A DNA stretch of 30,042 bases, taken from IMG/VR virus record IMGVR_UViG_3300028392_000023, positions 1 through 30,042 of that record; one strand, written 5' to 3'. The position numbers were made by a program, and so were the translations under genes. The notes beneath the pieces were generated by a model. It worked only from the letters and a program-made list of their open reading frames with translations, made no database searches and was not told where the DNA came from. Each line of letters starts with the position of its first letter. Position 1 is the first letter of the stretch. This document shows positions 1-30,042 of the stretch, one piece after another. The DNA comes from a virus.

Positions 1-127
1 TAAAAAAATTATAAAAACCTTTTCCTGCTTCAACAGCTTTATTAGTATTATCTTCTGCTAACTTTGTGCAGTGTTGAATATCGTCAGTAAGTTCAGCAGC
101 TCTACTTTCGTTCCAAGTTCCAGTTCT
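1..127. repeat. Terminal direct repeat (left copy), assembly closure
   Basis: Bases 1-127 are identical to 29916-30042. A lipoprotein gene continues in frame across the join, so this is the overlap of a circular or circularly permuted molecule and not a biological repeat. The length of 127 matches a common de Bruijn-graph k-mer size. The unique genome is therefore 29,915 bp. A true short terminal repeat cannot be strictly excluded from sequence alone. Confidence 0.93.
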
Positions 128-205
128 GCCTTTTGTATCTACTATTGGCTTATAAGCACAATTAGTTAAGTTTAGAATCAAACCTAACAATATTAGTTTT
201 TTCAT
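1..205 (-). CDS. Putative lipoprotein, 5' part (gene crosses the circle junction)
   Basis: This is the N-terminal part of a 101-residue protein that starts at 205, runs off base 1 and resumes at 29915, ending at 29815. The N-terminus MKKLILLGLILNLTNC has a basic start, a short hydrophobic core and Cys16 in a lipobox-like context, with an atypical Asn before the Cys. This suggests export and lipid anchoring. The mature part begins AYKPIVDTKG and is polar. It follows, with a 44-nt overlap, the 79-residue gene in the leftward operon. Its function is unknown. A superinfection-exclusion lipoprotein or an outer-membrane lysis lipoprotein are possibilities, but nothing in the sequence decides between them. 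Confidence 0.75.
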   Translation of the reverse strand, partial: MKKLILLGLILNLTNCAYKPIVDTKGRTGTWNESRAAELTDDIQHCTKLAEDNTNKAVEAGKGFYNFF

Positions 206-401
206 TTGTTTTCCCCTTGTTGTTTTTGTTTAAATACTCAATAGTTATTGCATTAAGTATTTCTCTTTTCTTTAATTGACTTGGAGAATTTTTCCAAGCT
301 AACAGAATATATTCTATCAGTGTCTCCCATCTTGCATTATCAATTAAATCTTTTAGTATTACTGATGCGTAATACTTATCCTTTTTGAATTTCTTTTTCA
401 T
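162..401 (-). CDS. Hypothetical basic protein, 79 aa
   Basis: An unrecognised soluble protein. It starts at ATG 401 behind an excellent Shine-Dalgarno (GGAGAAGG, 4 nt before the ATG), which supports it as a real gene despite its size. The N-terminus is very lysine-rich (MKKKFKKDK). A helical middle with WETLIEYILLAW follows, then a low-complexity Asn/Lys tail. It overlaps the end of the 46-residue gene upstream and the start of the lipoprotein gene downstream, a typical tightly packed early-phage arrangement. It could be a small host-interaction protein, but no family is recognised. Confidence 0.65.
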   Translation of the reverse strand: MKKKFKKDKYYASVILKDLIDNARWETLIEYILLAWKNSPSQLKKREILNAITIEYLNKNNKGKTNEKTNIVRFDSKLN

Positions 402-516
402 TTGCCTTCTCCAGTTTTTGTTTTTCTTTTTTAAGTTCAGCTTCTTTTAAAGCCAATCTTAACTTCTCAGCAAAAACACTTTGTCCAAGTTTTTCTGATA
501 AAGATTCTTTAGTCAT
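376..516 (-). CDS. Hypothetical coiled-coil peptide, 46 aa
   Basis: A short Lys/Glu-rich protein beginning MTKESLSEKLGQSVFAEKLR. It is predicted almost entirely helical, with charged heptads from about residue 14 onward, so a coiled coil is likely. Its start ATG overlaps the stop of the upstream 53-residue frame (ATGACTAA), which suggests translational coupling. The ribosome site is weak (AAGAAA). Its 3' end contains the strong ribosome site of the 79-residue gene. The function is not recognised. The call rests on the gene-packing pattern rather than homology. Confidence 0.5.
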   Translation of the reverse strand: MTKESLSEKLGQSVFAEKLRLALKEAELKKEKQKLEKANEKEIQKG

Positions 517-670
517 TTTTCTTTTTTGCTTTTATAAGTTTTTTTAAACTATTATAAATTGTTTTTTCATACAATGAAATTTTACTACCAGAAAATTCTT
601 GTATAATAAAATAATTACTTATTATTTGCAAACAACCGATCAATGTATCATTTTTATCTGGCTTTAACAT
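509..670 (-). CDS. Hypothetical small protein, 53 aa
   Basis: This frame fills the gap between two neighbouring small genes exactly. It starts at ATG 670, two bases after the TGA of the 31-residue membrane gene, and its TAA overlaps the ATG of the 46-residue gene. The N-terminus is MLKPDKNDTLIGCLQIISNY and the C-terminus is lysine-rich. No ribosome site is obvious, so translation would depend on coupling. No family is recognised. Confidence 0.42.
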   Translation of the reverse strand: MLKPDKNDTLIGCLQIISNYFIIQEFSGSKISLYEKTIYNSLKKLIKAKKKND

Positions 671-672
671 AA

Positions 673-768
673 TCAATTAATAAACCAATATGCTAATATA
701 ATGCTTGACGATATTGAAATTGCAAAGAATACAAATCCAAATATTTCCCAGAACTCACGTTTATTCAT
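673..768 (-). CDS. Small single-pass membrane protein, 31 aa
   Basis: It encodes MNKREFWEIF followed by one uninterrupted hydrophobic segment (about residues 7-30, rich in Ile/Phe/Ser). The charged N-terminus predicts N-in topology. The start has a proper ribosome site (TTGGAG, 6 nt from ATG 768). Small membrane proteins of this kind in early phage operons often act on the host envelope or exclude other phages, but this one has no recognisable family. Its start overlaps the stop of another tiny membrane frame. Confidence 0.52.
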   Translation of the reverse strand: MNKREFWEIFGFVFFAISISSSIILAYWFIN

Positions 769-851
769 ATTTTACTCCAAGTTATTATTAGTATTAAAAC
801 AACAGCAGCAACCATATTTTCAACTCCTATATTTTTTATAAGTTCAAACAT
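765..851 (-). CDS. Tiny membrane peptide, 28 aa
   Basis: It begins MFELIKNIGVENM and continues with one hydrophobic segment (VAAVVLILIITW). It overlaps the next gene by the ATGA arrangement and the previous one by 8 nt. An internal ATG at residue 13 has a better ribosome site (AGGAG upstream), so the real product may be only the 16-residue hydrophobic peptide. No function can be assigned. Confidence 0.4.
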   Translation of the reverse strand: MFELIKNIGVENMVAAVVLILIITWSKI

Positions 852-1020
852 AGTTTTGCTTTGTTAGCATATCGTTTAGTCTATAAATAAGGTTAGTAAT
901 ACTTTTTTTTGTATTAATACCCATCACCTCGTTATCTTCTAAACGATCTGTTAGTACATTGACCATAAGTTTCATTTCATAGTAACTCATAGAACAAATC
1001 ACTCCAATATCTTTTTTCAT
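844..1020 (-). CDS. Hypothetical helical protein, 58 aa
   Basis: A soluble protein beginning MKKDIGVICSMSYYEMK and predicted largely helical, with alternating hydrophobic and charged residues (VLTDRLEDNEV; LIYRLNDML). The start at 1020 is just inside the 3' end of the 25-residue gene (ATGA-type overlap) and has a purine-rich but weak ribosome site. An internal start at residue 11 is possible. No family is recognised. Confidence 0.5.
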   Translation of the reverse strand: MKKDIGVICSMSYYEMKLMVNVLTDRLEDNEVMGINTKKSITNLIYRLNDMLTKQNYV

Positions 1021-1094
1021 TTCTTTTTTTTGTTTCCAAAAGCATCATACTTTTTATGATAAGCTTTTAATAATTTTGCTAGTTGTTTTTTCAT
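1017..1094 (-). CDS. Tiny basic peptide, 25 aa; first gene of the leftward unit
   Basis: It encodes MKKQLAKLLKAYHKKYDAFG and a lysine tail. It is the first frame with a plausible ribosome site (AAGTGA, 4 nt upstream of ATG 1094) after the divergent control region, and its stop overlaps the next start. Strongly basic and amphipathic. It could be a leader-type or nucleic-acid-binding peptide. Only the position and ribosome site support it. Confidence 0.4.
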   Translation of the reverse strand: MKKQLAKLLKAYHKKYDAFGNKKKK

Positions 1095-1301
1095 ATTTCA
1101 CTTTATGTTTTCTTTATATAAAATCAATATAGATATAAAATATTAATATCAACTTTAAAATTACAAATTGTTGATAATTTATACAAGAAATATATCAATG
1201 AAAACAATGACTTATTCGTTGCCATTTTGTTCTATATTTGATACTAGGGATTGTGGGTAAGTGCCTTCCCTTACCCACGTTAATAATATATAGGATAAAA
1301 T
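1095..1301. promoter_or_regulatory. Divergent control region between leftward and rightward units
   Basis: A 207-bp AT-rich stretch with no convincing gene separates the two opposed operons, so both promoters are expected here. On the plus strand, TTGCCA (1219-1224), a 17-bp spacer and TACTAG (1242-1247) form a possible sigma-70-type promoter, although the -10 is poor. An imperfect operator-like pair TTGATA/TATCAA lies at 1171-1176 and 1193-1198. A 20-codon frame at 1198-1260 could be a leader peptide but is unsupported. No strong leftward promoter stands out among the many TATA-like strings. Confidence 0.45.
1253..1278 (+). promoter_or_regulatory. GC-rich stem-loop at the head of the rightward transcript
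   Basis: GTGGGTAAG (1253-1261) and CTTACCCAC (1270-1278) form a perfect 9-bp stem with an 8-nt loop. It stands out as a GC island in an otherwise AT-rich intergenic region. No T-run follows, so it is not a simple terminator. It begins near the +1 predicted from the candidate promoter at 1219-1247 and could stabilise the 5' end of the mRNA. As DNA it could be an operator. The base pairing is seen directly; the function is inference. Confidence 0.55.
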
Positions 1302-1445
1302 ATGCCATTAATTAAAGGTTATTCAAAGAAATCAATAGCTAAAAATATTCATAGAGAATTTACTCGTGGACATTCTGCTGCTCAATCAGTAGCAATAGCT
1401 TTATCAGTAGCTGCAAAAGCAAGAGCAAGAGCCAAGAAAAAGTAG
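1302..1445 (+). CDS. Small basic phage protein, 47 aa
   Basis: It begins MPLIKGYSKKSIAKNIHREF, continues with an alanine-rich helix and ends in alternating Arg/Ala/Lys residues. This resembles a family of 40-50-residue basic proteins (MPLIKG-S-K-IS-NI pattern) often seen in aquatic phages and usually unnamed. A good ribosome site (AGGA, 7 nt before ATG 1302) and its position as the first rightward gene support it. The basic tail suggests nucleic-acid binding. Its stop overlaps the next start (TAGTG). Confidence 0.7.
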   Translation: MPLIKGYSKKSIAKNIHREFTRGHSAAQSVAIALSVAAKARARAKKK

Positions 1446-1831
1446 TGCAAATTAGGAAGGCAAACATCATTCATTCTGTTAAGCATCAGAAGTTCGTAGC
1501 TTCTTTTCCATGCGTAGTTTGTGGAAATAATACTCAAGTTCAATGTTGTCATATTCGTTCTATTCCCAAAATAGGTAATGTTGGTAAAGGCATAAGAGAT
1601 GACAAATATTGTATTCCAATGTGCTTTACTTGCCATTCATTACAACATCAAATTGGAGAATTAGAGTTCTTCTATAGATTTAATATAAACCCTATTGCAA
1701 TCAGTATGAAATTGGCTAGTATATCTCCTTGTATTAAATTAAACCAACTCAAGCAGGAAGGTGCATACAATGGAAGTCTTAACTATAAAGAACATATCCG
1801 AAATAACAAAAAAAGTTCTTTGCAATCCTAA
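1445..1831 (+). CDS. HNH-type / zinc-finger nuclease-like protein
   Basis: A 128-residue protein with paired zinc ligands: Cys23-x2-Cys26, Cys34/Cys35-His36, and later Cys60-x2-Cys63-His64 with His68. This is the order found in phage HNH-like proteins with a C-x2-C...HH...D...PxC-x2-H...H..G layout. After it comes a short helical segment with INPIAIS, as in these families (gIDPlaia). It may nick or cut DNA in recombination or packaging. The start GTG 1445 overlaps the upstream stop by one base and lacks a clear ribosome site. A later in-frame start is possible, but no ATG exists before the zinc motif. A classic beta-beta-alpha HNH triad is not certain. Confidence 0.68.
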   Translation: MQIRKANIIHSVKHQKFVASFPCVVCGNNTQVQCCHIRSIPKIGNVGKGIRDDKYCIPMCFTCHSLQHQIGELEFFYRFNINPIAISMKLASISPCIKLNQLKQEGAYNGSLNYKEHIRNNKKSSLQS

Positions 1832-2045
1832 TCTTTACAAAGAAGTAAATTTTTTTGAAGTTCCACATAACAAAGTTTGTCTAGCAGTAATTAGAGAATT
1901 AACTGAATTTTCTTATAATGATATTGGTAAAGCTTATGGAAAGTCTTGGTTTACAATTTATTCTGCTGTTAAAGATACGCAAAAAAATGGTTTAAAATCT
2001 TTTACTAACAGAGTAATTGAACTTGTTAAGGCAAAAGCAAAATGA
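1770..2045 (+). CDS. DnaA domain IV-like DNA-binding protein, 91 aa
   Basis: Residues about 38-68 (LAVIRELTEFSYNDIGKAYG...IYSAV) match the pattern of the DnaA C-terminal DNA-binding domain: an aliphatic-R-E-L-T helix, then S-x2-x-I-G-x-x-F/Y-G, then the recognition helix. The usual D-H-T-T-V signature is altered (SWFTIYS), so specificity for canonical DnaA boxes is doubtful. There is no ATPase domain, so this is a stand-alone domain. I chose ATG 1770 over an upstream in-frame GTG (1761) because AGGAAGG lies at the right distance from the ATG. It overlaps the HNH gene by 62 nt and the next gene by 4 nt, so it is probably co-translated with the replication protein. Confidence 0.7.
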   Translation: MEVLTIKNISEITKKVLCNPNLYKEVNFFEVPHNKVCLAVIRELTEFSYNDIGKAYGKSWFTIYSAVKDTQKNGLKSFTNRVIELVKAKAK

Positions 2046-2629
2046 CTGAAGGTTGGGTAAGTATATATCGCCAAATATTTGATAATAAAGATTTAAAAGA
2101 CAATAATCATTTATTGATATTTATTTACATGGTTGTTCATGCCAGTCATAAATCTGCTATTGTAACTTATAGAAAAAAACGAATAACATTAAAACGTGGA
2201 GAATTAGCTGTTGCTGTTAAAGACTTATCAAATAGATTTAGACTATCTGTTAAGACAATTAGAACTATTTTAAAGAACTTAGAGGTGGCAAACACATTGG
2301 CACATACTTTGCACAAGCAATTATCTATCTATACCATTGTAAATTATGACAAATTTCAGGATAATGATATCACTAAAATTAATCTAATCGGCAATCAAAC
2401 TGGCAAACAGAACAATAAATACTATACTAATACTACTAGTATAGATAAAAATATGTTAAGTCTTAGCAGTATGACTGATAAACCAAAGAAAATTACGATA
2501 CCTACACTGCAAAGCTTACATTCTAAACTTATTGAAAAACCTAAAGTTAAAAACGAGTTTGAAATTATGCGTGAAAAATTAGACGCAGATGACTATGAGA
2601 AATGGGTTCTTCGTAAACTAAATTCTTGA
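2042..2629 (+). CDS. Replisome-organizer-like winged-helix protein
   Basis: A 195-residue protein. The N-terminus (GWVSIYRQIFDNKDLKDNN, then ITLKRGELAVAVKDLSNRFRLSVKTIRTILKNLE) has the features of phage replication proteins of the O/DnaD-type replisome-organizer group. These are a GW-x-ly-R-x-i start, an iTlkrGel segment and a winged-helix with LS-x-rf-lSv-k-tiR-tiLk-le. Residues ending IVNYDKFQ close the wing. The C-terminal part is polar and linker-like, ending in a short helix that could recruit the host helicase. It starts by ATGA overlap with the DnaA-like gene. Such proteins often bind repeats next to their own gene, which points to the palindrome array just downstream. Confidence 0.75.
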   Translation: MTEGWVSIYRQIFDNKDLKDNNHLLIFIYMVVHASHKSAIVTYRKKRITLKRGELAVAVKDLSNRFRLSVKTIRTILKNLEVANTLAHTLHKQLSIYTIVNYDKFQDNDITKINLIGNQTGKQNNKYYTNTTSIDKNMLSLSSMTDKPKKITIPTLQSLHSKLIEKPKVKNEFEIMREKLDADDYEKWVLRKLNS

Positions 2630-2632
2630 TAT

Positions 2633-2774
2633 TAAAGAATAAATCTTTATAACAACTATACCAATATTGGTGCGTATTTTTTTAAATATGCTTTGATGTT
2701 TTTTAACATCTTGAGTCGTTTTTTAACGATTCCTCAATACTGTATTGGGTTTGGGGTGGTTTTTTAATCACCCC
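2633..2774 (+). other. Array of hairpins, four with TTTT loops (candidate origin or structured RNA)
   Basis: No gene fits between 2630 and 2846. Instead there is a chain of inverted repeats: 2633-2649 (6-bp stem), 2660-2671 (ACCAATATTGGT), 2672-2691 (8 bp with one G-T, loop TTTT), 2695-2710 (GATGTT-TTTT-AACATC), 2711-2737 (TCGTT-TTTT-AACGA inside TTGAG/CTCAA), 2735-2747 (CAATAC-T-GTATTG) and 2753-2774 (GGGGTGGTT-TTTT-AATCACCCC). Centres from 2681 to 2764 fall about 21, 20, 18 and 23 bp apart, close to two helical turns. Stem sequences differ but pairing and loop are kept. It lies directly behind the initiator-like gene. Pairings are seen; function is inference. Confidence 0.7.
2753..2774 (+). 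terminator. Strong hairpin, possible intrinsic terminator
   Basis: GGGGTGGTT and AATCACCCC pair over 9 bp (one G-T) around a TTTT loop. TTTAAAATTTAT follows, a weak U-tract. It is the last and strongest hairpin of the 2633-2774 array and could end or attenuate the first rightward transcript before the acidic-protein gene, which has its own strong ribosome site. Confidence 0.4.
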
Positions 2775-2846
2775 TTTAAAATTTATATATTTACAATTCC
2801 ATAAAATAACTTTAGAGATTCGCAATTAACTAAAGGAGAAATAGTT

Positions 2847-3023
2847 ATGGATAAAACAATAGAAAAAGTACTTAAGCTTTTAGACAAATCAGATGATCTA
2901 AATGCAAAAGCAAGGGACTTATTAGAATCATATCTTGATGAGTATGAAAATGATGATTCATACGAAGATACTTCAGAAGAAGATTTTGAAGATCAAGACG
3001 AAGAAGATTCTGACGAAGAATAA
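2847..3023 (+). CDS. Small acidic protein, 58 aa
   Basis: It begins MDKTIEKVLKLLDKSDDLNA, has a short amphipathic helix, and ends in about 30 residues that are mostly Asp, Glu, Ser and Tyr. The ribosome site (AAAGGAG, 8 nt before ATG 2847) is one of the best on this strand, so it is very likely expressed. The polyanionic tail recalls DNA-mimic or anti-restriction proteins and acidic tails that bind basic partners, but no family is recognised. It stands alone between the palindrome array and the lysin gene. Confidence 0.72.
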   Translation: MDKTIEKVLKLLDKSDDLNAKARDLLESYLDEYENDDSYEDTSEEDFEDQDEEDSDEE

Positions 3024-3035
3024 TCTAATCAGATA

Positions 3036-3065
3036 AGCTGAAAAGCTGGAAGGTTATCGCAACCT
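3036..3065 (+). promoter_or_regulatory. Twin mini-hairpins upstream of the lysin gene
   Basis: AGCT-GAAA-AGCT (3036-3047, a GNRA-type loop) is followed after GGA by AGGTT-ATCGC-AACCT (3051-3065). The lysin ATG at 3074 has no Shine-Dalgarno at normal spacing. The only candidate, GGAAGG, straddles the second stem. This could control lysin translation. The pairing is short, so this is tentative. Confidence 0.35.
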
Positions 3066-3073
3066 CAAAAATA

Positions 3074-3688
3074 ATGAATTTTGAATTTATGTCGCAGAAA
3101 CTCTACGACTATACAATAATAGGACTATTTCTATTATGCGTATTTCTTGCTGGAACATATTTCCCAAACGAAGAAACAAAAAGCAAGATACGTCAAAAAA
3201 CAATAGATGAGATCAGGAAGATTGGAATATTTGAACCAAAGATTGATACAAGTTCAAATGACAAGTTTATAGATAGCATGAAAAAATGTATTGCCTTTAT
3301 AAACTTAGATTTAAAACAAACTGACAGAGTGCCAACTGCTCTGGTTATTGCACAAAGCATAGTAGAATCCGATTTTGGAACTTCTAGATTTGCGAGAGAA
3401 GGCAATAACTTATTTGGAATTAGAATTTGGAGTAAAAACGGAATATTACCTTATAAACAACACGAAAGTTCAAACTGGAGAATAAAAACATATTCAACTA
3501 AATGCCAGTCTGTAAAAGATTACATAAACGTACTTAACAATAATCATCACTACTCTGATTTTAGAAACCTAAGGTTTAGAACTAAAGACCCAGTTAAATT
3601 AGCTGAAACATTAGAGAATTATTCTACTAGCCAAACTTACCGAACTGAGATAATTCGCATGATTAATAAAATTAAACATAAAATATAA
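3074..3688 (+). CDS. Membrane-anchored endolysin, glucosaminidase (GH73/FlgJ-Bax-like)
   Basis: A 204-residue protein with an N-terminal hydrophobic segment (about 13-29, IIGLFLLCVFLAGTYF) and a C-terminal glucosaminidase-like domain. Residues 87-117 show the family core PTALVIAQSIVESDFGTSRF, then GNNLFGIR. Glu99 in VESDFG is the probable catalytic acid. Later residues (YSTKCQSVKDYINVLNN, then Y...TYRTEI) fit the helical end of the fold. It would cleave the glycan strand after export. The single N-terminal anchor suggests a signal-anchor (SAR-like) or holin-independent lysin. It is encoded far from the holin and from the second, M15-type lysin. An internal ATG at residue 6 is an alternative start. 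Confidence 0.82.
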   Translation: MNFEFMSQKLYDYTIIGLFLLCVFLAGTYFPNEETKSKIRQKTIDEIRKIGIFEPKIDTSSNDKFIDSMKKCIAFINLDLKQTDRVPTALVIAQSIVESDFGTSRFAREGNNLFGIRIWSKNGILPYKQHESSNWRIKTYSTKCQSVKDYINVLNNNHHYSDFRNLRFRTKDPVKLAETLENYSTSQTYRTEIIRMINKIKHKI

Positions 3689-3801
3689 TGGCAAACGAAA
3701 CTACATCATCAACTTTAGCAGTTCTTATAAAGAACAAAATGAGAGTTAAAGGAACTTACAGAGTTTATGGGGCAAAAAAACCTAAGAGAAAAAAGAAATG
3801 A
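3688..3801 (+). CDS. Tiny basic protein sharing its N-terminus with the capsid protein, 37 aa
   Basis: It starts MANETTSSTL, identical for ten residues to the major capsid protein at 11014. It then diverges to AVLIKNKMRVKGTYRVYG and a Lys/Arg-rich tail. The nucleotide sequences of the shared part differ at several synonymous positions, so this is not a recent duplication. It overlaps the lysin stop (TAATG) and the next start (ATGA). The basic tail suggests binding to nucleic acid or to the acidic protein upstream. The shared start hints at a capsid-related role, which is inference. Confidence 0.62.
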   Translation: MANETTSSTLAVLIKNKMRVKGTYRVYGAKKPKRKKK

Positions 3802-3971
3802 AGAAACCTATTTGGGAAACTAAAAGACCACCTAATATTGGTAAACCAAAACCATTTAATACAAAATCAAAAGCTTATAAATCTGCAAGAAGATCAGCAG
3901 GTCAAAAATTTGGCAAGAAAAACAGCTTTGTTAAAAACCTCTACATAGCAAAGAAACTTAAATCAAAATGA
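3798..3971 (+). CDS. Small basic protein, 57 aa
   Basis: MKKPIWETKRPPNIGKPKPF is followed by a Lys/Arg/Ser-rich remainder (AYKSARRSAGQKFGKKNSF). It is strongly basic with few acidic residues, consistent with DNA or RNA binding. It is coupled by ATGA overlaps to both neighbours. Short basic proteins of this sort recur in phage genomes between lysis and packaging genes. No named family is recognised. Confidence 0.62.
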   Translation: MKKPIWETKRPPNIGKPKPFNTKSKAYKSARRSAGQKFGKKNSFVKNLYIAKKLKSK

Positions 3972-4048
3972 CATACGCACTAATTTGTTTAGGACTTTTA
4001 ATATCAATAATAGCTATAATTTATTTATTAGTTAGAATTTGCAAATGA
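3968..4048 (+). CDS. Tiny single-pass membrane peptide, 26 aa
   Basis: It consists of almost one transmembrane helix (MTYALICLGLLISIIAIIYL) with a short basic end (VRICK), giving C-in topology by the positive-inside rule. ATGA overlaps on both sides make it part of a translationally coupled chain. The neighbouring lysin suggests a lysis role, for example pinholin-like, but its size also fits an envelope-modifying peptide. Only the hydrophobicity is seen. Confidence 0.5.
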   Translation: MTYALICLGLLISIIAIIYLLVRICK

Positions 4049-4368
4049 GTTTACCTAACGAGATAGTGTTTGGAAGCAGACTTGTTAAGTTAGACTACAT
4101 TGAACACGAAGCAGCATCTAAGAAAAAGATTTTCGGAGAATTTGAATCAGACAAAAACTTAATGACAATAGACAAATCATTAGACAATGTTGAAATGAGC
4201 AACACATTACTTCACGAGGTATTTCATTTAATACATGACGAATACAAACTAGACTTACCAGCTAAAGCCGAAGAAATAACTTGTAATTCAATGGCTAATG
4301 GATTGTGCCATATTCTTTATCAAAACCAGAACCTACTAGACTTCCTTTACAAATCGTTAAAAAGATAA
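4045..4368 (+). CDS. Zincin-type metallopeptidase-like protein (ImmA/IrrE- or SprT-like)
   Basis: A 107-residue protein with the HExxH motif HEVFH (His57, Glu58, His61) after a helix NTLL. This is followed by LIHDEYKLDLPAKAEEITCNSMANGL, where Glu76 or Glu77 could be the third zinc ligand. The layout matches short phage gluzincins related to ImmA/IrrE, which can cleave repressors or other phage and host proteins. I prefer ATG 4045, which overlaps the upstream stop, over an in-frame TTG six bases earlier. The substrate is unknown. The XRE-type regulator at 29297-29596 is one conceivable target. Confidence 0.72.
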   Translation: MSLPNEIVFGSRLVKLDYIEHEAASKKKIFGEFESDKNLMTIDKSLDNVEMSNTLLHEVFHLIHDEYKLDLPAKAEEITCNSMANGLCHILYQNQNLLDFLYKSLKR

Positions 4369-4401
4369 TAATAGAACATTTAACGAACATAGTCGGTTAA
4401 T

Positions 4402-5565
4402 ATGGAACTTATAAAAAAGAAGGTATCTGAACTTATTCCCTACATAAACAATAGTAGGACGCATAGCGAAGAACAAATTACACAACTTATTTCAAGCATT
4501 AAAGAATTCGGCTTTACAAACCCAATACTGTTAGCACCTGACAATTCAATCATAGCTGGACATGGTAGATTACAAGCAGTTAAAAGATTAGGACACGAAG
4601 AAGTACCTTGCATAATAGTTCATGGATTAACCAAGACACAAATCAAAGCTTTAATAATAGCTGATAACCAATTAGCACTTAATGCAGGTTGGGATTTAGA
4701 AAAACTATCAGTAGAGATTGAAGGATTAGAAGCAGATAAGTTTGATTTAAACATATTAGGATTTGAAGATGAGTTTTTAAAAGACTTATTACACAAAGAA
4801 AACTTAGGTTTAACTGATAAAGATGAAGCACCAGAAATACCAGAAGTAATTAAAACAAAGCAAAATGACATTTGGGTATTAGGTAATCATAGACTTATGT
4901 GTGGTGATTCAGCTTTAATGGAAGATATTAAAAAACTTACATTAGATAAAAAAGCTGACATGATATTTACAGACCCACCATATAACGTAGCATTTAATGG
5001 TAGGAGTGGAAAGTTTGAAGTTATTAAAAATGATGACTTGGAAGAAAACGAATTCAATTTACTTATAACAAGCATATTAAAAAACATTAAAAAATTAAAT
5101 ATCAATACATATTACATTTGTTGTAACTGGGCTTTTTACGGAATCCTGCAATCACAACTAAAACCTAAAGCTTGTATAGTATGGGCTAAAAACGTATTTG
5201 GATTAGGCAGAGGATATAGACACCAACACGAGTTTATTTTATTTGACGGACTAATAGACCCTGAAATTAAAAACGAATCTGATTTGTGGAAGATAAGCAA
5301 AGACACAAACTATAAACACCCAACACAAAAACCAGTTGAACTTCCTTATAGAGCAATAAACAACAGTTCTAGACCAAAGAATATAGTTTTAGATTTATTT
5401 GGTGGTTCTGGTAGCACATTGATAGCTTGTGAAAAGTCAGATAGAATTAATCATACAATGGAACTAGACCCAAAGTATTGTGATGTAATAATACAAAGAT
5501 GGCAACAATTTACTGGAAAAGAAGCAACACATGAGCAAACAGGAAAAACATACAATTCAATCTGA
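4402..5565 (+). CDS. ParB-domain DNA methyltransferase fusion
   Basis: A 387-residue fusion. Residues 1-90 form a ParB/sulfiredoxin-like N domain with the nuclease-box sequence AGHGRLQAVKRLG (52-64). Residues 155-370 form an amino-methyltransferase. The catalytic motif DPPY is at 191-194, HPTQKP at 306-311 and the AdoMet loop DLFGGSGSTL at 331-340. DPPY preceding FxGxG is the beta-class order, and DPPY favours N6-adenine, although N4-cytosine is possible. No restriction partner is visible, so it probably protects phage DNA or marks it for packaging. It ends inside the small-terminase gene (35-nt overlap), linking methylation to packaging genes. The target site is unknown. Confidence 0.92.
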   Translation: MELIKKKVSELIPYINNSRTHSEEQITQLISSIKEFGFTNPILLAPDNSIIAGHGRLQAVKRLGHEEVPCIIVHGLTKTQIKALIIADNQLALNAGWDLEKLSVEIEGLEADKFDLNILGFEDEFLKDLLHKENLGLTDKDEAPEIPEVIKTKQNDIWVLGNHRLMCGDSALMEDIKKLTLDKKADMIFTDPPYNVAFNGRSGKFEVIKNDDLEENEFNLLITSILKNIKKLNINTYYICCNWAFYGILQSQLKPKACIVWAKNVFGLGRGYRHQHEFILFDGLIDPEIKNESDLWKISKDTNYKHPTQKPVELPYRAINNSSRPKNIVLDLFGGSGSTLIACEKSDRINHTMELDPKYCDVIIQRWQQFTGKEATHEQTGKTYNSI

Positions 5566-5929
5566 GGAGAAAAAGGTAGGCAGACCAAAGCTTGATATTG
5601 ACCCAGAACAAGTAATGAGATTAGCTAGGTTGCATTGTACTATGCAAGAAATGGCAGATTTCTTTGGTTGCCATAGACACACTTTAAGGGATAATTTTTC
5701 GCCACAAATAGATAAAGGAAGATCAGAAGGCAATATTTCATTGAGAAGAAAACAATGGCAAATGGCAGTTGAAAAGGGTAATGTTGTTATGTTGATTTGG
5801 TTAGGCAAACAAATGCTCGGACAAAGAAACGAAATCATTGAATCCGATAGCAATACACCCTTACCAATTTACGATATAGTTGAAGATAAAAAAGAAGTTA
5901 TTGAAATGAAGGTTGAAGATGGCAAGTAA
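5531..5929 (+). CDS. Small terminase-like HTH protein
   Basis: A 132-residue protein. Residues 18-55 (GRPKLDIDPEQVMRLARLHC, then MADFFGCHRHTLRDNF) form a helix-turn-helix like those of terminase small subunits. It continues with KGRSEGNISLRRKQWQMA and NVVMLIWLGKQMLGQ, a conserved run I associate with phage small-terminase or DNA-packaging HTH proteins. The C-terminal 30 residues are acidic and probably contact the large subunit. It lies three small genes upstream of the large terminase. It overlaps the methyltransferase by 35 nt, and the zinc-ribbon gene starts inside its end. Confidence 0.78.
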   Translation: MSKQEKHTIQSEEKKVGRPKLDIDPEQVMRLARLHCTMQEMADFFGCHRHTLRDNFSPQIDKGRSEGNISLRRKQWQMAVEKGNVVMLIWLGKQMLGQRNEIIESDSNTPLPIYDIVEDKKEVIEMKVEDGK

Positions 5930-6086
5930 ATGTATATTTTGCAATAAAGAAATGAACAACAAGCTAGAGCAACATATTAAAGCTTGTAATAATTGCACAG
6001 TATTATTGCTTATGAAAAAACATAACTTAACTATTAGAAAACCAAAAGCTATAACATTAAACACAAAGAAATATGATAAAGTTTAG
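5919..6086 (+). CDS. Small zinc-ribbon protein, 55 aa
   Basis: It begins MASKCIFCNKEMNN. Cys5-x2-Cys8 and Cys23-x2-Cys26 (HIKACNNC) form a four-cysteine zinc site. The rest is basic (MKKHNLTIRKPK). It starts 11 nt before the previous stop with a GAAGG-type ribosome site and ends 14 nt into the next gene. It is probably a nucleic-acid-binding accessory in the packaging region. No specific family is recognised. Confidence 0.65.
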   Translation: MASKCIFCNKEMNNKLEQHIKACNNCTVLLLMKKHNLTIRKPKAITLNTKKYDKV

Positions 6087-6396
6087 TTTAGTAAAATCTG
6101 ACAAGAACCCAAGAGGTGGACTATCATCATCTGGTAGAGCAAGATATAACAGAGCAACTGGAAGTCATTTAAGACCACCAGTTAAAACAAGACCAAATAC
6201 TATAACTGAATATAGACGCAAAGGTAGCTTCCTAGTTAGAATGGGAAGTGCTAAAGGTGCGTTGTATGATTCTAAAGGCAGAAAAACTAGATTAAAATTA
6301 TCTTTAGAAGCTTGGGGTTATAAAGGAAATAGTAAATCTGAAGCTGTGGCTTTGGGCAGAAGATATTTAAAAGCATACCAAAATAAAAAGAAGTGA
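6073..6396 (+). CDS. Conserved phage protein (GLSxxGRxxYNRxTG type), 107 aa
   Basis: It shows GGLSSSGRARYNRATGSHLRPPV (residues 15-37) followed by RRKGSFLVRMG, then TRLKLSLEAWGY. This pattern is shared by a family of phage proteins near terminase genes, often annotated DUF6321-like. It is very basic and rich in Gly/Arg, typical of proteins that touch DNA during packaging. The biochemical role is unknown. Identification is from remembered pattern only. Confidence 0.62.
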   Translation: MIKFSLVKSDKNPRGGLSSSGRARYNRATGSHLRPPVKTRPNTITEYRRKGSFLVRMGSAKGALYDSKGRKTRLKLSLEAWGYKGNSKSEAVALGRRYLKAYQNKKK

Positions 6397-6401
6397 ACAA
6401 T

Positions 6402-6584
6402 ATGTGTGGAAGAAAAAAACCAAAGATGATTGATAGAAAAATGCGAGGAAGCCATGATCTTGAAGTAAGATTATTTGATGCTTTAAAACAGAATGATTTT
6501 AACCAAGAAGAAATACAGCGATTAAACTTAATCATTAAAAAGCTAGAAGAAGATTTAGAGAACGCAAATAAATCAGTTAATTAA
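6402..6584 (+). CDS. Small coiled-coil protein upstream of terminase, 60 aa
   Basis: It begins MCGRKKPKMIDRKMRGSHDL. A heptad-rich helix follows (EEIQRLNLIIKKLEEDLENA), so dimerisation by coiled coil is likely. I chose ATG 6402, which has a purine-rich AGAAG upstream, over a GTG at 6393 that overlaps the previous stop. It ends immediately before the terminase ATG. No family is recognised. Confidence 0.58.
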   Translation: MCGRKKPKMIDRKMRGSHDLEVRLFDALKQNDFNQEEIQRLNLIIKKLEEDLENANKSVN

Positions 6585-7817
6585 ATGCCATTTAGTAAGC
6601 CACAACTAGATGTCTATACTTGCCCAAATAGATTCAGAGTTTTAATTACAGGAAGAAGATTCGGCAAAACACACCTAGCCATGTATGAACTGCTTAGATT
6701 TGCAAGTCGTAAACCAAACTCAAAGATATTTTATGTAGCACCAACTTATAGAATGAGTAAGGAGATTATGTGGAAGCAACTAAAGAAACTTACAACTGAA
6801 AAAAGATGGATTAAATATGCCAATGAAACAGAACTATCATTGGTACTTAGGAATGGTTCACAGATTAGTTTAAAAGGTGCAGATAAATCACCAGACAATT
6901 TAAGAGGAGTAGGATTAGATTTTTTATTATTAGACGAATACGCAGATATACCAGTAGAAGCTTGGACTGAAGTTTTAAGACCAACCATTTCAGATAAGCA
7001 TGTAACTGGTAATGTATTATTTATAGGAACACCCAGAGGTTATGGAAACTGGTCTTATGACATCTATCAAAAAGGATTAGGTTCTGACCCTGAATGGAAA
7101 TCATTTAAGTACACAACATTAGATGGTGGTCAAGTTGATGCAGAAGAAATCAAACAAGCGATGAATGATTTAGATGAACGTACATTTAGACAAGAATATT
7201 TAGCTTCATTTGAAACATACTCAGGAGTTGTTTATTATAACTTTAGCAGAGATGAAAATGTAAAAGAATGTAAGTATGATAAAGATGCTATGATTCATAT
7301 TGGCTTGGACTTTAACATAGACCCAATGAGTGCTTGTTTATTTCATGTTAAGAATGGAGTAGCAGAAATCTTTGATGAGATAGTTATTTATAGTTCTAAT
7401 ACTGATGAATTTATTGATGAGTTATTTAGCAGATACCCTAAACAGAAAATGATTGTTTATCCTGACCCAGCATCAAGACAACGTAAAACTAGTGCTGGTG
7501 GCAGAACCGATTTAACTATATTGCAAAATGCTGGATTAAATGTTAAGTGTAAATCTACTCATGCTTTAGTGAGAGATAGAATTAATTCTGTTAATAGCAA
7601 ACTGAAGTCATTTGAAGGTAAAAGAAGTATTTTTATTAATCCTTCTTGCAAAACACTTATAAATTCGTTAATGAAACAAGTTTATAAGGAAAACACAACA
7701 CAACCTGAAAAGGGAAATGGATTTGACCACATGACTGACGCATTAGGATACGCAATAGAATATTTATTTCCAATCACATCTAACCTGCCTAAATCACAAC
7801 CTAAAAGATTTTCATAA
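6585..7817 (+). CDS. terL: Terminase large subunit
   Basis: A 410-residue packaging motor. The ATPase domain has Walker A TGRRFGKTH (22-30), the adenine-contact segment VAPTYRMSKE (51-60), Walker B FLLLDE (113-118, catalytic Glu118) and motif III IGTPRG (147-152). The nuclease domain has LDFNIDP (241-247, metal ligand Asp242), YPDPAS (292-297) and the closing DHMTDALGY (381-389). It translocates DNA into the prohead and cuts it. The short N-terminus is normal for this group. Its ATG directly follows the previous stop, and no ribosome site is visible, so coupling is likely. Confidence 0.96.
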   Translation: MPFSKPQLDVYTCPNRFRVLITGRRFGKTHLAMYELLRFASRKPNSKIFYVAPTYRMSKEIMWKQLKKLTTEKRWIKYANETELSLVLRNGSQISLKGADKSPDNLRGVGLDFLLLDEYADIPVEAWTEVLRPTISDKHVTGNVLFIGTPRGYGNWSYDIYQKGLGSDPEWKSFKYTTLDGGQVDAEEIKQAMNDLDERTFRQEYLASFETYSGVVYYNFSRDENVKECKYDKDAMIHIGLDFNIDPMSACLFHVKNGVAEIFDEIVIYSSNTDEFIDELFSRYPKQKMIVYPDPASRQRKTSAGGRTDLTILQNAGLNVKCKSTHALVRDRINSVNSKLKSFEGKRSIFINPSCKTLINSLMKQVYKENTTQPEKGNGFDHMTDALGYAIEYLFPITSNLPKSQPKRFS

Positions 7818-9214
7818 TGCCATACACAAGACAACAAATAGAATCACAACATCAGCATTACAAAGGAATGATTCCAAGATGGGAGTATTTTATTAGATCA
7901 TATCTTGGTGGTAAAGAATACGCAGATGGTAAATTCTTACAACCTTACATGCTTGAGTTTGAAAACGAATATTATAAAAGAATTAATTTTACTCCTCTTG
8001 ATAATCATTGTCGTAACATCATAGATATTTATTCATCATTTCTATTTAGAGTTCAACCAGTAAGACAGTTCGGTTCTTTACAAGATGATATATCTGTTCA
8101 ACAATTTTTAGATGATGCAGATTTAGAAGGTAGATCATTTGAAGCTTTAATTACAGAAGCACAAAGATTTGCTTCAATATATGGTCATGTATGGTTACTT
8201 ATGGATAAGCCATCTACAAACGTAATGACTAGAGCAGAAGAATTAGATCAAGGAATTAGACCATATCTAAATATCTACACACCTGAGAATGTTTTAGATT
8301 GGCACTATACAAGAAATGATGCTGGTTATTATTACTTAGATTATTTAAAAATTAGAGAAGAACAAACTGCTGAAGGAGAATATTATAAACTTTGGTTTGT
8401 AGATAAAATTGATACTGTGTTTATTTCTTCAGTTAATAGAGATGAACCTAAATTAGTAACTTCAGTTCCTAATCCATTAATGAAAATACCAGCAGTTATT
8501 TTATACAACCAAAGAAGTCCAATGCGTGGTCTTGGTGTATCTGATCTAAATGATGTAGCTGATTTACAAAAAGCAATTTACAATGAATTTTCTGAGATTG
8601 AACAAATTATAAGATTATCAAATCACCCATCACTTGTTAAAACAAAAGATACTGATGCTGGTGCTGGTGCAGGTTCAATAATTGAAATGCCAGAAAACTT
8701 AGATGCAAATTTAAAACCATATATCTTACAACCTAATGGAAGTAATTTAGATGGAGTATTAAGATCAATAGATCATAAAGTAGAAGCAATAAATCGTTTA
8801 ACTCATATTGGTTCTTTAAGATCAACTGCACAAAGAATACAATCTGGTATTGCTTTAAGAACTGAGTTTGAATTATTAAATGCTAAACTATCTGAGAAGT
8901 CTCAACTGATACAATTAGCAGAAGAACAATTATGGAGATTATTTGCTGATTGGCAAGAAACAACATTTGATGGAGAAATTGAATATCCTGAATCGTTTGA
9001 CATTAGAGACTGGGCAACTGATCTTGAATTATTACAAGCTGCTAAAGCAAGTAATATTCCTTCAGATACTTTTGCTAAAGAGATTGACAAACAAATTGCT
9101 AAAACAGTTATTGAAGATAATGCAACATTAGAAATTATTAATTCTGAGATTGATAGTAAGTCAGTAGCTTTAGGAACATTCCCACCACAACCTATAACAT
9201 TACCTAAAGTTTAA
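7817..9214 (+). CDS. Portal protein
   Basis: A 465-residue protein directly behind the large terminase, with TAATG overlap. The N-terminus (RWEYFIRSYLGG, then DNHCRNIIDIYSSFLFRVQP) matches the start of Gp6/DUF4055-like portals. The central domain contains YTPENVLDWHY, VILYNQRSPMRGLGVSDLNDVADLQKAIYN and the crown helices NRLTHIGSLRSTAQRIQSG. It would form the dodecameric channel for DNA entry and exit. Position and length fit. No internal frameshift is seen. Confidence 0.9.
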   Translation: MPYTRQQIESQHQHYKGMIPRWEYFIRSYLGGKEYADGKFLQPYMLEFENEYYKRINFTPLDNHCRNIIDIYSSFLFRVQPVRQFGSLQDDISVQQFLDDADLEGRSFEALITEAQRFASIYGHVWLLMDKPSTNVMTRAEELDQGIRPYLNIYTPENVLDWHYTRNDAGYYYLDYLKIREEQTAEGEYYKLWFVDKIDTVFISSVNRDEPKLVTSVPNPLMKIPAVILYNQRSPMRGLGVSDLNDVADLQKAIYNEFSEIEQIIRLSNHPSLVKTKDTDAGAGAGSIIEMPENLDANLKPYILQPNGSNLDGVLRSIDHKVEAINRLTHIGSLRSTAQRIQSGIALRTEFELLNAKLSEKSQLIQLAEEQLWRLFADWQETTFDGEIEYPESFDIRDWATDLELLQAAKASNIPSDTFAKEIDKQIAKTVIEDNATLEIINSEIDSKSVALGTFPPQPITLPKV

Positions 9215-9215
9215 T

Positions 9216-10190
9216 GTGGCACAAGATTTACTACAAGAACTTCAAGCAATAAGAGCAAAGACTGTTAGTTCATTAGAAGCACAGCATCAAAAACTATTAG
9301 CAGATACTCTTAAAACATTAGAGCAAGAAGTAGTTAATATCGCATCAACACTTCCTATAGAAAATGGTTCATTATTTAATACAAGACTTGCAATAGAAAT
9401 TAGACCACAGTTACAACAAGCCATTGAAGAAATATATCTTAAAAAAGTTCAAACATTCATCAATGATTATGACAAGGTAGCTGGTACGATTGTTGCAACT
9501 TATGGAAAACTTCCAATACCAATAGAGTTTAAACAAATTACACAAACTGATTTAGTAACTATTCAACAATTAAAGAAATTAGCATTTACTCAATTTCAAA
9601 ATCTTGGAAATGAATTTACAAATACATTAGCAAAAGAAATATACCAAAGTACATTAGTAGGAAAACCATTTGGAGATGTAGTTCAAACTATTAGAGATAA
9701 AATTAATGGAATATATCAAGCAGCAGATACAGCTAAACAACAACAATTAGTTACATTTATTCAAGATCAAAAAGCATTAGGTAATATGAATTCTCCTGAT
9801 GTTCAAACAGCAGTTGATGAACTTAAACAAAATTATGGTTCAACAGTTACAGGTGATAATCTTTATTCTTATTCATCTCAAATAGTACAAGATGCTTTAA
9901 TGGGATTTGATGGACAGTTTGCAAAGTATAGAGCAGATGAATTAGGATTAACTTCATTTGTTTATTATGGTTCAATAATTAGAGATAGTAGAGATTTCTG
10001 CGTTGAACATGCAAACCAAGTATTTACTGAAGAAGAAGCAAGAGCATTATGGCAACAAGACTGGCAAGGTAAATCAGGTAGCGACCCATTCTTAGATAGA
10101 GGTGGTTATAATTGCAGACATCATTGGCAACCAATCAGTACAGACTGGGGAACAGTAAATACTGATGGTACATTTGACTACACACTCTAA
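9216..10190 (+). CDS. MuF-like head morphogenesis protein
   Basis: A 324-residue protein after the portal. The C-terminus has the MuF/SPP1 gp7-type signature RDFCVEHANQVF, then W-x-G-K and a GGYNCRHHWQPI end (about residues 260-312). The N-terminal two thirds are helical and Gln/Lys-rich. Members ride into the capsid with the portal and assist assembly or DNA ejection. The start must be GTG 9216, because the nearby ATG (9214) is out of frame. It overlaps no coding sequence and lacks a Shine-Dalgarno. Confidence 0.85.
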   Translation: MAQDLLQELQAIRAKTVSSLEAQHQKLLADTLKTLEQEVVNIASTLPIENGSLFNTRLAIEIRPQLQQAIEEIYLKKVQTFINDYDKVAGTIVATYGKLPIPIEFKQITQTDLVTIQQLKKLAFTQFQNLGNEFTNTLAKEIYQSTLVGKPFGDVVQTIRDKINGIYQAADTAKQQQLVTFIQDQKALGNMNSPDVQTAVDELKQNYGSTVTGDNLYSYSSQIVQDALMGFDGQFAKYRADELGLTSFVYYGSIIRDSRDFCVEHANQVFTEEEARALWQQDWQGKSGSDPFLDRGGYNCRHHWQPISTDWGTVNTDGTFDYTL

Positions 10191-10202
10191 TAGAACATTT
10201 TA

Positions 10203-10218
10203 GCAACAACTATGTTGC
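10203..10218 (+). terminator. Stem-loop before the scaffold gene (terminator or processing site)
   Basis: GCAACA-ACTA-TGTTGC forms a perfect 6-bp hairpin, followed by AATTTTACAATTTT, a modest U-rich tail. It lies in the 85-bp gap between the MuF gene and the scaffold gene. It could be a weak intrinsic terminator or an RNA-processing or stability element that sets the scaffold/capsid transcript apart. Confidence 0.45.
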
Positions 10219-10275
10219 AATTTTACAATTTTCTTGATAATTGACAATAATAACAATATAGAAGGAGAACAAACA

Positions 10276-10992
10276 ATGAACGACCAAGTAAAAGTAGAGT
10301 CGGTTGAGAATACAGCATCTCAAGACAATGCTGGAGTAGAAGTTTCTAAAACAACTTCAAATGAGAACAAAGTTTTTACTGCAGATCAGTTAGAACAAAT
10401 AGTTCAAAGAAGATTAGAAAGATACAAAAAAACAGTATCTAATAAACTTGATGGAGTTGATCTTGAAGAAGCTAAAAAGTTGCTTCAAGAGAAAAAAGAT
10501 AAGGAACTTGAGATCGCTAAACAACGTGGCGAATTTGACAAAGTTCTGAAGGAAACAGTTTCAAAAAAGGATACAAAAATCCAATCGTTGGAATCTGAAT
10601 TAAAAAGGATTCGTATAGATGAAACATTAGTCAATGTAGCTAGTGGACTGAAAGCTGTTAAACCAGCAGAAGTTAAACAGTTACTAAGATCAAATGTTAA
10701 ACTTAACGAACAAGGTTCTGTTGAAGTTATCAACGAAGATGGAACTCCTAGATATACAGACAAAGGTGAGCCAATGTCAGTTAATGAATTGGTAAACGAA
10801 TATCTAAAAAACAATCCTCATCATGTGATGGCTACTCAAAGTGGTAGTGGTTCACAAGGTAAGATTGGTGGAAATTCTCCCACTTCCGTTAAAATGGGTG
10901 ATCTTGATTTGAATAATCCTAATGACAGAAAATTATATTCTGAAATGAGGAAACAAAGAGATCAGGGTATTTTTAAAATGAAAATAACTTAA
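10276..10992 (+). CDS. Capsid scaffolding protein
   Basis: A 238-residue, highly charged, mostly helical protein immediately before the major capsid gene. Residues 36-120 form a long coiled coil (LEQIVQRRLERYKK, then EEAKKLLQEKKDKELEIAKQ and KDTKIQSLESELKRIRI). The C-terminal part (VNELVNEYLKNNP, then a Gly/Ser/Gln stretch) ends in a small basic segment that could bind coat. This is the make-up of gp20-type scaffolds. I chose ATG 10276 because it has GGAG at the right distance. An in-frame upstream extension to 10234 lacks one. No protease gene is evident, so the scaffold may exit intact. Confidence 0.82.
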   Translation: MNDQVKVESVENTASQDNAGVEVSKTTSNENKVFTADQLEQIVQRRLERYKKTVSNKLDGVDLEEAKKLLQEKKDKELEIAKQRGEFDKVLKETVSKKDTKIQSLESELKRIRIDETLVNVASGLKAVKPAEVKQLLRSNVKLNEQGSVEVINEDGTPRYTDKGEPMSVNELVNEYLKNNPHHVMATQSGSGSQGKIGGNSPTSVKMGDLDLNNPNDRKLYSEMRKQRDQGIFKMKIT

Positions 10993-11013
10993 ACAACTAA
11001 CTAAAATAAAAAA

Positions 11014-11862
11014 ATGGCTAACGAAACAACAAGTTCAACATTAAGTGAACTTTATACAAATATAACACAAGAAGCGATTTTCTCATTCCAAGAAACATCT
11101 GTAATGAGACCTCTTGTAACTCTATACCCTTTAATGGGTTCTGGAAAAGTGGCAGAAGTGCCAGTATATCCAGTAGTATCTGCTGCTGCAGTAAATGAAG
11201 CAACAGATTTATCTAATACAGCAGTAAACCCTACATCAGCAACTATTACAGCTTCTGAAGTTGGTGTTATGACAACTCTTACAGATTTAGGTGCTAATTC
11301 AGCTTCTAGAAATGTTGGTGCTGATATTGGAAGATTATTCGGAGAAGCGATTGCTAAAAAAGTAGATACTGATTTAATCGGACTATTTTCTAGCTTCACT
11401 ACTAACACTGCTGGTGCTGCTGGTACTGAATTAACTGCTGACTTGCTTTTCAAAGCACAAGCACAGTTAAGATCATTAAATGTACCTGCACCTTACTATG
11501 CTGTGTTTCACCCAAAAGCAGTTTTCAATTTAAAGAAAACTCTTACACAAGCTGGTTACGGAACATCTGCTTACGCATTGTCTAACGTAGGAAACGAAGC
11601 ATTAACAAATGGATATATCGGTAGAATAGCTGGTATTGATGTATTTGAAGATGCTAACTTTACTATTGATGCTTCTGATGATTCAGTAGGTGGAGTATTC
11701 TCTCCAATCGCTATTGGTTTAGCTATGAAAGAAGATTTCAAAGTTGAAACACAAAGAGATGCTTCTATGAGAGCAACAGAAATCGTTGCTTCAATCGTTT
11801 ACGGAAAAGCTGTAGTTAAAGAAAACTACGGAGTTGCTGTAACAACTGATTGTGCATTTTAA
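11014..11862 (+). CDS. Major capsid protein, HK97-type fold
   Basis: A 282-residue protein in the canonical position after the scaffold. It contains FSFQETSVMRPLVTLYPL, an E-loop-like segment VAEVPVYPVVSAAAVNEATD, the spine helix region GADIGRLFGEAIAKKVD, the P-domain strand YYAVFHPKAVFNLKK and a C-terminal RDASMRATEIVASIVYGKAVV. This resembles short HK97-fold capsids without a cleaved delta domain. The first ten residues MANETTSSTL also occur at 3688. Oddly for the most abundant phage protein, no Shine-Dalgarno precedes the ATG. The 21-nt leader is almost all A with C and T, so an S1-type enhancer is likely. Confidence 0.92.
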   Translation: MANETTSSTLSELYTNITQEAIFSFQETSVMRPLVTLYPLMGSGKVAEVPVYPVVSAAAVNEATDLSNTAVNPTSATITASEVGVMTTLTDLGANSASRNVGADIGRLFGEAIAKKVDTDLIGLFSSFTTNTAGAAGTELTADLLFKAQAQLRSLNVPAPYYAVFHPKAVFNLKKTLTQAGYGTSAYALSNVGNEALTNGYIGRIAGIDVFEDANFTIDASDDSVGGVFSPIAIGLAMKEDFKVETQRDASMRATEIVASIVYGKAVVKENYGVAVTTDCAF

Positions 11863-11872
11863 TTAATGCTAT

Positions 11873-11900
11873 TTGGTGGGGGAGTAAAATCTCCCACCAA
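11873..11900 (+). terminator. GC-rich hairpin after the capsid gene
   Basis: TTGGTGGG (11873-11880) pairs with CCCACCAA (11893-11900). The inner AG/CT can extend the stem past a 2-nt bulge to a TAAAAT loop. No T-run follows, so it is more likely a 3'-end stabiliser or partial terminator for the capsid mRNA than a full stop. The next gene's ATG is only 6 nt beyond it. Confidence 0.6.
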
Positions 11901-11905
11901 TAACA

Positions 11906-12106
11906 ATGAAACAGATAGACAGTCCAAAGACAGTTTTACATTTAAAGACTAAGGATTATGTTTATCGTTATGTGTTAGTAGATAGATTTAAACATTCATC
12001 AAAAGCACATCAAGGATTTGACAAAGAACTAGGAATGACTGAAGCAGAAATATTTGCTAAGGTAACTCCCAGAAAAATAAGAAGAAAATATATTATAAAG
12101 GATTAA
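11906..12106 (+). CDS. Hypothetical protein, 66 aa (head region)
   Basis: MKQIDSPKTVLHLKTKDYVYRYVLVDRF begins a small basic protein with possible beta strands and a helical end (MTEAEIFAKVTPRKIRRKY). It lies between the capsid and connector genes, where phages often keep a small structural or Rho-like N-terminal protein, but no family is recognised. The hairpin 6 nt upstream of its ATG should limit ribosome access unless ribosomes arrive from the capsid gene. Confidence 0.65.
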   Translation: MKQIDSPKTVLHLKTKDYVYRYVLVDRFKHSSKAHQGFDKELGMTEAEIFAKVTPRKIRRKYIIKD

Positions 12107-12109
12107 CAA

Positions 12110-12574
12110 ATGGCAAATTTTTCAACAGAAACAGACTTAACATTCTACCAACCAGATATTTTAACTTTTGGCATATCATCATTCTACACTCCAAATGACT
12201 ATCACGCACAAGCAAGATCAGACATTGAAAGAGATTTAAGAATTAAATGGTATCCAGTTTATGTTAAACAAACTTATAGAGATATATCTTTGCTTAATAC
12301 AACAGAGATGGACGGAACTAAATTAACAGATTCACAATTTAAAAGATTATCAGTTTATAGAGTAATCGGATTCTACGCATGTCCACAATTAACTAAATAT
12401 AATTCAAACGATAACTTAGATAGATTTCAAGTTATGATGAAACATTACCAACAATTATATGCAGATGAATTAGATTCTATCTTAAAAGATGGTGTTGAAT
12501 ATGATGCTGATGGTTCTCATACAATTAAAGATGCAGAAAAAGCACCTTATCATAGACTTCAACTTATCAGATGA
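12110..12574 (+). CDS. Head-tail connector/adaptor protein
   Basis: A 154-residue protein beginning MANFSTETDLTFYQPDILTF and mostly helical, with RSDIERDLRIKWYP, FKRLSVYRVIGFYACPQLTK and a final helical hairpin ending DAEKAPYHRLQLIR. Its length and its place between the capsid and the tail-completion gene match neck adaptors (HK97 gp6 / gp15-like). The ribosome site AAGGA precedes ATG 12110, and it overlaps the next gene by 4 nt. Assignment rests mainly on order and secondary structure. Confidence 0.68.
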   Translation: MANFSTETDLTFYQPDILTFGISSFYTPNDYHAQARSDIERDLRIKWYPVYVKQTYRDISLLNTTEMDGTKLTDSQFKRLSVYRVIGFYACPQLTKYNSNDNLDRFQVMMKHYQQLYADELDSILKDGVEYDADGSHTIKDAEKAPYHRLQLIR

Positions 12575-13011
12575 AAATAACTGTTGAAGATAATCTTAAT
12601 GAAGTATCTAGGAATATAGATCAAAGCATTAGACAACAACCCAATGTTTTAAAATCTGCATTAGGCAAGACTGCTGAATTTGTTATGGGTTTAATCAAAC
12701 AAAGAACAGCAAGGGGTCAAGATGCAAACCAAAAAGCATTTCCACCATACACGCAAGTTTACAAAGAGTTCAGACAGAAAAAAGGCAGACAAGTATCTTA
12801 TCCTGATTTAAACTTTACTGGTCAGATGCTTTCAAATATGACTCAAAAATCTACACCAAGTTATGCTGAGATTTATTTTTCTAATAAATCACAAGCAGTT
12901 AAAGCTATGGGAAACAATAGAAAAAGAAACTTCTTTGCAGTTGGCGATAGAGAATTAACACCAATATCAAATGTATTCTTGGCAGAATATAAAAAACTTA
13001 ATAATTTATAA
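12571..13011 (+). CDS. Virion morphogenesis / tail-completion protein (gpG/gp10-like)
   Basis: A 146-residue protein with the pattern of the phage virion-morphogenesis family. It has an N-terminal helix ending in QRTARGQDANQKAFPPYTQV, then YPDLNFTGQMLSNMT and, near the end, RKRNFFAVGDRELTPISNVF. These correspond to the RT-x-G-x-d-x-x-g-x-x-F-x-p-Y, DL-x-x-t-G-x-M-L and R-x-F-f-x-l elements of Mu gpG-type and HK97 gp10-type proteins. It would help close the head or join the tail. The start is ATGA-coupled to the adaptor. Confidence 0.75.
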   Translation: MKITVEDNLNEVSRNIDQSIRQQPNVLKSALGKTAEFVMGLIKQRTARGQDANQKAFPPYTQVYKEFRQKKGRQVSYPDLNFTGQMLSNMTQKSTPSYAEIYFSNKSQAVKAMGNNRKRNFFAVGDRELTPISNVFLAEYKKLNNL

Positions 13012-13451
13012 TGAGCAAACGAGAAGATATAGCAGCTAATATAATATCTGCATTAACAGCAATAACATCACCTATTACTTTAAAAAAAGTTACTAGAGAA
13101 CCATTTAGTGTTGATGAATTATCAGAACAGCAATATCCAGCAATTTACATACAGTCAGGTAATGAAATTAGATCAGATGAAACAATGTCATCATCTACAA
13201 TTACTAGGCAGGGACAAGCAGATTTTGTTATAGTTGGTTTTGTCAAAGGAAATACAAGTAATATTGACACCAAACGTAACGAACTCATAACCACTATTGA
13301 AACTACATTAAATAATGATAGAACGAGAAGTGGATATGCGAAAAATACTCAAGTTGTAGAAATATCTACAGATGAAGGTATTTTATTTCCAATCGGTGGA
13401 ATTAGAATGGTAGTGAGAGTTTTATATCATTACACTTCTGGCACACCATAA
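13011..13451 (+). CDS. Tail terminator protein
   Basis: A 146-residue protein. MSKREDIAANIISALTAI is an N-terminal helix, followed by a strand containing YPAIYIQSG. ADFVIVGFVKGNTSNIDTKR and ELITTIETTLNNDRTR follow, ending with a strand pair GGIRMVVRVLYHY. This alpha/beta order is typical of lambda gpU-like tail terminators, which cap the growing tail tube at the head-proximal end. The position before the tube protein fits. The start overlaps the previous stop (TAATG). Confidence 0.75.
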   Translation: MSKREDIAANIISALTAITSPITLKKVTREPFSVDELSEQQYPAIYIQSGNEIRSDETMSSSTITRQGQADFVIVGFVKGNTSNIDTKRNELITTIETTLNNDRTRSGYAKNTQVVEISTDEGILFPIGGIRMVVRVLYHYTSGTP

Positions 13452-13472
13452 TACTAACAAGGAGAACATAAA

Positions 13473-13868
13473 ATGGCAGGAAACGTACACACTGGATCAG
13501 AAGGAACTATTAAAGTAGGAACTGATACAGTAGGAGAACTTAGATCGTATTCACTAGAAACTACTGGTGCGACTATTGAATCTACAAACATGGGAACGAT
13601 TGCAAGAACATACAAAGCTGGTTTAACTAGTTGGCAAGGTACTGCAAGTTTATATTGGGACGAACTAGATGCTGGTCAAACAGCTTTAGCAGTTGGTTCT
13701 GAAATAACAATTAAAGTTTACCCAGAAGGTGCTTCAACTGGAGATAAATACTTTTCTGGTAATGCTATCGTAACAGCAAAATCAGTAAGTGCTTCTTTTG
13801 ATGGATTAGTTGAATCTACTATTTCTTTTACTGGAAATGGTGCTTTAACTTTAGCAACAGCAAGTTAA
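13473..13868 (+). CDS. Major tail tube protein
   Basis: A 131-residue all-beta protein. It starts MAGNVHTGSEGTIKVGTDTV, continues VGELRSYSLETTGATIEST, then the conserved SWQGTASLYWDELDAGQTAL segment, and ends with Ser/Thr-rich strands. This matches short tail tube proteins of siphoviruses and gene transfer agents. It polymerises as hexamers around the tape measure. A strong ribosome site (AAGGAG) fits high expression, in contrast to the capsid gene. Confidence 0.85.
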   Translation: MAGNVHTGSEGTIKVGTDTVGELRSYSLETTGATIESTNMGTIARTYKAGLTSWQGTASLYWDELDAGQTALAVGSEITIKVYPEGASTGDKYFSGNAIVTAKSVSASFDGLVESTISFTGNGALTLATAS

Positions 13869-13888
13869 TTAATTAAAAAGGAAGATAT

Positions 13889-14224
13889 ATGAACGTAATA
13901 GATAGAGTGAAGGCACAATTTGAATCTTTAGGAGTTAAAAAGATTGAGGTTGCTGAATGGGGCGAGGAAGGCAAACCTTTAGTAATATACTGCACACCAT
14001 TTACATTAGCAGAAAAAAGAAACTTATTTAAAGGTGCTAAAAATGATGATCTAGGAGTATTAGTAGATGCAATCGTTTTAAAAGCTAAAGATGCTGATGG
14101 TAATAAAATATTTAAGCTAGATGACAAACAAGTATTATTGAATAATGCTGACGCAAATGTTATAGCTAGAGTATCAACAGAAATGTTGAATGGTGTTTCT
14201 TACGAGGAAGCTGAAAAAAAGTAA
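13889..14224 (+). CDS. Tail assembly chaperone, short (G-like) product
   Basis: A 111-residue protein just before the tape measure. It starts MNVIDRVKAQFESLGVKKI and includes WGEEGKPLVIYCTPFTLAEK, a beta element typical of tail assembly chaperones. It ends EEAEKK at TAA 14222-14224. The termination codon sits directly behind a slippery A_AAA_AAG, so this is the unshifted product of a G/GT-type pair. A strong ribosome site (AAGGAAG) precedes ATG 13889. It coats the tape measure before tube polymerisation. Confidence 0.85.
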   Translation: MNVIDRVKAQFESLGVKKIEVAEWGEEGKPLVIYCTPFTLAEKRNLFKGAKNDDLGVLVDAIVLKAKDADGNKIFKLDDKQVLLNNADANVIARVSTEMLNGVSYEEAEKK

Positions 14225-14409
14225 GATTTGATTCGGAGTTATATTCTATACTTGCTCTGGGTCATGAATTAAAAAAAAGTATGGAAGAAGTTCTTCTTAT
14301 GACCCAAGAAGAATTTTACTATTGGATAGCTTACTTTAAAGTGAAGGCAGACAAAGAGAAACTTTATAATGCAAGATCAAAACATCAAAATACGCATAGA
14401 CGCAGTTGA
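13889..14409 (+). CDS. Tail assembly chaperone, -1 frameshift (GT-like) product, 173 aa
   Basis: Reading 13889-14221, then re-reading base 14221 in the -1 frame, gives the 111-residue protein plus 62 residues up to TGA 14407-14409. The extension begins VRFDSELYSILALGHELKKS and contains MTQEEFYYWIAYFKVKAD, a typical chaperone C-terminal element (E-E-F-x-x-W-x-A-Y-F). It explains the 144-nt gap before the tape-measure start at 14369, which it overlaps by 41 nt. The slippery site is the same heptamer as in Escherichia coli dnaX. Confidence 0.85.
14215..14221 (+). promoter_or_regulatory. Programmed -1 frameshift slippery site A_AAA_AAG
   Basis: The seven bases form a canonical X_XXY_YYZ heptamer in phase with the zero frame (last base of GAA, then AAA, AAG), immediately followed by TAA. 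The -1 frame stays open for 62 codons with a recognisable chaperone motif. No obvious strong downstream hairpin was found. The stop codon next to the slip site may act as the pause. Confidence 0.88.
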
Positions 14410-16273
14410 TAATACAAAAAAGGCATTTAACGACTTACAAGGTTCTCTAAAAGATAGTAGCAATAGTTTATTCTCATTTCAAAACGCATTAAAATCATAC
14501 ATCACCTTTGAATTAGCTAGAAAAATATTTGATATAAGTGCTTCTTTCCAAGATATGAAAGTTGCTTTAAATCAAGTAACTGGTTCTGCTGAACAAGGTG
14601 GTAGAGCATTTGATTTCTTAAATAAATTCTCTGAAACATCAAGATTTAACATTAAAGATTTATCTAATGCTTTTATATTACTTTACAGATCAGGAATTAA
14701 TCCAACAGAAGAATTATTAAAAACATTTACTGATACAGCAGCAGCTACTCAACAACCATTAGAAACACTAAATGCTTTAATCCTTTTATTCACTAAAGGA
14801 ACTGAAGGTGGAATGGGGTTATTACAATTTAGAAGATTAGAAAGTGAAGGTGTGCCAGTATTTAAAATATTAAGAGAACAATTTGGTTTAAGCAAAACTG
14901 GTGTAGAAGAATATTTAAAAAGCATTGAAGGTTCAACGTATGTATTTGATTTATTAAGACAAGGATTATCAAAAACATTTGGTGGAACAGAAGCTGCCAA
15001 TGCTAAAAATTTATCAACTACATTTGATGATGTAAAGAACGCAGCAGAAAAATTTGCAGCTTCATTAGGTGATGCTGGATTAAACAAAGTATTAGCACAA
15101 ACATTTATACTATTAAAAGACTTAATTGATCTTATTAAAAATTCTGAAATAGCTAAATTTCTTGGTCTTATTGGAACTGGAATAGGAATTGTAGCAGATA
15201 AAATTGGTGAAGGTGTAGAAGCTTATAAAAAAGCTAAAAAAGGATATCAAGAAGCAATAGGAATGGGTGGCAAAACTGTTATTGCACCTGAAGCACCAAA
15301 AACACCAGCACCCAATACATTAATAGAAGAAGTTTATTCTCAATTAAATACTGCTTCAAAAACATTTGAAGTTCAATGGTTAAGAATTAATGATATTATT
15401 GCAAAAGGAACAGTTGGTGCAATTAAATCAGTATCTCAAGGAATAGCAGAATCAATAATATTAGGAAAAAAACTAGAAACATCATTTAAAGAAATAGCAC
15501 AAAAAATATTAGTTAATATTATTGCAAGTCTTATTGAAGAACAAATTATTAAAGGTGCAATATATATTCTTGAACAACTTTCAACAATAGAAGCATTTAA
15601 AAAACTTGGAATTGAAAAATTAATTACTATTGAAAAACAAAAACAAGCTAAAGCAGAAGGAAGAGACACTACTGGTGGAACTACAACAACTACTACAACT
15701 GGTATTTTAGAAGATATAGTTAATTATACAAAAGAAGCTTTTAAATATATTCAAGGAATATTTGATGATTTTGGTAATATATTATCTGATATTGGAAATT
15801 CATTAATGAATTCAATTAATAATATATTTGGAGATATAGGAAATAATATTGGCGATATATTTAATAACTTAGGAAATAGTCTAGGAGATATATTTAATTC
15901 AATAAGTGGTTCTTTAGGAGATATATTAGGAAGCATTGGAAACTTTGGTGGTGGTGGTGGTGGAAACGGTGGTATTGATTGGGGAACTCTTATGGATATT
16001 GGAAGTATGTTATTTTTAGCTGAAGGTGGTTCTGTAACTGCTGGACAACCTTATGTTGTTGGAGAACGAGGTAGAGAATTATTTATACCAAATCAAAGCG
16101 GAACAATGATACCAAACCATGATCTTGGAACTACTGGTGGAACAAGTATTAATTTTACAATAAATGCTACAGATGTTAGAGGAGTACAAGAACTATTAAT
16201 TAACAATAGAGCAACGATTACTAATTTAGTTAATCAAGCTTTAAACCAAAGAGGAAAATCTAGTATCGTATGA
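14369..16273 (+). CDS. Tape measure protein
   Basis: A 634-residue protein. The N-terminal half is helical with the tape-measure start MQDQNIKIRIDAVDNTKKAF and a TMP core (SASFQDMKVALNQVTGSAEQ; LSNAFILLYRSGINPTEELL). The middle is amphipathic. Residues about 464-518 form five 11-residue repeats (IFGDIGNNIGD / IFNNLGNSLGD / IFNSISGSLGD and neighbours) ending in a poly-Gly run. The C-terminus has FLAEGGSVTAGQPYVVGERG and ELFIPNQSG, the lambda-type tape-measure tail motif. It sets tail length and probably enters the host envelope. The length suggests a short tail of very roughly 90-100 nm, by the usual 0.15 nm per residue. Confidence 0.93.
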   Translation: MQDQNIKIRIDAVDNTKKAFNDLQGSLKDSSNSLFSFQNALKSYITFELARKIFDISASFQDMKVALNQVTGSAEQGGRAFDFLNKFSETSRFNIKDLSNAFILLYRSGINPTEELLKTFTDTAAATQQPLETLNALILLFTKGTEGGMGLLQFRRLESEGVPVFKILREQFGLSKTGVEEYLKSIEGSTYVFDLLRQGLSKTFGGTEAANAKNLSTTFDDVKNAAEKFAASLGDAGLNKVLAQTFILLKDLIDLIKNSEIAKFLGLIGTGIGIVADKIGEGVEAYKKAKKGYQEAIGMGGKTVIAPEAPKTPAPNTLIEEVYSQLNTASKTFEVQWLRINDIIAKGTVGAIKSVSQGIAESIILGKKLETSFKEIAQKILVNIIASLIEEQIIKGAIYILEQLSTIEAFKKLGIEKLITIEKQKQAKAEGRDTTGGTTTTTTTGILEDIVNYTKEAFKYIQGIFDDFGNILSDIGNSLMNSINNIFGDIGNNIGDIFNNLGNSLGDIFNSISGSLGDILGSIGNFGGGGGGNGGIDWGTLMDIGSMLFLAEGGSVTAGQPYVVGERGRELFIPNQSGTMIPNHDLGTTGGTSINFTINATDVRGVQELLINNRATITNLVNQALNQRGKSSIV

Positions 16274-16872
16274 GTGGAACATTTCCAAGCAGTCCAAAAG
16301 CTAGTTCAATATCTATAAATTCTCAACAGAATACTATTATTTCAACAACAACTTCTGGCAGACGACAAGCAAGACAAATAGATGGTCAAAGATTTGGAAT
16401 AAGAGTTAATTTTCCAACAATGAGCAGATCAGAATTTGCACCAATTATTGCTTTCATAATGAAACAAAGATCACAATTAGAATCATTTAATTATGTTGTA
16501 CCAACAGTTTCAACATTACAAGGTTCGGCATCAACAGTTATTTCTACTACTGGAAGTCATGCTGCTGGAGTAACTTCTATTAATTTAACTGGAATGACTG
16601 CATCACAATCAGGAATATTTAAAGCTGGAGATTTCATAAGATTTACTGGTCAGAATAAAGTTTATATGGTTATTTCAGATGTATCATCAAATGGTTCTGG
16701 TAACGGAACAATGACTATTGAACCACCATTAAGATCAACAGTAACAACTGGAACAGTTTTAATTTATTCAAATGTTGATTTTACAGTTGGACTTATATCT
16801 GATGTTCAAGAATTTAATGTAGGAACAGAAAATCTATTTAATTATCAAGTTGATCTTATTGAGGTTCTGTAA
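16270..16872 (+). CDS. Distal tail / minor tail protein
   Basis: A 200-residue beta-rich protein, ATGA-coupled to the tape measure. After an N-terminal Ser-rich stretch it contains SGRRQARQIDGQRFGIRVNF, then PTMSRSEFAPIIAFIMKQRS. This is a pattern I recall in phage distal-tail proteins that precede the hub. An insert at about 85-160 is Thr/Ser/Gly-rich. It occupies the slot of gene-transfer-agent gp12/lambda M-like proteins. The exact family name is uncertain. Confidence 0.68.
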   Translation: MSGTFPSSPKASSISINSQQNTIISTTTSGRRQARQIDGQRFGIRVNFPTMSRSEFAPIIAFIMKQRSQLESFNYVVPTVSTLQGSASTVISTTGSHAAGVTSINLTGMTASQSGIFKAGDFIRFTGQNKVYMVISDVSSNGSGNGTMTIEPPLRSTVTTGTVLIYSNVDFTVGLISDVQEFNVGTENLFNYQVDLIEVL

Positions 16873-17426
16873 TGACAAGATCATTAAGTGGAAGTCTCAC
16901 AACAGAACTAGCAACTAATAAACTAAATCCAGTTGAATTAATCTATATCGGAGTAAGTTCAGGATATTATTATACAGATCATTACAAAGACATTACATTT
17001 AACGGCAATACTTATTTAGCTTCATCTTTAGTTCTTGGAGTATCAGATGTTAGTGAAAGTTCAGAAGTATCAGTTACAGATTTAGTGGTTAAATTCTCTG
17101 GTGCAGATCAAACAATAGTTTCATTATTTCTTAATAATGATTACATGAATAAACGTGCTTATGTTTACAGAGGATTCTTAGACGATAGCCAAGCATTAAT
17201 ATCTGACCCATTTCTTTTATTTGATGGAAGAATAGATAACTTTAATATTAACGAAACAGAAAATGTATCTGATGTAACTGTTTCAATAGCATCTCATTGG
17301 TCTGATTTTGATAAGATTGCTGGAAGAAAAACAAATACTAATTCACAAAAATTATACTTCTCTACTGACAAAGGTTTTGATTACGCATCTCAATCTGTTA
17401 GAGAAATTAAATGGGGTAGAGCATGA
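16872..17426 (+). CDS. Minor tail / tail-tip protein (DUF2163-like)
   Basis: A 184-residue protein with MTRSLSGSLTTELATNKLNP, then ELIYIGV, VVKFSGADQTIVSLFL, LLFDGRIDNFNINE and a C-terminal SHWSDFDKIAGRKTN, NSQKLYFSTDKGFDYA and REIKWG. The order of the beta domain and the final cysteine-free SQ...F..DKGF...WG motif fits L- or DUF2163-like tail-tip proteins. The start overlaps the upstream stop by one base and has GAGG upstream. It is followed by an acyltransferase rather than the usual peptidase. Confidence 0.7.
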   Translation: MTRSLSGSLTTELATNKLNPVELIYIGVSSGYYYTDHYKDITFNGNTYLASSLVLGVSDVSESSEVSVTDLVVKFSGADQTIVSLFLNNDYMNKRAYVYRGFLDDSQALISDPFLLFDGRIDNFNINETENVSDVTVSIASHWSDFDKIAGRKTNTNSQKLYFSTDKGFDYASQSVREIKWGRA

Positions 17427-17854
17427 ATGATTTCTACCGAATTGTTTCGGTATATAGACATTTTGAAAAATATAACAAATACACTTATGCACAAATCGCT
17501 AATCACATACTTCCATCATTTAATCTTGGACAATATCAATTGCATAAAGACAAAAATGAAATCATTGGATATACAAACTGGGCATTACTTAACGACATAG
17601 TAGAACATAGATTTATGAAAACTGGACAATTAAAAGCTAATGAATGGAATTGTGGAACTAATCTTTGGCATATTGAAACATTAGCTAAAAGAAATCTAAA
17701 AGAAATTATGTCTTGGACTAAAGATCATTTCACAAACTTATACGGAATAGATAAGCCAATTAAATGGATAAGAGTTAAAGAAGATAAGATTGTTAAGCAT
17801 CAAGTAAGACTTACTAAACCAAGTTGGAATTTAGGTGGTAGAATAAATGGGTAG
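17423..17854 (+). CDS. HlyC-type lysine acyltransferase in the tail-tip operon
   Basis: A 143-residue protein that lines up with the toxin-activating acyltransferases (HlyC/ApxC, PF02794). HILPSFNLGQYQL (28-40) matches VLPAIxxNQYvL. YTNWALLNDIVEHRF (50-64) matches the csWANLsxExE segment. LKANEWNCG (70-78) matches LvaeDWtsG. LWHIETLAKR (81-90) matches rWFIDWIAPF, with Glu85 in place of the catalytic Asp. Candidate catalytic histidines are His13 and His28. WIRVKE echoes aIRVDp. In RTX systems the enzyme transfers fatty acyl groups from acyl-ACP to lysines. Here it replaces the NlpC/P60 peptidase slot, with a 4-nt overlap upstream and 8-nt overlap into the hub gene. A tail protein is the likely substrate by inference. 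Confidence 0.78.
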   Translation: MNDFYRIVSVYRHFEKYNKYTYAQIANHILPSFNLGQYQLHKDKNEIIGYTNWALLNDIVEHRFMKTGQLKANEWNCGTNLWHIETLAKRNLKEIMSWTKDHFTNLYGIDKPIKWIRVKEDKIVKHQVRLTKPSWNLGGRING

Positions 17855-20720
17855 TATTTTTAAATCAATAACTAAAGTATTTTCAACTGTTACTTCAATA
17901 GTTCAATCTGCTATTTCTTGGTTACAACCAACTAAACCATCTAAAAATCCTAGCAATCAATCTACTTTTGAATCTGCTCAAGGAGTTCTAGTTAATAAAG
18001 ATTCTAATGATGCACAAATACCAGTTATATATGGAAAAAGGCAAGTTGGTATTTCAAGAGTATTTGTAGAAAGTTCAGGAAGCAATAATACATATCTTTA
18101 TGTTGCTGGAGTGCTTTGCGAAGGTGGAGATAATGGAATACAATCTATTGAAGAAATTTTAATTGATGACAAATTAGTAACTTGGTCTGGTTCATTAACT
18201 GATGGTGCAACTGTAACAGTATCAAGTTCAGATGCTAATTTTTATAAAGATGGAAGTTTAATATCAGCACAATGTTTTTTTGGTAAAGATGATCAATCAG
18301 CTTCATCATTATTAGATGAAAGCACAAACTGGGATTCTAACTATAAACTATCTGGTGTTGCTTATATTGCTTTTAAATTTACTTGGAATCAAGATGCTTT
18401 TAACGGAATACCTGATGTTAAAGTTACTTTAAAAGGTAAGAAGATTTATGACCCAAGATTAGATTCAACTAAAGGTGGTTCTGGTTCACAAAGAGAATCC
18501 ACATCATCTACTTGGACTTATTCTGCAAACTCATCATTAGTTCTTTTAGATTATTTAAGAAATTCAAGATATGGAAAAGGATTACCAACTTCTGCATTTG
18601 AAACTAATTACGATTCTTTTAAAAGTTCTGCAACAACTTGCGAAACACAAGTAGTTCCTTATACAAGTGGTTCAACAATTAATCTATTTGAAACTCATGC
18701 AGTATTAGATTCATCACAAAAAGTTATAGATAATGTAAGAGAATTATTAACTCCTATGAGAGCAATATTTACTTACACTCAAGGAACATACAAACTTATA
18801 ATAGAAGATTCTGGTTCTTCTGCATTAACATTAACTTCTGATAATATAATTGGTGGTATTAAAATTCTTGGAGAAAAGAAAAACTCTAAATATAATAGAG
18901 TTATAGGAACATTTACTAATCCAAATAAAGATTGGCAAAATGATACAGTATCTTTTCCACCATTTGATGATTCTGGTTTGCCTAATGGAGATCAATTTGC
19001 AACAATGTTAGCTGCTGACAATTCAATTCTATTAGAAGGTAGATTTGATTTTAAACATATTACAAATCCATATCAAGCTGAAGAACTTTGCGAAATAATA
19101 CTAAGACGTTCTAGAGATGCTTTAGGAGTTGAAGTTAAATGTACTTCTGAAGTAATTAATTTAACTATTGGAGATATTGTTAATCTTACTTATTCTACTG
19201 GTGGCTTTAGTGCAAAACCATTTAGAGTTATGGGTATGGCAATTAACTCTGATAGTACAGTTGGATTACAATTAGTTGAACATCAAGATAACTTCTATAC
19301 TTGGAGTTCAAAAGCACAAGCACCTACAATCGCTGATACAACTTTACCTAATCCTAATAATGTATCTGCACCAGCTTCAGTTACTTTATCAGATCAATTA
19401 ATTCAGTACTCAGATGGAGTTGTTATAACTGCTTTAGATGTAACCATTGGTGCTTCTCCTGATAGTTTTGTTGATTACTACCAAGTTGAATACAAATTAA
19501 GCACAGAAACAGATTATATTATTGCTGGACAAGGAAAAGGATTAACTCAAAGAATATTAAACGTAATAGATGGAGAAACTTATAATGTTAGAGTTAAAGC
19601 ATTTAATACTTTAGGTGCTTCATCAACATATACTTCTGCATCAAGATTAATTATTGGTGGAACAGCACCACCTAGTGATGTAAATGATTTTACTTGTAAT
19701 ATTATAGGAAGTGATGCACATTTAAACTGGTCGCAAATACCTGATTTAGATTTAGCACACTACACAGTTAGATTTAGTACATTAACTACTAATGCTAATT
19801 GGGCAAACTCAGTTACACTAATTGAAAAAGTTGCAAGACCAGCAACAAGCATAACTGTTCCAGCAAGAATTGGTTCTTATTTAATTAAAGCAGTAGATAA
19901 AAATGGAAACTACTCATCTAATGAAGCTGTCATAGCAACTAATATATTAGAAGTTGGAAATTTTAATGCAGTTGCAACACAAACTGAATCTCCTACTTTT
20001 TCAGGAACAACTTATAGAACAGTTGTAATTGATAATACATTAAGATTAGATTCTTCAGAATTATTTGATTCTGGTATAGGAAATTTTGATTCAGGAACAA
20101 CATTATTTGATTCTGGATTAACCTCTTATGATCTATATTCGTTAGGATATTATTATTTTGCTTCACCTATAAATCTTGGTAATATTTATACATCAAGAAT
20201 AACTGCATCTATTACTCAAACTGCTGATAATATAGATGATTTATTTGATTCAAGAACTGGAAACTTTGATGACGAATCTTCTAATTTTGATGGAGATGCA
20301 CCAGCTAATTGTAATGCACATTTAGAAATTGCACTATCTAATGATGGAACAACTTATACAAATTATAGAAATTTTGTAGTTGGAGATTACACAGCAAAAT
20401 ATTTAAAATTTAGAGTTATGATGACTTCTGATGATCTTTCCTCTACACCAGTTATTTCTGCTTTAAGTGTAACTGTGGATATGGAAGATAGAATATTTAG
20501 TGGTAATGATATCATTTCAGGAACAGGAACTTATTCAGTAACTTTTACTTATCCTTTTTATTCTTCAAGTTATGCAGTAGGAATAACTGCTCAAGGATTG
20601 AACACAGGAGATTACTTTACAATTTCAAGTAAAACTGTTAATGGTTTCAATGTAGCATTTAAAAACAGTAGTGGTTCAGGAGTTAGTAAGACTTTTGACT
20701 ATTTAGCTAAAGGATATTAG
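17847..20720 (+). CDS. Tail hub / host-specificity protein (lambda J-like)
   Basis: A 957-residue protein. The N-terminus MGSIFKSITKVFSTVTSIVQ is amphipathic. IPVIYGKRQVGISRVFVES (58-76) and LYVAGVLCEGG match the start of J/GTA hub proteins. LLDYLRNSRYGKGLP and the FTYTQGTYKLIIEDSGS region continue the hub. Two fibronectin-III-like domains lie at about 510-605 and 612-700. Near residues 735-815 are two copies of an FDS...GNFD...FD motif (LFDSGIGNFDSGTTLFDSG and LFDSRTGNFDDESSNFDGD), possibly metal-binding. The C-terminal 80 residues look like a small adhesion domain. It ends the tail-tip operon. Confidence 0.88.
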   Translation: MGSIFKSITKVFSTVTSIVQSAISWLQPTKPSKNPSNQSTFESAQGVLVNKDSNDAQIPVIYGKRQVGISRVFVESSGSNNTYLYVAGVLCEGGDNGIQSIEEILIDDKLVTWSGSLTDGATVTVSSSDANFYKDGSLISAQCFFGKDDQSASSLLDESTNWDSNYKLSGVAYIAFKFTWNQDAFNGIPDVKVTLKGKKIYDPRLDSTKGGSGSQRESTSSTWTYSANSSLVLLDYLRNSRYGKGLPTSAFETNYDSFKSSATTCETQVVPYTSGSTINLFETHAVLDSSQKVIDNVRELLTPMRAIFTYTQGTYKLIIEDSGSSALTLTSDNIIGGIKILGEKKNSKYNRVIGTFTNPNKDWQNDTVSFPPFDDSGLPNGDQFATMLAADNSILLEGRFDFKHITNPYQAEELCEIILRRSRDALGVEVKCTSEVINLTIGDIVNLTYSTGGFSAKPFRVMGMAINSDSTVGLQLVEHQDNFYTWSSKAQAPTIADTTLPNPNNVSAPASVTLSDQLIQYSDGVVITALDVTIGASPDSFVDYYQVEYKLSTETDYIIAGQGKGLTQRILNVIDGETYNVRVKAFNTLGASSTYTSASRLIIGGTAPPSDVNDFTCNIIGSDAHLNWSQIPDLDLAHYTVRFSTLTTNANWANSVTLIEKVARPATSITVPARIGSYLIKAVDKNGNYSSNEAVIATNILEVGNFNAVATQTESPTFSGTTYRTVVIDNTLRLDSSELFDSGIGNFDSGTTLFDSGLTSYDLYSLGYYYFASPINLGNIYTSRITASITQTADNIDDLFDSRTGNFDDESSNFDGDAPANCNAHLEIALSNDGTTYTNYRNFVVGDYTAKYLKFRVMMTSDDLSSTPVISALSVTVDMEDRIFSGNDIISGTGTYSVTFTYPFYSSSYAVGITAQGLNTGDYFTISSKTVNGFNVAFKNSSGSGVSKTFDYLAKGY

Positions 20721-20727
20721 ATAGAAT

Positions 20728-22383
20728 ATGGCACAACACGACTATAATATAGCAAATCAAGGGTTCAGTTCTTTTCGTTCTGATCTTAATAACGCACTAT
20801 CAGCAATTCAAACAACTAATTCAGGAACATCATTACCAACTGGTGCTGTAGCTGGTCAAATCTGGTTAGACACTACAAACGCAACTTCCCCTACTTTAAA
20901 ATTTTATGATGGTGCTGATTCAATATCTCTTGCAACAATTAACTATACGGCTAACACAGTTGATTGGTTAGATTCTTCAGTTACAATAACTGGTCTATCT
21001 ACATCTGCAACAGGAACAGTTTTAACTTTATCAGATACTTCAAATACTACTTCTGTAAATTTAATTATAGATAATCAAAAAGAAGTTCGCTTTAGAGAAA
21101 CAACAGCTAATGGAACTAATTATATTGGATTAAAAGCACCTGCTAGTTTGAGTGCTGATTTAACATTTACTTTACCTACTGCTGATGGCACAAACGGACA
21201 AGCATTAATTACTAATGGTTCAGGTGTACTTTCATTTACAACAATTTCTGCTGGAACATCTTGGCAGTCAGTTAAAACAAGTGGATTTACTGCTGTCTCT
21301 GGCGAAGGTTATCCTTGCAATACAACTTCATCTGCATTTACTGTAACACTTCCTGCTTCACCATCTGTTGGTTCTTATGTTCAAATAGTAGATTACGCAG
21401 GAACTTTTGCTACAAACAATATTACATTAGGTGCTAACTCAAATAAAATTAATGGAGTGGTGGGAAATAAATTATTAACAACAAATAGAGAAGCTACAAC
21501 ATTAGTTTATATTGATAGCACTCAAGGTTGGGTTTCAACTTCAGCTTCAAATTATGGAACAGTATCATTAGACCCAGCACCTTATTCAGTAGATTTTTTA
21601 GTAGTAGCTGGTGGTGGAGGAGGAGGAGGTGGTATTGCAGGTGGAGGAGGTGCAGGAGGATATAGAACATCAACTCAATCAGTATCAGCAGGAACAGTAA
21701 TTACAGTAACAGTAGGAGATGGTGGAGCTGGTGTAGCTGGTGATGGTAATAGAGCATCTCAAGGTTCATCTTCATCTATTTCAGGTTCTGGATTAACAAC
21801 AATATCTTCTGCTGGAGGCGGAGGTGGAGGTGGTGCTACAACTACTGGAGGAACTGGAGGTTCTGGTGGAGCTGGTGGTAATTTTTCAACAGGAGCAGCA
21901 GGTAACACTCCTAGTACATCACCAAGTCAAGGAAATACTGGTGGTAATGGTGGTAATGCTGGAGGTTATAGAGGTGGCGGAGGAGGAGGTGGAGCAGGAG
22001 CAGCAGGAGCAAATGGAACTTCTGCAGGTGGAGGAAATGGTGGTACAGGTAGTGCAAGTTCAATAACTGGTTCATCTATAACAAGAGCAGGTGGTGGTGG
22101 TGGTGGTTGTGATACTGGAGGAACTGCTGGGACTGGAGGTTCTGGTGGTGGAGCTAATGGAAGTTCTACAACAGTAGGAGGAACTGGTACTGCAAATACT
22201 GGAGGTGGGGGTGGAGGAAGTTATACAGGTGGAATTTCAGGAGGAAATGGTGGAAAAGGAGTTGTTATATTAAGCATACCAACTGCAAGTTATTCAGGAA
22301 CTTCAAGTGGTTCACCAACAATTACAACATCAGGAAGTAATACAATTTTAGAATTTACAGGTTCAGGAACTTACACAGGATAA
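20728..22383 (+). CDS. Tail fibre with glycine-rich receptor-binding tip
   Basis: A 551-residue fibre. The start MAQHDYNIANQGFSSFRSDL and NNALSAIQTTNSGTSLPTGA is characteristic of fibre proteins in marine phages. Beta-rich shaft repeats follow. From about residue 290 (VDFLVVAGGG) to 515 it is dominated by glycine blocks separated by short Ser/Thr-containing loops, ending GGNGGKGVVILSIPTASYSG. This composition resembles polyglycine-II sandwich adhesins such as T-even gp38. The coding DNA of the tip is locally GC-rich against an AT-rich genome because of Gly codons. Host range probably maps to the loops. Confidence 0.85.
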   Translation: MAQHDYNIANQGFSSFRSDLNNALSAIQTTNSGTSLPTGAVAGQIWLDTTNATSPTLKFYDGADSISLATINYTANTVDWLDSSVTITGLSTSATGTVLTLSDTSNTTSVNLIIDNQKEVRFRETTANGTNYIGLKAPASLSADLTFTLPTADGTNGQALITNGSGVLSFTTISAGTSWQSVKTSGFTAVSGEGYPCNTTSSAFTVTLPASPSVGSYVQIVDYAGTFATNNITLGANSNKINGVVGNKLLTTNREATTLVYIDSTQGWVSTSASNYGTVSLDPAPYSVDFLVVAGGGGGGGGIAGGGGAGGYRTSTQSVSAGTVITVTVGDGGAGVAGDGNRASQGSSSSISGSGLTTISSAGGGGGGGATTTGGTGGSGGAGGNFSTGAAGNTPSTSPSQGNTGGNGGNAGGYRGGGGGGGAGAAGANGTSAGGGNGGTGSASSITGSSITRAGGGGGGCDTGGTAGTGGSGGGANGSSTTVGGTGTANTGGGGGGSYTGGISGGNGGKGVVILSIPTASYSGTSSGSPTITTSGSNTILEFTGSGTYTG

Positions 22384-22386
22384 ATT

Positions 22387-22779
22387 ATGGCATCATTCGC
22401 AAAAATAGGATTAAATTCAAAAGTAATAGAAGTTCTTTCTGTACATAATAACGTACTAAAAGATTCTAATGGAGTTGAGCAAGAAGTTAATGGTATAGAT
22501 TTTTTAACAAAATTAACTGGTTATCCTTTATGGAAACAGACATCGTATAATACTCATGGTGGAGTTCATAATAATAATGGAACACCTTTAAGAAAAAATC
22601 ATGCAGGAATAGGTTATACTTATGATGAAACAAGAGATGCTTTTATTCCAGCTAAACCTTTTAATTCTTGGATATTAAATGAAGATACTTGTTTATGGAA
22701 TGCACCAGTTGCTATGCCAACTGATGGTGAAAGATACTCTTGGAACGAATTGACTTTATCTTGGGATTTAGTAGAGTAA
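22387..22779 (+). CDS. Fibre-associated protein, 130 aa
   Basis: It starts MASFAKIGLNSKVIEVLSVH, contains DFLTKLTGYPLWKQTSYNTH and IGYTYDETRDAFIPAKPFNS, and ends PTDGERYSWNELTLSWDLVE. This pattern occurs in small proteins next to fibres of marine myoviruses and podoviruses and is usually annotated as a virion structural protein. It begins 3 bp after the fibre stop. It may be an attached tip or a chaperone. The family is recognised by pattern only. Confidence 0.7.
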   Translation: MASFAKIGLNSKVIEVLSVHNNVLKDSNGVEQEVNGIDFLTKLTGYPLWKQTSYNTHGGVHNNNGTPLRKNHAGIGYTYDETRDAFIPAKPFNSWILNEDTCLWNAPVAMPTDGERYSWNELTLSWDLVE

Positions 22780-22797
22780 TTTAAAAAAGAAGGAACA

Positions 22798-23409
22798 ATG
22801 GAAGCAACAATCAATGGGATATTCCCAACACCAATTTACATATCAAAAATAGATAGAGAGTTAACAATTAAAGAATTGTCATTTATTGATAAGACTAAAT
22901 TAGATACTTACAATAATGAAGGAAACACAACTTCTAATGATAATTACATTCTTAATCAAAAAGCATTTAAATATTTAAAAGAAGAACTTGATTTAAAAGT
23001 ACAAGATTATTTTGATAAAGTAATTTCTCCAAGCAACAACATTATACCTTATATTACTCAATCTTGGTTAAACTACACAGAAACAAATCAATATCATCAT
23101 AAACATCAACACCCAAATTCATTAGTATCAGGAGTATTCTATATTAACTGCCATGAAGAACATGATAAGATTAAATTCTTTAATGATAAATATTCAACTA
23201 TTAAACCAGAAATAAAAGATTGGAATATTTGGAACTCAGAAACTTGGTGGTTTTCAGTTAAGACTGGAGATGCGATACTATTCCCATCATCATTAACCCA
23301 CATGGTAGAAACTAAACAAGGAGATAACACTAGAATTAGTTTAGCTTTTAATGTATTCATTAAAGGAACAGTTGGTAATAGTAAAAACTTAACAGAATTA
23401 AAATTATGA
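22798..23409 (+). CDS. 2-oxoglutarate/Fe(II)-dependent oxygenase
   Basis: A 203-residue protein. IFPTPIYISKIDRE at the N-terminus and QSWLNYTETNQYHHKHQHPN (88-107), followed by LVSGVFYINC, match the phage 2OG-FeII_Oxy_5 family (WxNxxxxGxxHxxHxHPxsxxSGvyY). His103/His105 are candidate iron ligands, His168 the distal ligand (FPSSLTHMVE) and Arg179 the 2-oxoglutarate anchor (NTRISLAFNV). It would hydroxylate a protein or other substrate. The fibre genes next to it suggest modification of fibre residues, but this is inference. The ribosome site GAAGGA is good. Confidence 0.87.
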   Translation: MEATINGIFPTPIYISKIDRELTIKELSFIDKTKLDTYNNEGNTTSNDNYILNQKAFKYLKEELDLKVQDYFDKVISPSNNIIPYITQSWLNYTETNQYHHKHQHPNSLVSGVFYINCHEEHDKIKFFNDKYSTIKPEIKDWNIWNSETWWFSVKTGDAILFPSSLTHMVETKQGDNTRISLAFNVFIKGTVGNSKNLTELKL

Positions 23410-23516
23410 TATTATTTATTTCAGGATTAATAATTGGTTTATTTCTTGGTTGGAAATACGAACTATCAATTAACGACTTCATAGAATCAATAAAAATACA
23501 TTTAAATATTAAATAG
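23406..23516 (+). CDS. Small membrane protein, 36 aa
   Basis: It begins MILFISGLIIGLFLGWKYEL, one transmembrane segment, followed by a short amphipathic tail. The start overlaps the oxygenase stop (ATGA). It is too short for a classical holin but could be a lysis accessory or envelope peptide. No family is recognised. Confidence 0.5.
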   Translation: MILFISGLIIGLFLGWKYELSINDFIESIKIHLNIK

Positions 23517-23600
23517 TATTGCAATTCTAAAGTTCAACACCATATAACACGCATGGTTTATAATAACGAAGAATATAACTTTTACACAAAGGAGAATGAT
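23517..23600 (+). promoter_or_regulatory. Intergenic gap with possible promoter
   Basis: It contains a perfect TATAAT at 23559-23564 and an ACCAT/ATGGT hairpin (23540-23558, 9-nt loop) overlapping the possible -35. No good -35 lies at 16-18 bp (TTCAAC is 20 bp away). The gap leads to a gene with a strong ribosome site (AAAGGAG), so a late lysis-region promoter is possible but unproven. Confidence 0.28.
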
Positions 23601-23720
23601 ATGCTGAACTATTCAGATATTAAATCTTATTGGTCTAAATTTGCAAATGATTACGTTCAAGATGTAAAATCATTTTGGAACAATTACTTAGATACAGTAA
23701 ATAAATTTTATAATAAATAA
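23601..23720 (+). CDS. Small amphipathic aromatic-rich protein, 39 aa
   Basis: It begins MLNYSDIKSYWSKFANDYVQ and ends LDTVNKFYNK. Trp, Phe and Tyr are spaced every three to four residues along a predicted single helix, faintly like a miniature phasin. The AAAGGAG ribosome site six bases before the ATG is among the strongest in the rightward unit, so it is likely expressed well. A membrane-surface or lipid-droplet-binding role is speculation. No family is recognised. Confidence 0.58.
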   Translation: MLNYSDIKSYWSKFANDYVQDVKSFWNNYLDTVNKFYNK

Positions 23721-23786
23721 CTTTATTAAGTCCAAATCTTTAGATATAAGACACAAGGAAGGCATAAACCTCAAACATTATTGCCT

Positions 23787-24050
23787 ATGGAAACATCTAA
23801 AGTAACATTCAGATTAATACAAAACATTCAAAAAGTTTTATTAGATCATGGAGATGAAATCGCTTACATTAAAAAGAACCTAAGAGAAATTAAAGGTTAC
23901 TTTTCTCCTAAAATGCTAATCATTTATTTTGGATTTATATTAGCACAAGTTATTGGTGTTACTTTCTGGGTTGCTAAACAACAAACAACTATTGAGTTGC
24001 TTACAAAAGAAGTAGATTATTTAAGAGATCAAATTAAGGATATGAAATAG
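23787..24050 (+). CDS. Membrane protein with coiled coil, 87 aa (possible inner spanin)
   Basis: It starts METSKVTFRLIQNIQKVLLD, with a basic helix before one transmembrane segment (MLIIYFGFILAQVIGVTFWV, about 46-65). A coiled-coil tail follows (IELLTKEVDYLRDQIKDMK). I chose ATG 23787. An in-frame TTG lies two codons upstream. One membrane span followed by a periplasmic coiled coil is the layout of inner spanins, and a tiny Cys-rich frame overlaps its stop. But the cytoplasmic part is longer than in typical Rz proteins, so the role stays open. Confidence 0.62.
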   Translation: METSKVTFRLIQNIQKVLLDHGDEIAYIKKNLREIKGYFSPKMLIIYFGFILAQVIGVTFWVAKQQTTIELLTKEVDYLRDQIKDMK

Positions 24051-24142
24051 TGTGCATATTTAAACTATGGATTGGAAGCTGTTGCCTTCTACATAATTGT
24101 AAATGCTTGACGAATAAACCGAATACAACTAACAAGAAATAA
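24050..24142 (+). CDS. Possible tiny Cys-rich lipoprotein frame, 30 aa
   Basis: A GTG-initiated frame overlaps the previous stop (TAGTG, as at 1445) and ends 1 nt before the next ATG, filling the gap exactly. It begins MCIFKLWIGSCCLLHNCKC, with a lipobox-like I-G-S-C at Cys11 and five cysteines in all, then a polar Asn/Thr/Lys end. It could be an outer-spanin partner for the preceding membrane protein. There is no ribosome site and it may be fortuitous. Confidence 0.28.
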   Translation: MCIFKLWIGSCCLLHNCKCLTNKPNTTNKK

Positions 24143-24143
24143 T

Positions 24144-24848
24144 ATGAATAAAAGAATCTTAGTCATATCAGATTTACACTTTCCATTTGCTCATAAAGAT
24201 TGGCATGGATTTTTAACTAAACTAAAAGTTAAATACAAACCAGATACTATTATAAATATTGGAGATGAAATGGACTTTCATTCTATTAATGTATCTCATA
24301 CAATAGACCCTGACTTACCATCTCCTAAAGATGAATTAGAACTTGGTAAAAAAGATATTCAAAAATTACATAAATTATTTCCTCAGATGACTTTGCTAGA
24401 ATCAAATCATGGTTCTATGGTTTTAAGACGTGCTATGGCAAAAGGAATGACAAAATCTTTTATTAAATCTTATAATCAGATATTAGAAGTTGGTAAAGGT
24501 TGGGAATGGAAAGAAAAACATTTTATAGATACAGACAAAGGTAGAATACTTTTTGGACATCAATTCTCTCCTGATGTTTCTAAAGCTGTTGCTCAATTTG
24601 CAGTGTCAGTTGTTCAGGGGCATTATCATACAATTTCAGAAGTAAGATTTCATGGTAACGATTTTCATTTAAACTTTGGAATGACTGTTGGTTGCATGAT
24701 TGATAAAGAAGCTTTGTCTATGAAGTACATGAGACTTAATTTAAAGAAACCTATTTTATCTTGTGGTTTAATTACAAATGGTATGCCACATTTAACACCA
24801 ATGTATTTAAAACGTAATGGAGATTGGGATAACAATATCTACATTTAA
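24144..24848 (+). CDS. Calcineurin-like metallophosphoesterase
   Basis: A 234-residue protein with all family motifs in order: ISDLH (Asp10, His12), IGDEMDFH (Asp41), ESNHG (Asn88, His89), FGHQ (His139) and QGHYH (His160, His162). These bind two metals and hydrolyse phosphoesters. Phage members act on DNA ends or nucleotides, or as 2',3'-cyclic phosphodiesterases, and the substrate here is unknown. It sits within the lysis-region genes and overlaps the M15 peptidase start by one base. Confidence 0.88.
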   Translation: MNKRILVISDLHFPFAHKDWHGFLTKLKVKYKPDTIINIGDEMDFHSINVSHTIDPDLPSPKDELELGKKDIQKLHKLFPQMTLLESNHGSMVLRRAMAKGMTKSFIKSYNQILEVGKGWEWKEKHFIDTDKGRILFGHQFSPDVSKAVAQFAVSVVQGHYHTISEVRFHGNDFHLNFGMTVGCMIDKEALSMKYMRLNLKKPILSCGLITNGMPHLTPMYLKRNGDWDNNIYI

Positions 24849-25297
24849 TGTCAGATCATTTTTCAATTAAAGAACTTACTTATTCAGATACAGCAATTAG
24901 ACTTGGAATAGACAATACACCTACAGATGAAGTTCTTAAAAATTTACAATTAGTAACTCAACATATCTTAGAAGAAGTAAGATCATATTTTGATAAGCCA
25001 ATTAAAATTACTTCTGGTTATCGTTCTCCTGCTTTATGCCAAGCTATTGGAAGTAAACCAACATCTCAACATACTCTTGGTCAAGCTGTAGATTTTGAAG
25101 TTATTGGAATACCAAATAAAGTTGTATCTGATTGGATTGTTAACAATTTAGACTTTGACCAATGTATCTTAGAATTTTGGAAACCAAATGAATACAATTC
25201 TGGTTGGGTTCATTGTTCTTATAAAACTTCTGGTAATAGAAAAATGTATCTTAAAGCTTACACTGCAAATGGAAGAACAGTCTATGAAGTCATTTAA
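24848..25297 (+). CDS. Endolysin, peptidase M15-type (D-Ala-D-Ala carboxypeptidase-like)
   Basis: A 149-residue protein with the M15_3 signature: KITSGYRSPALCQAIG (54-68), SQHTLGQAVDFEV (73-85; zinc ligands His75 and Asp82) and GWVH (119-122; His122). FSIKELTYSDTA at the start is typical of phage M15 lysins. It would cut peptide bonds in peptidoglycan stems. There is no signal sequence, so release depends on the holin at 25932. It complements the glycan-cutting lysin at 3074. The end overlaps the next gene by 14 nt. Confidence 0.9.
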   Translation: MSDHFSIKELTYSDTAIRLGIDNTPTDEVLKNLQLVTQHILEEVRSYFDKPIKITSGYRSPALCQAIGSKPTSQHTLGQAVDFEVIGIPNKVVSDWIVNNLDFDQCILEFWKPNEYNSGWVHCSYKTSGNRKMYLKAYTANGRTVYEVI

Positions 25298-25496
25298 AAA
25301 ACAAGTTGGTGGCAATCACTACAAGAAATATGTTATCCAACCTGCAGAATTTATAATCAAAAATAATATTGGATTTTGTGAAGGTAATATCATAAAGTAT
25401 GTTTTAAGATTTAAAGACAAAGGTGGTATTGCTGATTTAGAAAAAGCAAAACACTACATAGAACTACTAATAGATTCAATTAATAGTAGCAAATAG
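25284..25496 (+). CDS. DUF3310 (SaV-like) protein, 70 aa
   Basis: KKQVGGNHYKKYVIQPAEFI followed by GFCEGNIIKYVLRFKDKGGI and DLEKAKHYIELLID is a full match to the short DUF3310 pattern (GgxHY...iqP.e.i...gl.f..GNviKYv.R...K.g..DL.KA.hYl). Members are sometimes called nucleotide kinases, but the function is unproven. I chose ATG 25284, with GGAAG upstream, over a longer frame that would read through the M15 gene in another phase. Confidence 0.85.
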   Translation: MKSFKKQVGGNHYKKYVIQPAEFIIKNNIGFCEGNIIKYVLRFKDKGGIADLEKAKHYIELLIDSINSSK

Positions 25497-25633
25497 TCTT
25501 TAAAGCCAATTTAAACGATTTTAAGGCACTGTGGCTTTAGAAATACGATAAGCGACAACAAAACCTATAATATAAAAAAAAATGGGTAATTTGTCGGTTT
25601 AAATAGGCAAATTTACAACATTTAAAGAATACA
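25497..25633 (+). promoter_or_regulatory. Structured 137-bp gap with a consensus -10 and competing hairpins
   Basis: No gene fits here. TTTAAAGCC/GGCTTTAGA (25499-25507 and 25533-25541) forms a 9-bp stem with a 25-nt loop. CGACAA (25553-25558) pairs with TTGTCG (25591-25596), helped by ACC/GGT inside. AATTTG (25588-25593) can instead pair with CAAATT (25608-25613), so the last two exclude each other. TATAAT lies at 25566-25571 without a good -35. The gene at 25634 lacks a ribosome site, so leader control is plausible. Confidence 0.42.
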
Positions 25634-25930
25634 ATGTCCATATATGGAGTAACATCAATAGACCCAGATAATACAGCATACAATTCAGCAATAACAAATA
25701 CCAATCAAGTTAGTTCAGCAATAGTTACTGGTTCTGGGAAAATTAGAATATCAACACAAGGAAACCATTGTCATATTGCTTTTGGTTCTGCACCAACTGC
25801 TTCAAGCACAACTAGTTTTTTTATACCAACTAATTCAGTTGAAATATTTGATGGTTTTAAATCAGGAGACAAAGTTGCATTTATTAGCACTACAAGTGCT
25901 GGTTCTATTTCTATAGTAGCAGTAGATTAA
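25634..25930 (+). CDS. Hypothetical beta-rich protein, 98 aa
   Basis: It starts MSIYGVTSIDPDNTAYNSAI and is rich in Ser, Thr, Ala and Ile, with alternating hydrophobic residues (GKIRISTQGNHCHIAFGSA; GSISIVAVD). It has the composition of a small secreted or virion beta-sandwich protein. No signal peptide, membrane span or catalytic motif is seen. It could be a virion decoration protein. The position, after a structured leader and before the holin, is unusual for one. Confidence 0.62.
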   Translation: MSIYGVTSIDPDNTAYNSAITNTNQVSSAIVTGSGKIRISTQGNHCHIAFGSAPTASSTTSFFIPTNSVEIFDGFKSGDKVAFISTTSAGSISIVAVD

Positions 25931-25931
25931 T

Positions 25932-26360
25932 ATGTTGCCAATCTTATCAGCATTAACTCCTATTCTTTCAAAAGTTTTTGACGTAGTAGATAAGTCTATT
26001 GCTGATAAGGATTTGGCAGCTAAATTAAAAGCAGAACTTAATACACAATTAATTCAACAAGGCACTGAAGAATTAAAAGCATCATCAAGAATTATTGAAG
26101 CAGAAGCTAAAGCTGGTCTTTTTTCAAGTTCTTGGAGACCATTATTAATGTATGTATTAATTGCTATATTAATTTGGAATTATATTTTAAGTCCAATTAT
26201 TTTATTAATATTTCATGTTAATTCACAAGTGGTTTTACCTACTGACGTTTGGACTGTTTTACAAATTGGTCTTGGTGGTTATGTTGTCGGAAGATCAGGA
26301 GAATCTATCGCTAGAACTTTAGCTAATAGACCATCTAATAAAGACGATCAAAACGGATAA
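25932..26360 (+). CDS. Holin, 3TM/GTA-type
   Basis: A 142-residue protein matching the Holin_3TM (GTA holin) layout. The N-terminal helical region ends RIIEAEAKAGLFSSSWRPLL (53-72). Hydrophobic spans MYVLIAILIWNYILSPIILL (73-92) and VWTVLQIGLGGYVVGRSGES follow, the latter carrying the G-Y-V-x-G-R-S motif of the family. It should form the membrane lesion that frees the M15 lysin. It begins 1 bp after the previous stop and is followed by a small lipoprotein, as in many lysis cassettes. Confidence 0.85.
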   Translation: MLPILSALTPILSKVFDVVDKSIADKDLAAKLKAELNTQLIQQGTEELKASSRIIEAEAKAGLFSSSWRPLLMYVLIAILIWNYILSPIILLIFHVNSQVVLPTDVWTVLQIGLGGYVVGRSGESIARTLANRPSNKDDQNG

Positions 26361-26368
26361 TTTATAAA

Positions 26369-26494
26369 ATGAAATATTTATTAATATTTTTACTTCTGTC
26401 TTGTTCGCAAACTCAAGTCGCTAATAAACAAGTAATAACTCAAACAGTTGAAATAAAAGAAACCACAACAACTAAAGTTGAAATATATTACTAA
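26369..26494 (+). CDS. Small lipoprotein, 41 aa (candidate outer spanin)
   Basis: MKYLLIFLLLSCSQ is a compact signal with lipobox L-L-S-Cys12. The mature 30 residues are polar and Thr/Val-rich (QTQVANKQVITQTVEIKETT). Directly after the holin, a short lipoprotein of this kind is the expected form of an outer spanin, which bridges to an inner spanin in lysis of Gram-negative hosts. The ribosome site is weak. Its stop overlaps the next start (TAATG). Confidence 0.68.
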   Translation: MKYLLIFLLLSCSQTQVANKQVITQTVEIKETTTTKVEIYY

Positions 26495-26727
26495 TGAACT
26501 TCTATCTAATTACCTACGCAATTAGTTTTGTGAAGGTTAATGATGAAAATATTAGAGAAGATATTGCTCATGTAAGATTTTTTGATAATTCAAATTTTAC
26601 AAACTCAAGTTCATTTTTAGCATCACTTAAACAAGTTAAAAAATTAAGAATTACTGGTGTTGAATTTGATGTAGAGGAATGTGATTGGTTTGATTACTAT
26701 GAAGATATTTCAAATACTGTTCACTAA
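26494..26727 (+). CDS. Hypothetical acidic protein, 77 aa; last gene of the rightward unit
   Basis: It begins MNFYLITYAISFVKVNDENI, with short strands and an acidic C-terminal half (VEFDVEECDWFDYYEDI). No membrane span is convincing. It is coupled to the lipoprotein by TAATG overlap. Its stop overlaps, by four bases on the opposite strand, the stop of the leftward nuclease gene. Function unknown. Confidence 0.6.
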   Translation: MNFYLITYAISFVKVNDENIREDIAHVRFFDNSNFTNSSSFLASLKQVKKLRITGVEFDVEECDWFDYYEDISNTVH

Positions 26728-27206
26728 ATTGGCAATAGATAATATTCTATTCCATCATTCCAAGTTTGAATCTTTGATTGTGGCAACAACTTTAATATTT
26801 GATCTACTGATTTAAACTTTAAACCATCTTTAAAAGCAAAGCATATTGTATATTGAGTAAATCTATTATCGCAGAACATTTGTGCGAATGTAATATATTT
26901 CTTTAAATCTTTTAATTTAAGTTTGTTGGAAGCTTTGACTTCCACGAAGAATTGACTTTTACGTTGTTCAGTTTCTTTGGAATAAACAAAGTAATCAGGT
27001 AAAGCACTAAGTATGCCAAGTTTATGATAATAAGGAATAGGGGAAGCACTAAAATCAGAATTATCATTAAACAAAAGCTTTTTAAAATGAAAAGATTTAC
27101 TTTTACAATATTCTTCAAACCTTTGTTCTGCAAAGTCAATGTAGTTCTCAGTTCGTTCCTTATATCCAAATTCATTTAATGTTCCTTTTGGTTGGATTGT
27201 TTTCAT
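26724..27206 (-). CDS. PD-(D/E)XK nuclease (VRR-NUC/resolvase-like)
   Basis: A 160-residue protein with a compact nuclease core: LGILSALPDYFVYS (63-76, Asp71) followed by SQFFVEVKAS (84-93, Glu89-x-Lys91). A preceding helix (FAEQRFEEYCKS) carries a likely motif-I Glu. This is the arrangement of small phage PD-(D/E)XK enzymes such as Holliday-junction resolvases or VRR-NUC proteins. It may resolve branched replication or recombination intermediates before packaging. It is the last gene of the leftward unit, ATGA-coupled to the gene before it. Confidence 0.77.
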   Translation of the reverse strand: MKTIQPKGTLNEFGYKERTENYIDFAEQRFEEYCKSKSFHFKKLLFNDNSDFSASPIPYYHKLGILSALPDYFVYSKETEQRKSQFFVEVKASNKLKLKDLKKYITFAQMFCDNRFTQYTICFAFKDGLKFKSVDQILKLLPQSKIQTWNDGIEYYLLPI

Positions 27207-27541
27207 CTGCTTAATTCTCTATTTGTAACTAGCCATGATCTATAAAGATCAACCCAGCTTTGTAGGTTAGCATATTTACCTTTGAGAATTGAATAATTTT
27301 TTTCAGCTACTAATAAACCTTCAACAATAGTTGCATAATCTTTATCAGAATAAGCCCACTTCTCAGCTTCACTTACACTGCAATTCTTTTCTAGTTTTTT
27401 AGTAAGAGTTAATTGACTAAAAGTTATTTTCTTAAATTCTTCACAACGTCTAAAAGTATATAATGCTTCTGACATTTGTTCTGAAACAGAATCTAACTCT
27501 TGTTTAATTTGGTCTGGATTTTTTAGCGATAGATCGTGCAT
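27203..27541 (-). CDS. Hypothetical helical protein, 112 aa
   Basis: An all-helical, charged protein: MHDLSLKNPDQIKQELDSVS at the start and LLVAEKNYSILKGKYANLQS, then WVDLYRSWLVTNREL, near the end. The strong ribosome site AAGGAAGG precedes ATG 27541. Similar unnamed coiled-coil proteins occur beside recombination nucleases in phages, so a helper of the downstream nuclease is a fair guess. No named family is recognised. Confidence 0.68.
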   Translation of the reverse strand: MHDLSLKNPDQIKQELDSVSEQMSEALYTFRRCEEFKKITFSQLTLTKKLEKNCSVSEAEKWAYSDKDYATIVEGLLVAEKNYSILKGKYANLQSWVDLYRSWLVTNRELSR

Positions 27542-27575
27542 ACCTTCCTTTACAGTTTATAGTTGTGTTACTAAC

Positions 27576-27737
27576 CTAAGCTAGTAGTTCTTCAAATTTC
27601 AAAACTACTTTTGTTTCTAAAGCATCTTTAAGTCTTTTTGCCTTTTCCATTTTATGCTTTAGTTCAAAATATTTCATAGAGACTTTATAATGTCTGTCTC
27701 TTAGGTTCTGAACTTGATGTCTTGTTTTCTCCATCAT
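27576..27737 (-). CDS. Small coiled-coil protein, 53 aa
   Basis: A basic amphipathic helix throughout, beginning MMEKTRHQVQNLRDRHYKVS and ending KVVLKFEELLA. Two adjacent ATG codons (27737, 27734) could serve as start. The ribosome site is weak. It overlaps the end of the 68-residue gene by 53 nt in another frame, a large overlap that lowers confidence. The frame has good composition and fills the gap to the next gene. Confidence 0.45.
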   Translation of the reverse strand: MMEKTRHQVQNLRDRHYKVSMKYFELKHKMEKAKRLKDALETKVVLKFEELLA

Positions 27738-27891
27738 TTTCTATTTTAACTTTAGTGGAAATTAATTTTGTATTTACAATTTTAACATCAACTAAAGTGC
27801 CTTCTTTATTAGTTAAAGCTTCTTGTTCATTTGCAAATCTTTCAAATAGACTTACAGTTAAATCTAAAAGCTTCTCACGAATTACTGTCAT
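27685..27891 (-). CDS. Hypothetical protein, 68 aa
   Basis: It begins MTVIREKLLDLTVSLFERFA as an N-terminal helix, followed by strands (LVDVKIVNTKLISTKVKIEN) and a polar tail (GENKTSSSEPKRQ). I chose ATG 27891. A longer form would need a TTG at 27918. There is no Shine-Dalgarno, but a strongly structured element lies about 30 nt upstream in the message, which may influence translation. No family is recognised. Confidence 0.55.
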   Translation of the reverse strand: MTVIREKLLDLTVSLFERFANEQEALTNKEGTLVDVKIVNTKLISTKVKIENDGENKTSSSEPKRQTL

Positions 27892-27921
27892 TATATATTT
27901 TTTATAATAAATTTGCAAGGA

Positions 27922-27981
27922 TATGGCGAAGGAAAACTTAAAGGGGTTAAGTGTGATCGTTGAATCAAAACCTTCGCCATA
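27922..27981 (-). ncRNA. Three-way-junction structured element in the leftward operon
   Basis: The outer stem TATGGCGAAGG (27922-27932) with CCTTCGCCATA (27971-27981) is 11 bp and perfect. Inside are two perfect hairpins: ACTTAA/TTAAGT (27936-27941 and 27947-27952, 5-nt loop AGGGG on plus) and TGAT/ATCA (27954-27957 and 27964-27967, 6-nt loop). The junction strands are AAA, G and AAA, nearly symmetric. It lies wholly between two genes of the leftward unit, so it would be transcribed as RNA on the minus strand. It has no terminator tail and matches no riboswitch class I can recall. The structure is seen; the function is unknown. Confidence 0.68.
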
Positions 27982-27987
27982 AGAATC

Positions 27988-28482
27988 TTAGTTATGGAAA
28001 TTCATTTGAAATAAGAACTTTAAATCCTTAATTAACAAATCAATTTCTTCCTTATTAACATTTATTTTACCAGATTCAATAGCTGATTTAGCTAAAGCCA
28101 TAACGAACATATATTCGTCTTTATTAATTGGCTTTTTTGTTTCAATCCTCAAATCAGCATCAAAGTCTTTAGCAACATTAGCCAATTCTTTTTCAAGTTC
28201 TTCAGGATTAAAACTTGTATCTGGTTTATTATCTGCTGGTAGTTCTTGCATCATTGGACTTTTATCTTCCTTTGATTGAACAAATAAAGAACCATTCTTT
28301 TTAGAAGCTTGGCATGTAACAGAAACCCTTTTGCCTTTTTCTAAAAATACTGGCTTTATTGCACTCCAAAGAACTATTTCTTGATCGTTTACTTTAAACT
28401 TAAAATTCGGAAACTTATTAGGTGTTCCATCTTTTGTAAGTCTATTATCGTAAACGTATTTTACTACTCCTTGTACGTTCAT
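27988..28482 (-). CDS. OB-fold / single-stranded DNA-binding-like protein
   Basis: A 164-residue protein. Residues 1-65 look like an OB fold: MNVQGVVKYVYDNRLTKDGT, PNFKFKVNDQEIVLWSAIKP and LEKGKRVSVTCQASKKNGSL form five strands with aromatic residues. An acidic linker follows (about 72-115) and then a helical C-terminus ending FLFQMNFHN. It would bind single-stranded DNA in replication or recombination. Coupling by ATGA overlap to the RecB-like nuclease, with its own GGAG ribosome site, supports a recombination module. It could also be a beta-barrel replication accessory protein. Confidence 0.68.
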   Translation of the reverse strand: MNVQGVVKYVYDNRLTKDGTPNKFPNFKFKVNDQEIVLWSAIKPVFLEKGKRVSVTCQASKKNGSLFVQSKEDKSPMMQELPADNKPDTSFNPEELEKELANVAKDFDADLRIETKKPINKDEYMFVMALAKSAIESGKINVNKEEIDLLIKDLKFLFQMNFHN

Positions 28483-29216
28483 TTTTTCTCCTTTTTATTT
28501 AAGTAACGATATAGTTTTAAGCACGAGATTGCTGTATCGTGATTGTCAGAGTCTATATCAAACTCAGCAATTCTTAATTTTCCATCTTTAGTGCAATTAA
28601 CAATAACACCTTTAGGAATTTTAATTCCAAGTTCTTCTTCTATTGCTAAGGCATAAAGATAAATCTGAACATAATAACTATCTCTTATTCCTGAAGATGT
28701 TTTCCAGTCATAGATAATATATTCTCCTGATTTATTTTTAAATAAAGCATCAAGTGTTCCAGTAAATTTGTTTATACGACTAAGAACTTTTCGTTCAGTA
28801 AAAACAATTTCTAAACCTGATTGCTTATCCCACCACTCTTTAAACTTATTAAAAGACTTTTTCATTTCTTCGTTGTGAACTTCTACAACTTTTCCAGTAT
28901 GGATATATGTCTCAATAAGATTATGAACTTCTCCACCAACTAAACCAGCACTAGACATATTTGCATTAGCAGATTTTTTGATTTGATCGTAATATTTAAT
29001 CAATTCAATTTCATCATAGCTAACACCAGCTTTAATTAGTTTCTTAAACTCATCTGCACACATTTTAGCAGTCCAGTTTCCAATAGCTGCTGCTGGAGTT
29101 AGAAGTTTAGTTATTGTAGTTGCTGATGGAAGTTTCTCGTCATTCCAAAAGTATTCATGTGGTATTGGGTCAAAGAATAATGTTTCTTTGCCTTCGTATA
29201 GTTTTATTTCTTCCAT
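28479..29216 (-). CDS. RecB/Cas4-like PD-(D/E)XK exonuclease
   Basis: A 245-residue nuclease. SATTITKLLTP (31-41) is the start typical of phage RecB-like exonucleases. GGEVHNLIETYIHTGK (94-109; His98, Glu102) is motif I. TGTLDALFK (152-160; Asp156) is motif II. YIIYDWKTSSG (167-176; Asp170-x-Lys172) is motif III. YYVQIYLYALAIEEE gives the Q-x-x-x-Y motif (Gln184). No iron-sulfur cysteine cluster is present. It would process DNA ends for recombination-dependent replication or degrade host DNA. The ribosome site GGGAAGG is strong. Confidence 0.88.
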   Translation of the reverse strand: MEEIKLYEGKETLFFDPIPHEYFWNDEKLPSATTITKLLTPAAAIGNWTAKMCADEFKKLIKAGVSYDEIELIKYYDQIKKSANANMSSAGLVGGEVHNLIETYIHTGKVVEVHNEEMKKSFNKFKEWWDKQSGLEIVFTERKVLSRINKFTGTLDALFKNKSGEYIIYDWKTSSGIRDSYYVQIYLYALAIEEELGIKIPKGVIVNCTKDGKLRIAEFDIDSDNHDTAISCLKLYRYLNKKEKK

Positions 29217-29296
29217 TTTGCCTTCCCTTTTAGTTTTAGTTTATCTTATTTATTATAACTAATAATATTAAAAACAATATAATTATAAATACAAAG
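29217..29296 (-). promoter_or_regulatory. AT-rich gap, possible promoter for the nuclease/SSB genes
   Basis: An 80-bp AT-rich gap follows the regulator gene. Read leftward it contains TATAAT (complement of 29252-29257), with TTGTTT upstream at a short 14-bp spacing. A promoter here would let the XRE-type regulator just upstream control the nuclease/SSB genes separately. The evidence is weak because the whole stretch is AT-rich. Confidence 0.28.
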
Positions 29297-29596
29297 TTAT
29301 ATATAAATGTCATTTTTAATTACTTTGTTATAATCTGATTTGATTAATTCAGCATCAAATAATTTATCAACAGTTACATCAAATATTTTAGATATTTTAA
29401 ATATTTGACTAGCTGACATTTCATTCTTTGCTAATTCAAATTTGCTTATTTGCTGTTCTATTGAACCAAGCATTTGAGCAAAATCTTTTTGCGTCATAAA
29501 CTTAACTTTACCAGTTGGTTGCTCTACTTTAGTATTGAATCGCAAGAACTTAATGTTACTTGCAAGTGTATTAACTATATCTTGCTTTCGTTCCAT
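29297..29596 (-). CDS. XRE-family transcriptional regulator
   Basis: A 99-residue protein. After MERKQDIVNTLASNIKFLRF the HTH_3 domain is clear: MTQKDFAQMLGSIEQQISKF, then ELAKNEMSASQIFKISKIFDV and the closing TVDKLFD, the usual end of Cro/CI-type domains. No cleavage or dimerisation domain follows, so it resembles Cro-like or host-derived regulators. I chose ATG 29596 because GGAAGG precedes it. An earlier TTG would add 11 residues. It lies inside the leftward early unit and may act at the divergent region 1095-1301. No integrase is present, so lysogeny is not implied. Confidence 0.8.
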   Translation of the reverse strand: MERKQDIVNTLASNIKFLRFNTKVEQPTGKVKFMTQKDFAQMLGSIEQQISKFELAKNEMSASQIFKISKIFDVTVDKLFDAELIKSDYNKVIKNDIYI

Positions 29597-29805
29597 GTTT
29601 CCTTCCATTTTTGCATAAATTGTTTCCAATATAATGAATCTGTTTTTTCAACATCATATTGAGGATATAACTTATAAAACTCATCTAAAGTCAAATCGCT
29701 ATGATCTAAAAGAGTATAATAATATTCAAAATAAGTTTCAACAATATGTGGGTGCTTTTTAGATTCTAAAAATAGTCTTTCTATTTCTTGTTTTACAGTT
29801 ACCAT
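29575..29805 (-). CDS. Hypothetical protein, 76 aa
   Basis: It begins MVTVKQEIERLFLESKKHPH, is helical and rich in Tyr/Trp/Glu (FEYYYTLLDHSDLTLDEFYK), and ends SLYWKQFMQKWKETWNESKI. The strong ribosome site GGAGAAGG precedes ATG 29805, nine bases after the lipoprotein stop. It overlaps the regulator gene by 22 nt. No family is recognised. Its coupling to the regulator suggests a related role. Confidence 0.66.
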   Translation of the reverse strand: MVTVKQEIERLFLESKKHPHIVETYFEYYYTLLDHSDLTLDEFYKLYPQYDVEKTDSLYWKQFMQKWKETWNESKI

Positions 29806-29814
29806 ACCTTCTCC

Positions 29815-30042
29815 TTAGTTGATTACATTATGACCACGACCCTTTAAACAATTACGAATATAACTTTCTCTATCGTATTTTGCTTCTGGGCTTAACCATA
29901 AAGTTTGTGGTCTTATAAAAAAATTATAAAAACCTTTTCCTGCTTCAACAGCTTTATTAGTATTATCTTCTGCTAACTTTGTGCAGTGTTGAATATCGTC
30001 AGTAAGTTCAGCAGCTCTACTTTCGTTCCAAGTTCCAGTTCT
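29815..30042 (-). CDS. Putative lipoprotein, 3' part (continues at 205..1)
   Basis: This is the remainder of the 101-residue lipoprotein gene that starts at 205 and crosses the circle junction. The last 127 bases of this segment duplicate the beginning of the window. The C-terminal part reads GFYNFFIRPQTLWLSPEAKY and ends RNCLKGRGHNVIN at TAA 29815-29817. Uninterrupted reading across the join (306 nt in all) is the main support for circularity. Confidence 0.75.
   Translation of the reverse strand, partial: RTGTWNESRAAELTDDIQHCTKLAEDNTNKAVEAGKGFYNFFIRPQTLWLSPEAKYDRESYIRNCLKGRGHNVIN
29916..30042. repeat. Terminal direct repeat (right copy), assembly closure
   Basis: Identical to bases 1-127. 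It should be removed to obtain the 29,915-bp circular sequence. This is an assembly overlap, not evidence of a physical terminal repeat. Confidence 0.93.

Follow-up and report, generated by a model that had tools for sequence, protein, structure and literature searches.

Leader RNAs in the form of structured non-coding transcript starts are represented in phages by the region of the lambda late promoter PR', by HK022 put and by lambda nut. Late-gene control at PR' is located between the replication and lysis genes of lambda, while the lambda replication origin is placed within gene O. The nut/N system of lambda is covered in PMC4496710. Phage PhiTE carries pseudo-ToxI, in which near-identical 36-nt pseudoknot repeats are found (PMC3475682), and 5'-terminal stem-loops that stabilise bacterial mRNA, of the ompA/papA type, are represented in the reference list of PMC3997798.

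Here we examine a string of six hairpins in IMGVR_UViG_3300028392_000023, the genome of a small AT-rich phage, analysed over its whole length of 30,042 nt (the window). The string is a real feature and probably a functional RNA. From its sequence it appears to be a structured phage leader or short RNA in a variant form; most relatives have one hairpin or none. Phages of this kind resemble the phages of SAR11-type bacteria, which belong to the most abundant viruses of aquatic environments and whose gene control and non-coding RNA are almost unstudied.

Genome context of the hairpin string

The record has identical 127-bp ends (1-127 and 29916-30042), and it is thus probably a complete, circularly assembled genome. 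Genes from ~1300 to 26,700 run rightward and the remaining genes leftward. The hairpin string sits at the early/late junction, in the gap that separates the replication genes from those for lysis, packaging and structure, among the features listed below (types A, B and C are slot states of related phages, described further on).

2042-2629, + strand: DnaD-like helicase loader (initiator gene), 195 aa, PHROG 2514, E 2.4e-19
2626-2653, + strand: sigma70-like promoter, -35 TTGATA at 2626-2631, 16-nt spacer, -10 TATAAC at 2648-2653, 10/12 consensus matches
2660-2671, + strand: 4-bp 5'-terminal hairpin (ACCA auau UGGU), a perfect 12-bp palindrome ACCAATATTGGT, at the predicted transcript start
2672-2691, + strand: hairpin 1, 8 bp, UUUU loop
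2695-2710, + strand: hairpin 2, 6 bp, UUUU loop
2713-2732, + strand: hairpin 3, 8 bp, UUUU loop
2733-2749, + strand: hairpin 4, 7 bp, CUG loop, palindrome CAATACtGTATTG
2753-2774, + strand: hairpin 5, 9 bp, UUUU loop, GC-rich, counterpart of the single hairpin of type B
2775-2795, + strand: AT block TTTAAAATTTATATATTTACA, common to types A, B and C
2847-3023, + strand: acidic protein, 58 aa, first gene downstream of the string, followed by the endolysin gene
3074-3688: endolysin gene, following the acidic-protein gene

A first-pass annotation of this DNA had noted a replication initiator next to the repeats, and the 195-aa helicase loader bears this out. Among cultured phage records no close relative of the initiator was found, the best identity being 25-33%. 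Just before it, at 1761-2045, lies a small protein of 94 aa, or 91 aa counted from its ATG, with a weak Pfam match to Bac_DnaA_C, the C-terminal domain by which DnaA binds DNA (E 0.007, below the cut-off). The 58-aa acidic protein has no match to a toxin family. In the phage collection, the nearest named matches are Pelagibacter phages and one freshwater phage, in the terminase region at 64-71% DNA identity, which makes a SAR11-type host likely. Freshwater relatives of Pelagibacter-type phages have been described (PMC6811365).

Predicted fold of the string

Nearly every base from 2660 to 2774 on the + strand takes part in six adjacent hairpins, four of which have UUUU loops; the bases linking them total 8. 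The predicted folding energy of 2620-2800 is -47.4 kcal/mol on this strand, compared with -25.6 in shuffles, a z-score of -5.9; for the - strand, z is -3.9. In a GC-regressed scan of the whole genome, the 142-nt stretch holding the string came out first of 1,274 windows tiled over both strands. The inverted repeats announced for 2633-2774 in the first-pass annotation are present and form the strongest GC-corrected fold of the genome. The leftmost repeat counted there (AAAGA...TCTTT, ~2634-2648), which lies outside the six hairpins, is not kept in relatives, and its location (~2633-2650) falls in the spacer of the promoter-like sequence, which is kept. Four UUUU loops are indeed present, but the core thought to be common to all four, GTTTTTTAA, is exact in three, the first UUUU hairpin having ATTTTTTTAAA. 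Just a 9-nt core recurs within the string. The genome has five + strand hairpins that combine a UUUU loop with a stem of 6 pairs or more, and four of them belong to the string.

Each of the four wobble pairs in the string reads G.U on the + strand and A.C on the - strand, which favours + strand RNA over a DNA cruciform. The earlier proposal that pairing kept through sequence change marks either RNA or a cruciform holds as regards paired structure, which is probably RNA. The regular spacing of 18-23 bp, taken earlier to point to an origin or partition-like locus, reflects the length of adjoining hairpins and is no evidence of helical phasing. In the leader, no reading frame is long or preceded by a Shine-Dalgarno sequence; a small ORF, MFFNILSRFLTIPQYCIGFGVVF (2696-2767), was judged accidental, as it has no Shine-Dalgarno sequence and is missing from type B.

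By a d'Aubenton-type terminator score every hairpin of the string is negative, the last one at -9.0 and the others lower, and the type B hairpins range from -9 to -58; the controls trpA and tR2 score +37.8 and +25.0. A scan over 1000-4200 found no terminator. In the type B branch of L001 and L004 the tail after the hairpin is TACAAAAA, with a single T. The string was accordingly rejected as an intrinsic terminator, having no U-tract and negative scores, in agreement with the previous view that it is no simple terminator. A covariance-model search of the window against Rfam 15 gave no match at gathering score, the best weak match being P26 at 16.7 bits where 36 are needed. A type III toxin-antitoxin RNA (ToxI-like) was also rejected, because tandem near-identical repeats before a toxin gene are absent.

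Slot states among related phages

Scans of viral contigs yielded about 63 distinct slots after the initiator gene, in about 60 distinct relatives. In type A (28 distinct slots) the slot is ~23 nt long, the cassette is absent and the initiator gene is kept. Type B slots (32 distinct) contain a promoter-like TTGAWA-16/17-TATAAN, then ACTANNTAGG, then one GC-rich hairpin. The six-hairpin string, type C, occurs just in the window and in one near relative, L035/L037 (one contig), which is nearly identical; searches for further members by promoter sequence and by the junction of last hairpin and AT block returned this near relative alone. Paired GTTTTTTAAC cores occur at 95 loci in viral contigs, with a cluster of at least three UUUU-loop hairpins in L037 alone. 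The fold, the promoter resemblance, the conservation, the slot states and their modular swapping can all be read from the sequences.

The comparison with related phages that the first-pass annotation proposed gave a divided outcome: the type B hairpin covaries, but type A has no cassette at all. The type B stem is rewritten by paired substitutions (GGGTGG/CCACCC vs GGGGGT/ACCCCC), and the closing pair is G-C or A-T. The loops vary among hairpins (UUUU, CUUUGU and UGAAAC, for example), suggesting that structure rather than loop recognition matters. On a tree of the initiator protein the label A has to change 14 times, and well-supported branches force 9 of these changes, indicating that the slot has often been swapped or gained and lost.

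Within type C, the window and L035/L037 differ at 1 of 145 nt in the string, at position 2750, which is unpaired and just outside hairpin 4. Third codon positions differ between the window and L037 at 6/110 (5.5%) in the two flanking genes, 17/205 in the endolysin gene and 54/411 in TerL. At the local rate, the chance of one change or fewer in the string is p ~0.003, which is suggestive, not final, of constraint, as the local divergence is small and recent recombination could mimic it. Type C is represented by two nearly identical genomes, and the covariation evidence comes from the single hairpin of type B.

In the L004 and L009 slot (L004 ~5610-5633), the start region TAATACGACTCACTATATAGG agrees over 17 nt with the promoter consensus of T7 RNA polymerase; in view of the family pattern of the slot, this striking likeness is probably a coincidence.

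Promoter-like sequence, start-site palindrome and AT block

The -35 element of the promoter-like sequence (2626-2631) overlaps the 3' end of the initiator gene. At the same place, all 32 distinct type B slots score 10-11 of 12 and type A scores 8, while 4 of 400 shuffles reach 10. The predicted transcript start (~A2660) is at the foot of the first hairpin, and nearly all of the following 115 nt are in stems or loops. Type B slots have the self-complementary ACTANNTAGG at the expected start site, in the same position as ACCAATATTGGT of the window. The central dinucleotide of ACTANNTAGG among distinct type B slots is TA (12), GC (11), AT (7) or CG (2), and is never non-self-complementary. Self-complementarity this strict suggests either that a symmetric protein binds the DNA or that one RNA molecule pairs with another. 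A helix-turn-helix protein at 29297-29629 was considered as regulator of the palindrome and rejected, since type A and type B phages alike encode it. A comparison of gene content found no protein that is present in all B and C phages and missing from all A phages.

Slots of all types adjoin the block TTTAAAAATTATATATTTACA. Its pattern was also sought in cellular genomes, where AT-rich matches in unrelated organisms were taken as chance. A fourth slot state was observed upstream of the acidic gene in L348-L353, L355 and L359-L362, where another replication gene precedes the slot and the AT block is a related one, CTTTAAATAAAATATATTGCAATAG. Retention of a related block next to a different upstream gene indicates that this block is part of the late operon. 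Judged by its sequence, it is probably the upstream part and -35 element of a common late-operon promoter (TTTACA or TTGCAA, 17 nt, weak TANNNN).

Other hairpins in the genome

The leader of the early rightward operon contains a hairpin at 1246-1281 with an invariant 8-nt loop, TGCCTTCC, of which relatives hold ~18 variants (e.g. L001, L007, L018 and L062). Its stem of 9-15 bp is wholly rewritten pair by pair, with G.U pairs on the + strand, and no Rfam match was found for it. It looks like a leader element that binds protein or RNA, perhaps nut-like, and arguably makes a better case for a conserved RNA than the six-hairpin string does. Directly after the major capsid gene, at 11873-11900, is a GC-rich hairpin without a T-tract, which is similar in relatives (GGTGGGG...CCCCACC) and is probably an mRNA-stability or partial-termination element.

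A proposed structured leader or small RNA

Our tentative preference is for a modular promoter with a structured untranslated leader at the early/late junction, which would feed the late operon. Host RNA polymerase would start at ~A2660. As the RNA emerged it would fold, its 5' end paired, into six hairpins in close succession. Transcription would then read through the AT block, where no terminator is evident, into the operon of acidic-protein and endolysin genes, making the string the 5' two-thirds of a ~187-nt untranslated leader. The hairpins would probably shield the message from 5'-end-dependent decay and insulate the ribosome site; type B would do the same job with one GC-rich hairpin, and type A would do without. 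We infer transcription, its start site, the read-through and the function of the cassette from sequence.

The leader reading is supported by the promoter-like sequence, which is fixed in 32 of 32 type B slots and in type C and is absent in type A. A stable stem-loop near the transcript 5' end, as in the 5' stem-loop stabilisers, is predicted here from the start at ~2660 and the paired 5' end. The G.U pairs count in its favour too, as they point to + strand RNA in the direction of transcription. On the other side, type A phages show that the late operon does not need the cassette, the AT block looks like a promoter of its own, so that the RNA could end there instead, and a pure stability role would leave the self-complementary ACTANNTAGG at the start site unexplained.

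The close rival to a leader is a discrete small RNA gene, which we consider possible but doubtful; the two differ in whether transcription stops near 2780. The promoter at 2626-2653 would produce an RNA of ~115-130 nt (~45 nt in type B) ending at the last GC-rich hairpin, the whole being a module inserted upstream of the late promoter. Promoter and last hairpin do enclose a non-coding unit that comes and goes as one piece, and the AT block just 3' of it, common to phages without the unit, resembles a separate promoter. Against this, every hairpin scores below zero as an intrinsic terminator, and the tail in L001 and L004, TACAAAAA, has a single T.

Less likely explanations

Antitermination, a replication origin and an RNA decoy are each less likely than a leader or a small RNA. 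An antitermination or polymerase-modifying leader, put- or nut-like, in which the nascent hairpins would allow RNA polymerase to read through the long late operon, seems improbable. The cassette stands between replication and lysis genes and is oriented like the late operon, which recalls the late-gene control of lambda at PR', and the early leader of the same phages has a strongly covarying hairpin with an invariant loop. In the string, a conserved RNA sequence or loop of the nut/put kind was not found: loops and stems differ between slot types. Moreover, no candidate partner protein tracks the cassette, and type A does without it.

We also give a small probability to a swappable promoter-RNA module in which self-complementarity would be selected and sequence left free, one lineage having expanded one hairpin to six, and whose product would be a discrete RNA acting on a host RNA-binding protein or nuclease. 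This reading draws on the presence of all four self-complementary centre dinucleotides and of no others, and on hairpins rewritten pair by pair.

The first-pass annotation had favoured an origin or partition-like locus. A replication origin, single-strand initiation site or partition site acting as a DNA-level cruciform is very unlikely here. The string adjoins the helicase-loader gene, an AT-rich block lies alongside, and the start-site palindromes stay self-complementary though their sequence changes. The cassette is nevertheless not kept wherever the initiator is kept, because 28 distinct type A slots have the initiator and no cassette, and the wobbles are all G.U on the + strand. The inflection in GC skew expected at the string lies elsewhere, the cumulative minimum being at 1164, a position confounded by divergent transcription. 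Perfect DnaA boxes occur near this point in the leaders of 22 of 43 distinct relatives; the window has no perfect box, and its nearest one-mismatch boxes (1169, 1252 and 2846) are all outside the array.

A second site argues against the string as origin. Within the initiator gene, ~2330-2360 and 2404-2473 show synonymous differences of 4-7% at the lowest, compared with ~30% elsewhere; a dyad (ATACTAcTAGTAT or ATACTATATAGTAT) persists there despite shifts of the surrounding reading frame. No conserved RNA fold was found at this element on either strand, and together with the dyad kept through the frame shift this indicates a DNA site, which is likely to be the replication origin; its location inside the gene matches that of the lambda origin in gene O. 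The surroundings of 1164 and the interior of the initiator gene are thus better origin candidates than the string, and the reading of an origin from proximity is weak at this locus.

Scarcely credible, finally, is an RNA decoy or mimic that would titrate a host RNA-binding defence or regulator and was enlarged by hairpin expansion in one lineage: the variable number of non-coding hairpins at one locus has a precedent in the pseudo-ToxI expansion of PhiTE (PMC3475682), but near-identical repeats are absent, the hairpins have no known counterpart among host RNAs, Rfam gives no match and the single-hairpin form is commoner.

Comparison with known systems

Intrinsic terminators share a GC-rich last hairpin with the string, which differs in having no U-tract. 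The PhiTE locus is likewise a phage non-coding locus with a variable number of RNA units, but the hairpins of the string differ in stem sequence and a toxin partner is absent. With the lambda PR' region, HK022 put and nut, the string shares a structured non-coding transcript start between replication and lysis genes; it differs from them in having no conserved boxA/boxB-like sequence or loop, no U-tract terminator and no candidate partner protein that tracks it. Close relatives provide a natural series of 0, 1 and 6 hairpins at one place, which makes a role of leader structure at the early/late switch directly testable. In the stem-loops of the ompA/papA type, one or two hairpins stand before one gene, whereas here there are six, end to end, in a number that varies between close phages; the likeness lies in the paired 5' end and in short stem-loops in an untranslated leader right after the promoter.
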